NCBI GenBank assembly: GCA_025928545.1
Contig: JAICJH010000015.1
Coordinates: forward strand, 1 to 64,000
Length of the DNA stretch: 64,000 bases
Origin: Bryobacteraceae bacterium
GTDB lineage: Bacteria; Acidobacteriota; Terriglobia; Bryobacterales; Bryobacteraceae
Reading direction: 5' to 3'
Position 1 is the first letter of the stretch; each line of letters begins with the position of its first letter. A program made the translations under genes and the position numbers. The notes under the pieces were generated by a model. The model made no database searches. It saw only the letters and a program-made list of their open reading frames with translations, and had not been told where the DNA came from. Positions 1-64,000 of the stretch are shown in pieces.

Positions 1-141
1 ACTGATGAACTGGAAACTGCCATCTACAAATGGCTGGCAACCTGGAATGGCAAACCAACTCCGTTCGTCTGGAAGGCCTCTGCCGACGTCATTCTCGACA
101 AGGTTCGGCGGTGTAAAGAATTATCTAAGACAGGAGACTAG
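1..141 (+). mobile_element. IS630-type transposase, C-terminal fragment (truncated by window edge)
   Basis: Frame 1 reads TDELETAIYKWLATWNGKPTPFVWKASADVILDKVRRCKELSKTGD*, typical of IS630-family DDE transposase C-termini. Confidence 0.8.
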
Positions 142-172
142 GGCTTTTCGCATATGTGGCTAGCTGGCGGCG

Positions 173-574
173 CTATAGGCTGTTAATAAACGCCTTGACC
201 GCATCCCATGTCCATGCAACTGTATTTGTTCCGAGGAGGTTGGCGCGGTCATCAGTGTAGGCCCATATGCCCAGCACTTTTTTCTTTTCCTCATTGGCGC
301 AACTGAGTTCCCATTTCTGGCCCGTTGAATTCAGAGAGTTCTTGCTAACCAGCGCAATTACACCATCAGAACGACGGATTCGCGTACGGACTTTTTCCTT
401 CCAGTCGGTTTCGTATGCCTCCTTAACGGACATGTCCACGTACTCAAACGGGGAAGATGTTAGGAGTGACTGGCCTTTGAGAAAATCTCGCTGCCGCTCG
501 TCCTCAATAGCAAATGCCACGAAAACAACTTTTTTGCTGGCCATATCGGTCTCCTTCGACGTTGATTCGCCCAC
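173..574 (-). CDS. TIR-like (MTH538/ThsB-type) domain protein
   Basis: KKVVFVAFAIEDERQRDFLKGQ...SPFEYVDMSVKEAYETDWKEKVRTRIRRSDGVIALVSKNSLNSTGQKWELSCANEEKKKVLGIWAY matches the MTH538 TIR-like pattern. Confidence 0.75.
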   Translation of the reverse strand: MGESTSKETDMASKKVVFVAFAIEDERQRDFLKGQSLLTSSPFEYVDMSVKEAYETDWKEKVRTRIRRSDGVIALVSKNSLNSTGQKWELSCANEEKKKVLGIWAYTDDRANLLGTNTVAWTWDAVKAFINSL

Positions 575-660
575 TCACCGGGACAATCGACTCTCGTGCA
601 TCTCAGTCTAGCGCTTCAGGAAGTTTATCGGCTAGAAGGATCGGGGCCTGGGCCCAGTTT

Positions 661-1376
661 TCAAACACGACCCGCTCTCATGGGGCGTTCTGGGGGTTCT
701 GAAGATTCCGTCGCCGCTTTGTGGACCCTGCGTACCGCTGCGCTGCTCGCGCCCAATCTTTGGCTGATCTGACGCCATGACAACCCTTCGGTGCGGAGTT
801 CCACAACCTGATCGCGCCGGAATTATGAGGCGAGGTCTGCCTATTGGCCGCCCACTGCGGGTGCCGTTATCACGTGCACGGTCCAGTCCCGCGCATACTC
901 TTTCTCTGAGTCGGGCGCATTCCTGCTTTGCTAGGCTTGCGAGCAAGCTGATGATGGTGTCGCGGAACGGTCCGGCGCTATCGATCCATGCCTCGGTGAA
1001 ACTTCGCCAGTGATCTCTCCAATGTCTGCAAGTATTGAAGCGTCGCCAAGGTGCCTTCCCTCGTGAACCGGTCGAGGGCCCAAAAAATTATCACATCGAA
1101 CCGGTGCTGCATTGAATCTCGGAGCATTCGTTGGAAGGCGGCACGGTCACCCTTGCTACCGCTTTCGTGATCCTCGTACTCCTCCACGATGTGAAACTGC
1201 TGGGTTTCGCAGAACTGCCGTAGCTGACGGCGCTGGTTGTCCGCGTCCTGCCCCTTGTCTCGCGTGCTCACGCGGAGGTAAATCGCTGCATTCGAATGCG
1301 CTGCCGGTTGGTCTGAGTGTCGATTATTCTTCTGCTCCATTACTGCTCCATTAAGAAGAGCTTTGGAACAGGCCAT
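661..1376 (-). pseudogene. Serine recombinase (resolvase/invertase family), two frameshifts
   Basis: N-term AAIYLRVSTRDKGQDADNQRRQLRQFCETQ...VIIFWALDRFTREG; first shift near 1010 (continues SFTEAWIDSAGPFRDTIISLLASLAKQE), second near 825 (continues RRDQVVELRTEGLSWRQISQRLGASSAAVRRVHKAATESSE). Confidence 0.8.
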
Positions 1377-1451
1377 TGAAAGTAGAGGAGTTGCTATCGC
1401 TCTGTGTTGACGCCGCAGACGCTAAATTCTTTATTTCCAATCTACGGTCGA

Positions 1452-1497
1452 TTTCCCAAGCTGGACGTCGCGGGTTCGACCCCCGTCTCCCGCTCCA
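1452..1497 (+). tRNA. 3' half of tRNA-Gly(CCC), partial; likely attachment-site remnant
   Basis: ttCCCaagctggacgtcgcgggttcgacccccgtctcccgctCCA: anticodon loop, T-arm GCGGG-TTCGACC-CCCGT, acceptor 3' strand and encoded CCA. Upstream sequence does not supply the D-arm, 5' acceptor strand or 5' anticodon stem. Confidence 0.7.
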
Positions 1498-1677
1498 TCT
1501 TTTTAACGATCGACACAACCCCGTTTCACTCTGTGCTCCGTTTGTTCCGATTACATCAGTTGCAGGCTTTTCTCAATCTGTGAAGCCCGGCTGCGCCGAA
1601 GACGCCATCGCATCGCACGCGATCAGTCTTATGCGCAAGCCGGGCGAATAGTCGCACCGATATCGAGACTACCGCTA

Positions 1678-2226
1678 TCAGTTCAGCTTCTTCATCCAGA
1701 TGTTGCGGACGGAGACTTTCGTCGTAGCCTCGATTTCAATTCCGAACTGGCCCGTCCAGTTGTTGGAGGATTCGGGATCGTCATCCACCATAACGGCCAT
1801 CAGTTGCCCATTGACCATATGGATGAAAGTTCCGCCTCTGGCGATGATTGTGTACTGATTCCAGTCGTTGAGCTTCACCAGCTTGCCCAACTCGGTCAGA
1901 TCACCGATCGTTCCCATCAGGCGGCGGGCGCCGAAACCCGCCCCTTCGACAACCTGGCCTCGATAAGCCGTAATGCCCATCGGCGTGTTCTCCGAATAGA
2001 ACTGTCCGGTGAAGATTCGGGAAGGCCAGAAATCGGCTTGAGGACCAGTCTGCATCCAGTCGAGATTGCGTGGGGAATTTTGTAGGTTCGACTGGTGTTG
2101 CGCAGGCGCGAAAGTTGAATCTGCTGAGCGACGTTTAGCCAGTGCTCGCCCGGTCCCGTTAAGCCGGGGCCGGGCGAATCGGGGACTGCGGTTTATAACT
2201 TTTTCAAATAGATATTTTTCACCCAA
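1678..2226 (-). CDS. DUF1080-type (3-keto-disaccharide hydrolase-like) C-terminal fragment
   Basis: NDWNQYTIIARGGTFIHMVNGQLMAVMVDDD...GQFGIEIEATTKVSVRNIWMKKLN; N-terminal half of the family fold not recognisable. Confidence 0.55.
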   Translation of the reverse strand: MGEKYLFEKVINRSPRFARPRLNGTGRALAKRRSADSTFAPAQHQSNLQNSPRNLDWMQTGPQADFWPSRIFTGQFYSENTPMGITAYRGQVVEGAGFGARRLMGTIGDLTELGKLVKLNDWNQYTIIARGGTFIHMVNGQLMAVMVDDDPESSNNWTGQFGIEIEATTKVSVRNIWMKKLN

Positions 2227-3187
2227 TATCCACCCGTAGCTTCCACTTCCGGTCCGAGCAGACCGGTGGCGCGGAAATAATTGGGATCGTTGTCGATCAG
2301 CAGCATAATCAGGTGGTCGTTCATGTAGGTTTGAATCGAGTGGCCCTGAGCGATGACCATCATGTGGTTGTAATCGTCTTTGTGGTACCAGGAATCGAGA
2401 GTCGCCTTGTCGGCGAGCGTGGTCATGACGCGAACAGGCTGGCCCGGCTCGGCCAGAAGAACATGACCCGGAGTGTTGATGATCCCCCTGCCGCCCTGTT
2501 CATAGATATTTCCGCCCCATTGGTTGTTGGCGTCAAAATCCACCTGATAACCGTTCATATTCCACTTCGCGAGAGACGCGCGATCGGGTTGTGGAGGGGG
2601 AGGAATTGCACAGGCAACCTGCGCCCGGCCGCCGCCTCCGCCACCTCTGCCGCGCCTCCGAATGCCGCACCTCCGGGACCGCGCCCGCCACCGCTAGCTC
2701 CGAATGCCGCGCCGCCAGGACCGCGCCCGGCACCGCTGCCTCCGCGTCCTCCACCGGCGGCGCGCGGCGGATACTTAGGAGCGTTCCGTGCTTCCGTGAG
2801 AAAGCTGCGGAACTGCATGCCGCCGTTCACGGCCTGCGTCCCCTTCATGTCGTATTTGAGGATGAAGTCGGCGACTTCACCGCCCTTCCAGTAGATATAA
2901 GTTGTGCCGGTGGGATGTTCGCATGCTGTATCGATGTGGATCGCTTCGTCGCGGATGTCCCACATGCCGGGCGCGCCCTCCCAGCCGTTCAAGGTCTTCC
3001 CGTCGAACAACGACTGATACCCGGTGTTGTCGTTGAAGTCGAAGGGCATCCCTCTCTGGCCGCCACCGCGGCCGCTTGCACCAGGGGCGCCCGCCGGGGG
3101 CTGAGGGAACGCCATCTGCGCCACGATCATCAGCGCCGCTGTTCCAGCCGCGGCCGATATTAAGTAATTTCTGGTTGTTTTCATCAT
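2193..3187 (-). pseudogene. DUF1080 domain protein interrupted by a frameshift in a Gly/Arg-rich tract
   Basis: YQSLFDGKTLNGWEGAPGMWDIRDEAIHID... in one frame, MNGYQVDFDANNQWGGNIYEQGGRGIINTPGH...VKNIYLKKL in another; bridging frame reads RGRGGGGGGRAQVACAIPPPPQPDRASLAKWNMNGYQ. Confidence 0.7.
2656..2739. repeat. Imperfect 2 x 42-bp tandem repeat encoding AAFGASGGGRGPGG-like units
   Basis: ctccgaatgccgc(a/g)cc(t/g)cc(g/a)ggaccgcgcccg(c/g)caccgct occurs twice in tandem. Confidence 0.75.
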
Positions 3188-3203
3188 TCGATTGTTCCTC
3201 TGA

Positions 3204-4802
3204 TTACCTGCCCATCGGCGTGCCGAAAGCATACATGGTGGCGTCGTTCGTCGCGACATACACCTGTCCGCTGATCGACCAAAGACCTGCCGATTTCACG
3301 AAAGATTTGATCGTCTTGCCGCTGTTCCAGATTGTCTTGCCTGTTGCGCCATCGAGTGCGTACAAGACAGCGGGTGAGGCTGCCGAGCCGCTGCTCAGAG
3401 CGAAGACCACGCCATTCACCACTATCGGAGCCGAGGGCGATGCAATGGCGGGAGATGTCCAGCCCGGCTGCAGCGAAGTGCCGGAGAGCTTGAGCCCCAC
3501 GATGCCGCTGCTCGCGCCTTCCGCCGGAAGCAGAAGCCAGCGAGTCTGTGAAGCATCTTCCCAGGTTGCGAGCGCCGAAGGCGACCAGGTTTTTGAAGTT
3601 GTGGTGGCTGCGGAGGTCGCAAGCGCAGTCTTTCGATCGGCGCCTCCCAGCGTTTCCGCATCCAGGAGAACCACCTTACCCTCTTTAGTGGCCGCGGCTA
3701 CAAGTTCGCGCCCACCCTGCGTGAAGATGACAGGCGAAGTGGCGAATGCGGCGCCCGTATACGAGGCTTTCACGACGAGAGTCGCCGGATCGAGAGCTAC
3801 GATGCTGTTCTGGTTGGCGCCGGCGCTGTCGCCGATCGCAACGTACAGCGTGCCATTCGACGAGACAGCCACCGGACCGACCGGGCTGGCTCCGGACTTC
3901 CATGATTTCACCGCACCAGATTTGATATCGAGCGACCAGACCCCGTTGGGTACGCCGCCGCAGTTGTTGATTGTGGATGTATAGACGGTTTGGTCTATCA
4001 GCACGAGCTCGGTAGCATTGGCATTCGCAGGCAGGAATGGTATGGGTTTGCTGAGTTCCTTGCCCTGCGACTGGCCGACGGAGTGCAGCGCTCCGTCGCT
4101 TGACACAGCGTAGGAAGCTCCCGGGCCCGGACGGTTAATGCCGGCGGGGCCGGCACCACGACCGGACGCACCAGCCGCGCCGCCCGCGAAACCACCGCCT
4201 GCGGCAGCGCCGCCACGCCCGCCTGAACCGCCGCGACCGCCACGGTTAAACAGAGACATCGGGACGCCCTCACCGGGTGCGCCGACTCCGCCGGTTGCAC
4301 CCCGGCCGCCGCCACGTCCACCCAGCGTTGTTCCCACCACGTTCGGCACGAGGCTTGTGGCGCGTGTGACGCCGCCAGTCATCCCGCCAGGACATGCAGC
4401 CGTTGCAGCCGATGGAGCCGGCGCGTCAAAATGCTTCGTCCATGCGATCACGCCCGTATCGATTTCGTATCCATACAGGTTGTTGCCGCTCCCCACCACG
4501 TTGCCGGGTGACGGATCGAGCTGAGCCGTATTGCCGCTGACGCCTTCGCTCAGTGTTTCACGCGGCGTGTGTCCGACTTTCACCGTCCACTGCAGGGTGA
4601 AATCCGGCTTCTGCACGCCTTCGACGGAGATGGCTGTATCCGACCGGACCCATGCCGTGCGCTGCGCGTCTGCGCGGCTGGTGGTCCATCCACCGCCTGG
4701 ACCTCGCCCTCCCTGTGCATATGCCATACCCGTCGCAACGACCGATGATGTAAGAGCGACGGTGGAAAACCGCTTCATTGTGCTTTTCATTTTTGTAATC
4801 AC
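3204..4802 (-). CDS. PQQ-binding-like beta-propeller protein, exported
   Basis: Signal peptide then QGGRGPGGGWTTSRADAQRTAWVRSD; repeated propeller blades, terminal GQVYVATNDATMYAFG. Confidence 0.75.
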   Translation of the reverse strand: MITKMKSTMKRFSTVALTSSVVATGMAYAQGGRGPGGGWTTSRADAQRTAWVRSDTAISVEGVQKPDFTLQWTVKVGHTPRETLSEGVSGNTAQLDPSPGNVVGSGNNLYGYEIDTGVIAWTKHFDAPAPSAATAACPGGMTGGVTRATSLVPNVVGTTLGGRGGGRGATGGVGAPGEGVPMSLFNRGGRGGSGGRGGAAAGGGFAGGAAGASGRGAGPAGINRPGPGASYAVSSDGALHSVGQSQGKELSKPIPFLPANANATELVLIDQTVYTSTINNCGGVPNGVWSLDIKSGAVKSWKSGASPVGPVAVSSNGTLYVAIGDSAGANQNSIVALDPATLVVKASYTGAAFATSPVIFTQGGRELVAAATKEGKVVLLDAETLGGADRKTALATSAATTTSKTWSPSALATWEDASQTRWLLLPAEGASSGIVGLKLSGTSLQPGWTSPAIASPSAPIVVNGVVFALSSGSAASPAVLYALDGATGKTIWNSGKTIKSFVKSAGLWSISGQVYVATNDATMYAFGTPMGR

Positions 4803-4811
4803 GTAGCGCTC

Positions 4812-6389
4812 CTATTTTGCGACCCCGAAGCAATAAAACGCTCCGTCAAACGTGCTGATATAGGCTTTGCCGTTGATGGCAGTCATACCGCTTCCATGGT
4901 TCCAGCCCGCGATCTGGTCGCCGCTGGACCATAGAAGCTTGCCATTGGCCGAATCGAACGCGTATATGGTTGCGTGTCTTGAATTGGCAATTCGGCTGGC
5001 GCTTTGGCCAGTACCGGGTTTACGCGGCGCTTCATCCCAGGCTATGTCGGGGGCCCTCTGATAAGTGTCTTCGCCGGCGCCATTGACAAACAGAATGCCG
5101 TTGGCATAAATCGCTTCGTCGCCCTGATCGATATCTCCGTAAGTCCACGCGGGCACGAAATGCAGCTTGCCGGCGGTCTCTTCTACTTTGAGAACCGCCA
5201 CGCCGCCCTTGTCGGGCTTGCCAATCTCAATGGGTGAGTGGTAAGTATCGGCCAAAGGTCCGAGGAAGGGCACGGCAACAAACAACTGCCCGGCGGGATC
5301 TATCCAGGTTGCCATTGCGCCCCAGACTCCGGCAGCGTCGTAGCGCGCGGCCGGATTGCACATCAGCGGGCTGCGGTCCAGCATCTCGGAGTGTTTGTCG
5401 AAAGGTGGATCCTGACCCACAATCGCGTCGCGGTCCACCATCCAGACACGGCATTCCTTGCTGCTACCGAACAAAAGGTGCTTGCCTTTGTAGTCGATCA
5501 CCATCGGAGTGACGTTGATGTCGAGATCGCGGGTATGCATCCAGTTCGCATTGGGAGGTGCAAACCAGCCCATCAGCTGAAGTTGCTTGTTCGCGTCTTC
5601 TTTTACGCCGACGATCGCGTTGCCCAGGCTTTTGGTTTGCGGGTCGTAAGTGCCGTCACCCGTCCCGAGATATGCGGTGCCGTCCGGCGCGATTGCTACA
5701 CCGCGGCGACCCCACAACCCGCCGCCCGCCGGCAGAAAGGCGCTGGCCTTTCTGGTGGCGAGATCGAAGGCGTAAAACGCGTTGCCCACACCGCCGCAGC
5801 CCTGCGATGTAGCGGTGTAGATCACGCCGTTCACCAGATTCAACGCCCATGGCTTGCCGTTGGGGGGCATGAATTTTTGGGGCAAGGCGAGATCTTCGCC
5901 GTCGGCGACGTTGATCTCATGCAGGCGGCCGTCCCCCGCGACTGAATAGAGGGTGAATTTTCCCGGGCCACTCCCCGGACCCACTGCGGGAACGGCCGTC
6001 TGTCCGCCCGGGCAGAGAGTACCGCCATTGCCGGTAATCTCAAACGGAATAATTTCAAAGCTCTTGTGCCATAGCTCTTTGCCGGTGGCTGTATCGTAGG
6101 CCCACAACTCATCGGAGATCCCCGAGATCACAGCGATCTCTTTGGGTCCACCGTTTGTAGCCACGTTCTGCAGAATGAGTGGCGAGAACAGACTATGCAT
6201 TTGCCGCGGGGCGCTTTTCAGCTGTACCTTCCACAGCAGCTTCATCGTCTTGACGTTGGTCTTGTTGAAGACCTTTTCGTCTTTAATCCAGCCGGTGCGG
6301 CCGGGATCTCCTCCGTCAGCCACATAGTCGGCCGCCCAGCCTGCGATACACCCGAAGACGGCAACTCCCAAAAGAAACTTACGCATCAT
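4812..6389 (-). CDS. PQQ-binding-like beta-propeller protein, exported
   Basis: ADYVADGGDPGRTGWIKDEKVFNKTNVKTMKLLWKVQL...AYDTATGKELWHKSF...GKAYISTFDGAFYCFG. Confidence 0.8.
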   Translation of the reverse strand: MMRKFLLGVAVFGCIAGWAADYVADGGDPGRTGWIKDEKVFNKTNVKTMKLLWKVQLKSAPRQMHSLFSPLILQNVATNGGPKEIAVISGISDELWAYDTATGKELWHKSFEIIPFEITGNGGTLCPGGQTAVPAVGPGSGPGKFTLYSVAGDGRLHEINVADGEDLALPQKFMPPNGKPWALNLVNGVIYTATSQGCGGVGNAFYAFDLATRKASAFLPAGGGLWGRRGVAIAPDGTAYLGTGDGTYDPQTKSLGNAIVGVKEDANKQLQLMGWFAPPNANWMHTRDLDINVTPMVIDYKGKHLLFGSSKECRVWMVDRDAIVGQDPPFDKHSEMLDRSPLMCNPAARYDAAGVWGAMATWIDPAGQLFVAVPFLGPLADTYHSPIEIGKPDKGGVAVLKVEETAGKLHFVPAWTYGDIDQGDEAIYANGILFVNGAGEDTYQRAPDIAWDEAPRKPGTGQSASRIANSRHATIYAFDSANGKLLWSSGDQIAGWNHGSGMTAINGKAYISTFDGAFYCFGVAK

Positions 6390-6727
6390 GAATTATTCCT
6401 CTCGTACCTGATCGATCTGTTCTCACGCCTGCCGCTCAAGACCGTTGGGGTCGTTAAACACCTTGTATTCCGTCTCTTCCGAATTGGGTGTTGGCAATTC
6501 CGGCCCATTTCCTGCGCCTCGAATAATAAACGATGATATACTATCTACCTAACCAGTTGTGCCGTTCCCTGTCGCGGACGACCTCTTTATGAACTGGTCG
6601 GGCCAGCTGAAACGTCTGCTGGTTCTGGCTATGGCGGCAGGGCTCCGGGGCTTGGTCGTTGGACCGGGCGCTTTCACATAACACTGTGCACAGGGAAGTT
6701 ATACGCATGGCAGGGGGACGGAGACAT

Positions 6728-7660
6728 ATGACGATCAATCGCCGCCGGTTCTTAGGTACAGTCGCCGCTGCGGGTGCCGCTTCAGGTTTGCGCGCGCAGG
6801 CGCCGCAATGGTCGTCGCCAGTCATCGACATGCATTTCCACATGCGTGGAACTCCGGAAGCCAATGCCGCGCATCTTGACGGCTGCGGCGTCACGATGGC
6901 GAATCTTCTGACCCAGGCCGGCGCCGTCGATCGCGTACGCGCCGTGCAGGAGCGTTATCCAAAACGCTTCGTCTGGTACGGCAGCACCGACATCACCAAA
7001 CCGGGGGCGGAAGCACTTCTGACCCAAACTATCAAGAACGGCGCGGGCGGCATCGGGGAATTGAAATCCCACGTGGAGGCCGATGGGCCTGAACTCCGCC
7101 GAATGTATGCGCTCGCCGCGGAACTGGATGTGCCGATTCTTATCCACTTCCAGGAGGTGCCTCATACCGAAAACGAGGGGACTTTTGCCTCGGGCTTCAA
7201 ACGTTTTGAAGCAATTCTGAAAGAGTATCCCAGGACAAGATTTTTCGGACACGCCGACGCCTTCTGGGCCAATGTGAGCGCGGATTACGCCAACCAGGAA
7301 GCGTATCCGTCGGGTCCGATCAAGCGGGGCGGGCTCACCGACAAATTGCTCTCGGACTATCCGAATCTCTTCGCAGACATGTCCGCTAATTCCGGCAACA
7401 ACGCACTCTCCAGAGATCCGGACTTTACGCCGGACTTTCTCAAACGCCATCAGGACAAACTGGTTTTCGGCAGCGATTGCGGCTGTACGGATGGGAATGG
7501 CGGCGGAGTGGCGCAGGCTAATAACCCGGCGGCCAACAGGCTTTCAGGCAAGTGCGTAGCTCGCGAAACTCTCTCGGTTCTTCAAAAATCCACATCGCCC
7601 GCACTGTTCGCCAAACTCGTTTGGGAAAACGCGCACAAATTCCTGCGCCTTCCGGCGTAG
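6728..7660 (+). CDS. Amidohydrolase family protein with Tat-like signal
   Basis: MTINRRRFLGTVAAAGAASG Tat signal; VIDMHFHMRG...ADMSANSGNNALSRDPDFTPDFLKRHQDKLVFGSDCGC. Confidence 0.8.
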   Translation: MTINRRRFLGTVAAAGAASGLRAQAPQWSSPVIDMHFHMRGTPEANAAHLDGCGVTMANLLTQAGAVDRVRAVQERYPKRFVWYGSTDITKPGAEALLTQTIKNGAGGIGELKSHVEADGPELRRMYALAAELDVPILIHFQEVPHTENEGTFASGFKRFEAILKEYPRTRFFGHADAFWANVSADYANQEAYPSGPIKRGGLTDKLLSDYPNLFADMSANSGNNALSRDPDFTPDFLKRHQDKLVFGSDCGCTDGNGGGVAQANNPAANRLSGKCVARETLSVLQKSTSPALFAKLVWENAHKFLRLPA

Positions 7661-7662
7661 TC

Positions 7663-8985
7663 TTGCCTCAAAAAGCCACCTTCGCTCCCAACGCCGCTGG
7701 GCGTGGCGACCAGGCACCGGCGACCAACGAAGCCCCGCCAACTCGCGTTCGGAGGGTGATTCTCGGTCTCACCGTCGCAGCCTACATGATCACCTATATG
7801 GATCGCGTGATTATGGGTGTGACGATCCCGTCCATTCAGAAGGACCTGGGCCTCTCACTGGCCACGATGGGGACCATTACTTCTTGTTTCCGATTGGCCT
7901 ACTCTCTGTTTCAGATCCCGGGCGGGTGGTTGGGCGATAGATTCGGACCGCGGCGCACGCTGACGGCCATCGTCACATGGTGGTCGATGTTTACCGCGGC
8001 TACTGCGCTGGCGTGGAATGCGGTTTCCATGGCGACTCTTCAGGTTCTGTTCGGCATGGGCGAAGCGGGCGCGTATCCGGTAGCTACCAGATCTCTGGCG
8101 CGTTGGGCATTGCCCGCCGAGAGGGGCTTCGCACAGGGCATCACCCACGCCGGTGCGCGCCTGGGTGGCGCGATCACGCCTCCCCTTGTGGTGTTCGTGA
8201 TGGTCCGTTATGGCTGGCGCGTACCTTTCGTCTGTTTTGGAGGTCTCGGCATTTTATGGGCGCTGGTATGGTTTTGGTATTACCGCGACGATCCCGCGCT
8301 GCATCCCCGAACGAACGAAGCTGAGCGGGCATTGCTCCGCGGCAGCCTGGGGACCTCCGGCAAGACCAGAAAGGCTGTGCCCTGGAAGAGCATCCTCTCT
8401 ACGCCGCAGATGTGGATCATATCTGGAATGTATTTTTGCTATGCGTACAATCTCGATTTTTATCTGACCTGGTTTCCCAAGTACCTCAATTCCGAACGAG
8501 GACTGAACCTGACGAAGATGGGTCTGTACGCCAGTATTCCTCTCGCGGCGGGAGTCGCGGGCGATCTGTTCGGAGGCTGGTTTTCCGATGTCCTCTTTAA
8601 GCACACGGGAAACCTGAAGCTTTCGCGGCGCGTGGTTGCGTTGGGAGGGTTTCTTTTGGCCGCCGGCGCAATCTGGCCCGCCTTCATTATTCACGATCCG
8701 GTAAAGAGCGTTCTTTGCTCCGGACTGGTGATGTTCGGGCTCGAAACAACAGTTGGCGTTTCGTGGGCCCTGACACTCGACATTGGCGGAGAATTCGCAG
8801 GCTCAGTCTCGTCGGTGATGAACTGCATCGGGAACGCCGGCGGCGCGGTGGCCACGTTCATGGTTCCGAGATTCGTCCAGACATACGGATGGCATGTTCC
8901 GTTCCTGGTGATTTGCGGCTTGTCTCTGCTGGCGGCGGTATTGTTTCTCAGAATCGATGCGGGCAGGAAAATCATACCCACCTGA
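7663..8985 (+). CDS. MFS transporter, ACS (anion:cation symporter) type
   Basis: AAYMITYMDRVIMGVTIPSIQKDLGLSLATMGTITSCFRLAYSLFQIPGGWLGDRFGPRR; 12-TM pattern. Start codon uncertain (TTG 7663 or GTG 7756). Confidence 0.8.
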   Translation: MPQKATFAPNAAGRGDQAPATNEAPPTRVRRVILGLTVAAYMITYMDRVIMGVTIPSIQKDLGLSLATMGTITSCFRLAYSLFQIPGGWLGDRFGPRRTLTAIVTWWSMFTAATALAWNAVSMATLQVLFGMGEAGAYPVATRSLARWALPAERGFAQGITHAGARLGGAITPPLVVFVMVRYGWRVPFVCFGGLGILWALVWFWYYRDDPALHPRTNEAERALLRGSLGTSGKTRKAVPWKSILSTPQMWIISGMYFCYAYNLDFYLTWFPKYLNSERGLNLTKMGLYASIPLAAGVAGDLFGGWFSDVLFKHTGNLKLSRRVVALGGFLLAAGAIWPAFIIHDPVKSVLCSGLVMFGLETTVGVSWALTLDIGGEFAGSVSSVMNCIGNAGGAVATFMVPRFVQTYGWHVPFLVICGLSLLAAVLFLRIDAGRKIIPT

Positions 8986-9031
8986 CTGATCGATCTCGCG
9001 CGCGGCGCGGCTGGCGCGGCCAGGTGAGCTG

Positions 9032-10048
9032 TTATTTGAAAATCTTCTGAGCGAAGTAGTAGAAATTGTTCTGCCACTCGGGCGTATCATGCGCGTGCCC
9101 GTCGACGTTCCAGACGTGCGGCACGCCCTTCTCCTTCAGGTACGCGTGAACACCCTGGCCGATGCGGAGCAGGCCGTCCTGACTGCCGCCCGCCAACCAC
9201 AGTAACTTCAACTTTTTCGGCACTTCGGGATCGGGCACAAGCTCTGGCGGATTCCTCGTGTCGGGGGCTGAGGAGAACCCGCCAACGTAGGCGAAGGTCT
9301 CGGGATGCACCGTTCCGATATTCAAAGCCTGGCCGCCGCCCATCGAAAGACCCGCAAGCGTGCGATGATCGCGGTCCGTGTATACCGAGTAATGCGACTC
9401 GACGAAGGGGATGATATCTTTCAACAGGTCGTTTTCAAACGGCGCCAGCCACGGTTCCATGCTCATTCCCTGGCGGCTGTTTCCTGCGGGAGGAGGCGGC
9501 GCACCGGGGGCAGCATGTTGCGCGTTGCCTGGATTCATGCGCGGGCCACCGCCGTTCGCTTCGATATCGGCGAGGGTCATCGTGGAATCGCCGTTGGGGA
9601 AAATCAACACCATCGGCGGGGCTTTCTTATCGGCAATCAGATTATCGAGGACGACGTTGATGTGGCGTATCGATGTCCATTCGAGATCATTCCACCCCAG
9701 GCCATGGATCAGGTACACGGTTGGATATTTGTTGCTCGTCGAATATCCCGGGGGAAGGTAAACACCGATCCGGCGGCGCGTGCCAAGCGACTTTGAATCG
9801 TATGGAACCGTCGTTAGCTCGCCATGCGGAATATCGTTGCGCACAACATTAAAGCCTTCAGGGGCGTCGGGAAACAGCTGCTTATCATCCGGGCCAAGCG
9901 TTGGGGGTGGACCGAAATTGTTGCCCCGCCCGCCGCCGCGCCCCGAAGCACCGGCGGGTCCGCCGCCCGGAGCTCCGGCAGGGGCCTGGGCCAAAGTGGT
10001 TCCCACGGCCAGTAAAGACACAAAGGCAAATAACGCTGTTCGTTTCAT
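9032..10048 (-). CDS. Exported esterase (esterase D/feruloyl-esterase-like alpha/beta hydrolase)
   Basis: RIGVYLPPGYSTSNKYPTVYLIHGLGWND...DHRTLAGLSMGGGQAL (GLSMGG nucleophile elbow). Confidence 0.85.
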   Translation of the reverse strand: MKRTALFAFVSLLAVGTTLAQAPAGAPGGGPAGASGRGGGRGNNFGPPPTLGPDDKQLFPDAPEGFNVVRNDIPHGELTTVPYDSKSLGTRRRIGVYLPPGYSTSNKYPTVYLIHGLGWNDLEWTSIRHINVVLDNLIADKKAPPMVLIFPNGDSTMTLADIEANGGGPRMNPGNAQHAAPGAPPPPAGNSRQGMSMEPWLAPFENDLLKDIIPFVESHYSVYTDRDHRTLAGLSMGGGQALNIGTVHPETFAYVGGFSSAPDTRNPPELVPDPEVPKKLKLLWLAGGSQDGLLRIGQGVHAYLKEKGVPHVWNVDGHAHDTPEWQNNFYYFAQKIFK

Positions 10049-10079
10049 CCGATCAACACTCCTTCCGACTAATTACTGC

Positions 10080-11405
10080 CTAATGGATGGGTTTGCCCGC
10101 GATATAAACGGCGCTGATCGCGCGGGTGTTAAGAATATTTTCCATCGGATTTGCGTTGAGCACAACGAGATCGGCCCATTTCGATTTTTCGAGTGTTCCC
10201 AAATCCTTCGCCCCCAGGAATTCCGCACCGCTCTTCGTGGCGGCGACAATTGCCTGCATCGGAGTCAGGCCGGCATCCACCATCGCCTGTAGTTCCCAAT
10301 GGTCTCCGTATCCTGCAAATCTCCCGGGCGGTCCCGTATCCGTGCCCATGCCATATCGGATACCCGCATCCACCAGCTTCTTGAAATTCTTCTTTGCCAT
10401 CTCAAAAAAGGAAGGATATCTGCCGTACAGGGGCGATGACGCGATGGTCTTCTGACGTTCGGGGCTGGACAACAACCGAATCGTCGCCGGAGAAACACCG
10501 CGCACGAAAAACGGATCGGCGATAAACTCCGGAGTCTTGCCGTAGGCGAACATCGATTCCTCGCGGGAAAGAGTCGCCGATTCCTGCCACACGCCGTGCT
10601 TTTTCATCGCGTCGATCAGTGCCTGATCCACAGGCGCATCGCGCACGCTGTGCACAAAGCCGCTGATACCCTGCTCTGTGAGTTTTTTCGCGTCGGCCAG
10701 GTAGAAAATATGGGCGAGCACGCGAAGACCGTGGCGATGCGCGGACTGAATAATGGCTTGACTGATTTCGTATGGCATCTTGGGAAACGTCCCCTGATCG
10801 TCGTCCATCCAGAATTTAATGAAGTCGACTTTTTTCGCGGCCTGCGCGGCCACGGCCGGTTCAATTTCCGAGACCGTTGAAACCTGGCTGTTGACGCCCA
10901 CCAGCCCGCCATATCCGTTCTTGAAGACGAATCCCTGACCCGCGGTGTACACACGCGCAACGGAGGGACGGCCCGCGCGTTGTTCGTCGCGAATCTTGAA
11001 GATGAGATCGGGATCTGTTCCCATACTCATTACCGTGGTCACTCCGTAGGAAGCATACGTCTTCAGATTTTGTTGCAGGTTTTCCAGAGTCTGGTTCTTT
11101 GCGTCCTGAACCATATCGACCGTGGCGCCGAGATGTACGTGGAGATCGATAAGGCCCGGCATCACGAATTTCCCGGTGAGATCGGCTGTTTCGGCGCCGG
11201 AAGGCGGTTTGAGCTGAGAAACCGGGCCAATCCACGCGATGCGCCCGTTGTCGACTACCATCGCCGATTGAGCTATCGGCGCTTTGCCTGTCCCGTCAAT
11301 CAGGGTGAAATTCCTGAGTACGAGGACCTCGCCCTGAACGGGGGCGACAGCGAAAAAAGAACAAACGACGGCGAGTCTAAACAGTCTTCGTGCGGGCATC
11401 TTCAA
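10080..11405 (-). CDS. Amidohydrolase (imidazolonepropionase-like), exported
   Basis: GKFVMPGLIDLHVHLGATVDM...FIKFWMDDDQG...GMGTDTGPPG...LGTLEKSKWADLVVLNANP. Confidence 0.85.
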   Translation of the reverse strand: MKMPARRLFRLAVVCSFFAVAPVQGEVLVLRNFTLIDGTGKAPIAQSAMVVDNGRIAWIGPVSQLKPPSGAETADLTGKFVMPGLIDLHVHLGATVDMVQDAKNQTLENLQQNLKTYASYGVTTVMSMGTDPDLIFKIRDEQRAGRPSVARVYTAGQGFVFKNGYGGLVGVNSQVSTVSEIEPAVAAQAAKKVDFIKFWMDDDQGTFPKMPYEISQAIIQSAHRHGLRVLAHIFYLADAKKLTEQGISGFVHSVRDAPVDQALIDAMKKHGVWQESATLSREESMFAYGKTPEFIADPFFVRGVSPATIRLLSSPERQKTIASSPLYGRYPSFFEMAKKNFKKLVDAGIRYGMGTDTGPPGRFAGYGDHWELQAMVDAGLTPMQAIVAATKSGAEFLGAKDLGTLEKSKWADLVVLNANPMENILNTRAISAVYIAGKPIH

Positions 11406-12054
11406 GAATCCTTTTTGCGCGAGAGGGGTTGAATACGCCGCAGGAACAGAAGCGTGTCAGCACCGCAGACGCCTGTTCGGGAGTGCGCCTGTTTTCCTTC
11501 ACGAAGTCGATCATCTTCTTTGCCAGTGAATGACTGATCATTCCGTGACCGCACATGGTGGAAAGCATCATCACCCTTGAATCCGGCAGTTTATCCGTCT
11601 TACCTTCGAAGCCAAGCGAATACCCCAGGCTGTGTCGCGGAATGCAGGCATGATGACAACACTGCTCGGCTCCGTCGATCGACGTCGAAATGTTTACGCA
11701 GAGTCCGAAGTCTTCCTCATGAACCCTTTTGACAAACTCCTCGGCGGCTACCTTGTTATCGAAAACGGCCGCGCAGGTTGTCGGATCGGTCAGGCCGTCG
11801 ATGACCGCCTTGAAATCGGGCGTGTTGTCGCGCCGCCAATGGCTCAACGGGTTTAGTCCACGGGCCGGACGCAGCGCGCCCCCGTGGCGGGTTTCGCCCA
11901 GATTCACCGGCTTGTACTCTACCGCGATTTCGAGAAACCGGCGCAGGAGTGGAAGGGTATTCTGGACTTGAATTCCCTTGGCAGGAATCGCGAAGATCAC
12001 ATAATCGTCGCGGAAACTCGCGGCATCGCCGGAACGGTGCAAAGTATTGGTCAT
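11377..12054 (-). CDS. Cys-rich conserved protein of unknown function, partner of downstream-coordinate ferredoxin gene
   Basis: No recognised family; ...DGAEQCCHHACIPRHSLGYS...STMCGHGMISHSLAKKMIDFV...LTRFCSCGVFNPSRAKRILEDA; 4-bp overlap with ferredoxin gene. Confidence 0.6.
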   Translation of the reverse strand: MTNTLHRSGDAASFRDDYVIFAIPAKGIQVQNTLPLLRRFLEIAVEYKPVNLGETRHGGALRPARGLNPLSHWRRDNTPDFKAVIDGLTDPTTCAAVFDNKVAAEEFVKRVHEEDFGLCVNISTSIDGAEQCCHHACIPRHSLGYSLGFEGKTDKLPDSRVMMLSTMCGHGMISHSLAKKMIDFVKENRRTPEQASAVLTRFCSCGVFNPSRAKRILEDARTKTV

Positions 12055-12890
12055 GCTTTTGCCAACTCCTTTTCGGGCTCGACGGTGAGTGGGATTACGC
12101 GCCCCATGCCGGTGTTTGTCTTCGCGCGTTCGAGATTATACCCAAGTCGCTCCAGGATGGGGGCAACAATGCGGTCTTCGCCGTCTGGATCGCAGCGAAC
12201 CCCCACCCCGATTGCGACCACGGTGGAAATTCGCTTTTCGACGCTGCGCACAACGTTGATGATTTCCTCAATTCGGTCAGCCGTGACCTTGATCTCGATA
12301 ATGGCGGACATTACCTTTTCGTCGAGGATGTCTTCCCGCAGCGTTCCGGTAGGTACGTCTGTCATGAGCGACGTAATGGGGTTCTTTTTTTCGAAGGCCA
12401 CGTTTACCCGCGCCAGCGCTGAACACATCTCCTGAATTTCGTGAAATCGCACGCCGACGCCCGGCCGGCCCAGTTCGATGGTCAAGCCGGCCTCGCCCAG
12501 TTTCACGCGGCCCGTGATGTCGTTGGTTTTGACTTCCTCCGTACCGCGGCCTTCCACACCGGTGGATTCATGCGGGACTCTGGGATCGGAAAATGCGCGC
12601 CGGACGACTCTCGGCCAAACGAGATCATTCGGCTCGAAGGCGGCGGTCGGACAAACGTCGGGTTCGGGATCGAAGCGGATTCGCATTGCTGCGAAGGTCT
12701 TGCGGACAAGGCGGACCAGGGTTGGAGGAAGGTGTTCCTGGCTCAAGCCGTTGAAACACGTATAGCACTCGACGCATTCATCGTCATTTATCGTGGCGCG
12801 TTGACGGGCCGGATCGATGTAAATTGCTCCCATGGGGCAAACGTAGGTGCAATTCCCGCAAGCTACACATTTATCGGGGTTAATTTTCAT
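12051..12890 (-). CDS. 4Fe-4S dicluster protein with long C-terminal domain of unknown function
   Basis: MKINPDKCVACGNCTYVCPMGAIYIDPARQRATINDDECVECYTCFNG. Confidence 0.75.
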   Translation of the reverse strand: MKINPDKCVACGNCTYVCPMGAIYIDPARQRATINDDECVECYTCFNGLSQEHLPPTLVRLVRKTFAAMRIRFDPEPDVCPTAAFEPNDLVWPRVVRRAFSDPRVPHESTGVEGRGTEEVKTNDITGRVKLGEAGLTIELGRPGVGVRFHEIQEMCSALARVNVAFEKKNPITSLMTDVPTGTLREDILDEKVMSAIIEIKVTADRIEEIINVVRSVEKRISTVVAIGVGVRCDPDGEDRIVAPILERLGYNLERAKTNTGMGRVIPLTVEPEKELAKA

Positions 12891-12955
12891 TTGACTGATT
12901 GCCAATCTTCTGGTGCGTGACACATGGGATAATGTAATGTCACCCCATTGGACGG

Positions 12956-12969
12956 TATGATCTATCATA
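12956..12969. promoter_or_regulatory. Candidate GntR operator (inverted repeat TATGAT-CT-ATCATA)
   Basis: Perfect 6-2-6 inverted repeat between divergent ferredoxin operon and gntR. Confidence 0.5.
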
Positions 12970-13089
12970 GCGCGGACAAGCGCGACGACACAATAGAAAT
13001 GTCCCACGCGGCTGGACCAATGCTGCACTTCTGGTGTAACGTGACAACAGACCGTGACTGCTTACCAATTGAAGAATGTGGGACGTTGA

Positions 13090-13839
13090 ATGACTGAAAA
13101 ATCTGCTGTGGCGACGGAAGGGCGCCCCATAGTCGATGAAGGCAAATCCATTTTGGAGTTTCCCCCGATCCAGCCAGTTTCGCTGACTGATCGCGTGATC
13201 GGCGCCCTCAAGGACGCATTTTTAGAGGGTTTGCTGAAACCAGGCGATCCGATCGTGGAACGCGAAGTAGCGCGCCAGATGAAGGTGGGTACGCCCGTCG
13301 TCAGGGAAGCGTTGATTGCTTTGCAGGGCCAGGGATTTGTCAGGCGGGTAACGAACACGGGCACCTATGTGACCAAGTTTGACGGCGAAGAGGTGCATCA
13401 ACTCTGCATGCTGCGGATCGAGTTCGAAACGATGGCACTGCAGTGGGCCAGAACCCGCGCTACAGCCGAGGATATAGAGCGACTCCAGTTGATGGTCGAT
13501 TCCATCGTCGAGGCGGCCGGCAAAGGCAACCGAAAAGAGTTCATGGAGCGGGATATAGAGTTCCACCGCGCCTGCTGGCGGCTTTCCGGTAATCGTTTTC
13601 TGGCCGAAACGCTGGATCGTTTGATGGCGCCGTTGTTCGCTTTTGTGGTGGTCGCAAGCAGGGCGCAGTTAACTGTGTTCATGGCCCGCGAACACTATGA
13701 TCTGGTGAACGCTCTGCGAGCGCTTCCGGAGCCGGAATTTACCGCGTCGGTCCGAAAAACGCTGAGTGGTATCGCCATGCGCTGGCTGGCTACCGTACCT
13801 CATCCTGCTCCCGAGGATGCCGCGCGCTTGGAGCAGTAA
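13090..13839 (+). CDS. GntR-family transcriptional regulator (FadR/FCD type)
   Basis: SLTDRVIGALKDAFLEGLLKPGDPIVEREVARQMKVGTPVVREALIALQGQGFVRRVTNTGTYV + FCD-like C-terminal domain. Confidence 0.9.
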   Translation: MTEKSAVATEGRPIVDEGKSILEFPPIQPVSLTDRVIGALKDAFLEGLLKPGDPIVEREVARQMKVGTPVVREALIALQGQGFVRRVTNTGTYVTKFDGEEVHQLCMLRIEFETMALQWARTRATAEDIERLQLMVDSIVEAAGKGNRKEFMERDIEFHRACWRLSGNRFLAETLDRLMAPLFAFVVVASRAQLTVFMAREHYDLVNALRALPEPEFTASVRKTLSGIAMRWLATVPHPAPEDAARLEQ

Positions 13840-14006
13840 TCCGGGAGTTGGGCGTCTACAAAGCCGACGCCGCGCGCCTGCGGCGCTGGATATTCATTAA
13901 CCGTTCACCGGCTACAAACCCCCGTTCTTCGCATGTATTAATCCCAGTGGCTGGACCGATGTTTAAACGGCTGCCATTCAAATTAATGCTTGACCACTTA
14001 GGATCG

Positions 14007-14018
14007 ATGATCGATCAT
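14007..14018. promoter_or_regulatory. Candidate GntR operator (palindrome ATGATCGATCAT)
   Basis: Perfect 12-bp palindrome upstream of the cupin gene; matches 12956 site in both half-sites. Confidence 0.45.
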
Positions 14019-14155
14019 ATACTGAGGTCGAGCACTATCGGCTCAGTTTCAGCTGCCCTTTCAAACCGTAGTTAACATCGCTCGCGCAGATAGCTGGATT
14101 TGCCGTCTGCGGGATGCATCGCAAAGAGGGTCCAGCGAAAGGACGGTATTTCCTC

Positions 14156-15256
14156 ATGAACGGGAAGATTCAGGCCGCTCTGTATGCGGCATTTACGGCG
14201 GGCTGCCTTGGCTTGCTCACTGCACAACAACCATCCGATGTTCCGGCTGCCGGAGGCCGCGGGGGACGCGGTCCGGCGCAGACCTGGTACGTCGAAAAGA
14301 CAAAGGGCGGAGTTTATATCCCACCGAATAAGCCGCTGACAAAGCTTTCGGAGCTGAAAGCTAAACATAAGGGGGAACCGGTCTGGAAAGAACTGATCAT
14401 CAAGGATCCGGAGCACCAGGCGGAGTACTTCGGCGCCGTAACCGGCACGAAATTCGCGCCAGAAATGCATCCTGATACCCCCCAAATGATGGTGGTGGTC
14501 GCAGGTGAACTCCACTTCAATATTGAGGGCCAGCAGCCGATCGTCGCAACCCGGGGCGGGATCGTCAACATTCTGAAAACGACCGTTTATTCGTATGAAG
14601 TGGCGGGCACCCAACCGGCCTATTGGGTTGCCATCAACCCGCTGAACTACAAGGTTGTCTATCCCACGGACGGGCCGGCTCCCAAAGCGATGAATGGCGG
14701 CGAGATCATCAAGGTTTCCTTCGGGCATACTCCAACTCCATATCCTGCTGAGGGCACGCTGAACCAGCCGTATTGGAATTTGTTTGAGGCCGCGGCCAAG
14801 TGTAATCAGGCCGGAGTCAAGATTAACGAAGACCACTTGTTCGCAAATCCGCTATACGGCTTTGCAGACGCCAACGATCCGCTGAACACCTGCGCCGCCC
14901 GTGCGGGCGGGGCCGCGGGGGGTTCCGGCGCGGGAGGTGGACGCGGCGGCGGGGGTGGGCGTGGCGGCGGTGGTGGGGGACGCGGCGGTGGAGGTGGGGC
15001 ATTCGATCCCAACTCGACTTTCGGTCATATGCACGCCGGACCGGCGGAATGGTGGATTGTGCAGGTCGGCCATATCAGAGGACAGTTTGAGGGCGCCGGA
15101 GAGTTCATCGGGGAAGAAGGCGACGTTCTTTATGCGACGCCCATGAGCTGGCACCAGATGGGCTTCGTCGGACCGGGTCCTTCCTGCCGCCTCGCCCTGG
15201 GGGCTTACAACCTGATCAACATGGGAAATACCGGCGGCGCGCAGGCAGGCCAGTAA
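14156..15256 (+). CDS. Exported cupin-domain protein with Gly/Arg-rich insert
   Basis: HPDTPQMMVVVAGELHFNIEGQQPIVATRGGIVNI...; second cupin-like segment after GGGRGGGGGRGGGGGGRGGGGG; ...HAGPAEWWIVQVGHIRGQFEGAGEFIGEEGDVLYATPMSWHQMGF. Confidence 0.65.
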   Translation: MNGKIQAALYAAFTAGCLGLLTAQQPSDVPAAGGRGGRGPAQTWYVEKTKGGVYIPPNKPLTKLSELKAKHKGEPVWKELIIKDPEHQAEYFGAVTGTKFAPEMHPDTPQMMVVVAGELHFNIEGQQPIVATRGGIVNILKTTVYSYEVAGTQPAYWVAINPLNYKVVYPTDGPAPKAMNGGEIIKVSFGHTPTPYPAEGTLNQPYWNLFEAAAKCNQAGVKINEDHLFANPLYGFADANDPLNTCAARAGGAAGGSGAGGGRGGGGGRGGGGGGRGGGGGAFDPNSTFGHMHAGPAEWWIVQVGHIRGQFEGAGEFIGEEGDVLYATPMSWHQMGFVGPGPSCRLALGAYNLINMGNTGGAQAGQ

Positions 15257-15325
15257 GCAGCCGGACGCGCTACAGATGGGCCGGCGCCTCGAACGTGATC
15301 GGCCCTTTCTCTTCGAGGAAGACAG

Positions 15326-17536
15326 ATGATTCGCATGACAAAGAAACAGCGGCGGCGGGCGGTCTGGTTGCCCGTATCGGTTTTTTTCGCCGCCGCCGGC
15401 GGGATCGGAGTTTGGCAGCTGACGGCACAGGCGCCTCCCGCGTCGACGCCGGCTCCCGGTGCGGCAGCCACGCCCAGCCTTGCGCTTTCGGGAGCCGTCG
15501 GGCCTTTCATCGTGAAAAATTGCCAGACGTGCCACAACACTGCATTCGCGTCCGGCAGTCTCGACATGCAGCAGCTGCTTGCAATGCCCGATTCGCTCGC
15601 CGCGCATCGCGATTCGTGGGAAGACATTGCGTATAAGATCAAGTCCGGCGAGATGCCGCCGAAAGGCACGACACAGCCTTCGAAAGATGAGCTGGATGCG
15701 GCGCTCGAAACCATTAGCAGGGCCCTCGCTGCAAGCCCTGCCGCGACGCCCGCGCCGAACGTAATGCAGCCTGTGGCGCCTGCGACACCCGACTGGAGCA
15801 CGTTCGGGTACGATCCCCAACGCACGAACTGGGCTCGGGGCGAGACCCGGATCACGCTTAAAACCGCACCGCAATTAAAGCTGAAATGGAGAGTTCAAAC
15901 CGACACGACGCCGAATCCCGTCGACCGTTATTCGACGATGACCGCGCCGATCGTGATCCCCGGCGTGCAGACGAAGGACGGTGTGAAAACACTTGTGTTC
16001 TCGGGAAGCTACGACAATTCCGTTTATGCGATTGACGCCGACTCCGGTCAGATCGTATGGACGCGAAAGTATCCAAATACGGTGCCGCCGAAAATTCCGG
16101 CCACCGGAAACTGCCCGAACAACATGAATGCAACTCCCATGGTGGATAAAAAAACCGGGATTCTGTATTTTCTGCCCACGGACGGCAAGCTGCGCGGGGT
16201 CAGTCTGGCGGACGGCGAGGATCGTTTTCCGGCCACGAGCATCGTTCCGCCTTACACACGGAATTTCAGTCTCAACATGTTCGAAGGCACGATTTTTACT
16301 TCTACCACGCGCGGCTGTCAAAACGAGATTTCGGAGATTGTCGGCATCGATACGACGAATCCGGATCATCCGATTTCCCACTTTTATACGAGTACGGGAA
16401 AGGCCTCGGGGCCCTGGGGCCGCGGCGGCATCGTTGTAACCCCGTTCGGTGTGCTGGCGCAGACCGCCGATGGCGCGTACGATCCGGCGGCGGGCCGATG
16501 GGGCAGCAGCGTCGTCGGTCTCAATAAATTCGGACGCGTGACCGATTCCTTCACACCGATCAACCAGTTCGATCTCGACGCGAGAGACTTCGATCTCGGG
16601 TCCAGCAGTCCGGTGGTATTTCCATTTGCCGATCGGACGCTGGTGGCGGTGAGTGCGAAGGAAGGAGTCATTTATCTTCTCGATGCGAAGAATCTTGGCG
16701 GGAAGGATCACCGCACTCCTCTGTATGCTTCGCCACGCTGGTCGAACGACAGCATGCAATTCTCTATGAACGGCATGTGGAGCGTGATGTCGACATGGCA
16801 GGACGCACAGGGCAAACGATGGCTGCTTGCGCCGTTCTACGGCCCCGAGGCCAAAGCGACCGCAGGGCTCTTCAAAAAGGACCATGGACCCACCGTAAAC
16901 GGACAGCTGATGGCATTTACGGTTGAGGGCACCGGCGCACATCCAACGCTTGTACCACGATGGAAATCCGCCGATCTCGATCTTCCTGGAGTTGCGGTTG
17001 TCGCGAACGACGGCGTCATACTGATTCTGGCTAACGGGGACCGTGCTTCGACACTGCTTCCGGGCGGCCGGGGCCGAGGTGGCGCCACACAGGGCGGTGA
17101 GGACGATGCTTCACTGGCCGCCGGTGGCGCTCGCGGCGGCACGGGTGCGGCGGGAGCTTCCGGTGGGGGCGGACGTGGTGGAGGCGGGCGGGGCGGCCCT
17201 GGCGGAGCGCCACTGGCTCCTGGCGCTTCCCGCGTTTACAACCAGTACGAAGTAAACCCGGCGCAGCCGGGCTTCGAGAGAGATGCGGCTTGGCGCGCAT
17301 CCCAGTTAAGACCCTTTGAAGAAGGCGGTCAAAAGGGGGGGCAGAGGTACTCAGGTGGCAGGGACACTACACACGCAGTCCTTTATGCGCTCGATCCCGC
17401 AACCGGCGATGAGATTTATTCCAGCGGCGACGCCATCGACAGTTGGAATCACTATGGTGAGATTTCCGTCGCCGATGGCAGCGTCTATCTCAGCACCTGG
17501 GATGCACGGGTTTACGCTTTTGGGCTGAAGAAGTAG
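15326..17536 (+). CDS. PQQ-type beta-propeller with N-terminal c-type heme domain (quinohemoprotein-like)
   Basis: IVKNCQTCHNTAFASGSLDMQQLL (CxxCH) followed by WSTFGYDPQRTNWARGE...propeller...GSVYLSTWDARVYAFGLKK. Confidence 0.85.
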   Translation: MIRMTKKQRRRAVWLPVSVFFAAAGGIGVWQLTAQAPPASTPAPGAAATPSLALSGAVGPFIVKNCQTCHNTAFASGSLDMQQLLAMPDSLAAHRDSWEDIAYKIKSGEMPPKGTTQPSKDELDAALETISRALAASPAATPAPNVMQPVAPATPDWSTFGYDPQRTNWARGETRITLKTAPQLKLKWRVQTDTTPNPVDRYSTMTAPIVIPGVQTKDGVKTLVFSGSYDNSVYAIDADSGQIVWTRKYPNTVPPKIPATGNCPNNMNATPMVDKKTGILYFLPTDGKLRGVSLADGEDRFPATSIVPPYTRNFSLNMFEGTIFTSTTRGCQNEISEIVGIDTTNPDHPISHFYTSTGKASGPWGRGGIVVTPFGVLAQTADGAYDPAAGRWGSSVVGLNKFGRVTDSFTPINQFDLDARDFDLGSSSPVVFPFADRTLVAVSAKEGVIYLLDAKNLGGKDHRTPLYASPRWSNDSMQFSMNGMWSVMSTWQDAQGKRWLLAPFYGPEAKATAGLFKKDHGPTVNGQLMAFTVEGTGAHPTLVPRWKSADLDLPGVAVVANDGVILILANGDRASTLLPGGRGRGGATQGGEDDASLAAGGARGGTGAAGASGGGGRGGGGRGGPGGAPLAPGASRVYNQYEVNPAQPGFERDAAWRASQLRPFEEGGQKGGQRYSGGRDTTHAVLYALDPATGDEIYSSGDAIDSWNHYGEISVADGSVYLSTWDARVYAFGLKK

Positions 17537-17649
17537 GTTAGTGGGCTCGTCTTGGCTGGACGTCGCGGCCTCCACTCTCATTCTTTTTCCTCAGCCGTGT
17601 GACTGAAGTCACTGGCAACGCTTCCTCCGGGCATCACAATAAAGTCAGA

Positions 17650-17669
17650 CAAGTTCGATATTGAGCTTG
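17650..17669. promoter_or_regulatory. Candidate operator: 20-bp imperfect palindrome CAAGTTCGAT/ATTGAGCTTG
   Basis: 8 of 10 bp symmetric; about 20 bp upstream of the DUF3079-hemerythrin pair. Confidence 0.4.
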
Positions 17670-17688
17670 CCGGCAAGGAGAAATTGTG

Positions 17689-17919
17689 ATGAGCGACGGG
17701 CTGATGCATCCAAAAAATCCCGAACGGATTTGCTGGGGATGCGGCCTGTACTGTCCCTCGAACGATCTCCGTTGCCGGGAAACCAGACTGCCCCATCCAA
17801 TCGAGATCCTGGGGTATGACTGGGACGCGCCGATAGCCGAGGACGCCTGTGCCGCCGGACCCAACCCGGCTCCAACAGATCAACTGGTCTCGATAACTCT
17901 CACCGGAGCGCAAGCATGA
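17689..17919 (+). CDS. DUF3079-like small Cys-rich protein
   Basis: MSDGLMHPKNPERICWGCGLYCPSNDLRCRETRLPHPIEILGYDW. Confidence 0.75.
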   Translation: MSDGLMHPKNPERICWGCGLYCPSNDLRCRETRLPHPIEILGYDWDAPIAEDACAAGPNPAPTDQLVSITLTGAQA

Positions 17920-18452
17920 TTCAAATCGGACTCTCGCCCGCCACAATCGACGCACCCATTGAACACTTGCTGGCTTGCCATCGCAGAATTGAGCAGCGTC
18001 TCGACACCTTGATCCGCGTGGGCGATCATCTCCGCACTAACCGAGCCGCCGCCCTGAAGGCTATTCGGAATAGTCTGGATTTTCTGGATACAAGCGGTGA
18101 GCTGCATACCGAAGATGAAGAAGAGAGCTTGTTTCCGCGGCTCCGGGAAAAGCTTTCAGCGGCCGAACTGACGTTCGTCGAGTCGCTGGAAACAGACCAC
18201 ACGAAAGCCGCAATAATTTATGCGGAACTTAAAAGCATCGCACTGACGCTGGGGGCGGCGGCTGAACCATCGGCCGAATGTATCGAAAAATATCTCGATC
18301 TTGCTAACAGATTGCGGACCCTCTACGGCAACCACATTCATGCCGAAGACGAGGTCTTCATGGCGTTCGCGGCGCGATACCTCAACGCGCTCGATATTGC
18401 CGAAATCTCGGCTGAAATGCGAACCCGCAGAATAAAAACCCGCGCAGCTTAG
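17916..18452 (+). CDS. Hemerythrin HHE domain protein
   Basis: HLLACHRRIEQRLDTL...HTEDEEESLFPRLRE...LETDHTKA...YGNHIHAEDEVFMAFA; 4-bp overlap with the upstream gene. Confidence 0.85.
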   Translation: MIQIGLSPATIDAPIEHLLACHRRIEQRLDTLIRVGDHLRTNRAAALKAIRNSLDFLDTSGELHTEDEEESLFPRLREKLSAAELTFVESLETDHTKAAIIYAELKSIALTLGAAAEPSAECIEKYLDLANRLRTLYGNHIHAEDEVFMAFAARYLNALDIAEISAEMRTRRIKTRAA

Positions 18453-18709
18453 GAATCGGGGCGCGAATCGCGGTCCACCCGGCGAACGAAGCCATACATG
18501 GCAAGACACGCGGCGCACAAAACGCCGGAGACGATCGCGGCGGGCAGCGCGGTTTCTGGGTGGCCTGCGAGAAAGGTATCGAGCGTCGCGGAGAGCAGCC
18601 AGATTTGAGTGACCAGCAGAATGACGATCAGCGCCGTGATCGCGTCAATCGCGGTCAGTCCGCGTCGCTGGCCCGGAATGTTGCGAGTGCTGGGACGATG
18701 CGCCATCAT
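18449..18709 (-). CDS. Small 2-TM membrane protein (DUF6755-like)
   Basis: GLTAIDAITALIVILLVTQIWLLSATLDTFLAGHPETALPAAIVSGVLCAACLAMYGFVRRVDR; overlaps Rieske stop. Confidence 0.6.
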   Translation of the reverse strand: MMAHRPSTRNIPGQRRGLTAIDAITALIVILLVTQIWLLSATLDTFLAGHPETALPAAIVSGVLCAACLAMYGFVRRVDRDSRPDS

Positions 18710-19215
18710 CAGGCTCCGGAGTCCATTTCGATTGCGATGAGTTGATCCCCGCTTCGTTCCAGAACAACACGAGGAAGCGGACGGGTGGGCGGACCCTGCA
18801 ACACAGAGCCGTCCTTCACGGAAAAATAGCCCTGATGGCAGGGGCACTCCAACCGATTCTGCTCGCGCGCGTAGAAAACCGCACAGGAGAGATGGGTGCA
18901 CTTCTGGCTATAGGCAACATAGGAGTCTTCCGCGGTCCGAATCATGATGCACTGCTCACCGGGGTTCGGGTATTGGAATAATTTCACGCCTCCGACGGGG
19001 ATCTCGCCGGCCTGTGCGACCGCGCTGCGGTTGTAAACGGGCGCCTTGCGAAGCCAACTCTTCCCCAGTATCCAGAGATTGCCGGCGAACATTCCGATGC
19101 TTCCCAAAGTGAGAAACTTCGCGAGTTGCCGTCTGCTCACGTAGCGTTCATCGGCTTTTGAAACCGAGAACTCGTCGCGCCAGAGTGGTTCCCGTTCCTT
19201 TGTCCGATCAGCCAT
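18709..19215 (-). CDS. Rieske [2Fe-2S] protein, membrane anchored
   Basis: CTHLSCAVFYAREQNRLECPCHQGYFSVKDGSVLQGPPTRPLP (C-x-H...C-x2-H). Confidence 0.9.
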   Translation of the reverse strand: MADRTKEREPLWRDEFSVSKADERYVSRRQLAKFLTLGSIGMFAGNLWILGKSWLRKAPVYNRSAVAQAGEIPVGGVKLFQYPNPGEQCIMIRTAEDSYVAYSQKCTHLSCAVFYAREQNRLECPCHQGYFSVKDGSVLQGPPTRPLPRVVLERSGDQLIAIEMDSGA

Positions 19216-19786
19216 TGCCGTTCTCCCACATGAATTCGGTGATGTCGAGCTGCAGCGAATCGGTGCCTGGCGGCGTCATCATGTAGACCTGTGTGGTGAT
19301 GGTCTGATTTCCGAACTGAAAAACATTGGACGGCTTCTCGCGACGTTGGGCGATTTCTTCGGGCCTGAGATAAGCGAGCGCCTGACTGGGGCAAACCGTC
19401 GCGCACATGGGGCGCTTACCGACTGAAGTCCGGTCGTAGCACATGTCGCATTTCATCATTTGTTCGTATTGCGGGATAATCTTCGGAATCCCGAAAGGAC
19501 AAGCCAGAACGCAGTTCTCGCAGGCGATGCAACGCGGCTTCAGCGCCGACATCACGATGCCGTCCTCCTCCACCTTGATTGCATCGGCGGGGCAGACCTG
19601 CGCACATGTGGGCTCATCGCAATGCCAGCAAACATAAGCGGAAGTGGCAATGGTCTCGGCGCGATCCACGAAATCGAAATTGATCATCGATTGTCCGCGG
19701 TGGGTCTCGCATTCTTCGCACGCTTTCACACAGGACTGACATCCAATGCATCGCGAGGGGTCCACGTAAAATTCGTAGCCGTACAT
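19208..19786 (-). CDS. 4Fe-4S electron-transfer protein (NrfC/DmsB-like, multi-cluster)
   Basis: DPSRCIGCQSCVKACEEC...CWHCDEPTCAQVCPADAI...CIACENCVLACPFGIP...MKCDMCYDR. Confidence 0.9.
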   Translation of the reverse strand: MYGYEFYVDPSRCIGCQSCVKACEECETHRGQSMINFDFVDRAETIATSAYVCWHCDEPTCAQVCPADAIKVEEDGIVMSALKPRCIACENCVLACPFGIPKIIPQYEQMMKCDMCYDRTSVGKRPMCATVCPSQALAYLRPEEIAQRREKPSNVFQFGNQTITTQVYMMTPPGTDSLQLDITEFMWENGNG

Positions 19787-22036
19787 TTAATTGGTATCTC
19801 CCTGCTTCCGTTCGGGTGATCCGATTGTCACGAGTTGCCGGTCGGCAGCCCATGATGGCGCGCCATCTGCCTTGCGAATCGAGCATGCCGAGACTTTGAA
19901 CTCCGGTATTTTGCTGCGGGGATCAATCGTCCGATGCGTCAGCAAATTCGCGCTTTTCTTGTCCGCCCAGTGATAGGGAATAAAGACCGTATCGGGGCGG
20001 ATGGTTCGCACCACCATGGCCTGAAGCGTGACCTCCGAACGGCGGGTGGTGACAGTCACCCAGTCTTTGTCCGCGATATTTTTGTGCTCCGCCAGGCGCG
20101 GATGTATTTCGACCCGCGGCTCCGGATAAATATCGACGAGTCCGCCAATCCGGCGGGTCTGCGCTCCGGAGAGATACTGACTGACGACGCGGCCCGTCGT
20201 GAGATACGTCGGGAAAGTTTCATCGACCGGATCGCCACTCTCGCGCCATTCGGTCGCCTGAAACCGGCATTTGCCGTCCGGATAAAACGAGACACCACCC
20301 GGCATCAGATTCGGCGTGCCAGGGTGTTCGAGCGTAGGACAGGGCCAGAATACACCCATCTGGGCGTCGATCTTCTCATAAGTAATGCCGTAGTAATCCG
20401 CATGTCCACCGCGGGAAGCTTCTCGCAGTTCGTCGAAGATTTCGCGAGGCGTATGGAACGGAAAGTATTGGCCCCTGCCAAGCCGGCGGGCCAGATCGCA
20501 GACGATTTCCGAATCGCGTCGTGCGTTCGCCGGCGGGTCGACCGCGCGTTGAATATGGATGACGCGACCCTCGGCGCTGCAGGTCACGCCCTCTTCTTCC
20601 TCCTGAAGACTTCCTGCCAGCACAACATCGGCGTAGCGTGCCGTCTCAGACAGAAAGAAATCCGTGACCGCAAAGAATTCCAGTTTCTCCAGCGCCTCCC
20701 GCGTGAAATCCGCATTGGGAAGAGAGACGGCGGGATTAAAGCAGATGGAGAACAGCGCTTTGATCTCGCCCGCATGGATGGCGTTCATGATCTCCTGCGC
20801 CGAATAGCCCGGTTGCGGCAGTTCGTCCGGCTGGATTCCCCAGACACGCGCGACATGTTCGCGTGCCTTCGGGTCAAGGAGGGAGCGCTGGCCAGGCAAC
20901 TGATCGCATTTTTGACCATGCTCGCGTCCACCCTGGCCATTGCCCTGCCCGGTGATCATGGTGCAGCCGCACCCTTCACGCCCGAAGTGGCCTGTCGCCA
21001 GGGTGAGGTTGATCAGCGCCGAACAATTTTCCACACCCTTCGATTGATGTTCCAGCCCGCGCGCATGCATCGCAATGGCCCGGTCGGCCTTTGCGAACAT
21101 GTGCGCGGCTTTCTCAATTGCCTCGGCGGGAACGCCGGTCATCTCGGCCGTTGTGCGCGGATCGAAGCAGGCGACCGATGCTTTGACCGCCTCGAATCCG
21201 GTGGTGTGCTGTTCAATGAAAGAATCGTCCTGCAGATTGTCGCGTAAGACAACATGCATCATGCCGCTGAGGAGAGCAAGATCCGTTCCTGGGCGCAGGG
21301 GGAGAAACAGATCGGCGTTGCGCGAGATGGGAGTGATGCGGGGGTCGGCGACGATCAGTTTGCCGCCATTGTCACGGCACCGCCAGATGTAGTCCGTGGT
21401 AATGGGTGCGCACTCGCCGACGTTTGCGCCGATCGCAAAGATCACATTTGCCTTCGGTATTTCCGACCACGGAATCGGGCTTCGGTCGACGTCGAACGCC
21501 AGTTTGTAGGCAACCCCCGCCGAGACCATGCAGAGGCGCCCGTTGTAATCGACGTGTCTGGTACCGAGCCCGACACGCGCGAACTTACCCATCAGGTACG
21601 CTTTCTCCGTAGTCAGCGATGCGCCGCCGAACACTGCCACGGCGTCCTTTCCGTAGCGTTCCTGGACTTCCCGAAGCCGCCGCGCTGTGAAAGACATCGC
21701 CTCATCCCAACTTGCCTTCACGAAACCGGAATCCGTGCGGAGCAAAGGATCGAGCAGGCGATCCGGATGATTCGATTGCAGGTAGCGTTTGACGCCTTTG
21801 GGACACAGCATGCCGCGGTTAAACGGAAAGTCTTCCCAGGGTTCGAAGCCAATGACGTGATTGTCGCGCACTTTCAGCTGAATGCCGCACTGCTGCCCGC
21901 AGAAGCAGCAATGCGTCTTCACCAGCCGATCGGGCCGGGTTCTCGCCTCTTTACTCCAGCCTCCCTCGGGCGTGTAGTTGAGATGTGGTCCGAAGCGATC
22001 GCGGAGCTGTTCCAAAGTTCCGGGCGGTTTAGCCAT
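19787..22036 (-). CDS. Molybdopterin oxidoreductase, Nas/Nap-type nitrate reductase catalytic subunit
   Basis: CCFCGQQCG...MLCPKGV 4Fe-4S motif; YNGRLCMVSAG (Mo-Cys position); GQGNGQGGREHGQKCDQLPG; no Tat signal. Confidence 0.85.
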   Translation of the reverse strand: MAKPPGTLEQLRDRFGPHLNYTPEGGWSKEARTRPDRLVKTHCCFCGQQCGIQLKVRDNHVIGFEPWEDFPFNRGMLCPKGVKRYLQSNHPDRLLDPLLRTDSGFVKASWDEAMSFTARRLREVQERYGKDAVAVFGGASLTTEKAYLMGKFARVGLGTRHVDYNGRLCMVSAGVAYKLAFDVDRSPIPWSEIPKANVIFAIGANVGECAPITTDYIWRCRDNGGKLIVADPRITPISRNADLFLPLRPGTDLALLSGMMHVVLRDNLQDDSFIEQHTTGFEAVKASVACFDPRTTAEMTGVPAEAIEKAAHMFAKADRAIAMHARGLEHQSKGVENCSALINLTLATGHFGREGCGCTMITGQGNGQGGREHGQKCDQLPGQRSLLDPKAREHVARVWGIQPDELPQPGYSAQEIMNAIHAGEIKALFSICFNPAVSLPNADFTREALEKLEFFAVTDFFLSETARYADVVLAGSLQEEEEGVTCSAEGRVIHIQRAVDPPANARRDSEIVCDLARRLGRGQYFPFHTPREIFDELREASRGGHADYYGITYEKIDAQMGVFWPCPTLEHPGTPNLMPGGVSFYPDGKCRFQATEWRESGDPVDETFPTYLTTGRVVSQYLSGAQTRRIGGLVDIYPEPRVEIHPRLAEHKNIADKDWVTVTTRRSEVTLQAMVVRTIRPDTVFIPYHWADKKSANLLTHRTIDPRSKIPEFKVSACSIRKADGAPSWAADRQLVTIGSPERKQGDTN

Positions 22037-24335
22037 TGGCAGCCTCGTGTGCGGTGGATTTCAGTTTGAGTTGCGTGACCGAGAGTGTTTTTCGCTTGCA
22101 GGGCGGGCAGAGATCCTGCCAGGCGACCTGCGTTCCGTGCATCCGGTAATCGAAGCCCAGTTGAGGCAGGACGGTCTTGAGATCGCGCACGTGCATGGCC
22201 GACGCAAAACGTTGTTTGCAGCGCGGGCAAATCGCGCCCGCACCTTCCGCGCCCACTTTGCGGTACAGCTTTATACCCAACTGGGCTGGTCGCTGGAAGA
22301 TGTGGAAGAACTTTCCGAATGGCAGAAACAGCAGCCCCGCTATGACAGTGATGGCGTGGATGATTGCCAGAAAGCTGTAGGCCGTGCCGCGCAACCATTC
22401 CTGCGAGACTGTCAGCGCGATTCCAGTCACGGAAATTGCGAACAACAGGATGACGGGAAAGAAGTCCATTGCGAAATTCTGGAGCGTCTGGGCGCCTTTA
22501 TCGCGAAGACGCCGCCACAGTGAAAGGACGACTCCTGCGATTACGAGTACCGCGGCAACATCGAGCCCATGAAAAAGCAGCGAGGCAATGACAGTGTGGA
22601 GGGGAAATGTGCCTGCGGGCAATCCGAACAAATAAGTCACGTAGGTGGATTGATCGTTGGGCAGAGAGCGAAAGGCAATCCAGCCGAAGACGAGAGGAAA
22701 TGTTATCGCGGCTGCCAGAATGCAGCCCCAGAAGAGGCATTGGTGCATCCACCAGCGGAGACGCGATCGCCTGGCTATGAATGTCTGGGCAACGATGTTC
22801 TTCCCGGTCAGGCCCGCGAGAGTGATCGACGACGCAAGTATTCCCTGGCTGCGGAATAGTTCCCAACCACGCCGCCAGTACATTCGTGTTGGTGGCTTGT
22901 CGAGCCAGACGTTGTAGTGATAAACGACGCCCCACGTGGCGAAGATAATGGCAAACGTGTAAATCACCAGCGCGGGATCGAAGTTTTCCAAGTTGCGCGA
23001 TCCCACAACAATTGCCGCGATCAGAAGAAGGGTGAACAGCGTGGCCCACGCAGCGGCGCGGACCCGATCCGCCGTTCGGGTGAGATGGTCGGGAAGGGCG
23101 AGGTCCAGCGCATCCTGCCTGGGTATGAAGACGCGGGCGTTGATCCGCCACATCACCAGCGAAACCAGGGCCAGCAGGATAAAGCCGGGCCAGACGGCGC
23201 CCAGGCGGTCGCGAAATACTCCAAGCAACAAAGGGGGGAAGAAACCGCCCAGCCCGCCCATTGCGCCTACCAGCCCCGTAACGGTTCCAGTTTCGCCGGG
23301 AAAGTATTGGGGCACGAGCTTGAAAACAGCGCCATTGCCCAGACCCATCATGACCGCGCAGCCCAGCGCACCGATTGTGAAGGGCAGCATCGAAGGCCAG
23401 GCGAGTAAAAGCGCAAACGGAACGACGATGGAAAAGACAGCCGACAGCACCCGCGCTCCGCCGATGCGGTCGGAAAGCCAGCCTCCCACAGGACGGAGTA
23501 AAGTGGCCAACACAACAAAGCCGGCGGTTCGAAACCCGGCGTCGGCAGGTGTGAGATGGAATTGATCTCTCAGAAGGCTGGGCAGGTAGATCGAGAAGGC
23601 GACGAAGCCTCCGAACGTGAGGAAATAAAACGCCGAGAGAGCCCACGAAAGACGTTCGCGCGCCAGCAGACCAAACATTGCGCCGAGGGTTTTGGGATGG
23701 ACTGCGACCGGTGCGTTCCTCGCGAATTGCCAGAACACTGCCGCCCACAGGACCAGCAATACCGCTATGCCCCGGAAAATATTCTGCCATCCGAAGGAGA
23801 CAGCCAGAAGAGGCCCGAGAAAGACAGCGGCGGATTGGCCGATGTTGCCCAGGCCATAGACCCCGAGCGCGCTGCCGTGCTTTTCAGCACTAAACCATCG
23901 GGAGACAAAGCCTACACCAACGGCAAAAGACGACCCTGCCAGGCCCAGAAAAAAACCGCCGAGAAGGAGTTGCCGATAGGTTTGCGCCATTGGCGTCATG
24001 AAGGCCGGCAGGGCGCAAACCAACATGAGGAACGAAAACACCAGCCTTCCGCCGTAGCGGTCTGCGAGCATGCCGATCGGGAGCCGTGCCAACGCGCCCA
24101 GCAACACGGGCACTGCAACCAGCAGGGCTGCCTGTGTAGCGGAGAGGTGGAACATGTCGCGGAATCGCGGGGCGAAAGCAGCGATTAAGCCCCAGGCTGC
24201 GAAGCAGACAGCGAAGGATATCGTGCCCAATACAAGAGGCACCACTCCAGCGGATTTAACAGGGCTGTTTGGCTGCATGTTGACGACCGGCTGCATATAA
24301 CGACCGGTGTGGACTGTAGTGATTATACGCGCCAT
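22029..24335 (-). CDS. Fusion: NarK-type nitrate/nitrite MFS transporter + NarI/HdrE-like cytochrome b + C-terminal zinc ribbon
   Basis: FFLGLAGSSFAVGVGFVSRWFSAEKHGSALGVYGLGNIGQ (NarK), RWWMHQCLFWGCILAAAITFPLVFGW...FPLHTVIASLLFHGLD...FGKFFHIFQRP (cyt b-like), CPRCKQRFASAMHVRDLKTVLPQ...CPPCKRKTL; start could be internal (MQPNSP). Confidence 0.85.
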   Translation of the reverse strand: MARIITTVHTGRYMQPVVNMQPNSPVKSAGVVPLVLGTISFAVCFAAWGLIAAFAPRFRDMFHLSATQAALLVAVPVLLGALARLPIGMLADRYGGRLVFSFLMLVCALPAFMTPMAQTYRQLLLGGFFLGLAGSSFAVGVGFVSRWFSAEKHGSALGVYGLGNIGQSAAVFLGPLLAVSFGWQNIFRGIAVLLVLWAAVFWQFARNAPVAVHPKTLGAMFGLLARERLSWALSAFYFLTFGGFVAFSIYLPSLLRDQFHLTPADAGFRTAGFVVLATLLRPVGGWLSDRIGGARVLSAVFSIVVPFALLLAWPSMLPFTIGALGCAVMMGLGNGAVFKLVPQYFPGETGTVTGLVGAMGGLGGFFPPLLLGVFRDRLGAVWPGFILLALVSLVMWRINARVFIPRQDALDLALPDHLTRTADRVRAAAWATLFTLLLIAAIVVGSRNLENFDPALVIYTFAIIFATWGVVYHYNVWLDKPPTRMYWRRGWELFRSQGILASSITLAGLTGKNIVAQTFIARRSRLRWWMHQCLFWGCILAAAITFPLVFGWIAFRSLPNDQSTYVTYLFGLPAGTFPLHTVIASLLFHGLDVAAVLVIAGVVLSLWRRLRDKGAQTLQNFAMDFFPVILLFAISVTGIALTVSQEWLRGTAYSFLAIIHAITVIAGLLFLPFGKFFHIFQRPAQLGIKLYRKVGAEGAGAICPRCKQRFASAMHVRDLKTVLPQLGFDYRMHGTQVAWQDLCPPCKRKTLSVTQLKLKSTAHEAANG

Positions 24336-24393
24336 CCAGTCAATTACGCATATGCTGCGACGCGATTACGTCAGATGCCGCCACGAGAGCTCT

Positions 24394-25833
24394 TTACCCT
24401 GCCGATGCCAGCCGGCCGGCCTCGCGTACGTCCTCCAACAAGGTTTCCATGTCGTGGATTGTAGTCCGGTAATTTAGAACGCAGCCACGCAACGCGAAGG
24501 CTCCGCCGACTCGCGCGTTCGAAAGGTAACTGCGTCCCGCGCGCTGCAACGCAACCAAAGTTCGTTCGTTGAGTTCATCAAGATCACCGGTAAACCCACG
24601 GGGCTGGAAACGGAAGCAAAAAATCGAAAGAGCCACAGGGAGAAGCAACTCGAAATCCTCGGCTGCCTCGACGAGGCGTCCGAAATGGCGGGCGCATTCC
24701 ATGTTGCGCTCAATGGCGTCCGCCAGATTCCGCGCGCCGTAGAGTTTGATCTGAAGCCAGACAGTCAGTGCCCGGAGCGGACGGGATAGTTCTGGTCCGA
24801 GATCCCAGAACGCAAAAGCTTCATCCTGCGACAGGCCTATGGGACGCGTGTATTCCGCGCCGTATGAAAACGCGGCGGCCGCCGCTTGCGGATCGCGATA
24901 GAGAATGCAGCCGCAGCCCATCGACGTGTACAACCACTTATGCGGATCGAGCGCGATTGAATCGGCCCGTTCAATGCCGGCAAACAGGTTCCGCGTGGAT
25001 GGCGCCAGCGCTGCGAAGCCGCCGTAGGCCGCGTCCACATGGAGCCACAGACGATGACGCTCGGCCACGTCCGCAAGGTGAGTGAGCGAATCGAAGGCTC
25101 CTGTGGCCGTCGTCCCGGCATTCGCAACGATACACATCGGCCGGAAACCTGCCTGCCTGTCCTGGTCGATGCGACGCTCCAGTTGGCCGATATCCATCCG
25201 CATCTGTGCATCGACGGGAATCGATTGCACGTTTTCGGATCCGATTCCCAGCATGCGTGCCGCTTTCTGTATCGAGAAATGACCCTCACTGGAAACGTAG
25301 ATGCGCAGGGGAGGCTGGTTACCTCCGCCGAGACGCCCGATTTCCGGAGCCGCAGCGGTTCGTGCCGCCGCCAGAGCGGAAAAGTTAGCCATCGATCCGC
25401 CACTGACCAGGATCCCTGTCGCATTGGACTCAAAACCCACAATCGACTTGAACCAGTCAATGACAACGTGCTCCAGTTCCGCGCCCGCGGGGGCCGACCG
25501 CCAGGCTGTTACGTTGGCGTTCAAACCCGCGGTCAGCAGATCGCCGATTGCCGCGACCGGAGTGCCCGGAGATGCGACGTAGCCAAAGAACCTGGGGTGG
25601 CCATTGTGCCTGCTAAGCGGATAAACAATGTCACGGACGACGTTCAGGACATCATCCAGAGCCGCGCCCTCCTGCGGCAACGGTTCGCGGAGAAGTTCAC
25701 GCACGGCGGGCGCAGTGGTTAGCGGCATGGCCGGCAGATCCGCTATCTCGGCGAAATATCGCTCCACGATATCCACTGCGCGACTCGCCATGGCACGAAA
25801 CTGATCCGGGTCCGCTTCAGGATCGAGATACAT
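24394..25833 (-). CDS. PLP-dependent group II (aromatic-L-amino-acid-type) decarboxylase
   Basis: HPRFFGYVASPGTPVAAIGDLLTAGLN...GILVSGGSMANFSAL...LHVDAAYGGFAAL...DSIALDPHKWLYTSMGCGC. Confidence 0.9.
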   Translation of the reverse strand: MYLDPEADPDQFRAMASRAVDIVERYFAEIADLPAMPLTTAPAVRELLREPLPQEGAALDDVLNVVRDIVYPLSRHNGHPRFFGYVASPGTPVAAIGDLLTAGLNANVTAWRSAPAGAELEHVVIDWFKSIVGFESNATGILVSGGSMANFSALAAARTAAAPEIGRLGGGNQPPLRIYVSSEGHFSIQKAARMLGIGSENVQSIPVDAQMRMDIGQLERRIDQDRQAGFRPMCIVANAGTTATGAFDSLTHLADVAERHRLWLHVDAAYGGFAALAPSTRNLFAGIERADSIALDPHKWLYTSMGCGCILYRDPQAAAAAFSYGAEYTRPIGLSQDEAFAFWDLGPELSRPLRALTVWLQIKLYGARNLADAIERNMECARHFGRLVEAAEDFELLLPVALSIFCFRFQPRGFTGDLDELNERTLVALQRAGRSYLSNARVGGAFALRGCVLNYRTTIHDMETLLEDVREAGRLASAG

Positions 25834-25954
25834 AGCTCGATGCTACCGTGATCTCCGTTCCTGATATCGCATTATTTTTGTAACCATATGGCAGTTCAAA
25901 ACTCTCTTGGTTGGACGCCGTTATCGGCGTCATAAACAAGGAGATATTCTCAGC

Positions 25955-26491
25955 ATGGATTTCCGTTTCAAAACTCTCACTCTGGTCACTGCGTTGTTCG
26001 GACTGGCCGGTCTCCAGCTCGTACAGGCCCAGGCTCCGGCGCCTCCGACCGATCCCCAGATTGTAGGGATCGTGATCGCTGCAAATACGATCGATATCAA
26101 TTACGGCAAACTCGCCCTGTCGAAGACGAAAGATCCGCAGATCCACGATTTCGCCCAGCAGATGGTCACCGATCATTCGGCCGTCCAGAAATCCGTGATG
26201 GATCTCGGCGCAAAGCTCCATGTGACGCCGGCCGACAGTCCAACGGCAGATTCATTGAAGAAGCAGGCCAGTGAAACCATGGCCAAACTCAAGGGGCTTT
26301 CCGGGAAGGCGTTCGATAAAGCCTACGTCGATAACGAGGTCGCATATCATACAGCGGTGATCGACGCGGTGTCGAAGGTGCTGATCCCGAATGCTCAGAA
26401 TGCCGAAGTGAAGGCTGCGTTGACGGGCGCGGCGCCTCTGTTTACGGGGCATCTGGAACACGCCAAAATGATTCAATCGAAGATGAAATAG
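25955..26491 (+). CDS. DUF4142 domain protein, exported
   Basis: IVIAANTIDINYGKLALSKTKDPQIHDFAQQMVTDHSAVQKSVMDL. Confidence 0.85.
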   Translation: MDFRFKTLTLVTALFGLAGLQLVQAQAPAPPTDPQIVGIVIAANTIDINYGKLALSKTKDPQIHDFAQQMVTDHSAVQKSVMDLGAKLHVTPADSPTADSLKKQASETMAKLKGLSGKAFDKAYVDNEVAYHTAVIDAVSKVLIPNAQNAEVKAALTGAAPLFTGHLEHAKMIQSKMK

Positions 26492-26511
26492 CCCGGCTGG
26501 ACCACGAAAAC

Positions 26512-26844
26512 ATGCGGCGCGCCTTACTGGCAGTATTAGCGATTTCCACGTGTCTTTGGGGCGCGTCCGCTTCGCGTGTCCATATCATCCTGATTCAGGG
26601 ATTCCAGTTTCAGCCGGAAAACCTGACTGTCCAGGCAGGTGACACAGTGGAATGGAAGAACGCGGACATTGTGCCGCACACCGTCACCTCCGACGATAAG
26701 ACTTTTCACTCCGGACTGATTCAACCCAACCATAGCTGGAAACTGGTCGCCAGGACACCAGGAAGCTATAGTTATTCGTGCACGCCGCATCCTAATATGA
26801 AAGGCATGCTGGTTGTCGGGAGGATCCCCCCAGAGAGACGATGA
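26512..26844 (+). CDS. Cupredoxin/plastocyanin-like protein
   Basis: FQFQPENLTVQAGDTVEWKNADIVPHTVTSDDKTFHSGLIQPNHSWKLVARTPGSYSYSCTPHPNMKGMLVV. Confidence 0.9.
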   Translation: MRRALLAVLAISTCLWGASASRVHIILIQGFQFQPENLTVQAGDTVEWKNADIVPHTVTSDDKTFHSGLIQPNHSWKLVARTPGSYSYSCTPHPNMKGMLVVGRIPPERR

Positions 26845-27509
26845 GCGATTCAGTCTCCCCAGTTGTATCGACGATGAGCGATGAGGAAGTCATCGCGCGC
26901 GTCCTCGCGGGCGATAAGGCCAGTTTCGAGATCGTCATGCGCAGGTACAACCAGCGCCTTTTCCGCACGGCACGCGCGATCCTGCGGGACGATCTGCTGG
27001 CTGAGGATCTGGTACAGGAGGCGTGGGTCCGAGCGTATCAGCACCTCGGCGACTTTGCCGGCCGCGCATCCTTTTCTACGTGGGTACTTCGCATCACCGT
27101 CAATGAAGGTCTGGCCCGGCTTCGAAGGGGCCAGCGATATGCAGAGCAGCGGGAAGCGACAGGCGCAGGAGAACGCATGGATCGATTTAGCTCACCAGCT
27201 CCGGATCCGGAGCAACAGGCGTCCGCTTCGGAAATGCGGGCGCTGCTGGAACAACTGATCGATGGTCTCCCGGACGCGAACCGCGCCGTCTTCATGTTGC
27301 GCGATGTCGAAGGCATGAGTACAGCCGAGGCCGCCGAGATACTCAGTATCAGCGAGGATAACGTCAAGGTGCGACTTCACCGGGCACGTGTATCGCTGCG
27401 TGAAATGTTGATGGCGCACGTAGACATTCAATGCCGAGGGGCATTCAGTTTTCTTGGAGCCCGGTGTGACCGTATCGTCGGGCAGGTTTTCGAGCGCATC
27501 AGGGGTTAG
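26841..27509 (+). CDS. ECF-type RNA polymerase sigma factor
   Basis: FEIVMRRYNQRLFRTARAILRDDLLAEDLVQEAWVRAYQHL...FMLRDVEGMSTAEAAEILSISEDNVKVRLHRAR. Confidence 0.9.
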   Translation: MSDSVSPVVSTMSDEEVIARVLAGDKASFEIVMRRYNQRLFRTARAILRDDLLAEDLVQEAWVRAYQHLGDFAGRASFSTWVLRITVNEGLARLRRGQRYAEQREATGAGERMDRFSSPAPDPEQQASASEMRALLEQLIDGLPDANRAVFMLRDVEGMSTAEAAEILSISEDNVKVRLHRARVSLREMLMAHVDIQCRGAFSFLGARCDRIVGQVFERIRG

Positions 27510-27549
27510 AGAGGTTCTGGCCATCGCGGTGCGGCAAAATTGAATAGAC

Positions 27550-28248
27550 ATGCCCGAGAACCCTTCCCCCCGACAGATTTTGAAAGCCACGCCGCTTTTT
27601 GCCGCATTGGACGACACCGAAATCAATTCACTGGCTGCCCGTTGCGGAATCCGACCCTATTCGCCGGCAGAGATTCTGTTTTCCGAAGGAGAACCATGCA
27701 AGGGGCTGTATATCGTGGTCACGGGTCGTGTTCGCATCTACAAAATGTCTATAAATGGTCGCGAACAGGTGTTATCGGTGGAGGGCCCCGGCGCGTCTGT
27801 TGCAGAACTGCCGGTGTTCGACGGGGGCAGTTATCCCGCATCCGCTTCGGCTATTGAGAAAACGGATGCTCTCTTCGTATCCCGCGCCGATCTGCGCGCG
27901 ATTTGTCTGGAGAAACCGGAAGTTTCGCTGAAGATGTTGCAAGTCGTGGGGGCGCGGCTGCGCAGGTTAGTCGGGATTATCGAGGAGCTCTCTTTCACGA
28001 CCGTCCGGCACCGCCTCATCTCCTGGCTTTTGCGGCAGGCAACTACCGAAGGGCGTGCCGGGGAGCGAGGAATTGTTTTCTCTCTGAACACGAGCCATCA
28101 GGAGTTGGCGGCACAGATCGGCACCGTTCGCGAATTGGTATCGCGCAATCTGGCGCGCCTTCAGGCACAGAGCTTTATCGAGATGAATGGCCGCGAAATA
28201 ACGATCCTGGATCGGGCGGGACTGGAAGCCGACCTCGCATCCATTTAG
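27550..28248 (+). CDS. Crp/Fnr-family transcriptional regulator
   Basis: cNMP-binding-like N-term GEPCKGLYIVVTGRVRIYK; HTH SHQELAAQIGTVRELVSRNLARLQ (ExxSR recognition motif). Confidence 0.9.
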   Translation: MPENPSPRQILKATPLFAALDDTEINSLAARCGIRPYSPAEILFSEGEPCKGLYIVVTGRVRIYKMSINGREQVLSVEGPGASVAELPVFDGGSYPASASAIEKTDALFVSRADLRAICLEKPEVSLKMLQVVGARLRRLVGIIEELSFTTVRHRLISWLLRQATTEGRAGERGIVFSLNTSHQELAAQIGTVRELVSRNLARLQAQSFIEMNGREITILDRAGLEADLASI

Positions 28249-28270
28249 AAAGACCTGAGAATTACCGCTT

Positions 28271-28840
28271 ATGAAGCGGCCTGACACAGCATCGCCGCTG
28301 GTCGTTATGACGATCGGTCATTCCACCCGTTCGGCAGACGACTTCATCCGTCTGCTGAAATCGAACGGAGTGAAAAGGCTGGTGGATGTTCGCACCGTTC
28401 CGCGCTCGCGGCACAATCCACAGTTCAATCGGAGCGAATTATCGCCAAGGCTCCATTCGGCTCGCCTCCATTACAGGTACATGCCGGGATTGGGCGGCTT
28501 CCGGCATTCCCGGCCAGGCTCGATCAATACCGGATGGCGCAACGCCAGCTTCCGCGGCTACGCGGATTACATGCAGACACCCGAATTCGAAAACAATATC
28601 GCCGCGCTGGTAGAACTGGCGACGCGGGAGCGAACAGCGATCATGTGCGCTGAGGCCGTTCCCTGGCGGTGTCACCGCTCACTGATTGCAGATGCGCTCC
28701 TGGCGCGCGGCATTGAAGTGCGCGAGATTACGGGAATCGATCGTTCACAACCGCACAGGCTTACACCGTGGGCGCGAGTGAACGGCAAGCGGGTCACCTA
28801 TCCAGCCGAAGAAAATAAAAATGCCGAATCCGAGTCCTGA
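28271..28840 (+). CDS. DUF488 domain protein
   Basis: VMTIGHSTRSADDFIRLLKSNGVKRLVDVRTVPRSRHNPQFN...AEAVPWRCHRSLIADALLARG. Confidence 0.9.
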   Translation: MKRPDTASPLVVMTIGHSTRSADDFIRLLKSNGVKRLVDVRTVPRSRHNPQFNRSELSPRLHSARLHYRYMPGLGGFRHSRPGSINTGWRNASFRGYADYMQTPEFENNIAALVELATRERTAIMCAEAVPWRCHRSLIADALLARGIEVREITGIDRSQPHRLTPWARVNGKRVTYPAEENKNAESES

Positions 28841-28863
28841 AAGCCGGAATTTGTGAATCGAAA

Positions 28864-28893
28864 TTGACACTGGAATGGCGACGAGTGTTACAT
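28864..28893 (+). promoter_or_regulatory. Candidate sigma70 promoter for FAH-family gene
   Basis: TTGACA - 18 bp - TTACAT. Confidence 0.45.
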
Positions 28894-28985
28894 TCAAAAT
28901 CTGATGGGTGCCGCTGAGACTTGCAGGTTCCATGTGGCTCCGGTGTGCATGACATCAGGCAGTTCCCGAAACGTTCCATCACTAT

Positions 28986-29837
28986 ATGAAGCTGATTTCA
29001 TTTCTCCACGAGGGTGCCGCCAGTTATGGCGTCATCGAAGGCGCGCAGGTTCGCGATATCGGCCATACCCTGCGCGGGCAGTGGCCCGACCTGAAGACAA
29101 TGCTCGGCCAGGATTACGCCAGGATTGCCGCGGAGGCCGCACTGAACGCGCCCGGCGTGGAGCTTTCCCGGCTTGAATTGTTGCCGCCGGTTCCGAACCC
29201 GGGCAAAGTATTCTGCATCGGGCACAACTACGAAGAGCACCGGGTTGAAACCGGACGCCCGAAGACTACTTTCCCGGCAGTGTTCCTTCGTTTTGCCGAC
29301 ACGCTTGTCGCGCACGGCCAGGCCGGTTGGGTGCCGGCGAGTTCCGTGGAAGTCGATTACGAAGGCGAAATGGCGGTCATCATAGGGCGCGGGGGCAGGC
29401 ACATCCCGCGTGCGGAGGCGCTGCGGCATGTCGCCGGTTACTCGTGCTTCAACGATATTTCGATACGCGACTGGCAGCGCCACACCAGCCAGTTCACGCC
29501 GGGGAAAAATTTCCCGCGGACGGGCGGATTCGGGCCCTGGATTATTACGGCGGATGAGATTACCGATCCGCAGGAACTCGCACTGACGACCCGTCTCAAT
29601 GGCGAGACAGTGCAGCATGCCACCACGGCGCAGATGATTTTTCCGGTGAATGAAATTATTGAATATCTTTCTTCCTTCACCGTTCTTTCCCCCGGCGATG
29701 TGATTGCTTCGGGAACCCCAGGCGGAGTTGGAGTGAAACGCAACCCGCAATTATTTATGAAGTCTGGCGACGTCGTGGAAGTTGAGATTGGCGCGATCGG
29801 AATTCTGCGAAACACGATGGATTCGGAACCTCGGTAG
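28986..29837 (+). CDS. Fumarylacetoacetate hydrolase family protein
   Basis: KVFCIGHNYEEHRVETGR...VDYEGEMAVIIGRGGRHIPRAEA...GYSCFNDISIRDWQ...DVIASGTPGGVGVKRNP. Confidence 0.9.
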   Translation: MKLISFLHEGAASYGVIEGAQVRDIGHTLRGQWPDLKTMLGQDYARIAAEAALNAPGVELSRLELLPPVPNPGKVFCIGHNYEEHRVETGRPKTTFPAVFLRFADTLVAHGQAGWVPASSVEVDYEGEMAVIIGRGGRHIPRAEALRHVAGYSCFNDISIRDWQRHTSQFTPGKNFPRTGGFGPWIITADEITDPQELALTTRLNGETVQHATTAQMIFPVNEIIEYLSSFTVLSPGDVIASGTPGGVGVKRNPQLFMKSGDVVEVEIGAIGILRNTMDSEPR

Positions 29838-29864
29838 CGCACGACGACGAACTTCCGCGGCAGA

Positions 29865-30872
29865 TTAAGGGCGACCATCCGCGAGCGCGGCATACGCTTT
29901 ACCGCACTGCTGAGCAACCGTCAGATAGCGTCGCACACCTTCCTTTCCAATCACCCAGAGATGGGGATCGCCGGCCATGCGCGCGCGGAGTTGCGCCAGC
30001 TTGTTAATCGCATCGTTGTATTCCGTGTGATTGCCGATCACCACGTCGGCTCCCGCTCCAGTGGCAATGTCGAGAAACCGCCCCGCATTGGAGATGTAGG
30101 ACTGCAACATTTCCTTGCTGGTTCTCGCGCTAAGCGCGGTGCCGCCCCATTCCATCGCGAGATGCGGCTCGCCGTGATCCTTAACCGGCACCAACAGCGA
30201 TAACGTGCTGCCGGTGTGACCCGGCGTGATGTAGATCGTGAGGGTCGTGTCGCCGAGCGTCACTTTCTGGCCATCGGTCGCATCCACGTCGTGGCGCGGC
30301 GGGTTGGCTTCCTGCGCGGCCGCTGCCCAGTCTTTTGCTCCCATAATGACGGTGGGCCGGAACGTGTCCTGGATATATTTGACGCCACCGTCGTGATCGC
30401 CGTGTGCATGTGTAACGATGAGAATTTTTATGTTGGCCGGATCCAGGTGCAGTTTTCGGAGGCCGTCGTCGATCTCATCTTTTGTGGCGTATGAGAACAA
30501 GGTGTCAATGAGAATGATGCCCGCGGATGTAGTGACGCCCCACGAGGTGTGATCTTTGGTGCCGAGGTAATAGAGATTGTCGAAAACCTGTTGCGGCTCC
30601 TGATACCACTGCTCGCGGGGTGGCCTACCGGCCGGGCCGCGCCCACCTCGTCCGGATCCGCCGCGTCCCCCTCCGCTGCCGCCTTGTGCCGCCGCGACTG
30701 CGACGCCGGCAGGCACCGGCTCCGCCGGGCACGCCAGATGGGCGACCCCGCGGTTGTTGGAATCCACCAGCGCCATGGCTGCGTTGCGATGGGCGGTAGC
30801 AGTATCGGTGGATTGTGCAAATGCGGCGACGCTCACGAGAAGGCCGGCAATGAAGGCATGGGACATGGACAT
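29865..30872 (-). CDS. MBL-fold metallo-hydrolase (subclass B3-like), exported, Gly/Arg-rich insert
   Basis: ILIVTHAHGDHDGGVKYIQ; GGSGGGRGGSGRGGRGPAGRPP. Confidence 0.85.
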   Translation of the reverse strand: MSMSHAFIAGLLVSVAAFAQSTDTATAHRNAAMALVDSNNRGVAHLACPAEPVPAGVAVAAAQGGSGGGRGGSGRGGRGPAGRPPREQWYQEPQQVFDNLYYLGTKDHTSWGVTTSAGIILIDTLFSYATKDEIDDGLRKLHLDPANIKILIVTHAHGDHDGGVKYIQDTFRPTVIMGAKDWAAAAQEANPPRHDVDATDGQKVTLGDTTLTIYITPGHTGSTLSLLVPVKDHGEPHLAMEWGGTALSARTSKEMLQSYISNAGRFLDIATGAGADVVIGNHTEYNDAINKLAQLRARMAGDPHLWVIGKEGVRRYLTVAQQCGKAYAALADGRP

Positions 30873-31023
30873 AGCATGCTAGTCTATCCTGGTTTTGCGG
30901 GGCGCGGAGGCCCACCCGCCGCTGTAAATCTGCCTCGCCTCCGCCGTCACAATAAATTTACAACTTAGTAACTGCAATTGGTCCACTGGATGCACGTTTC
31001 CGCGCCCGAGGAGATTTTCTTAT

Positions 31024-32190
31024 ATGCAGTTACTGCGCACCGCATTTCTTGGTTTCGCTACGCTTTCAATGGCCGCAGCGTCCGGCAATTACACGCAACA
31101 TAACCTCGTTTCCGATGTCCCCGGCGCGGCCGATCATACAGACGCCAAACTGGTCAACGCCTGGGGCCTCGCTCGCTCGGCCACTTCGCCCTGGTGGGTG
31201 AACTCAAACGGGAAGGGCCTTTCTCTCGTTTACGATGCCAGCGGCACTCCGTTTCCCACGGCCAGCCCCATCGTTGTCACAATTCCGGCGCCCGGCGGTG
31301 GAACGTCGGCCCCCGCCGGCATCGTTTTCAACGGGACACAGGATTTCCAACTCGCCACCGGAGCTCCCGCGGCCTTCATATTCGCCACCGAGGATGGAGT
31401 TATTGCGGGATGGAACAGGACGGTAAGTGCCTCCACTGCCGTCGTAAAATTCGACAGCAAGGGCGGCGCAATTTACAAGGGTCTTGCCATTGGGCAAATG
31501 AGTGGCGCCAACGTCCTCTATGCGGCAAACTTCCGCTCAGGTTTGGTCGAGGTCTTCGATCGTACCTTTTCACCCATGAGTCTCAGCATGGGGGCCTTTC
31601 GCGATCCTCAGATTCCCGCTGGCTACGCGCCTTTCAATGTACAGAACATCGGGGGCAACATCGCTGTGATGTTCGCGAAGCAGGATGGAATGGATGAAGT
31701 TCACGGTGCGGGGCTTGGTTATGTCGATATCTTTACGCCAGCCGGCGTTCTCATGACGCGTTTCCATCACGGTCCCTGGATGAATGCGCCGTGGGGTATC
31801 GCTCTGGCGCCCGCCGACTTTGGAAGATTCGGCAAGAAATACCTGGTGGGCAATTTCGGCAGTGGACAAATCGCTGCGTTCAGCGAGAGCGGTGAATTCC
31901 AGGGTGTGATGCGTGGACGCAAAGGGCGTGCGCTCGTCATCGATGGCCTGTGGGGGCTCGCCTTCGGCAACGGCGGTACAGCGGGACCGGCCAACATCCT
32001 GTTCTTCACGGCGGGCCCGGCGGACGAACAGCATGGTCTGTTCGGAACTCTCTCGGCTGCAAGCGACGATGCCGATGATGACTCGGGCGACAACGATGGA
32101 AAAGGCGACAACGGTGGAAAAGGCGAAGGCGACGGCAACGTAGGTGGCAATGGCAAAGGCCACGGTGACCGAAACCGTGATGACCGGTGA
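31024..32190 (+). CDS. TIGR03118-type exported protein with Asp/Gly/Lys-rich C-terminus
   Basis: YTQHNLVSDVPGAADHTDAKLVNAWGLARSATSPWWVNSNGKGLSLVYD. Confidence 0.85.
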   Translation: MQLLRTAFLGFATLSMAAASGNYTQHNLVSDVPGAADHTDAKLVNAWGLARSATSPWWVNSNGKGLSLVYDASGTPFPTASPIVVTIPAPGGGTSAPAGIVFNGTQDFQLATGAPAAFIFATEDGVIAGWNRTVSASTAVVKFDSKGGAIYKGLAIGQMSGANVLYAANFRSGLVEVFDRTFSPMSLSMGAFRDPQIPAGYAPFNVQNIGGNIAVMFAKQDGMDEVHGAGLGYVDIFTPAGVLMTRFHHGPWMNAPWGIALAPADFGRFGKKYLVGNFGSGQIAAFSESGEFQGVMRGRKGRALVIDGLWGLAFGNGGTAGPANILFFTAGPADEQHGLFGTLSAASDDADDDSGDNDGKGDNGGKGEGDGNVGGNGKGHGDRNRDDR

Positions 32191-32198
32191 CCGCGGCG

Positions 32199-32732
32199 CT
32201 ACTTCTTCCCGCTTGAAGTTTGCCCGCGGGCTAACACGTGATAAGTGACGGCATCCCACGCGTTATGGATGCCGATGAAGAGCAACAGCAGCGCGCTCGC
32301 GGCTGTGGCAAACAGGGCCTCGGTCAGGTAAACCCGCGCCGCAAGAGCCGATCCGGCGAGGAGTACATATGCAAACACAGGCAATATGGCATGAAACAGC
32401 CAGTCCTCGAACTCGGGCTTATAGGAACTTTGTTTGCGCATTCGCCGGATGATCGTCAGGGAATAGATAAAGCCGCAGATACCCGCCAGGCCCACGATAT
32501 CTGCGGCGATCTCGGATACATCCCACGGTGCGCTGAGAACCGCCGCTAAACCGAGCGCGATGGCGAAGTGAACGATTGTCGGTGTGGAGAACACCGAACC
32601 AGCTTCGGCATCCGGCCGCGGCGCCGGCCGGGAACTAATAAGGCTCAAAGCAACGAACTGAAGCCCGATCAGAGCGCTGGCTGAAGACCCGACGATGACA
32701 TAGAAGTTTTGCCAGCCGGCCAATACTTTCAT
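32199..32732 (-). CDS. Hypothetical multi-TM membrane protein
   Basis: Several hydrophobic helices; WQNFYVIVGSSASALIGLQFVALSLI. Confidence 0.6.
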   Translation of the reverse strand: MKVLAGWQNFYVIVGSSASALIGLQFVALSLISSRPAPRPDAEAGSVFSTPTIVHFAIALGLAAVLSAPWDVSEIAADIVGLAGICGFIYSLTIIRRMRKQSSYKPEFEDWLFHAILPVFAYVLLAGSALAARVYLTEALFATAASALLLLFIGIHNAWDAVTYHVLARGQTSSGKK

Positions 32733-32767
32733 AATCGAATTATCGCCCGGAAATTCAGCTGAATTGT

Positions 32768-32804
32768 AAAAAGGGGGAGAGCATAGTGCTCTCCCCCTTT
32801 TTTT
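32768..32804 (-). terminator. Rho-independent (near-symmetric, possibly bidirectional) terminator
   Basis: AAAAAGGGGGAGAGCA-TAG-TGCTCTCCCCCTTTTT just past the end of the TonB receptor gene. Confidence 0.9.
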
Positions 32805-32829
32805 CGGTACGAATTGCCAGCGCGCCGGC

Positions 32830-35800
32830 TTAGAAGCCGATCCGGACCTCCAGCTGAATATTGCGCATATTGGCGGCGCCGGTTGCAGCGCCGAAGCCCG
32901 CGTTCTGTGGCTGCGAACGCCCCGAGGATATGCTGCCGTTGGTGAACTGGGAGTTCTGCAACGTCATGCTCGTGGGGTTATTGAACGTAGCCGAAGTGCT
33001 CCGGGCGTTGATGACCGCGGCGTTCAGCGTGTTGAATACGTCCGCCCGGAACTCAAAGGTTTTTGATTCCCTGAATTTCCAGAAGTGGAACTTTCGGACG
33101 GCGGCCGTGTCGACGATATTGCTGAAGCAGCCACGCAGATAATTGCGGCCCGACTCCATCTGCACACTGCCGTAGGTCGGCCCCGCCACACCCGCTGTAT
33201 TGAACTGGGTAAACTGGCTGCCACAGCCGCTGCCGAGGTTGCTCGGCAAAACCATTGCGCCGGCAAAGTCCGGCGAACCGGTTATGTTAACGTTGGCGCC
33301 GTTCGATTGGTATGTGTAACCAAGGCCGTAAGCCGTGCCGGAAGCCGACGTCAGAATGCCGGAAATCTGCCAGTCTCCCGTAATCTGGTGGAGGAAAGCG
33401 TTGCCCTTGATGCCCGGGACGGCCCAGGTGGTATTCACTTTCACGAAGTGCGGCCGTCGATCCAGGGTATTGTTCAGGGCCTCGAACGCGGCCTCGTCGG
33501 ATCGGAGCGCAATGGTGTTACCGGTGTATGTATACCGCTGCACCAGGCCCGTGTTGCCCGTAAGTGAGATCCCGTAGGTATAGTTCGCCCCGAAAGAAAA
33601 TCCGTGGCTGAACCGGCGGGTCAGGCTGACCTGCATCGAATGATACGTATTATGGAAGGCTGTCGTATTCTGTCCGATCGTGCTGAGGCCGGCGAAAGGC
33701 CGCAACAGATTCGTCGTATAGGCCGATGCGCCCTGCACGGTCGGCGTGCCGAGCGTCGGATCCTGATACTGCGACAGGTAGGCGGTACCGAGTGGCACCT
33801 GATTCAGCAGCTGCTGCGATCCGCCCTGCGTTGCCCCCAGCTGGTTATATGCGTGATCCCCCACGTAGGAGACATCAACGACCATGCCGCCGGGCAGCGA
33901 TTTCTGCACACCAACCTGCCACTGCAAGGTAGTCGGAATCTTCGCGTTGTACTGGAATACAACGAGGGCCGGAACAGGAGACGGACTTAAGCCCGTGCCG
34001 AGGGACTGCAACTGCCCCTGCAGCAGGTTTTGCGAGGTCGCGATCGGTGGATTGCCCGGCGTCGAGAATACAGTGTTCCCGTCGGGGCGTTCATAGAACA
34101 ACCCGGTGCCGCCGCGAATCACCCAGTTGGATTTACCGGTCACGTCGTACGCAAATCCAAAGCGCGGTGCGTACACCATGGCCGGCCAGACGTAGGCGGT
34201 ATTTGCGATGCCGTCGCCAGCCTGCTTGATCCCGTTCAGGGGGTTACCAATACCAGGAACCGGAGTGCCGATCAAAACCTGCGAATTGGCCGCGCCGGCT
34301 GCGGTGACAATCGCACCGGTCAGGGGATTCTTTGCGTTACGGGTATTTCCGGTACACGTTGTCGCGCCATTACTGCACCCCGCGACGTACAGCACCTGAG
34401 CGTTTGTCGCCGACCATTGACTCGGAAAGAAGTTCGAAGCCTGGTTGAACTGATCGTACTGCGGCGTCTGGTGGGTGAATCGCATCCCGTAATCGAGCGT
34501 CAGACGACGGCCGATTTTCCAGTTATCCTGGAGGTAGAACTCCAGGTTGTTGTAGATCATGCTTCCCTCAACAAGCTTTGAGGCCTGCAGATACTGGTTG
34601 AAGACGCCGAGATCCGCGTTCGCGAAACCGAATCCGCTGTCCAGCTGATTATTCGTGTTATTGCCGAAATCGATATAACCCTGGAAGGACAGGTTTGCAA
34701 TTCCGCCGGCACTTACGTTTTGAGCTTTATAACTGTGATTGAGGTACGCCCCGGCTTTGATGGTGTGCCGTCCCCAGATCTTTGTCAGGCTGCCTGCGTA
34801 GTCCTGAGTGTGGTTGATGTTCAGGAAGCCGGGGAACTGAATGTTCGGAGGCGCGTTGCCGATTAAGGTACCCCAGGCAAAGCTCGGCGGCATGCTGATC
34901 TGCTTGTTGGCCGAGTTATAGAACACCGGTTTCTGGGTCTCCATGGTTGCGTAAGCGTAATAACCGGTATTCAGCACGCCCGCATTCGGATACAAATTCG
35001 GCAACGCGCTTAAAGTGTTGTTGCGGTTAGCCGCTGGATCGCGGGCCAATCCGCCGGAGCCGCCGCCCGCCAGTTGGTTCTTGATGCTGCCGTAGGTCAG
35101 CTCGAGGACTGTCGTCGGCGTCATCGTCCAGTCGATGGTGGCCCCGTAGTTAACGATGTACGGGTACGGAACATAGACATCGTTGAAGCCGGGAAGCGTG
35201 CCAGGTATCGTCACTGATCGTTGCCGTTGCTCGTCTAACTTGGCTGATAACCGCAGTTTCGATGTAATGTTGTAATCGATTTTGATAGCCGGCTGCTGCA
35301 GCAGCTGATTGTAGGAGGCTGGCTGTGCCTGATAGTTATAGGCAGTACCCGGCGCCTGCGTCTGAGTCGGCAGCGGGTATTGGTTGAGCACCGCGATGCC
35401 GGGCGCATAAAGACGGCTGCCAGGAATTTGTGAATTCGGGAAAGGCTTCCCGGTCGAATTGTCGATGATCGGTGCAATCGGCACGCCTTGATTGTTGAGG
35501 GTCTGGGAGAAGTCGCCTGCCCGCTCAAGCGCCGTCGGCACGCGCAACTGGACAGGGTTGCCGCCGTTGACAGTGATCGTCGACGGCCGAAACTCGTGCG
35601 CGTAGAAAAAGAATAGCTTGTTCTTTCCGTGGATGATTTTCGGAATCACCACCGGCCCGCCCAGGGTGTACCCATAGGTGTTTTGGTAGGTGTACGCGGG
35701 CACGGTGCCGTTCTTCTGAACCGTCCACGACCTGGAATTCCAGTCTGAGTTCGTGAAAATTCCGTAGCCCGAACCGTGGAGGGAATTGGTGCCGCTCTTG

Positions 35801-36498
35801 GTGACAGCGGTAATCTGAAGTCCGGCCGACCGCCCGTATTCCGCCTGATAACTCGACGTGATGACTTTGACTTCACCGATTGACTCGATGTTCATTTGCA
35901 GCATCTGGCCGTTATTGCCCGTGTCCATCGCTGAGACGCCGTCCATCATGATGTTGTTCTCGGCTGTCGGGGCGCCGAGTCGCGACGTGCCATCCACGCC
36001 CGGCGTAAAGGCCACTACGCTCGTGAAATTGCCGTGAGCAACAGGCAGGTTTTCGATCTGCGTGGTTTCAATTGCGAAGGAGCGTTCACCGCTCTCAGTC
36101 TGTACCAGCGTCGCCTCCGCAGTCACAGAAACCGTTTCGGTAGTGCCGCCCACCTGGAGCGTAGTGGGCGGGACACCCACACGGTCGCCGCCTGTAACCA
36201 CGATTCCCTTCACCAGCGAGGTCTTGAACGCCGGAGCGGTGATTTCGACGGTGTACCTATCGGCGGCGACGTCCGCAATTACGTAGTCACCGCTGCTGTT
36301 CGTGCTGACCGGTGCTGTCCTCGTGCCGCGCGCCTCGCTTGTCAGCGTGACTTTGGCATTGGGGATAACGCCACCCGTTGAGTCAACCACTCGACCGGTT
36401 ACCGTACCCGTTGTAATTTGCGCCGGCGCCGAAAGCGCAAGCAGGAACAACGCCGCCACAAGCGCGACAGAAAAAATGTTGCGAGATATACGTTTCAT
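32830..36498 (-). CDS. Oar-like TonB-dependent receptor with N-terminal carboxypeptidase-regulatory domain
   Basis: TTGTVTGRVVDSTGGVIPNAKVTLTSEARGTRTAPVSTNSSGDYVIADVAADRYTVEI; NIMMDGVSAMDTGNNGQMLQMNIESIGEVKVITSSYQAEYGRSAGLQITAVTKSGTN plug; C-terminal ...NMRNIQLEVRIGF. Confidence 0.9.
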   Translation of the reverse strand: MKRISRNIFSVALVAALFLLALSAPAQITTGTVTGRVVDSTGGVIPNAKVTLTSEARGTRTAPVSTNSSGDYVIADVAADRYTVEITAPAFKTSLVKGIVVTGGDRVGVPPTTLQVGGTTETVSVTAEATLVQTESGERSFAIETTQIENLPVAHGNFTSVVAFTPGVDGTSRLGAPTAENNIMMDGVSAMDTGNNGQMLQMNIESIGEVKVITSSYQAEYGRSAGLQITAVTKSGTNSLHGSGYGIFTNSDWNSRSWTVQKNGTVPAYTYQNTYGYTLGGPVVIPKIIHGKNKLFFFYAHEFRPSTITVNGGNPVQLRVPTALERAGDFSQTLNNQGVPIAPIIDNSTGKPFPNSQIPGSRLYAPGIAVLNQYPLPTQTQAPGTAYNYQAQPASYNQLLQQPAIKIDYNITSKLRLSAKLDEQRQRSVTIPGTLPGFNDVYVPYPYIVNYGATIDWTMTPTTVLELTYGSIKNQLAGGGSGGLARDPAANRNNTLSALPNLYPNAGVLNTGYYAYATMETQKPVFYNSANKQISMPPSFAWGTLIGNAPPNIQFPGFLNINHTQDYAGSLTKIWGRHTIKAGAYLNHSYKAQNVSAGGIANLSFQGYIDFGNNTNNQLDSGFGFANADLGVFNQYLQASKLVEGSMIYNNLEFYLQDNWKIGRRLTLDYGMRFTHQTPQYDQFNQASNFFPSQWSATNAQVLYVAGCSNGATTCTGNTRNAKNPLTGAIVTAAGAANSQVLIGTPVPGIGNPLNGIKQAGDGIANTAYVWPAMVYAPRFGFAYDVTGKSNWVIRGGTGLFYERPDGNTVFSTPGNPPIATSQNLLQGQLQSLGTGLSPSPVPALVVFQYNAKIPTTLQWQVGVQKSLPGGMVVDVSYVGDHAYNQLGATQGGSQQLLNQVPLGTAYLSQYQDPTLGTPTVQGASAYTTNLLRPFAGLSTIGQNTTAFHNTYHSMQVSLTRRFSHGFSFGANYTYGISLTGNTGLVQRYTYTGNTIALRSDEAAFEALNNTLDRRPHFVKVNTTWAVPGIKGNAFLHQITGDWQISGILTSASGTAYGLGYTYQSNGANVNITGSPDFAGAMVLPSNLGSGCGSQFTQFNTAGVAGPTYGSVQMESGRNYLRGCFSNIVDTAAVRKFHFWKFRESKTFEFRADVFNTLNAAVINARSTSATFNNPTSMTLQNSQFTNGSISSGRSQPQNAGFGAATGAANMRNIQLEVRIGF

Positions 36499-36593
36499 GT
36501 TTCCCCTTCCGTGCGCGCCCTCTTTTCGAAGACGCGGCAGAGCAAGGCCCGAAGCCCCAGTTAGAGTTGGACCTAAGTACTCGTATTGGGATT

Positions 36594-36622
36594 ACTAAAC
36601 CACATAGACAAAACGGTGTCAA
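36594..36622 (-). promoter_or_regulatory. Candidate sigma70 promoter for TonB receptor
   Basis: Minus strand TTGACA - 17 bp - TTTAGT, about 95 bp upstream of the ATG. Confidence 0.45.
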
Positions 36623-36766
36623 GAAAAAACTGAACACTGTATACAAAAACTGGGTACTTTGCCGGGGAGAGGGTACGAGGGTGGGAGGCTGGCCCGTCCA
36701 TTCGCGTCGCTTACTGCTCCGGTTGGACCGCCTTGAAGACAACGTAACTTCTTTGTTACTGCGCGA

Positions 36767-37720
36767 TTAGTTCTCGGTAGGAACTTTGTCCGCTTTGTCG
36801 ACGATCAACACGTCGAGTTGCACCTTCTTAGCGTCCAGCCGAAGGCCAAGCTGTTGCTGTATGGCGGTAGGCAGAGTGGCGACCAAGTCCTCCGGAGCGT
36901 CGCCCGACGGTGCCGTTCCACCCGCAGGCGGCGGCGGTGGGGGAGGTGGTCCCCCGCCATTCAGCATCATCCCGACGGGCACCTCGGCGGCATATTCCAG
37001 CGTGAAATCGTACTTGCCGGTAAGTCCCGTCTTATCGACAAGAGGCTTGTTCAGTTGGTTACCGATCATATCCAGGAGTCGCGGAATCGTTTGAGCCCGC
37101 GCCGTCATTCTGGAAGCCATTCCCTTGGGACTCATGCGCATCATCACGATTAAGCCGGGTTGGTCCAGCGTGGGAAATCCATTGGCATCCCTGCCCGGAG
37201 GGCCCGCTGGCAGCGACGGAGGCTTGTTCTGGTCGTAGGCCGCATCTTCGGGGGAAGATTTCTTCAGCTTCGGACCATTTTTTCCAACCACCAGTTCAAA
37301 CCCCTGAAACTCCTTCGATTCATGATGCAGAACCAGACGAAACCGCTCCGCCAGAAGATTCTGCAGCATGATGGCGGATTGCTCTTTCGTCGTATCCGGC
37401 GGGAGCTTCGCGATGACATCGTAGCGTTCGGATTCCAGCCATGCAGGGCCGGTTACCTGATAGGTGGCCACGTTATACGCCTTCGTAATCAGCGTCATCA
37501 GCGTGGCGTTCTCGAAGGTGAGGCGGCCGGGATCGTCCGTGCCCGGGCCTCCGCGCCCGCCTCCGAACATGAAAACGCGCCGGTCCCCCGAAGGCGGCGG
37601 CGCTGGTTTCACTGATGCGACCTCAAAGCTGAGGGGCTGCGCCGGCGCCGGTGGCTGCGTCTGCGAATTCGACCCGCCACAGAGTGCGAAGGTCAGTAGA
37701 GCGGCAGAGAAAACTCGCAT
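36767..37720 (-). CDS. TIGR03435-type protein (Solibacter-type paralogous family)
   Basis: FEVASVKPAPPP...ENATLMTLITKAYNVATYQVTGPAWLESERYDVIAKLPPDTTKEQSAIMLQNLLAERFRLVLHHESKE. Confidence 0.9.
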   Translation of the reverse strand: MRVFSAALLTFALCGGSNSQTQPPAPAQPLSFEVASVKPAPPPSGDRRVFMFGGGRGGPGTDDPGRLTFENATLMTLITKAYNVATYQVTGPAWLESERYDVIAKLPPDTTKEQSAIMLQNLLAERFRLVLHHESKEFQGFELVVGKNGPKLKKSSPEDAAYDQNKPPSLPAGPPGRDANGFPTLDQPGLIVMMRMSPKGMASRMTARAQTIPRLLDMIGNQLNKPLVDKTGLTGKYDFTLEYAAEVPVGMMLNGGGPPPPPPPPAGGTAPSGDAPEDLVATLPTAIQQQLGLRLDAKKVQLDVLIVDKADKVPTEN

Positions 37721-37810
37721 TTCACGTTTAGACTCCCGGCAAACCAAAAATGTCCACACAATTTTGATTTCCGCTTTTACGCTATCATCAAAGCGTCGCC
37801 ACGGATCGCT

Positions 37811-38077
37811 ATGCCACAATGCACGCATCTCGACCAGATTCAGCCCGGCATCCGGCCGCTCACGAATGGCTGTGAAGAGTGCCTGAAAATGGGCGATACC
37901 TGGGTTCACCTCCGCCTCTGCATGGTCTGCGGTCACGTGGGCTGCTGCGATTCCTCCAAAAACAAACACGCCACAAAACACTTCCACAGGACGAAACACC
38001 CCATCATGCGTTCGCTCGAACGCGGCGAGGATTGGGGCTGGTGTTTCGTTGACGAAACAGAACTGGATTTCTCCTGA
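37811..38077 (+). CDS. UBP-type zinc-finger protein
   Basis: CTHLDQIQPGIRPLTNGCEECLKMGDTWVHLRLCMVCGHVGCCDSSKNKHATKHFHRTKHPIMRSLERGEDWGWC. Confidence 0.85.
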   Translation: MPQCTHLDQIQPGIRPLTNGCEECLKMGDTWVHLRLCMVCGHVGCCDSSKNKHATKHFHRTKHPIMRSLERGEDWGWCFVDETELDFS

Positions 38078-38106
38078 TTCCCGTGGCGTCGGACATTTAA
38101 TTTCTC

Positions 38107-38859
38107 ATGGTTGAGTTCCGCAACCTGACCTATCGTATTGGCGGGCGCGAAATCCTGCGCGGCATCGATCTGCGCGTCGAAGACGGTGAAACCGTCGTGC
38201 TCCTCGGCCGCAGCGGTTCCGGCAAAACGACTCTTCTCCGGATGGTGAATCGGCTGCGCGAACCGTCAGGCGGCGAAGTGCTTTTCGACGGCGTTCCCAT
38301 CGCACAGCAAGACCCGATTCGTCTCCGCCGCCGTATCGGCTACGTAATCCAGGACGCCGGCCTGTTCCCCCACAAAACGGTCGCGCAAAATGTTGGGCTG
38401 GTGCCGGGCCTGGAAGCGTGGCCGGAAGACAAGACCCGGTCCCGCACGCTGGAATTACTGGAAGCGGTGGGCCTCCCGCCGAACATCTATGCCGGGCGCT
38501 TTCCGCGCGAGTTATCAGGCGGCGAAAAGCAGCGCGTCGGCATCGCGCGGGCACTGGCCGTGGATCCTCCTTTGCTCTTGCTCGACGAACCGTTTGCCGC
38601 GCTCGATCCCGTCACCCGTTTCGAAATGCAGCAGCACTTCGCGAATCTGCAGCGGACTCTCGGCAAGACCACGCTGTTCGTCACCCACGATATCCGCGAA
38701 GCCCTGATGCTTGGCACGCGCATCGCGCTGCTGAAGGATGGAGCGCTCGAAATCGTCGCAACCGCCCGTGATTTTCTCGACGCCCATTCACCGGAGTCGC
38801 TCGCATTCCTTTCTACGCTGAAAGATGTCTCAACGGGGCAACCGCATGCTGGGCAGTGA
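38107..38859 (+). CDS. ABC transporter ATP-binding protein (OpuCA/EgtV-like)
   Basis: [19 protein letters not shown] (Walker A), ELSGGEKQRVGIARALAVDPPLLLLDEPFAALDPVTR. Confidence 0.85.
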   Translation: MVEFRNLTYRIGGREILRGIDLRVEDGETVVLLGRSGSGKTTLLRMVNRLREPSGGEVLFDGVPIAQQDPIRLRRRIGYVIQDAGLFPHKTVAQNVGLVPGLEAWPEDKTRSRTLELLEAVGLPPNIYAGRFPRELSGGEKQRVGIARALAVDPPLLLLDEPFAALDPVTRFEMQQHFANLQRTLGKTTLFVTHDIREALMLGTRIALLKDGALEIVATARDFLDAHSPESLAFLSTLKDVSTGQPHAGQ

Positions 38860-39451
38860 AATCGTAAAGCTGTCTCTGGAGCATCTCTGGCTGGTAGCCG
38901 TGGCGGTGATTGCGGCTACGGCCATTGCGGCGCCAACCGCCGTTTTCCTGGTACGCAATGCGGGCATGCGTCGCGCAACCCTGGGGATCGTGAATATCAT
39001 CCAGACCATTCCCAGTCTGGCCCTCTTCGGGTTTCTCCTGCCCCTGCCTTTAATCGGTGGTGTTGGCAGGAGGACGGCAATTCTGGCACTGATCCTTTAC
39101 GCCCTTCTCCCCATTCTTCGCAACACGGTAGTCGGCATCCTCGGGGTTGATGCCGGAGTACGCGAATCGGCCATCGCGATGGGGATGACGGATCGTCAGA
39201 TCCTGCGTGACGTGGAACTCCCGCTCGCGCTCCCCACCATCCTCGCCGGCATCCGCACCGCGACTGTGACCACAATAGGAACAGCCACTATCGCGGCCGC
39301 TATCGGAGGCGGCGGCCTGGGAACTTTCGTTTTCCGCGGAATTGCAATGGCGGATACCCGGACAATTCTCGCCGGCGCCGTGCCGGCTGCCATCATGGCA
39401 ATCACGGTGGATGAGGTTTTGGAATGGGTCGAACGCCGATTCTCATATTGA
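38846..39451 (+). CDS. ABC transporter permease (OpuCB-like)
   Basis: IVNIIQTIPSLALFGFLLPL...EVELPLALP-like motif DVELPLALPTILAGIRTATVTTIGTATIAAAIGGGGLG; overlaps preceding gene. Confidence 0.9.
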   Translation: MLGSEIVKLSLEHLWLVAVAVIAATAIAAPTAVFLVRNAGMRRATLGIVNIIQTIPSLALFGFLLPLPLIGGVGRRTAILALILYALLPILRNTVVGILGVDAGVRESAIAMGMTDRQILRDVELPLALPTILAGIRTATVTTIGTATIAAAIGGGGLGTFVFRGIAMADTRTILAGAVPAAIMAITVDEVLEWVERRFSY

Positions 39452-40287
39452 CCGCGCTGCTCGCCGCCGGATGCGGCGGCAAGAGCCGCATCGTGGTTGG
39501 CTCTAAGAATTTCACCGAACAGGTAGTGCTCGGCGAAATTGTCGCGCAACAACTCGAGCGCCGTCTCGGAGTCGAAGTGGACCGCAAGTTCGACCTCGGC
39601 GGGACACTCCTCGCCCATGAAGCGCTGAAAAGCGGCGACATCGATCTTTACCCCGAATACACCGGAACAGCCCTTACCGCAATCCTGAAACAGCCAACTG
39701 TCAAAGATGCAAAAACTGCCTTCGACAAAGTCGCTCAGGGTTACAGGACCTGGGGAATTGAGTGGCTCCTTCCGCTCGGTTTCAACAACAGCTTCGCCAT
39801 GGTGGTGCGGTCGGAAGATGCACGCGCGCAGAATCTGAGGACGCTTAGCGATGCCGCTCACCGCTCCGCACCGTGGCGCATCGCAACCGGTTATGAATTC
39901 ACCCAGAGGCAGGACGGCCTGACCGGACTCCTGCAGACATACGGGCTTCGGATGGATGGAGCACCAATAACGATGGACCTGGGATTGCTCTATTCCGCTC
40001 TGGAATCGAAAAAGGTGGACATGGCTGCAGCCAGCGCGACCGATGGGATGCTCGCACATCCTCAGTTCACTATCCTTGAGGACGATCTGCGCTATTTCCC
40101 TCCCTATGAGTGCGCAGTCGCGGTTCGCCGCGAATCTTTGAGCCGGTTTCCGCATCTCAAAGAGGCGTTGAGTGAGCTTTCGGGCCGAATTTCAGATTCC
40201 GCCATGCGCGGAATGAATGAGAAAGTCGACGTGGAACATAAACCTGCCACGGATGTCGCCCGCGATTTCCTGAACAGCTGGAAGTGA
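39424..40287 (+). CDS. OpuAC/EgtU-like substrate-binding lipoprotein
   Basis: TALLAAGCGGKSRIVVGSKNFTEQVVLGEIVAQQLERRLGVEVDRKFDLGGTLLAHEALKSGDIDLYPEYTGTALT. Confidence 0.85.
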   Translation: MGRTPILILTALLAAGCGGKSRIVVGSKNFTEQVVLGEIVAQQLERRLGVEVDRKFDLGGTLLAHEALKSGDIDLYPEYTGTALTAILKQPTVKDAKTAFDKVAQGYRTWGIEWLLPLGFNNSFAMVVRSEDARAQNLRTLSDAAHRSAPWRIATGYEFTQRQDGLTGLLQTYGLRMDGAPITMDLGLLYSALESKKVDMAAASATDGMLAHPQFTILEDDLRYFPPYECAVAVRRESLSRFPHLKEALSELSGRISDSAMRGMNEKVDVEHKPATDVARDFLNSWK

Positions 40288-40291
40288 GAAA

Positions 40292-41509
40292 ATGCACGGG
40301 AGGGAGAGTCGCATGATGCCCACCGGGGCGACGGAAACGGCACGCCAGTTACTCCACTCGCGCTTTTTGGCCGCCCGAGCCGAGACGGACGCGTGCTTTA
40401 AAACGGTAAAAACCGCGGCGATTTACGACAGGCCGATTCCGGAACGGCATCGTATTATTTTCTACATCGGTCATCTTGAAGCATTCGACTGGAATCTCCT
40501 GCGGGATCCCGATATCTCCCCCGGCGAGTTCGATCGGCTTTTTGCCTTCGGCATCGATCCGGTGGGGGGTAATCTCCCGACCGATCAGCCGGAAGACTGG
40601 CCCCGTCTTGAAATTGTCCATGATTATCGCGACAAAACCCGTCAACAGATCGACCAGTTGTTGTCACGTCATTCCGCCCAGCCCGATGATGAGGCGGTCT
40701 TCGCACAGAAAATGCACGTGGCAATCGAGCACAGGCTGATGCACGCCGAAACTCTGGCGTATATTTTTCACCAGCTTCCTTTGGACCGAAAACAGGGTAC
40801 CGAGCCACGCTCCACGTCCCGGCGTAAACCCCACGCGTCGGACTCCGTACCCATCCCCGCGGGGCATGCAACGCTCGGACTGCGTCGCGATTCGCCGGTT
40901 TTCGGCTGGGATAACGAATTTGAGCAATCGATCGTCACGGTCCCGGAATTCGTTGTCGACCGCCATAAAATAAGCAACCGCCAGTTCCTCGATTTCCTGA
41001 ACGCCGGTGGTTATACCGATCGGTCCCTGTGGACGCCGGCAGATTGGGAATGGCGCTCCTCGCAGAATATTTCGCATCCGGCGTCATGGAGCTGTCGCAG
41101 CGGTTGCTGGTTCTATCGCAGCATGTTTGAGGAAATTCCTCTCCCCGCCGATTCGCCCGTGTACGTGAGCCACGCGGAAGCCAGTGCGTATGCCAGATGG
41201 GCGGGCAAGGTACTGCCTACCGAAGCGCAATGGCACCGCGCCGCAGTGAGCGCGTTCGGGGTGGAAGGCCTCATTGGCACGGGATGGGAGTGGACTTCAA
41301 CGGAATTCGCGCCATTCCCCGGCTTTCAGGCGATGCCGTTTTACCCGGGCTATTCCGAGCCATTCTTTGACGGAAAGCACTACGTCCTGAAAGGCGGCAG
41401 CCCGCGCACCGCGCCGGTAATGTTACGCCCCAGCTTCCGCAACTGGTTTCAGCCACACTATCAATATGTCTACGCCGGCTTCCGCTGCGTGGAACGGAGC
41501 CGATCATGA
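40292..41509 (+). CDS. egtB: Ergothioneine synthase EgtB-like (DinB + SUMF1/FGE non-heme iron sulfoxide synthase)
   Basis: HRLMHAE (HX3HXE iron motif), GTGWEWTSTEFAPFPGFQAMPFYPGYSEPFFDGKHYVLKGGSPRTAPVMLRPSFRNWFQPHYQYVYAGFRCVE. Confidence 0.85.
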   Translation: MHGRESRMMPTGATETARQLLHSRFLAARAETDACFKTVKTAAIYDRPIPERHRIIFYIGHLEAFDWNLLRDPDISPGEFDRLFAFGIDPVGGNLPTDQPEDWPRLEIVHDYRDKTRQQIDQLLSRHSAQPDDEAVFAQKMHVAIEHRLMHAETLAYIFHQLPLDRKQGTEPRSTSRRKPHASDSVPIPAGHATLGLRRDSPVFGWDNEFEQSIVTVPEFVVDRHKISNRQFLDFLNAGGYTDRSLWTPADWEWRSSQNISHPASWSCRSGCWFYRSMFEEIPLPADSPVYVSHAEASAYARWAGKVLPTEAQWHRAAVSAFGVEGLIGTGWEWTSTEFAPFPGFQAMPFYPGYSEPFFDGKHYVLKGGSPRTAPVMLRPSFRNWFQPHYQYVYAGFRCVERSRS

Positions 41510-42483
41510 ACGTCACCCCCGAATTCGAACCGATGACAGAATCCGCGGTACGTTTTGCGGATGAAGTGCGCGCGGGACTGTGCCGCTCCGGTCAGAAAAC
41601 CCTCCCCTCGAAATATTTGTACGATCCCCTCGGATCGGCGCTGTTCGATGCCATCACGCTGCTCCCGGAGTACGGCCTGACTCGGGCGGAGGAGCGAATT
41701 CTCCGCCGGCACGCCTCGGAAATCGTTGGTCATCTGCCCCGCCCCACGTTGGTCTCCGAACTCGGCAGCGGCAATGGCAGAAAGACACGTTGGATACTCA
41801 GCGCCCTCTGCGTGCGCGAGCCTTTGTCTTACTACCCGATCGAAATCTCGCGCGCCGCACTGGCGTCTTGCGAATCCGAACTGAGCGACATCGAGGCGGT
41901 CAGTATCGTCGGCGTGGAGCGGGAGTATCTGGACGGCCTACGCGAAGTTGCGTCGCTGCGGCCTGACGGCTCGCACCTTGTCGTCCTGTTCCTTGGCAGC
42001 ACGATTGGCAATTTCGATCGCGGAGCCGATGCGCGCTTTCTGATGGGTGTCCGGAGCTTCCTCCAGCCAGGCGATTCGTTGCTGCTCGGCACCGATCTCA
42101 TGAAGCCTCTGGATCGAATGCTGACGGCCTATGACGATCCGCTGGGCGTAACGGCGGCATTCAATCTGAACCTGCTGGCGCGTATCAACCGCGAACTGAA
42201 CGCCGATTTCGATCCTCGCGCCTTCGAGCATGTGGCCCGGTTCAACGATGCCGCGGGCAGCATCGAGATGCATATTCGCTCGAAGCGCCGCCAGGTGATC
42301 CATGTCATGGGCGATGCGTATTCGGTGGCTTTCGCCGAAGGGGAAACGATCTGGACTGAAAGCTGCCACAAATACTCTCAGCAATCGATTACAGACCTGG
42401 CGGCTCTCGCGGGTTTCCGGAAACAGGCTCAGTGGGTGGATTCCGAGTGGCCCTTCGCGGAAACCCTGCTGGTGGCCTCTTAA
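41506..42483 (+). CDS. egtD: L-histidine N-alpha-methyltransferase EgtD
   Basis: LPSKYLYDPLGSALFDAITLLPEYGLTRAEERILRRHA...LVSELGSGNGRKTRWIL...LFLGSTIGNFDRG; overlaps egtB stop (ATGA). Confidence 0.92.
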   Translation: MNVTPEFEPMTESAVRFADEVRAGLCRSGQKTLPSKYLYDPLGSALFDAITLLPEYGLTRAEERILRRHASEIVGHLPRPTLVSELGSGNGRKTRWILSALCVREPLSYYPIEISRAALASCESELSDIEAVSIVGVEREYLDGLREVASLRPDGSHLVVLFLGSTIGNFDRGADARFLMGVRSFLQPGDSLLLGTDLMKPLDRMLTAYDDPLGVTAAFNLNLLARINRELNADFDPRAFEHVARFNDAAGSIEMHIRSKRRQVIHVMGDAYSVAFAEGETIWTESCHKYSQQSITDLAALAGFRKQAQWVDSEWPFAETLLVAS

Positions 42484-42501
42484 TAATTCAGCGGCGCGGA
42501 A

Positions 42502-44202
42502 CTATTTGTACTCCACTCCGGTGACTTCCCCGAATACCCCGGCGACCTTCGTAGGCTTATAGCGAATCGCCACCGCGCGCGCCTTCTGCACTCCGCAGCT
42601 GAACTTCATCTCGCCACCCTTCACGTCGACCGCGTTCAAATCCGCAATCAGCAGAGTGCGCGTTGTTCCATTGGCTTCCCTGACGTGCAGCCGAAGCTGA
42701 TTCGCTGCGCAATCCACCTGGGTCAGCGTGCCATTCAGCGTGGAAGAATTCGCGTCGTCCCACCAATCCACGACCGGTGCATTATCGCCCTTCTTCGTGT
42801 TTTGCGAGTTCGCCCGCGCCTCTAATGTGGCAACTTCCTTCCGCGCCTCCGCCTTCAGCCGCTCGATTTCAGCGGCCTTCGCGTCCGCCTCGCGCTTCTT
42901 TTCCAGTGCTTCATCATCCAAACGCTGCTGCTCTATCGTGCTGCGCGCGCGGAGAAACTCCTCACGTTTTGCCGGATCGGTTGTTGCCTGAGAAGCCGAC
43001 ATCCACGCGCGGCCCGCCTCCGCCCATTTCTTCTGGCCCTCATTCAGCCGTGCGTAACTGACCCACCACTCCACATTGTGTGGCTCCAGACCGAGGGCGA
43101 TTTTCCATTCGGCCAGGCGGCGCAGGGGATCGTCGTACTTATCCCCCAGTTCCCAGTGCGCGGGTCCATATTTCGGATCAATCGTCAGTGCTTTCTGGAG
43201 AACTTCGATGGCGACATCGTAGTGCTTTTCCGTCTTCGCATATGTCGTCAGCGCCACAACATTACGCGATCCGCCTTTATAAGCCTCGGCGAAATACTCA
43301 CCGGCTTTATTCTCGTCACCTGCCCGCAGCGCGAGAAATCCCAGCCCCTCATTGGCTTCCGCCATGTGCTTGTTCGCCTTGAGCAGCCCGATATAGGCAG
43401 CCTCGGCACCCGGGCCCAGCAAATCGGCGCGCGCCAGTTGACCGTCGTCCGTTGTCAGGACCGTAGTCACGAAGTCGCGATCCGGGCTCAAAGGCCGGTT
43501 CGGCGCCTGCACAGCCTGAAACACCCCGGCTGCGAAATAACGGTCCACATCGGCATTGAACTTCGCGACATCTTCGCCCAGACTCCTGATGGCGCCGTTC
43601 GCATCCATGCCGGTTGCCAGATTGTGCAGGTAAATATGGGCCCGGCCGGCGGTCTCGGGCAAGGTGATCAGGCGATGGAGCAATGCCCAGTCGCGCGTTC
43701 TCTCCGCTGCCGGAGGTGGCGCGCCCCATGTCACATGGACGGCATTCGATTCCACCGTGCTGAAAAACGTCTCGAGCGCCTTTTCGGTGGCAGGCGGAAT
43801 TCCTGTGAAGTTTGTCTCGAGCAGGCGGCGCGTGAGTTCCCGCACCATGGGGCCTGGCAGTTGGCCGCTCGCGACCGCGCATGCCATCAGGTGATCGCGA
43901 CCCATGTGGATGCCCTCGCATCCATGCACTGCCATTTCCCGCGCATCCCGGAATACCAGAATTCGCAGCGGTGGGTCCATCCGCAGGTCCTGCACCCCCA
44001 TGGCAACACCCAGGGCATAACGGAACTGTTCGAACTGGCTCAGCGTCTGGATAGCTGCCGGACGTCCGCTGTCGCTGATGGTCTCGAACGGGCCCAGTTT
44101 GGCTCGGACCCAGTTGCCGGAGTCAGCCGCGGCGAGCCGCCCGCCTTCCGGTATTGTCAGGAGCGCGATTGCGCATACGAGCCACGGCACACGGCTCCTC
44201 AT
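42502..44202 (-). CDS. Exported TPR-like repeat protein, unknown function
   Basis: Signal peptide; ANKHMAEANEGLGFLALRAGDENKAGEYFAEAYKGGSRNVVALTTYAKTEKHYDVAIEVLQKALTIDPKYGPAHWELGDKYDD. Confidence 0.75.
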   Translation of the reverse strand: MRSRVPWLVCAIALLTIPEGGRLAAADSGNWVRAKLGPFETISDSGRPAAIQTLSQFEQFRYALGVAMGVQDLRMDPPLRILVFRDAREMAVHGCEGIHMGRDHLMACAVASGQLPGPMVRELTRRLLETNFTGIPPATEKALETFFSTVESNAVHVTWGAPPPAAERTRDWALLHRLITLPETAGRAHIYLHNLATGMDANGAIRSLGEDVAKFNADVDRYFAAGVFQAVQAPNRPLSPDRDFVTTVLTTDDGQLARADLLGPGAEAAYIGLLKANKHMAEANEGLGFLALRAGDENKAGEYFAEAYKGGSRNVVALTTYAKTEKHYDVAIEVLQKALTIDPKYGPAHWELGDKYDDPLRRLAEWKIALGLEPHNVEWWVSYARLNEGQKKWAEAGRAWMSASQATTDPAKREEFLRARSTIEQQRLDDEALEKKREADAKAAEIERLKAEARKEVATLEARANSQNTKKGDNAPVVDWWDDANSSTLNGTLTQVDCAANQLRLHVREANGTTRTLLIADLNAVDVKGGEMKFSCGVQKARAVAIRYKPTKVAGVFGEVTGVEYK

Positions 44203-44226
44203 TGCTAAAGTATATACGGATCGTAA

Positions 44227-45690
44227 ATGCTCCAGGAACTGATCCATAACGCCCGCCGCCGCCTCCTTTTGAACGAGGTTTTGAAGCAGTTCGCGCTGTC
44301 CGGCGCACTGGCCATCGGCGGTATCGCCCTGCTGCTGATTCTCGGCACCCGCTATCTCGAATGGTGGGTGGTGGGCTTGTTCGCCGTTGGGGTGACAGGC
44401 TGGGCCGTCGCCAAACTTCGCAAACGCCTGCCCAGCGATTACTCAGCCGCGGTGTGGCTCGACGATAAAGCCAACCTGCACGACTCTCTCTCGACTGCCT
44501 GCTATTTCGCAAGTCACGGCTCCAAATCCGGAACTCTCACGCCGGAAGCCGAAGCCATCCTGCGGGCACAACGTGGACAGGCGGAGACCTTTGCGGGCGA
44601 TGTGAATGTCTCGGTTGCGGTCCCGTTCCGTTTTCCGAAAGCTTTGTACGGCCTTGCGGCTCTCCTGCTGGTTTCCTCCGGCCTGGTTTCGGTGCGCTAT
44701 TTCTATGGTCACAATCTGAACCTCAGCGCCCCGATTTCCGAGGTCATTTTCCAGGATTTGGCGGCGATCAAAGCGACGAAGCCCGCGCCCGCAACGAAGC
44801 TCAACCAGAAGCAGGAAGAATTCGATGAAGCCCGGTCACTGCTTTCGAAGTTAGGACTGGGCGCCAATCTGGAAGACAAGCCCGATGACAAGCTGGACGA
44901 AGCCCTCGCCGATGCGCTGAAATCCGCCGCTAAGACCCCAGGTTCCGGGCAGGATGCCCAACTCGACCAGAAGATGGAGAAAGGCGACCCGCTCGAAGCT
45001 CCCAAAGACGCCCCGAAGAACAACGGCGATCAGGCCGGGGACAAGAACAACCAGAAGGCTGGTCAGTCCGGCGATTCTCCGGGGACTCCGAACGGTGCCC
45101 AAAGTGGCGAGAAAGCCGAGAAGTCGCTGCTTTCCAAACTGAAGGACGCCATTGAGAACATGACGGGCTCGCCCAGCCAACCGGGCGACAAGAAGTCGGC
45201 GGGGAAGGCACAGCAGTCGAAGCCTTCGTCACAGGCGCAGCCCGGCCAGCAACCTGGCGAAGCGGGCGACGAGGAAAACAAGACAGCCGCCGATGGCGAG
45301 GCCAACGGCAATGCCCAGAAGAGCAACTCACCCGGCCAGACCAGCGGGAACAGCAGCGATAAGCAGGAAGGCCCCAGCGCCGCAGGCTCGGAAGACGGCG
45401 AAAAGGCCATTAAGGCCGCAGCCCAGGCAAAGGCGATGGGCAAGATCAGCGAGCTGATCGGCAAGCGGTCCGAGCAGGTCACAGGCGAGTCGATGATCGA
45501 AGTGCAGTCCGGCAATCAGAAGCTCCAGACTGCCTATAAGGACAAGACTTCAACCCACGGTGAAGGCGCCGGTGAAGTCAGCCGCGACGAGATCCCGGTA
45601 TCGGTGCAGGCATACGTGCAGGAGTATTTCCAGCAGGTCCGGAAGCCCGACGCGAAGCCGCCGGCAGCCCAGACAAAACCTAAGAAGTAG
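44227..45690 (+). CDS. Membrane protein with 2-3 N-terminal TMs and long hydrophilic low-complexity region
   Basis: FALSGALAIGGIALLLILGTRYLEWWVVGLFAVGVTGWAVAKL; then Q/G/K/D/S-rich tail. Confidence 0.65.
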   Translation: MLQELIHNARRRLLLNEVLKQFALSGALAIGGIALLLILGTRYLEWWVVGLFAVGVTGWAVAKLRKRLPSDYSAAVWLDDKANLHDSLSTACYFASHGSKSGTLTPEAEAILRAQRGQAETFAGDVNVSVAVPFRFPKALYGLAALLLVSSGLVSVRYFYGHNLNLSAPISEVIFQDLAAIKATKPAPATKLNQKQEEFDEARSLLSKLGLGANLEDKPDDKLDEALADALKSAAKTPGSGQDAQLDQKMEKGDPLEAPKDAPKNNGDQAGDKNNQKAGQSGDSPGTPNGAQSGEKAEKSLLSKLKDAIENMTGSPSQPGDKKSAGKAQQSKPSSQAQPGQQPGEAGDEENKTAADGEANGNAQKSNSPGQTSGNSSDKQEGPSAAGSEDGEKAIKAAAQAKAMGKISELIGKRSEQVTGESMIEVQSGNQKLQTAYKDKTSTHGEGAGEVSRDEIPVSVQAYVQEYFQQVRKPDAKPPAAQTKPKK

Positions 45691-45943
45691 TCAGGTGCCT
45701 GATGTAGGCCTGATAGCTGATTCCCCGGTCTTCGGCGAGTTTCCGCGCAGCGTCAAGGTCTTCCCCTGTGAGCTGGACTCTGACCGGGATCAGCTTCCGC
45801 TTATAACCGGGAGTCATGGTTTCCCTGGGAGGCGCGGCTTGCTTTGTCCTGAGGGTTCGGCGCAGATGAGCCTCCACCTCGGGGCGGTTCTTCTCCCACC
45901 AGGCGGCTTCGGCGCGCTCGGAAGCGAACGGTGGAATCTTCAC
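45680..45943 (-). CDS. BrnA/CopG-like antitoxin-type DNA-binding protein
   Basis: YKRKLIPVRVQLTGEDLDAARKLAEDRGISYQAYIRHLTTS (RHH-like). Confidence 0.6.
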   Translation of the reverse strand: MKIPPFASERAEAAWWEKNRPEVEAHLRRTLRTKQAAPPRETMTPGYKRKLIPVRVQLTGEDLDAARKLAEDRGISYQAYIRHLTTS

Positions 45944-46371
45944 TGCCAGGGCTTGTGTACCGGAGCCTGATCACGGCCCTTGACCCGATCGTACAGGTAC
46001 TTGGTCGATACGGTGCCGAGCGATTCGTTGTAGAGGCTGGTCAGCCCCATCGCTTCGCGAAGGTCTTCCTGGAAATTGTGGATCGCGGTCAATTCCTCCG
46101 CCAGTGCAGGTTTGCTTTTGCCGCCGGGAGTTCGGAAGAACTTCTGGAAACCGCCGTCGGTCAGTGCGCCGATCTCGCTGCCCATCACGACGCCTGGCCT
46201 TTCGGTGATGCGGGGCAGATCCCCATCACCCGGCCGCACAACACAGGCGATTCCGTTGCGTTCGATGCGCGTTCCGCCGGAAACGGACTGAACCGTAAAA
46301 CCCTCGGCTCTGGCCTTGGCAAGATGGTCGTCGAAGCTCAGAACTTTCGGGCGAATTGTGCGGAAAAACAT
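45940..46371 (-). CDS. Hypothetical protein, 4-bp overlap with antitoxin-like gene (possible TA partner)
   Basis: MFFRTIRPKVLSFDDHLAKARAEGFTVQSVSGGTRIERNGIACVVRPGDGDLPRITERPGVVMG; no recognised family. Confidence 0.5.
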   Translation of the reverse strand: MFFRTIRPKVLSFDDHLAKARAEGFTVQSVSGGTRIERNGIACVVRPGDGDLPRITERPGVVMGSEIGALTDGGFQKFFRTPGGKSKPALAEELTAIHNFQEDLREAMGLTSLYNESLGTVSTKYLYDRVKGRDQAPVHKPWQ

Positions 46372-46436
46372 ATATCGTCATTATAATAACGGCCCCGCCA
46401 CGGTGACCCCGACTGACTTACAATAGTAGATTCAGC

Positions 46437-47903
46437 ATGCGTACACTTTTCCTGAATCCCCCCTCGTTTGAGGGCTTCGACGGGGGCGCGAGTTCCCGTT
46501 GGCCGGCGTCGCGGGAAATCGAGTCCTATTGGTACCCCGTCTGGCTCTGCTACCCGGCGGGGATGTTGCCCGACAGCAAAGTCGTGGATGCTCCGCCGCA
46601 GGGTGTTTCGATCGAGCAGACGGTCGATATGGCCCCGGATTTCGGTTTGCTGGTGCTGTTCACATCCACACCCGGATTCGATGTCGACGTCAAGATCTCG
46701 TCGATGATGAAAGCCCGCAATCCGAACCTGAAGATTTGCTTCGTCGGGCCGCCAGTCACCGTGGAGCCGGAAAAGGCGCTGTTCGAGGGTTCTCCGATCG
46801 ACTTCGTGATCCGCCGCGAGTTCGACTACCAGATTCGCGATTATGCGAATGGCAAGGCGCTTGAGGAACTGCCGGGCGCGAGTTTCCGCAAAGACGGGAT
46901 CATCGTCAGCAATCCGGAAGCGCCGGTGATCGAAGATCTGGATGCCCTGCCCTGGGTCACAAAGGTCTACAAACGCGATCTGGATACGACCCGCTACAAC
47001 GTTCCGTTCCTGCTGAACCCGTTCCTCTCGTTCTACACGTCGCGAGGCTGTCCTGCGATGTGCACGTTCTGTCTCTGGCCGCAGACTCTTTCCGGCCACC
47101 GCTGGAGACTGCGATCGAGCGACGATATCGCAGCCGAAGTGCAATACGTCCTGAAAGAACTCCCGCACATCAAAGAGATCTTCTTCGACGACGATACGTT
47201 CAACTACCGCAAAGAGCGGACGATTGAGCTTTGCTCGAAGCTGAAGCCGCTGAACTTCACGTGGTCCTGCACGTCGCGCGTTACCACCGATTACGACACG
47301 CTGAAGGCCATGAAGGAAGCGGGCTGCCGGTTGCTCATCGTGGGATATGAGTCGGGCGATCCGCAGATTCTCAAGAACATCAAGAAGGGCGCCACGATCG
47401 AGATGGCGGAACGCTTCACCGCGAACTGTCGTAAGCTCGGGCTCGTCATCCACGGCGACTTCATCGTCGGCCTTCCCGGCGAGACTCACGAGAGCATTCG
47501 CAAGACGATCGACTTCGCCAAGAAGCTGGATAACGAGACCATTCAGGTTTCGATCGCGCATCCGTATCCGGGCACCGAGTTCCATACCTACGCTCAGAAG
47601 AACGGCCTGATTTCGCTTGGGAACATCGTCGACGAACGCGGCAATCAGCTGCCGAAGGTGGTTTACGAGAACCTCAACGAAGCCGAACTGATGGACTGGG
47701 TGGAGCGCTTCTACAGCGAGTATTACTTCCGGCCGAAGGTGGTCTGGCGGATGGTGCGGAAGGTGATCTTCAACTCGCACGACCGGAAGCGGCTTACCAA
47801 GGAAGCTCGCGAGTACATGTCGCTTCGGGCACGCCGGAAGAAGTTCATCGCCAAGCAACGGGAGCAGCATCCGGCAACGGCGTCGGCGCATGCAGGCGAC
47901 TAG
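46437..47903 (+). CDS. hpnJ: Hopanoid biosynthesis-associated radical SAM protein HpnJ
   Basis: FLNPPSFEGFDGGASSRWPASREIESYWYPVWLCYPAGM; CPAMCTFCLWPQTLSGHRWRLRSSDDIAAEV (CxxxCxxC). Confidence 0.9.
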   Translation: MRTLFLNPPSFEGFDGGASSRWPASREIESYWYPVWLCYPAGMLPDSKVVDAPPQGVSIEQTVDMAPDFGLLVLFTSTPGFDVDVKISSMMKARNPNLKICFVGPPVTVEPEKALFEGSPIDFVIRREFDYQIRDYANGKALEELPGASFRKDGIIVSNPEAPVIEDLDALPWVTKVYKRDLDTTRYNVPFLLNPFLSFYTSRGCPAMCTFCLWPQTLSGHRWRLRSSDDIAAEVQYVLKELPHIKEIFFDDDTFNYRKERTIELCSKLKPLNFTWSCTSRVTTDYDTLKAMKEAGCRLLIVGYESGDPQILKNIKKGATIEMAERFTANCRKLGLVIHGDFIVGLPGETHESIRKTIDFAKKLDNETIQVSIAHPYPGTEFHTYAQKNGLISLGNIVDERGNQLPKVVYENLNEAELMDWVERFYSEYYFRPKVVWRMVRKVIFNSHDRKRLTKEAREYMSLRARRKKFIAKQREQHPATASAHAGD

Positions 47904-48312
47904 CGGCAAAGACCAGGCGCGGCTTCGCGCAAAGACGCGGCTGTTTGTCGGACTGGTTGTGGTGAGCAACGTTTCCGGCAATTCCGCGCTCACGCACGGC
48001 ATGAAGCAGCTTGGCGATATCGGCAACTCTCCGTTGGCACTGATCGGCGCACTGTTTCACCCGTGGGTGGCGCTGGGCGTTGCCCTGCTGATCCTCTGGA
48101 CACTCGCCAATATGGCCCTGTTGAGTTGGGCCGACCTGAGCTACGTCCTTCCCGTGACTGCGATCGGCTACGTGCTGACCGCACTCTCCGGGGAATATCT
48201 CCTGCATGAGTCGGTTCCGATGGGGCACTGGTTCGGGATACTGCTGATCACCTCGGGGGTCGTTCTCGTCGGCGTGACTTCACCCGCTACCACGGACCAT
48301 ACACCGCTATGA
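47890..48312 (+). CDS. Small EamA/SMR-like transporter protein
   Basis: 4-TM; ALLSWADLSYVLPVTAIGYVLTALSGEYLLHESVPMGHWFGILLITSGVVLVG. Confidence 0.8.
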   Translation: MQATSGKDQARLRAKTRLFVGLVVVSNVSGNSALTHGMKQLGDIGNSPLALIGALFHPWVALGVALLILWTLANMALLSWADLSYVLPVTAIGYVLTALSGEYLLHESVPMGHWFGILLITSGVVLVGVTSPATTDHTPL

Positions 48313-48671
48313 AGTGGATACTGGTGCTCGTTCTGGTCGCGTCCACTACACTGGGCGACGTGGCCAGATCGCGCGGGATGAAGAAGCACGGCGAAGTCCA
48401 TGAGTTCCACCCGGGCGCCATCGGCAATGCCCTGCGCTCGCTGGTGACGAACAAGTGGGTGATCGTTTCCACGTTGGCGATGGCGGTATCGTTCTTCAGC
48501 TTCATTCGGCTGGTTTCCATCGCACCCCTGAGCTTCGCGGTACCGGTATCGGCGGCCACGCTGATTCCGGAGACAATCCTGGCGCGGGTGTTCCTGCGCG
48601 AAAGGGTCGACTGGCGCCGCTGGGCCGGCGCCGGTCTGATCGCCATCGGCGTGGTTCTGATCTCACAGTGA
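48309..48671 (+). CDS. Small EamA/SMR-like transporter protein
   Basis: 4-TM; SIAPLSFAVPVSAATLIPETILARVFLRERVDWRRWAGAGLIAIGVVLIS; 4-bp overlap with previous gene. Confidence 0.8.
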   Translation: MKWILVLVLVASTTLGDVARSRGMKKHGEVHEFHPGAIGNALRSLVTNKWVIVSTLAMAVSFFSFIRLVSIAPLSFAVPVSAATLIPETILARVFLRERVDWRRWAGAGLIAIGVVLISQ

Positions 48672-49783
48672 TTGCCGCACTGCTGGTGATTTGCGGGGCG
48701 GTTTACAACCTGCTCGCGATCGCGGGCGCGCTGAGTTTCCGCAAGCGCAGAGCAGTCCCGAATTACCGTCCGGCGGTCTCGATCCTGAAGGCTGTCCGCG
48801 GCAGGGATGCCGGGTTCTATGAGGCCATCCGCTCGCACGCGGTGCAGGACTATCCCGAGTTCGAGATCCTGTTCGGCGTATCGCAGGTCGGCGATCCGGC
48901 GCTGCTGGACATCGCACGGCTGACCCGGGAGTTCCCGGGAATCCCGATCCGCGTTGTGGACACGACGAACGACGCTCCGAACGGCAAGGTGGGTTCGCTC
49001 GAGATCCTGGCGCGTGAGGCGAGGCATGGAGTGCTGCTGGTCAACGACGGCGACATCGTGGCGGAGCCGGATTACCTGGCGCGTGTGGTTGGGCTGCTGG
49101 AAGATCCGCAGGTGGGCCTGGTCACGGGGCTTTATCGCGCGCGCGGCGAGTCGGTTGCGGCGAAGGCCGAAGCCCTGGGTATTGTTACGGAGTTCGTTCC
49201 CAGCGTGCTGGTGGCGCGGCTGCTGTCGTCGAGCGGCTTCGCTCTGGGCGCGACCATGGCTTTCCGCAAGGCCGATCTGGCGGCGATCGGCGGGTTCGCT
49301 TCGATCCGCAACTACCTCGCCGACGATTACCAGCTGGGAGCGCGGATTGCGGGACTTGGCAAGCGGGTCGCGATGTCCGACTCGGTTGTGGTGACCAATC
49401 TGGGAGCCGGTTCATGGGGCGACGTGTGGAAGCACCAGGTGCGTTGGTCGCGCACGATTCGGGTGTCGCGGCCTGCAGGGTACTTCGGCTACATCGTGAC
49501 GCAGGCTACGTTCTGGTGCGTGGTTGCGGCGCTATCGGGCTACTGGCGGGTTGCGGTGGTGGGTGAATTGGTTCGATTGATCGCGGCACTGGCTGCGATG
49601 TCGGCCGCGGGCGAATTGGGTTTGTTTCGCGTTGGTCTGGTTCCGTTCCGCGACCTGTTTGGGTTCGTTGTGTGGTGCGGCGGGATGATCGGCAGCACGG
49701 TGGAATGGCGCGGGCTGCGGTTTCGGCTGCACCGCGACGGGACTATTTCGGCTTGTACGCCACGCAGTCAATCTCAACTTTGA
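48668..49783 (+). CDS. hpnI: Hopanoid biosynthesis-associated glycosyltransferase HpnI
   Basis: GTG start overlapping upstream TGA; PAVSILKAVRGRDAGFYEAIRSHAVQDYPEFEILFGV...IRNYLADDYQLGARIAGLGKRVAMSDSVVVTNL...HQVRWSRTIRVSRPAGY. Confidence 0.88.
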   Translation: MIAALLVICGAVYNLLAIAGALSFRKRRAVPNYRPAVSILKAVRGRDAGFYEAIRSHAVQDYPEFEILFGVSQVGDPALLDIARLTREFPGIPIRVVDTTNDAPNGKVGSLEILAREARHGVLLVNDGDIVAEPDYLARVVGLLEDPQVGLVTGLYRARGESVAAKAEALGIVTEFVPSVLVARLLSSSGFALGATMAFRKADLAAIGGFASIRNYLADDYQLGARIAGLGKRVAMSDSVVVTNLGAGSWGDVWKHQVRWSRTIRVSRPAGYFGYIVTQATFWCVVAALSGYWRVAVVGELVRLIAALAAMSAAGELGLFRVGLVPFRDLFGFVVWCGGMIGSTVEWRGLRFRLHRDGTISACTPRSQSQL

Positions 49784-50123
49784 TATCGGCTGCAAACCCG
49801 CAGACGATGGTGGAGCGAGCCGGTTTTGCCGCTCCGAAAAATTCCGAATAGACTTCGTTCATCGCGGCAAAATCCTTGCCATCGCCGATGTAGACACCGA
49901 CGCGGACCACATCGGCCAGGGTTGCTCCGGCGCCTTCGAGAACCAGCTTCACGTTGTTGAGGACGATGCGGGTTTCATGCTGCACGTCGCCCTTTGAGAT
50001 CTCATTGGTGGCCGGATCGACCGCGACCTGACCGGAGACGAAGATGAAGTCGCCAGCGCGCACGGCAGGTGAATACGGGCCTCGCGGGGCGGGAACGCCG
50101 GTGGGTGAGAGTCGTTCGATCAT
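49743..50123 (-). CDS. RidA-family deaminase
   Basis: GVPAPRGPYSPAVRAGDFIFVSGQVAVDPATNEI...DVVRVGVYIGDGKDFAAMNEVYSEFFG...RSTIVCGF. Confidence 0.92.
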   Translation of the reverse strand: MIERLSPTGVPAPRGPYSPAVRAGDFIFVSGQVAVDPATNEISKGDVQHETRIVLNNVKLVLEGAGATLADVVRVGVYIGDGKDFAAMNEVYSEFFGAAKPARSTIVCGFAADIKVEIDCVAYKPK

Positions 50124-50129
50124 GGCTGT

Positions 50130-51053
50130 TTAGTGTCCTTCCGCTTCGAGTAGTCTTTCGGCTTCGATGGCGGCCATGCAGCCCGCGCCGGCGGCTGTGA
50201 TCGCCTGGCGGTAGATCCTGTCCTGCACGTCACCAGCGTGAAACACGCCGTGGATATTGGTGCGGGCCCCCCCTGTGGAGAGCAGGTAACCATCGGGATC
50301 GAGGTTGAGCTGACCTTTGAAGACCTGCGTGTTCGGGATGTGTCCAATTGCGACGAACAGACCGTCCACGTCGCGATCCTGGGTTTCGCCGGTGATCAGA
50401 TTCTTCAGCCGGACTCCGGTGACGATGTTCTTTTCACAGTCGAAAACGTCTTCGACGGCGGTGTTCATGATGAACTCGATCTTCGGATTGGCTTTGGCGC
50501 GGTCGAGCATGATTTTCGAGGCGCGGAACGTATCGCGGCGATGCACCAACGCGACGTTGCGGCCGAAGCGGGTGAGGAAGTTGGCTTCTTCCATGGCGGA
50601 ATCGCCACCGCCGATCACCATGATCTGTTTATCGCGGTAGAAAAAGCCATCGCAGGTCGCGCAGGAGCTCACTCCATGGCCGATCAGCTTCTGTTCGTTG
50701 GGCAGGTTCAGCCAGCGCGCTTTCGCGCCGGAAGCAACAATGAGCGTGCGGGTTTCGAGCCACTCGTTTTCAATCTTCAGACGAAAGGGACGGTTCGAAA
50801 GATCGGCTTCAGCGACTTCGCCATCCAGGTAAATGGCGCCAAAACGCTCGGCCTGCCGTTTGATGTTCTCGACCAGATCCGGACCATTGATGCCCTCGGG
50901 GAAACCGGGGAAATTTTCGACCTCGGTGGTGAGCGAAAGCTGGCCACCGATTTCCAGACCTTTGATGACCAGCGGTTGCAGGCCGGCTCGCGCGGTGTAT
51001 ACGGCTGCGGTGTTCCCGGCGCAGCCGGAACCTATGATAACGACGTTGTGCAT
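50130..51053 (-). CDS. trxB: Thioredoxin-disulfide reductase
   Basis: GSGCAGNTAAVYTARAGLQPLVIKG...GVSSCATCDGFFYRDKQIMVIGGGDSAMEEANFLTRF. Confidence 0.95.
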   Translation of the reverse strand: MHNVVIIGSGCAGNTAAVYTARAGLQPLVIKGLEIGGQLSLTTEVENFPGFPEGINGPDLVENIKRQAERFGAIYLDGEVAEADLSNRPFRLKIENEWLETRTLIVASGAKARWLNLPNEQKLIGHGVSSCATCDGFFYRDKQIMVIGGGDSAMEEANFLTRFGRNVALVHRRDTFRASKIMLDRAKANPKIEFIMNTAVEDVFDCEKNIVTGVRLKNLITGETQDRDVDGLFVAIGHIPNTQVFKGQLNLDPDGYLLSTGGARTNIHGVFHAGDVQDRIYRQAITAAGAGCMAAIEAERLLEAEGH

Positions 51054-51074
51054 TTGGGTTAAGTTCTGAGACTA

Positions 51075-52208
51075 TCAGATGCGCCTGAGGCCACTGAGGA
51101 TGCTCTGGGCTTCGGCATTATCGAGGATGGTGCCGGCATCACAGCATCCGCCGCGCGGGATGGGACTACCGTGCGGACAGGCGTCAGGATGGCCTAAAAG
51201 CGAGCACATGCGGTCGGTAACTTCCGGACTGAGGATGTGCTCAAACTTGCAGGCGCTGGCTTCGATTTCGTCTTCATCGTGAATGCCGAGGACGTCGCGG
51301 AAGAGGCGTTCGGCGAGGCGATGGCGGCGGATGACGTCGCGCGCGCGGGCTTCTCCGGCCGGCGTGAAAACACCTTCGCCGTTATTGACCGTGACCAGGC
51401 CGATGCCCGCCATGGTGTTGATCAGCTTGCGCCACTGCACCTGAGTGAAGCTGTGGGATTCGACGTGACCGCCTGGTTCGCCGCGGGTCCAGAGGTGTTC
51501 GAGGACTTCGTCGAAATCCTGATTCTCTTCAGCGGAAAAGACGAGGAGTTCCTTGATGCGGCCATGTTCGAGATGGACGCGGCGGTCGGCCAGTTTACCG
51601 GCATTTTCGTCGTGTGTCACCATGACGATGGTGCGGCCCTGGCCGTGAAGACGGCTGAGGAGGTCAAAGACGATGCGCTGGTTTTCGGCGTCGAGATTGC
51701 CGGTAGGCTCGTCGGCCAGAATAATTTTCGGATCGTTGACGAGGGCGCGGGCGATGGCTACGCGCTGTTGTTCACCGCCCGAGAGCTGCGAGGGGAGGTG
51801 GGTGGCGCGTTCCGCGAGATCAACCTGCTTCAGAGCTTCGAGGGCTTCGGCTTCGTCGGTCATGCTGTGGAAGAACTGGGCCAACATGACATTTTCGAGG
51901 GCAGTGAGATGCGGAACCAGGTGGAACTGCTGGAAGATGAAACCAACGGTTTCGCTACGGAAGCGGACCAGTTCGTTACGGCGGAGTCGGGTTGTGTCGG
52001 TACCGCCGATGAGCAGTTGGCCGCCGGTGGCCTGGTCGAGGCAGCCGATCAGATTCAGAAGGGTGGTTTTGCCGGAACCGGACGGGCCCATGATGGCGAT
52101 CCATTCGCCGCTGTTCGCCGTGAAGTGGACGTCATCGACTGCGCGCACGGCGTTGGGGCCGGCGCCGTAAGTTTTGGTGACGCCTATGAGTTCAATTAGC
52201 GGTTTCAC
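51075..52208 (-). CDS. Fusion: MacB/LolD-type ABC ATPase + C-terminal DtxR-like wHTH/metal-binding dimerization module
   Basis: [50 protein letters not shown]; then [76 protein letters not shown]. Confidence 0.92.
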
Positions 52209-52213
52209 GGGGA

Positions 52214-53287
52214 TTACTCACCCCTCAGGATAACCGCTGGCTGGATGCTCCAGATTTTTGCGGTTGCGATCAGGGTGGCCAGCATGGCTACAGCGATCAT
52301 CACCGCCGTTACGCCGGCCAGGACGGGCCAATCCATCTGGACGTGGAAGACGCCTCCGAAAATTTCACGGCCGATTGCGGCGGCGGCGAACGTCCCCACC
52401 GTGTAGCCTGCGAGGGTTGCGAAGACGGCCAGAGTTGCGGACTCGGAGATGAAGAAAGCCGCGATGCGGCGTTCCGCTCCGCCGAGCGCTTTCATGATGC
52501 CGATTTCCTTGCCGCGCTCGATTACCATTTCGCTGAAGTTGCTGGTGACGCAAAGAGTAGTAATGGCGAGGATGAGCAGGGTCAGCAGGAAGAGAGCGGT
52601 TCGCATCTTCACTACGACGTTCGATTCGGTACCCGCCACGGCCTGAACGGTTCTGATGTCGACCGCGGGGAATTCCGCGGCGAGAGCGGCGCGTATGGCT
52701 TCGAGGCGTTCGCCAGGAGCCTGAATTTCGATGGCGCTGGCGGCATCGTGGATGTTCGACATGGCGGCGGCTGTGGCGAAATCGACTATCAGTTCGTTGT
52801 CTTCCGTGCCCCCCGTTGAGACAATGCCGCTCAGGACGCAGGGCTTCGGTTCGAGATTTACCGTTACGTTAATTTTCAGGTTCAGCCGGCTGGCGAGGCT
52901 TTCACCGGCGAGACATTTGCCGTTGCCCAGAGTTGACGCGCCTTCCGTGCGCCAGTAAGGGTATGCGGCGACTACTCCCGCCACAGGGATTATTTGATTT
53001 TCGATTTTTGCACTGGTGACGATGAGCGGGGTTGCCTGCGCGCCCTGCTTTTTGGCCGCGTCGATCAGCGATAGCGGGAGGGTTGCGGCGTTCACCGGCA
53101 CGGCTACGAGATTGGCTCCGTAGCCGCGGAATTCGGCCCGGATGCGCTGGGCAACCGATGAGTAGATGGCGAACATCACGGTGGCCAGACCGGCCGCAAC
53201 GGCGAGGGCTCCGAAGGCCAGCAGGAGGCGCTGCTTGCGGTAACGGAGGGCGCTGAGACTGAAGCGGAGGAAGAAGCGCGTCGGCAT
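52214..53287 (-). CDS. FtsX/MacB-type ABC permease
   Basis: SALRYRKQRLLLAFGALAVAAGLATVMFAIYSS...ERGKEIGIMKALGGAERRIAAFFISESATLAVFATLAGYTVG. Confidence 0.9.
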   Translation of the reverse strand: MPTRFFLRFSLSALRYRKQRLLLAFGALAVAAGLATVMFAIYSSVAQRIRAEFRGYGANLVAVPVNAATLPLSLIDAAKKQGAQATPLIVTSAKIENQIIPVAGVVAAYPYWRTEGASTLGNGKCLAGESLASRLNLKINVTVNLEPKPCVLSGIVSTGGTEDNELIVDFATAAAMSNIHDAASAIEIQAPGERLEAIRAALAAEFPAVDIRTVQAVAGTESNVVVKMRTALFLLTLLILAITTLCVTSNFSEMVIERGKEIGIMKALGGAERRIAAFFISESATLAVFATLAGYTVGTFAAAAIGREIFGGVFHVQMDWPVLAGVTAVMIAVAMLATLIATAKIWSIQPAVILRGE

Positions 53288-53293
53288 GGGTGC

Positions 53294-54487
53294 TTAAATG
53301 CCTTCCCTCAGGATGATGGCCGGTTCGAGGCGGAGAGCTCTTCGCAGGGGTTGCGCGGCTCCGGCGAGGGCTACCAGCATGGCGGCCAGCATGATCAAAA
53401 ACGGGAGGATCCAGGAGATTTCGATGGCGTCATGGAAGACGGACTGGCCGACTACGCGAGCCAGCCAGACTCCGGTGAGAGCTCCGGCAATGCCGCCGGC
53501 GAGACCTATGAGCGCGATTTCGGAACCGAGGAGCGCGGCTACCAGCCAGCGGGCTCCGCCGATTGCCTGCATGATGGCGATTTCGCCGCGGCGTTCCATC
53601 ATCGTGGTGGCCGTGAGGCTCCAGACACTGAGGCCAGCCGAGAGGAGGGCGGCGAGAGTGATGAGCGCCATCAAGCCGCCGATCTTATCGAGGATCTTGC
53701 CTTCGGAATCGGCTACACGACGGACGGGACGTGCTTCGCTGCCGGGGACGGCTTCCTGAATCTGGCTGGCAATGGAAGTGACGTAGTTGGTGCAGTTCCA
53801 CTTTTCCAGTTCTTTGGAAGTCATAGTTTTTGGATTCCTGCGGGCAAAATCGTCTTCCGGTTTGGTGAGGGCGGCCACGTCGATTCGGTCTACGATGCCT
53901 GGTTTGTGGATCAGGGACTGGAGGGTGGCCAACGGGAGAAGAATCCGGTCGTCAGCCTGATCTCCGGTGGAGAGAATTCCGGTTATGGAGCACGGTTGGC
54001 CAAGGACATTGATGGTCTGGCCGAGAGTCCAGTTATTTTTGCGGGTGATGCCTTCGCCGGCTACACACTCGGAACCGGACATTGGTGCACGGCCTGCCAA
54101 TTTCCAGGTTGGGTTGAGTTGGCGCAGATTGTCGAATTCCACGCCCTGTATGGTTCGGTCTCCGTCGCGGGCCTGAAGGGAAGGCGAGATTCCGGTAATG
54201 TTGAGAGCCCAGAAAATCTTTTTGATGTTGGGGACGTCGGATTCCTGAATGTCGCCCGCCAGATTCGTGGTGACGCTGCCGGTTCCTCCCATGAGCGCCG
54301 CCGTTTTCGGCGTGACCAGGATGTTGGCTCCGGCCTGACGGAGTTCGACGTTGATCTTATCGCCGATGGAAAGCATGACGCCGAGCATCGCGGTGGCCAC
54401 GGAAGTTCCGAGGGCGATGGCGGCTATGATCAGCGCTTTACGTTTGGGGGAACGGCGGATAGAGTCGCGTACAAAACGAACTATCAT
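53294..54487 (-). CDS. FtsX/MacB-type ABC permease
   Basis: SIRRSPKRKALIIAAIALGTSVATAMLGVMLSIGDKINVEL...ERRGEIAIMQAIGGARWLVAALLGSEIALIGLAGGIAG. Confidence 0.9.
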   Translation of the reverse strand: MIVRFVRDSIRRSPKRKALIIAAIALGTSVATAMLGVMLSIGDKINVELRQAGANILVTPKTAALMGGTGSVTTNLAGDIQESDVPNIKKIFWALNITGISPSLQARDGDRTIQGVEFDNLRQLNPTWKLAGRAPMSGSECVAGEGITRKNNWTLGQTINVLGQPCSITGILSTGDQADDRILLPLATLQSLIHKPGIVDRIDVAALTKPEDDFARRNPKTMTSKELEKWNCTNYVTSIASQIQEAVPGSEARPVRRVADSEGKILDKIGGLMALITLAALLSAGLSVWSLTATTMMERRGEIAIMQAIGGARWLVAALLGSEIALIGLAGGIAGALTGVWLARVVGQSVFHDAIEISWILPFLIMLAAMLVALAGAAQPLRRALRLEPAIILREGI

Positions 54488-55746
54488 GTCGTGCCTGCCT
54501 TGAAGACATGAATGCCGCGGTCGAAGTCGTCCTGATCGATGACGAGGGTATCGGAATCGATGTGGGATTTGAGCGGGATCGGATTGCAGCCGCCGGCAGT
54601 GCCGATGCTGGAGATGACAATATCCGACGCGCAGTTACGGCAGATGACTTCGTGATCTTTCTGGTAGTAGCCCTGGGTGCCGCAGATCTGGCAGGCGTCG
54701 AGAGCGACGGCCAGAGTTTTATCGGGTTTGGCGATCACGATGAAGCGGACGTCGACATTCTGGACGCGGGCGACATAGCGATGAAGATTTCCATCGCTGA
54801 ATTCAGCGACGGGAATGTGGACTGCGGCATTTTCGAAGGTGACCGGTTTGGGCACGGATAGAGCGGTGAGTTGGCGCGCGTAGATGAATTCGGCCGTCAG
54901 AAGAAAAATGAAAATGCAGGAGGCGGCGCAGGACGCGGTCATCCAAAGCTTTTCGCGGCGGGCCGTCCAGCGGGCTTTGCGGAGGGATGCGCCTTCCAGG
55001 CCTTCGGCGCGCGGCGCACGCCGGCTGCGCGAATCGAGAAGTATCATCGCGGCGACCAGCGCGAGGATTGTGACGTAAAAGAAGACATCGTTTTTGGCGA
55101 TGGGGCCGATGATTGCCATTTCGCGACTGCTGCTGGGCAGCACCTGGCTTTCGGAAAGCTCATGCAGGCCGAGAAGCGTGAGCTGGGCGGCGACGACCAT
55201 CATGATGACCGTGGTGATGCGGAAAAACTGTTTCAGATTGACGCGGATGGTGCCGCGAACAAAGCTGACGCCGAAGAGTACCGCGAGCGCGATGGCGAGG
55301 ACCGCGGCGAAAGCTTCCACGATGCCGGAAGTGTCGAGGCGGGTGGCCGCGAGGATTAGGACCGTCTCGACGCCTTCGCGAAAAACCATCAGGAAGACGA
55401 AGGCAAAGATGCCCCAGCCGCCGGAATTGTCCGAGGTGCCTTTTTGCAAACCAGTTTCAATTTCGGTTTTCATGCGAGCGCCGTGGCGGTTCATCCAGAT
55501 GACCATGGAGAACACAAATACGGCGCTGACGAGGAGGCCCGGCCCCTCTAAAACTTCGGATGAAAGTCCGATTTTGGCGAAGGTCCATGCGGCTATAAAG
55601 CTTGCAACTACAGCAGTTAACAGCGCCCTATAGATTGCGGGCATGAGATCCAGGCGACCGATGCGTTTGACGTAGGCGACAGCGATGGCGATGACGAGCG
55701 CAGCCTCGACACCTTCGCGTAAAGTGATCACGAAAGTTGAGATCAT
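54484..55746 (-). CDS. FTR1-family iron permease fused to DUF2318-type Cys-rich domain
   Basis: FVITLREGVEAALVIAIAV and MVFREGVETVLILAATR (two REGxE motifs); CQICGTQGYYQKDHEVICRNCASDIVISSIGTAGGCNPIPLKSHID. Confidence 0.92.
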   Translation of the reverse strand: MISTFVITLREGVEAALVIAIAVAYVKRIGRLDLMPAIYRALLTAVVASFIAAWTFAKIGLSSEVLEGPGLLVSAVFVFSMVIWMNRHGARMKTEIETGLQKGTSDNSGGWGIFAFVFLMVFREGVETVLILAATRLDTSGIVEAFAAVLAIALAVLFGVSFVRGTIRVNLKQFFRITTVIMMVVAAQLTLLGLHELSESQVLPSSSREMAIIGPIAKNDVFFYVTILALVAAMILLDSRSRRAPRAEGLEGASLRKARWTARREKLWMTASCAASCIFIFLLTAEFIYARQLTALSVPKPVTFENAAVHIPVAEFSDGNLHRYVARVQNVDVRFIVIAKPDKTLAVALDACQICGTQGYYQKDHEVICRNCASDIVISSIGTAGGCNPIPLKSHIDSDTLVIDQDDFDRGIHVFKAGTT

Positions 55747-55750
55747 ACAG

Positions 55751-55770
55751 GCAACTCAGTTGCAATTGCA
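55751..55770. promoter_or_regulatory. Candidate metalloregulator operator upstream of FTR1 gene
   Basis: GCAACT-C-AGTTGC perfect 6-1-6 inverted repeat overlapping TGCAATTGCA perfect palindrome; minus-strand TACAAT (-10-like) adjoins it. Confidence 0.5.
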
Positions 55771-55822
55771 TTGTAGCAGATAACACGGATCAAAATGGTC
55801 CGCGATTGATTTTGGAGCATCG

Positions 55823-56476
55823 TCAGGCCGCTTTTTCGGTTTTACAAAACGAACCTGGGTTGTAGGCCGGAGGGTGGAGCGGAATGCTCAGGAGAGCCTC
55901 GATTTCTTCCATGCCCTGGAATTTTTTGCGATGGAAGTCGGCGCGGAATTGTGAATCGAGCGATCGGGAGACAGCGGCTGTGTCGTGGATTCCGGTGTTG
56001 GCCGCTTCGGGCTCGCCTGCGCGGTTTGCGGTTTCTTCGCGGAGGCGGCGCTCGGTCTGGAGCTTGCGGAGTTCGGCGGTGCACTTGTGGAGGAGGCGAT
56101 GGGAGAGTGCGCGGGCGCGGTCGACGGAGAGCTGCAGTTTGGCCTGATCCTCGTTGCGCATGGGGTCGGGGATGTCATCACCGGGATTTTCGGCGAAGGC
56201 GAAGGATTCTTCGATTTCGCCGCAGCGCGCGAGCCGCCACATGGCGCGGCGGATTTCGTTGACGAGGTTGGTTTCGAGAAAGCCGTTGGGTGCGAGTTCG
56301 GTGTTGAGTGAGTCGGTGAGTTCGCGGTAGGCGAGTTGTTCGCCTGGGCGGATGAAGTCGCGTGTGGAGTAGAGGCCGAAGGTGATGGCGTTTTGGGAGG
56401 AGATGGCGCGACCGGCTGCGGTAGCGGGTCCGCCGTTGGGGTTGGGGTGTGGGGCGTTTGTGATGGCTGGCGACAT
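55823..56476 (-). CDS. Conserved hypothetical protein
   Basis: GRAISSQNAITFGLYSTRDFIRPGEQLAYRELTDSLNTELAPNGFLETNLVNEIRRAMWRLARC; probably an Acidobacteria-frequent family. Confidence 0.7.
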   Translation of the reverse strand: MSPAITNAPHPNPNGGPATAAGRAISSQNAITFGLYSTRDFIRPGEQLAYRELTDSLNTELAPNGFLETNLVNEIRRAMWRLARCGEIEESFAFAENPGDDIPDPMRNEDQAKLQLSVDRARALSHRLLHKCTAELRKLQTERRLREETANRAGEPEAANTGIHDTAAVSRSLDSQFRADFHRKKFQGMEEIEALLSIPLHPPAYNPGSFCKTEKAA

Positions 56477-56706
56477 TGGGTTTTCCTTTTTGCGGTTTGC
56501 CGGGATTGGTTTGAATGGCCGCCGATGCACGCCGATTCACGCCGATCCGGGGTTGTGGGTGTCTTCCCGGTTTTGTTGTAGCAGGTGTGGGCGGAGGGCT
56601 TTGGGGCTGGAGGAATGTATGTTTTTGAAAATACGGCAAATATAATTTATATTAGGTACTTTACGAACCAAGACTCTAAACCATACGGCTAAAGCGGTCG
56701 AAGAGC

Positions 56707-58392
56707 TTATTTCACTCCAAACTTATTCAACATCTCGCTCAGCTGGTCCGCCGTTCGAATGCCGAACACCCGCAAGACGAGTTTTCCCTCACGGCCGAAC
56801 AGGAAGCTCTCGTGACCGCGGGGCTCGAATGTGGCCTCAAAAAGGTCGGCTGGATCGATGAAAACCGGAATGGTGAACGTCTCGCCATCCAGCGATTCGG
56901 TAAAGAGTTCCCGGCCTTCTTCGGCAATTGCAAACACGCCGACGCCTTTGTTTCCGAATTGCCTGTAAATGGCCTCCAGTTCCGGCAGCGGCCGATCGCA
57001 CCGCGCCTTCCAACGCGCGCAGACGTTTGACACACGACTGATCAGGGTTACCTTGCCCGGCGAAGGAGAGAGCGTGATCGGTTTGCCGTTGAGGTCTTCC
57101 ACGGCGAAGCCCGCATGTTCCAGAACTCGTTCGCGGAGTGCGAGCAGGGCTTCGGCAGCCTGGACAGCGGGGCCGGGCCTGGGCAGTCGGACATTGGCAT
57201 ATCGAATCAACTCCGCGACGCTGAGGTAGTCTTGGCTAAAGGACGTCGCGACGCGCCCGGGATTCAGTAATTGATGGGATTCGCGGATCGCCACGAGAAG
57301 GGTAGCGGCGGCGGAACTGAGAGCCCGTACACCGGCCTGTCGGAACAGAGCGATCTCCGCAAGGCGGCGCGCCGCCTGCAACTTTCCCCCGCCTGGAGTT
57401 AACGGACGTAATTCGGCGGCCAGGCGAATGACAGCGTTGTCATCTATACCAGCCTCGTCATCGAGTTCCTCTATGCGAGTGGCTACTGCTGAAACCCCCG
57501 CCGGAATTCTCCCTGTTGAGAATAGGGTCTTTGCTTTCGTGGAAGGGTTATGCGGAGGTCGAATGGATTTGACGAGTATCGGCCCGGGGGCACCCCAAGG
57601 GGTAAAGAGAGCTTTCCTCTTTTCGAACTCCGCGGGCGCGAGGGCGAACAATCGGGCTCCGGCCACGAGGAGCACGGTATCTCGTGAGTTGTCTGTGGTG
57701 ACCAGCCGGGAGCCGATCTCGAAATCGCCCGTGGCATTCCCGGCCAGGCCCATGGCATAGCGGGGATCAGAAGCTGCCTCGATGATCCGGAGAGTGCCTT
57801 CCACTGCGACTGCGGGGTCGATTTCTGCGAGGGGCCGCGTCAGCTGCGAGTCAATCCAAAGAGCGTCCTCAGGCGCAAGTGCGTTGAAGGAGAACCCCGA
57901 GAGGATATCGCGGTATACTCCCGCGGTCTCAGGTGACTTCTCGTAGCAAAGTTGACCGTAGAGGCCCAATGCGGCGGTAACGCGAACTCCTCGGGCGAGC
58001 GCGGCACGGTAGATGGAGCGCGCGTCGCCGATCCTGTGGAGCGACCTGAGTCCATCAATTACACTCTCGGCGTAGATTGGCTGCATTCGCGGCAATACAG
58101 ACATGGCGCCGTCGGGGTCCATGATCGCCAGTGCGTGCATCACGTCCGGCGTGATTCGCCAGCCAACGCCCGATCGCAAGCGGGCGACGCTACGCGAGGC
58201 CAACTCTCGGGATAAATCGGGCCAGGTTCGGTGTAGCGAGTATGCCGCCCTGACGTAGAATTCTACACTCAAGCCCGCCGGCGCATTAGCCGCTTTTTGT
58301 TCCAGTCGGTCGACTGCGTCCCGAACATCAGCGGGGGTTTCGGCGGCACAAGCGGCTATGGCTAACAGCCATGCCAGAGTGATACGCTTCAT
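56707..58392 (-). CDS. Exported protein with C-terminal redoxin/TlpA-like domain
   Basis: Signal peptide; C-term LNGKPITLSPSPGKVTLISRVSNVCARWKARCDRPLPELEAIYRQFGNKGVGVFAIAEE. Confidence 0.65.
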   Translation of the reverse strand: MKRITLAWLLAIAACAAETPADVRDAVDRLEQKAANAPAGLSVEFYVRAAYSLHRTWPDLSRELASRSVARLRSGVGWRITPDVMHALAIMDPDGAMSVLPRMQPIYAESVIDGLRSLHRIGDARSIYRAALARGVRVTAALGLYGQLCYEKSPETAGVYRDILSGFSFNALAPEDALWIDSQLTRPLAEIDPAVAVEGTLRIIEAASDPRYAMGLAGNATGDFEIGSRLVTTDNSRDTVLLVAGARLFALAPAEFEKRKALFTPWGAPGPILVKSIRPPHNPSTKAKTLFSTGRIPAGVSAVATRIEELDDEAGIDDNAVIRLAAELRPLTPGGGKLQAARRLAEIALFRQAGVRALSSAAATLLVAIRESHQLLNPGRVATSFSQDYLSVAELIRYANVRLPRPGPAVQAAEALLALRERVLEHAGFAVEDLNGKPITLSPSPGKVTLISRVSNVCARWKARCDRPLPELEAIYRQFGNKGVGVFAIAEEGRELFTESLDGETFTIPVFIDPADLFEATFEPRGHESFLFGREGKLVLRVFGIRTADQLSEMLNKFGVK

Positions 58393-58425
58393 CGGTCCAC
58401 CTTCTGTTACCTTTCGGCCTGCGAC

Positions 58426-60477
58426 TCAGCGGATGGTCACTACAGGTCCTGCGCCGGTCTGGAGTCCGCTGACCGAAGCCCGAACCGGCTGGTCACCTGA
58501 GGGCGTATCCGGGGGAACGGTGACGTTGATCTGGTAGAGGCCTGCCGCTACAATTCCCGAATAAAGTACCGGTGCGCGGATGCCGCCTATCGTAACCGTT
58601 ACCGGATTCACGGTGGCCACAGGCGCGGGCACGGCCTCCCCAGATTTGACCGGCGGATCGGTGGGGCCGAAACCGACTCCATAGAGGACCAGAGGAGCAC
58701 CCGGGGCTACCGGAACTGTTGCATACGGGAAGGCTCCCGGTGTGCCCACGACGTCAAGACCGCCGGCGGCATTCGGCGTCAAAGCGGCGACATGTTTTAA
58801 GTCTGCCAACAAACTCAGCGACGGGCTGGCCGCGGCGAGCGTGCCGGTTGAGGTGAAGGTACCCGTGGGGGTGGTGACGACCACGCTGACACTGCCTGTT
58901 GTGGAATCGTCGGGAACCTGGAGGTTGATCTGCCCGGGGCTCACGAACCAGAGGTATCCCCGCTTGCCGTTGACGGTGACTGAAACGCCACCGAGTGAAA
59001 GCGGGATCGGGAAGTTTCCGTCCCATATTGCTATTGATGGCGCGAGATTGGTTCCGTAGATTGAGATCCACGAACCCGCCTGAACGGTGGTGCTGGTACT
59101 GTAAACCGGCACAACCCCGCCCTCCAAAACGACGGGCGCGCCGGTTCCGTCGCCACCAATGGTGAGAGTTCGTGTAACCGCGGGAGCTGCCTGGTAGTTG
59201 GCGTTACCGGGCTGACTGGCCACCACAGTGCAGCTTCCAGCTGCGATCAGGGTCAGAGTGTTGCCTGTTACCGTACAAACGGACGGGGTGGTGGAAGTGA
59301 AGACAACCGCAAGATTCGATGTAGCGGTGGCGGTTAAGGTTAATGGGGAGGCACCCAGTGAGACTGTGGCGGGGGGTGCGAAGGTGATACTCTGCGCCGC
59401 TTTCAGCACGTTGAAGCTTCCGGAAACCGGAGGAGCTGCGGCGAAGGAAGCGTTGCCTGCCTGGGTTGCGATGACGGTACATGTTCCGACGGAAACCACG
59501 GTTAACGTACTTGCGGAAATCGTGCAGACAGACTGGGTGGTGGAAGCGAAAGCGACAGGCAGACCAGAGGATGCGGTAGCGCTCAACAGAAAAGGAGCAA
59601 TGCCGAATGAGACGTCATTCGGGGAGGCGAAAGTTATGGTTTGGGCAGCCGGTTGTGCGGTAACAATGGTTGGATCGATCGCCGAGGAAGAGACGGATCC
59701 TCCGCCTGACACGGACGCCAGATTGATGACCAACGAGGGAGCGTTACCAGCTACATTGACCGCAACGGCAATCACGGGGTAGCTGGCTCCTCCGACCAGC
59801 ACATCGCTTCGACTACAGGCGAGGCCGGCGCAGTTCCAGCCGGTGCCTGCCATGGACGCCAGCGTCAGACCTGTGGGCAGGGCTTCGGTGACGGTGACCG
59901 CTCCGCTGGTGGCGCCGGCACCAGAGTGGTTGGATACAGTTACGCTGTACTGCGCGCCGGCCTGTCCCGCGACGAAATCTCCGCTGTGGGTCTTGGATAC
60001 GGCTAATGCGGTCGGACCTCCCGCTCCAGGTAATACAACGGAGCCGCTGGTAACAGTGATCGTAATTGGGTTGGCGGACGGATCGGTTCCACTCGCCCCT
60101 GAAATTATTAATGGGTAAGTGCCGCCCGAAGCGCTGGCTGCAATGGCGATCGTCAGGATGGCGACGTCGCCATCCGCCATCAAAGTCTGGTTGAACCCGA
60201 CAATCAAAACGCGGATGCCGGAGGCCAGAGAATTTGTGCTGAGCTGCTTGCCAGCCGCGGTGCTCGCTGCGCCGGCGGCGACGGTTACACCAAGGACGGA
60301 CTTGTCGTACGAGATATCAAACTGAAGGCCTGAAACCTGGGCGCCCTCTGTTTGCAGGGCAACGTTCAGCGTCACCGTTTGACCGGGACTCCCTGGCACG
60401 GTCCCGACGAAAAGGCTGGCCGCGGGACTATTTGCCGCAATTATCGCGAGGAACGCGAGGCACTTCCCGAGTGTCAC
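58426..60477 (-). CDS. Exported cohesin-like + repeat protein with TIGR03437-type C-terminal domain
   Basis: VGTVPGSPGQTVTLNVALQTEGAQVSGLQFDISYDKSVLGV; VQAGSWISIYGTNLAPSIAIWDG...GVSVTVNGKRGYLWFVSPGQINLQVPDD...VLYGVGFGPTDPPVKSGEAVPAP. Confidence 0.85.
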   Translation of the reverse strand: MTLGKCLAFLAIIAANSPAASLFVGTVPGSPGQTVTLNVALQTEGAQVSGLQFDISYDKSVLGVTVAAGAASTAAGKQLSTNSLASGIRVLIVGFNQTLMADGDVAILTIAIAASASGGTYPLIISGASGTDPSANPITITVTSGSVVLPGAGGPTALAVSKTHSGDFVAGQAGAQYSVTVSNHSGAGATSGAVTVTEALPTGLTLASMAGTGWNCAGLACSRSDVLVGGASYPVIAVAVNVAGNAPSLVINLASVSGGGSVSSSAIDPTIVTAQPAAQTITFASPNDVSFGIAPFLLSATASSGLPVAFASTTQSVCTISASTLTVVSVGTCTVIATQAGNASFAAAPPVSGSFNVLKAAQSITFAPPATVSLGASPLTLTATATSNLAVVFTSTTPSVCTVTGNTLTLIAAGSCTVVASQPGNANYQAAPAVTRTLTIGGDGTGAPVVLEGGVVPVYSTSTTVQAGSWISIYGTNLAPSIAIWDGNFPIPLSLGGVSVTVNGKRGYLWFVSPGQINLQVPDDSTTGSVSVVVTTPTGTFTSTGTLAAASPSLSLLADLKHVAALTPNAAGGLDVVGTPGAFPYATVPVAPGAPLVLYGVGFGPTDPPVKSGEAVPAPVATVNPVTVTIGGIRAPVLYSGIVAAGLYQINVTVPPDTPSGDQPVRASVSGLQTGAGPVVTIR

Positions 60478-60603
60478 GAGGCGCCTTTCATGAGACTCAG
60501 CTTAGCAGCACGAAGTCACGCCGGAGTGGGCAATTTGTCCATGAGCCCTCGCCGGGTGATCGCTTAGGCGCCCCGCCGCAGTTCGCTGCATCGCGAGGCG
60601 CCT
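60477..60603. repeat. Short direct repeat CGAGGCGCCTT flanking an intergenic segment
   Basis: CGAGGCGCCTT at 60477-60487 and 60593-60603, with a related TAGGCGCC between them. Confidence 0.4.
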
Positions 60604-60624
60604 TCACTGCTTATTAATGCCGGT

Positions 60625-62721
60625 TCACCGCACCGATATCGTAACGGTGTTCGACTGCCCGGTGGCTTTCGTTTGCGGATCGGTTTCGGTGAGAACGACT
60701 TTCACCGCGTCACCTGCCGTTACGCCCGCGGGTACCTGCACATTGACCTGATAAAGTCCCGCAAAGGTCGGCGTGAGGCCTGAGAAGCTCACCGGAGCCG
60801 ATACGCCACCTATCGTGGCGGTTACCGTGGACGTTGTCCTGAACAACGTGCTTAATGGCGCGGCAACTCCGTCAGCCGGCGGCAGTTCACCATTCGGCCC
60901 CCGAACCTGTCCGAGACCCGTGGCATAGATGACGAGGTAATCGGAAGTACGGGCCGGATGCGATGCGTCATTCTGGATACCGGTGAGGGCGTTCGTCACG
61001 ATACCGGCACCGGAACCCGAGGTATCCACCGTGTAGATGCCGGGCTGCAACTGTGTTACGACCAGCTGGATCGGAGTCGACGAAATCGTGCCCGTGATGA
61101 CGACGAGGGGGCATGAAGTGCTGTTGTTCAGATTCTGCGGGAGGAGTGCATTGATCTGTGTGGGGCTGGCATACAGCAATGGCACGGGGATTCCACAGAC
61201 TGTGACCTGGGCACCGTTGAGAGTTGTCGGCAGTGGCAGGGTGGTTGCAGACGGGGTACCCGTGCCCGCCAGGGCAGTTCCATAGATTGCGATGTAACTT
61301 CCCGGGGCAATGACAGAGGCAAGGGCCTGGCCGCCGCTGGCGGCATTGGCGATTCCGCCTGTCGGCTGGGGTGGAACCGGAGCCGAAACATTCAAAGTGA
61401 CGGGCACTGAAACGATGCTGCCCGCGGCGACGAGATTCACAGCGCCGGTATACTTGCTGCCGGCGGCAATGCCCGTTGGATCAGCTTTGATCGTTATAGT
61501 TGCTTTGTACGTATAAAGAGAGTTGGCAAAGGATTCGGTCATCGGCCCGGAAGCGGGAGACAAGCTCAGCCAGCCCTGACCCTGATTCGTGTTGGAGTTG
61601 CCGGCGAACGTCGGCGTCCCCTGGGTAGAGGTCAGGAAACTAATTGTGACGGTCTGCGTAGCCAGTGGCGCGCCGACAACGGAATTGAAAGTAATGCTGG
61701 TGGGCGCCGCAGACATGGGGGAGATCGGAATAACCCCGCTGGGCGGCGGTGGCGGCGCGGGACCGGTTGTGAATGACCAGATTGCGGAGGCCCCGCTACC
61801 GGCGCCATTCTTAGCCACGATCTGCCAGTTATAGGACGTCGAATAATTGGCCGACGTCACCGAATAACTGGTCCCAGTGACGTTGGTCAGAAGAGCCGGC
61901 GGATTGGTGGTGCCGAAGTAAACGTCATACGAAGTCGCCCCGGGCGACGCGCTCCATGTCAAAGTCACGGGAGGACCTGAAAGGTTTCCATTGGAAGGCG
62001 CGACGAGCGTCGGAGGCAGAGGACCCGCGCCCTTGGTGAAGGTCAGCGCGACGCCATCGGCCAGCACTCCGGCGTTGAACGCCCATTGCAGTTGCCTGCC
62101 GCTCGTTTGGGCGCCGGCGTTGCGGATTCCGATGGTGGCCAGTGCCCCATTGTTGGCGGGATCTCCGCCTCCGATTGTCACGGTCTGGTATTGAAAGGCG
62201 ATGGCGCTGGTGGTTTCGGTGAGGATCACCTGGAACGTCATGCCATTGGCGGAACCCTGCGGATAAGCATTATTCCATTGAATGATGAAGCGGCGATTGG
62301 GCGCTACTCCCAGCGTTTGGTAGAATACCGAGCCCGCGCCCGGCGTCTGGAAGGTGAGGTCGCTCCAAAGCGGGAGGAGAGCCGGCTGATCGTTGGGAGG
62401 CGCACCGCCGCTCAGATCCGTATTGGCGAAGTCATTGATACCCGCACACAGGCTGGGATCGCTGAGCAGGTACGCGGCACCATTGGTGCTGACGCAAACG
62501 TTGGTGTACCCGGTCCCATAAAACTGGAACGAGAACGGAATGGTGACGTTTACGGTACCGTCATCAGTGCCGGAGAGGATGCTCGTGCCGCCTCCGCCTC
62601 CCGAGATATCGACGAAGCTGAAGACCGCCGAGTCTGTGGCAGAGTAACCACCTGCGTCGGGACCCTGGATGGTGGCCAGAGCCGTGAGCGGCAGCAGAAT
62701 TGTAAGTAATCTGATCTTCAT
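60625..62721 (-). CDS. Exported multidomain protein (nidogen-like N-term, FN3-like, TIGR03437-type C-term)
   Basis: IPFSFQFYGTGYTNVCVSTNGAAYLLSDPSLCAGINDFANTDL...LPLWSDLTF; APGSYIAIYGTALAGTG...GAQVTVCGIPVPLLYASPTQINALLP...VIYATGLGQVRGPNGELPP. Confidence 0.85.
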   Translation of the reverse strand: MKIRLLTILLPLTALATIQGPDAGGYSATDSAVFSFVDISGGGGGTSILSGTDDGTVNVTIPFSFQFYGTGYTNVCVSTNGAAYLLSDPSLCAGINDFANTDLSGGAPPNDQPALLPLWSDLTFQTPGAGSVFYQTLGVAPNRRFIIQWNNAYPQGSANGMTFQVILTETTSAIAFQYQTVTIGGGDPANNGALATIGIRNAGAQTSGRQLQWAFNAGVLADGVALTFTKGAGPLPPTLVAPSNGNLSGPPVTLTWSASPGATSYDVYFGTTNPPALLTNVTGTSYSVTSANYSTSYNWQIVAKNGAGSGASAIWSFTTGPAPPPPPSGVIPISPMSAAPTSITFNSVVGAPLATQTVTISFLTSTQGTPTFAGNSNTNQGQGWLSLSPASGPMTESFANSLYTYKATITIKADPTGIAAGSKYTGAVNLVAAGSIVSVPVTLNVSAPVPPQPTGGIANAASGGQALASVIAPGSYIAIYGTALAGTGTPSATTLPLPTTLNGAQVTVCGIPVPLLYASPTQINALLPQNLNNSTSCPLVVITGTISSTPIQLVVTQLQPGIYTVDTSGSGAGIVTNALTGIQNDASHPARTSDYLVIYATGLGQVRGPNGELPPADGVAAPLSTLFRTTSTVTATIGGVSAPVSFSGLTPTFAGLYQVNVQVPAGVTAGDAVKVVLTETDPQTKATGQSNTVTISVR

Positions 62722-62727
62722 TGTTCT

Positions 62728-64000
62728 CTACCAGGAATTTTGCTTGATGGTGTAAGTCTGGCCGCCAATCGTAATTACGGCTTTCCGCGTATAAGTGCCT
62801 GCCGATTGGAAGGGCGCAACCGTGAATGGCTGAGTAAACACATTGCTTACTGGTCCCGTGAGGCTGCCGTTAGTGGCCCAGGTCTGATTGCCGGCAGCGG
62901 TCGGTGTACAACCCGCCCCGGAACTCGTGACCTGGATAGTTCCCGATCCACCACTCTTTCCGAAGACGGTGCCTCGCGAACTCAAACTGAAAGTACAGCT
63001 CGCGGCGGCCTGAATAACGCTGAAACTTCGGTCGGCCAGTTTTATGGTGCCGGTGCGAGCAGGTCCGGTATTTACGGTAGCGGTGTAAGAGATTGTGCCC
63101 GCCTGACCGCTGAAGGCCGTGGAAACCGTCAACCACGAGGAGTAGCTGACCGCAGTGGCCGTGCAGCCGGTTGCAGTGGTCGAGATACCCACACTGCCGT
63201 TAGTAATGCCGCTGACCGGTATATTGACGCTGGCGAGAGCGAGGTTGAAATTACAGGGGGCGCCAGCCTGGTTGACTGTATAAGTTTTGCCCGCCACAGT
63301 GAGGGTGCCCGAACGTGGCGTGGCTGCACCGTTGGCTGCCGCAGTGAACGCCACATCGCCCGTGCCTGTGTTCGCCGAGCTGTCAATCGTAATCCACGGG
63401 GCATTCGAAAGAGAGGTCCATACGCAACCTGGCGCCGACACGACGCCGACCGAACTCGATCCGCCGGCGGCCGACGCCGTACCGGTGGATGAGCGCGGAG
63501 CGAATGTACATGTCGTGCCGGACTGTGACACGTTCACCAGTTGTCCGCTGATGCCAACTATAGTGGAACGGGCGGTGAGGCCCGCATTGGCTGCGGCGGT
63601 AACGCTAACCGTGCCATTGCCGGTACCCGAGGTTGCGCCGTTGAAAGTAAGCCAGCTGGCGCGGCTCGTACCTGACCAATTGCACGCGGCGTTACTCGTG
63701 AAAATGCCGATGGTGCCTGTACCTCCTGCAGAAGCGAACGGACTGCCGAGGGTTGAGGTGTCGAGGCTGATTTCGCAGCTCTCTCCGGGTTGGGTTACCT
63801 GGAACGATTGTCCACCTATATTCATCGCGCCAGTACGCGACGTTATGGTGGAGTTGGCATCCACCGTATAGAAGAGAACGCCGCCCGGGCCAGTGCCTGA
63901 GCCGCCGGATGAGACAGTGATCCAGGCGGGGCCGGTAACTGTGCTGTAGGTGCAACCGGCCTGCGTAGTTACATTGACCGAGCCAGGGCCGCCGGCCGCC
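62728..64000 (-). CDS. BACON-like repeat protein, 5' end truncated by window edge
   Basis: Tandem beta repeats (ASWLTFNGATSGTGNGTVSVTAAAN..., APWITIDSSANTGTGDVAFTAAAN...); frame stays open to 64000 (GGPGSVNVTTQAGCTYSTVTGPAWITVSSGGSGTG). Confidence 0.85.
   Translation of the reverse strand, partial: AAGGPGSVNVTTQAGCTYSTVTGPAWITVSSGGSGTGPGGVLFYTVDANSTITSRTGAMNIGGQSFQVTQPGESCEISLDTSTLGSPFASAGGTGTIGIFTSNAACNWSGTSRASWLTFNGATSGTGNGTVSVTAAANAGLTARSTIVGISGQLVNVSQSGTTCTFAPRSSTGTASAAGGSSSVGVVSAPGCVWTSLSNAPWITIDSSANTGTGDVAFTAAANGAATPRSGTLTVAGKTYTVNQAGAPCNFNLALASVNIPVSGITNGSVGISTTATGCTATAVSYSSWLTVSTAFSGQAGTISYTATVNTGPARTGTIKLADRSFSVIQAAASCTFSLSSRGTVFGKSGGSGTIQVTSSGAGCTPTAAGNQTWATNGSLTGPVSNVFTQPFTVAPFQSAGTYTRKAVITIGGQTYTIKQNSW

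Follow-up and report, generated by a model that had tools for sequence, protein, structure and literature searches.

Nitrate transporters of the NarK/NarU type (TIGR00886; PDB 4u4t, 4jr9 and 4iu8) and NarI, the membrane cytochrome b that forms the gamma subunit of NarGHI (PF02665), are the closest described counterparts of a membrane protein encoded in a Bryobacteraceae genome, within the 64,000-nucleotide stretch of DNA that was analysed as a whole and is here called the window. The N-terminal half of this protein shares with NarK and NarU the MFS fold, the aligned arginines and the nitrate motifs; unlike them, it forms a subfamily of its own, scores below the TIGR00886 cut-off, and is fused to a cytochrome b. 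Its C-terminal half resembles NarI as a membrane cytochrome b anchor that stands beside a 4Fe-4S protein and a molybdoenzyme, and it has the same 18-residue spacing of histidines. In contrast to NarI, however, it is fused to NarK, carries a Cys4 ribbon, and has one additional helix and a beta insert on the periplasmic side; one of the NarI ligand positions is missing, and its catalytic partner is of the NasC/FdhF type rather than NarG. The operon also departs from NarGHI, as neither the catalytic subunit NarG nor NarJ is seen in it, both in the window and at the related loci.

The best curated profile matches of the cytochrome b half are to QmoC, DsrM, TmcC, HmcE and TcuB, from which it differs in having no Fe-S domain of its own and in lying within a nitrate-linked operon. 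The ribbon weakly resembles the C-terminal extension of HycF and HyfH, with CxxC-x36-CPxC in the window against CxxC-x34-CPxC in HycF, where the motif holds a single metal ion, tentatively assigned as iron, close to the FdhF interface in formate hydrogenlyase (PMC9474812). HycF is thus found near FdhF, a relative of the molybdenum (Mo) subunit in the window, and near HycB, which has four Fe-S clusters like the Fe-S protein in the window. The assimilatory enzymes NasC and NarB share with that Mo subunit the CxxCxxxC and LCM motifs of a bis-MGD enzyme with a cytoplasmic location, which for the window protein is predicted; they differ from it in its partners, a membrane cytochrome b, a four-cluster Fe-S protein and a Rieske protein.

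The only NarK fusion that we met in the open-access literature is Paracoccus NarK1-NarK2, a natural fusion that is cited in PMC2700814 and that, unlike the protein described here, joins two transporters rather than a transporter and a redox subunit. No account of a NarK-cytochrome b fusion or of its operon was found in the open-access literature, to which the search was confined. The fusion protein is a new combination of known parts, and it is probably the membrane component of a predicted quinol:nitrate oxidoreductase, with a nitrate carrier fused to a quinol-oxidising cytochrome b.

The fusion gene

The fusion gene lies on the minus strand at 22029..24335, running from an ATG at 24335 to a TAA stop at 22031-22029, and it encodes 768 amino acids comprising NarK, cytochrome b and a Cys4 ribbon. 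Several stops interrupt the plus strand across the same interval. Length and coordinates agree exactly with those given by an earlier reading made from the letters of the DNA (the sequence-only reading), which was silent on the strand, and all of the motifs that it named in the protein (WWMHQ, PLHTVIASLLFHG, FFHIFQRP, CPRC and CPPC) are present. The full-length fusion occurs in seven other relatives at 63-86% identity, and because dozens of independent genomes carry it, an assembly error, a frame artefact or chance can be ruled out as its source.

Screening GTDB genomes with the C-terminal part gave no fewer than 241 relatives. The 80 best were retained for analysis, and the fusion family is more widespread than was first supposed. 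NarK directly precedes the cytochrome b in 50 of the 80 kept loci, made up of 49 fused loci and one independent case (L092); a few of these are truncated by the end of a contig, and probable frame errors interrupt at least four (L031, L036, L040 and L058). The cytochrome b with its ribbon is a gene of its own in 30 of the 80; such stand-alone genes occur in Blastocatellia, Granulicella, Planctomycetota, Armatimonadota, Chloroflexota, Myxococcota and Deinococcus. No relative was found among viral contigs. The protein had originally been described as a three-part fusion, and the NarK, cytochrome b and ribbon parts are indeed all there; however, since the ribbon sits within the stand-alone cytochrome b gene of other phyla and so belongs to that subunit, we reject a fusion of three parts in favor of two neighboring genes that have been joined.

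The predicted topology is 12 + 6 helices, and positive-inside charges place the ribbon in the cytoplasm. In an AlphaFold model of the whole protein (pLDDT 88.7, pTM 0.80), the last NarK helix (residues 382-412) is followed after no more than a very short break by the first helix of the cytochrome b (residues 416-445).

The NarK half

Residues 31-412 (23100..24245, minus strand) form a NarK-type MFS transporter domain, in agreement with what had been proposed, as judged by the Pfam MFS_1 profile (3e-49), a TIGR00886 match of 230.6 bits, which is below the curated cut-off of 311.7, and an alignment with E. coli NarK (4u4t). Within that alignment, R84 and R281 of the fusion fall opposite R89 and R305, the nitrate-binding arginines of E. 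coli NarK, and both residues are unchanged in 8 of 8 relatives aligned. The domain also contains both GxGN/GNG-type nitrate motifs, GLGNIGQS and GLGNGAVF, and is about 31% identical to the NarK encoded beside NarG in the same genome. When the full-length fusion model was used in a structure search, the matches listed were to MFS proteins only. Its family and conserved arginines suggest that the NarK half carries nitrate and/or nitrite.

The cytochrome b half and the Cys4 ribbon

Residues 416-697 (22245..23090, minus strand) make up a NarI/QmoC/TcuB-like cytochrome b domain with six predicted transmembrane helices, assigned from the QmoC and PF02665 profiles, histidine conservation, hydropathy and AlphaFold. 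The profile matches, to QmoC, TcuB, TmcC and DsrM, are weak but consistent: the QmoC and TcuB profiles match 47 of 48 family members (best 1.9e-9), all far under the curated cut-offs, and PF02665 (Nitrate_red_gam) matches 31 of 48 (best 4.8e-6). The window protein itself scores 25.7 bits with QmoC, for which the curated equivalog cut-off is 300, and 20.7 bits with PF02665, for which the gathering score is 22.9. The AlphaFold model of the C-terminal part has a pLDDT of 91.5 and a pTM of 0.83. A Foldseek search with the cytochrome b model returned nothing significant from the PDB (best E 0.06, TM 0.2), so the NarI-like fold rests on the sequence profiles, and an hhalign comparison with the NarI of the same genome is likewise weak (E 0.08). 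The membrane segment had been called NarI-like, which the profiles and the conserved histidines bear out, while the heme is predicted.

Conservation was followed in an alignment of 78 homologs, of which 30 are unfused and 48 belong to the main fused clade. All 78, which come from several phyla, have a histidine at H531, H660 and H678. Two of these, H531 (WWMHQ) and H678 (FFHIF), had been put forward as candidate heme ligands by the sequence-only reading, whose list did not include H660. Its other candidates fared less well: H589 (LLFHG) is near-universal in the fusions only, being His in 47/48 fused and 20/30 unfused homologs, with Asn or Asp in the other 10 and one whole unfused clade without it, and H580 (PLHT) is not conserved. 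Between H660 and H678 the spacing is 18 residues, which the genome's own NarI shares, although the underlying alignment is weak. The four-histidine pattern of NarI is incomplete: H531, H660 and H678 are in NarI-like places, but the position of H66 (NarI numbering) is not His; H589, located on another helix, is a candidate substitute for this ligand. By analogy with NarI, we infer that H531 and H678 would ligate a heme b on the cytoplasmic side, and H660, together with H589 where present, a second heme. This second heme is unsure because 10 of the 30 unfused relatives have Asn or Asp in place of H589. A further residue, H473 (window 22917-22919), is His in 48/48 members of the main fused clade and Arg in 30/30 unfused homologs; we rejected it as a fusion-specific heme ligand, since the independently fused L092 also has Arg, which makes H473 a trait of the clade and not a mark of fusion.

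It is very improbable that the C-terminal half is free of heme and serves as an accessory membrane domain by which a NarK transporter is tethered to the Mo enzyme. The lack of a significant Foldseek match and the loss of H589 from a whole unfused clade would fit such a domain, but three histidines are invariant in 78 of 78 homologs across phyla, the families matched (QmoC, TcuB, DsrM, TmcC and NarI) are heme-b families, and the operon contains no other cytochrome b that could join the quinone pool to the Fe-S protein.

Residues 700-768 (22032..22238, minus strand) form a cytoplasmic, HycF/HyfH-like Cys4 ribbon, recognized from the invariance of its cysteines and a weak similarity to HycF/HyfH. 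Its cysteines, C703-C706-C743-C746, follow the pattern CxxC-x36-CPxC, and the ribbon claimed from the sequence holds up well, as all four are invariant in the 78 aligned relatives apart from one in which the C-terminal end is missing or unread. The similarity to HycF and HyfH, of formate hydrogenlyase and hydrogenase 4, is weak (E ~1 with PDB profiles, down to 2.4e-4 with NCBIfam); the ribbon does display the HycF-type pattern, CxxC-x(about 35)-CPxC in a cytoplasmic C-terminal extension. Because this HycF-like site follows the cytochrome b on its cytoplasmic side and has FdhF-like and HycB-like partners next to it, the most economical reading is that the ribbon helps to dock the Mo/Fe-S module.

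Operon partners

The order of fusion, Mo, Fe-S, Rieske and DUF6755 genes on one strand is conserved across the related loci. In the window, the fusion gene is followed by a gene for a molybdopterin oxidoreductase of the NasC/FdhF type (19787..22036, minus strand; 749 aa), assigned by profiles, PDB comparison and translation, which has an NGRLCM Mo-ligand motif and no Tat motif. Its ATG precedes the end of the fusion gene, and the two genes share 8 bp (ATGGCTAA). At one locus (L052, 2-4507) the fusion and Mo genes form one 1501-aa frame. We did not count this as a triple fusion, as it is a single case that one indel in the out-of-frame overlap would produce; such an indel is the probable explanation, a further fusion being the other.

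All 72 Mo homologs that were checked have NGRLCM at the Mo-ligand site and none has a Tat motif, so the subunit should be cytoplasmic. Its best profile is NasC, at 768.7 bits (the NF047855 cut-off of 1100 is not reached), and its identity with the NasC that is linked to NirBD in this genome is about 36%. Its closest relatives in the PDB are formate dehydrogenases and NapA, with formate dehydrogenases as the best matches.

The third gene (19208..19786, minus strand), identified from profiles and its translation, encodes a ferredoxin-type electron-transfer subunit of 192 aa in which 16 cysteines are positioned for four [4Fe-4S] clusters. The fourth (18709..19215, minus strand), assigned in the same way, encodes a Rieske [2Fe-2S] protein with CTHLSC...CPCH, and with a twin-arginine-like N-terminal SRRQLAKFL and a hydrophobic segment; it should face the periplasm and is apparently Tat-targeted. 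Conserved as it is within this NasC-like operon, a periplasmic Rieske protein would be unexpected in a plain chain of the NarI type, which counts against the function proposed below. The conserved last gene of the core operon (18449..18709, minus strand) encodes a small DUF6755 membrane protein (PF20540, 2.3e-10) that probably starts at an ATG near 18709, giving about 85 aa, and not at a GTG at 18901. A PQQ-dehydrogenase-like protein with an N-terminal CxxCH segment is also encoded near the operon (window 15326-17536).

Some features of these partners would suit a complex that acts on another substrate or in the reverse direction, with nitrite, chlorate, formate or another oxyanion as substrate and NarK carrying that anion. 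The Mo subunit is about equally close to formate dehydrogenases and NapA in the PDB, and a Rieske protein, here one that weakly matches the arsenite oxidase small subunit, would suit a complex donating electrons to a periplasmic acceptor. However, formate dehydrogenases have a Cys/Sec-His pair where the Mo subunit has NGRLCM, the NasC model outscores the FDH model (768.7 against 596.1 bits), and the NarK arginines are conserved, all of which makes a different substrate or direction quite unlikely.

Genome context and regulators

A Crp/FNR-type regulator encoded at 27550..28248 on the plus strand is the probable regulator of the system; its identity with the Crp genes beside six other fusion operons is 58-82%. 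Neighbors that recur at related loci are the iron-sulfur repair protein RIC (13 loci; TIGR03652 above cut-off, one member), Crp/FNR (9 loci) and Rrf2 regulators; NorB lies near the operon in L062, with a homolog in L064. Three loci (L035, L042 and L049) share a one-strand order of Crp, RIC, (membrane protein) and fusion. The RIC, Crp/FNR and NorB neighbors point to N-oxide respiration. A polytopic membrane protein of ~450 aa, with HGH and HALTVG motifs, is found near the fusion at 13 loci (including L042 3100-4446, L049 2850-4229 and L077 1620-2966), at some of them between RIC and the fusion; it looks NnrS-like by eye and has no match in Pfam or NCBIfam.

The same genome encodes NarGHJI with a NarK on contig C99 and a separate NasC-NirBD-NarK cluster on contig C140, and since it has both of these clusters, the fusion system forms a third nitrate-linked set, which is probably not the assimilatory one. 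On C99 (22331-25912, L114), narG is immediately preceded by a cytochrome c gene, and one TAA was counted in the narG match. The fusion was found in 9 of 61 genomes searched, one of them partial. Four of these 9 carriers have narG, compared with 5 of the other 52 (Fisher p 0.02, kinship ignored), and nirB is present in 5 and absent from 4.

These counts bear on whether the system is an assimilatory nitrate reductase, in which the cytochrome b would convey quinol-pool electrons to the NasC-like enzyme and the nitrite formed would go to NirB. NasC is the top profile of the catalytic subunit (768.7 bits) and NirB occurs in 5 of the 9 carriers. Such a role nevertheless appears unlikely: the NasC score is below the cut-off of 1100, the genome has the complete cluster on another contig, 4 of the 9 carriers are without NirB, the NirB of L113 sits with its own reductase, and the neighbors of the fusion are RIC, Crp/FNR and NorB instead of nirB. 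We therefore disfavor the fusion system as the assimilatory reductase of this genome.

Relatives and origin of the fusion

At the unfused loci, NarK is often a separate gene that lies immediately upstream or after DUF6755, and at others it falls outside the sequence available. The occurrence of two separate proteins in homologs had been named as grounds against the fusion, and such proteins do occur, yet the separate NarK usually shares the operon, which supports a functional association of the two. The tree of the cytochrome b requires two changes of state, both forced by starred branches, and the second fusion is on a single Armatimonadota contig (L092). The NarK tree gives the same three groups, each starred: the main fused clade, the Armatimonadota (with L092 among them) and all others. 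With the exception of Deinococcus, the NarKs of the system fall into a single group (SH-aLRT 87), whose three subclades match the cytochrome b tree. The fusion arose at least twice, the joining of neighboring genes explains it, and the agreement of the two trees indicates that transporter and cytochrome b evolved together.

In cultured Deinococcus strains, the operon is found in its unfused form on plasmids, and the NarK there is a different one. The stand-alone 370-aa cytochrome b at these loci (L116 8860-9972, L117 8860-9972 and L118 8857-9969) is labeled 'MFS transporter' in RefSeq, a name that fits the fused form only and was probably carried over from it. Pfam finds no MFS domain in the L116 protein, where PF02665 is the only match, just under its cut-off.

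Proposed function

In the predicted quinol:nitrate oxidoreductase that we favor, the NarK half would bring nitrate to the cytoplasm, perhaps exchanging it for nitrite, and the cytochrome b half, as its NarI/QmoC family and topology suggest, would oxidize menaquinol or ubiquinol towards the periplasm. Electrons would reach the cytoplasmic face by way of heme b (at H531/H678, with another at H660 and, where present, H589), and would go on from there through the four-cluster Fe-S protein to the cytoplasmic NasC/FdhF-type molybdoenzyme, which, judging from its motif, its context and the transporter, would reduce nitrate to nitrite. The C-terminal ribbon may hold this module in place, as HycF does with FdhF. 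Fusion would set transporter and enzyme at 1:1 and in proximity. Nitrate import may be physically coupled to quinol oxidation, and nitrate entry and reduction may take place in one machine. The conserved gene order, the 8-bp overlap of the Mo and fusion genes and the co-occurrence of NarK in the operon argue for this function. Against it, the best PDB matches of the Mo subunit are formate dehydrogenases, and the genome already has NarGHI, beside which the need for a further respiratory nitrate reductase is not obvious. A redox-linked transporter is a more speculative and highly unlikely design, in which electron flow would alter the activity or direction of NarK (or nitrate would be channeled to the docked Mo enzyme) and the Rieske protein would provide a bifurcating or bc1-like split, amounting to an energy-conserving design of its own.

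Whether the import and the reduction of nitrate function as a single unit is a question for which the fusion is a natural test case, and the finished Deinococcus genomes provide the unfused form for comparison. If our main reading is true, bacteria of several phyla, including many soil Acidobacteria, carry a nitrate reductase that narG/napA surveys would overlook or that would be filed as assimilatory nasC/narB.
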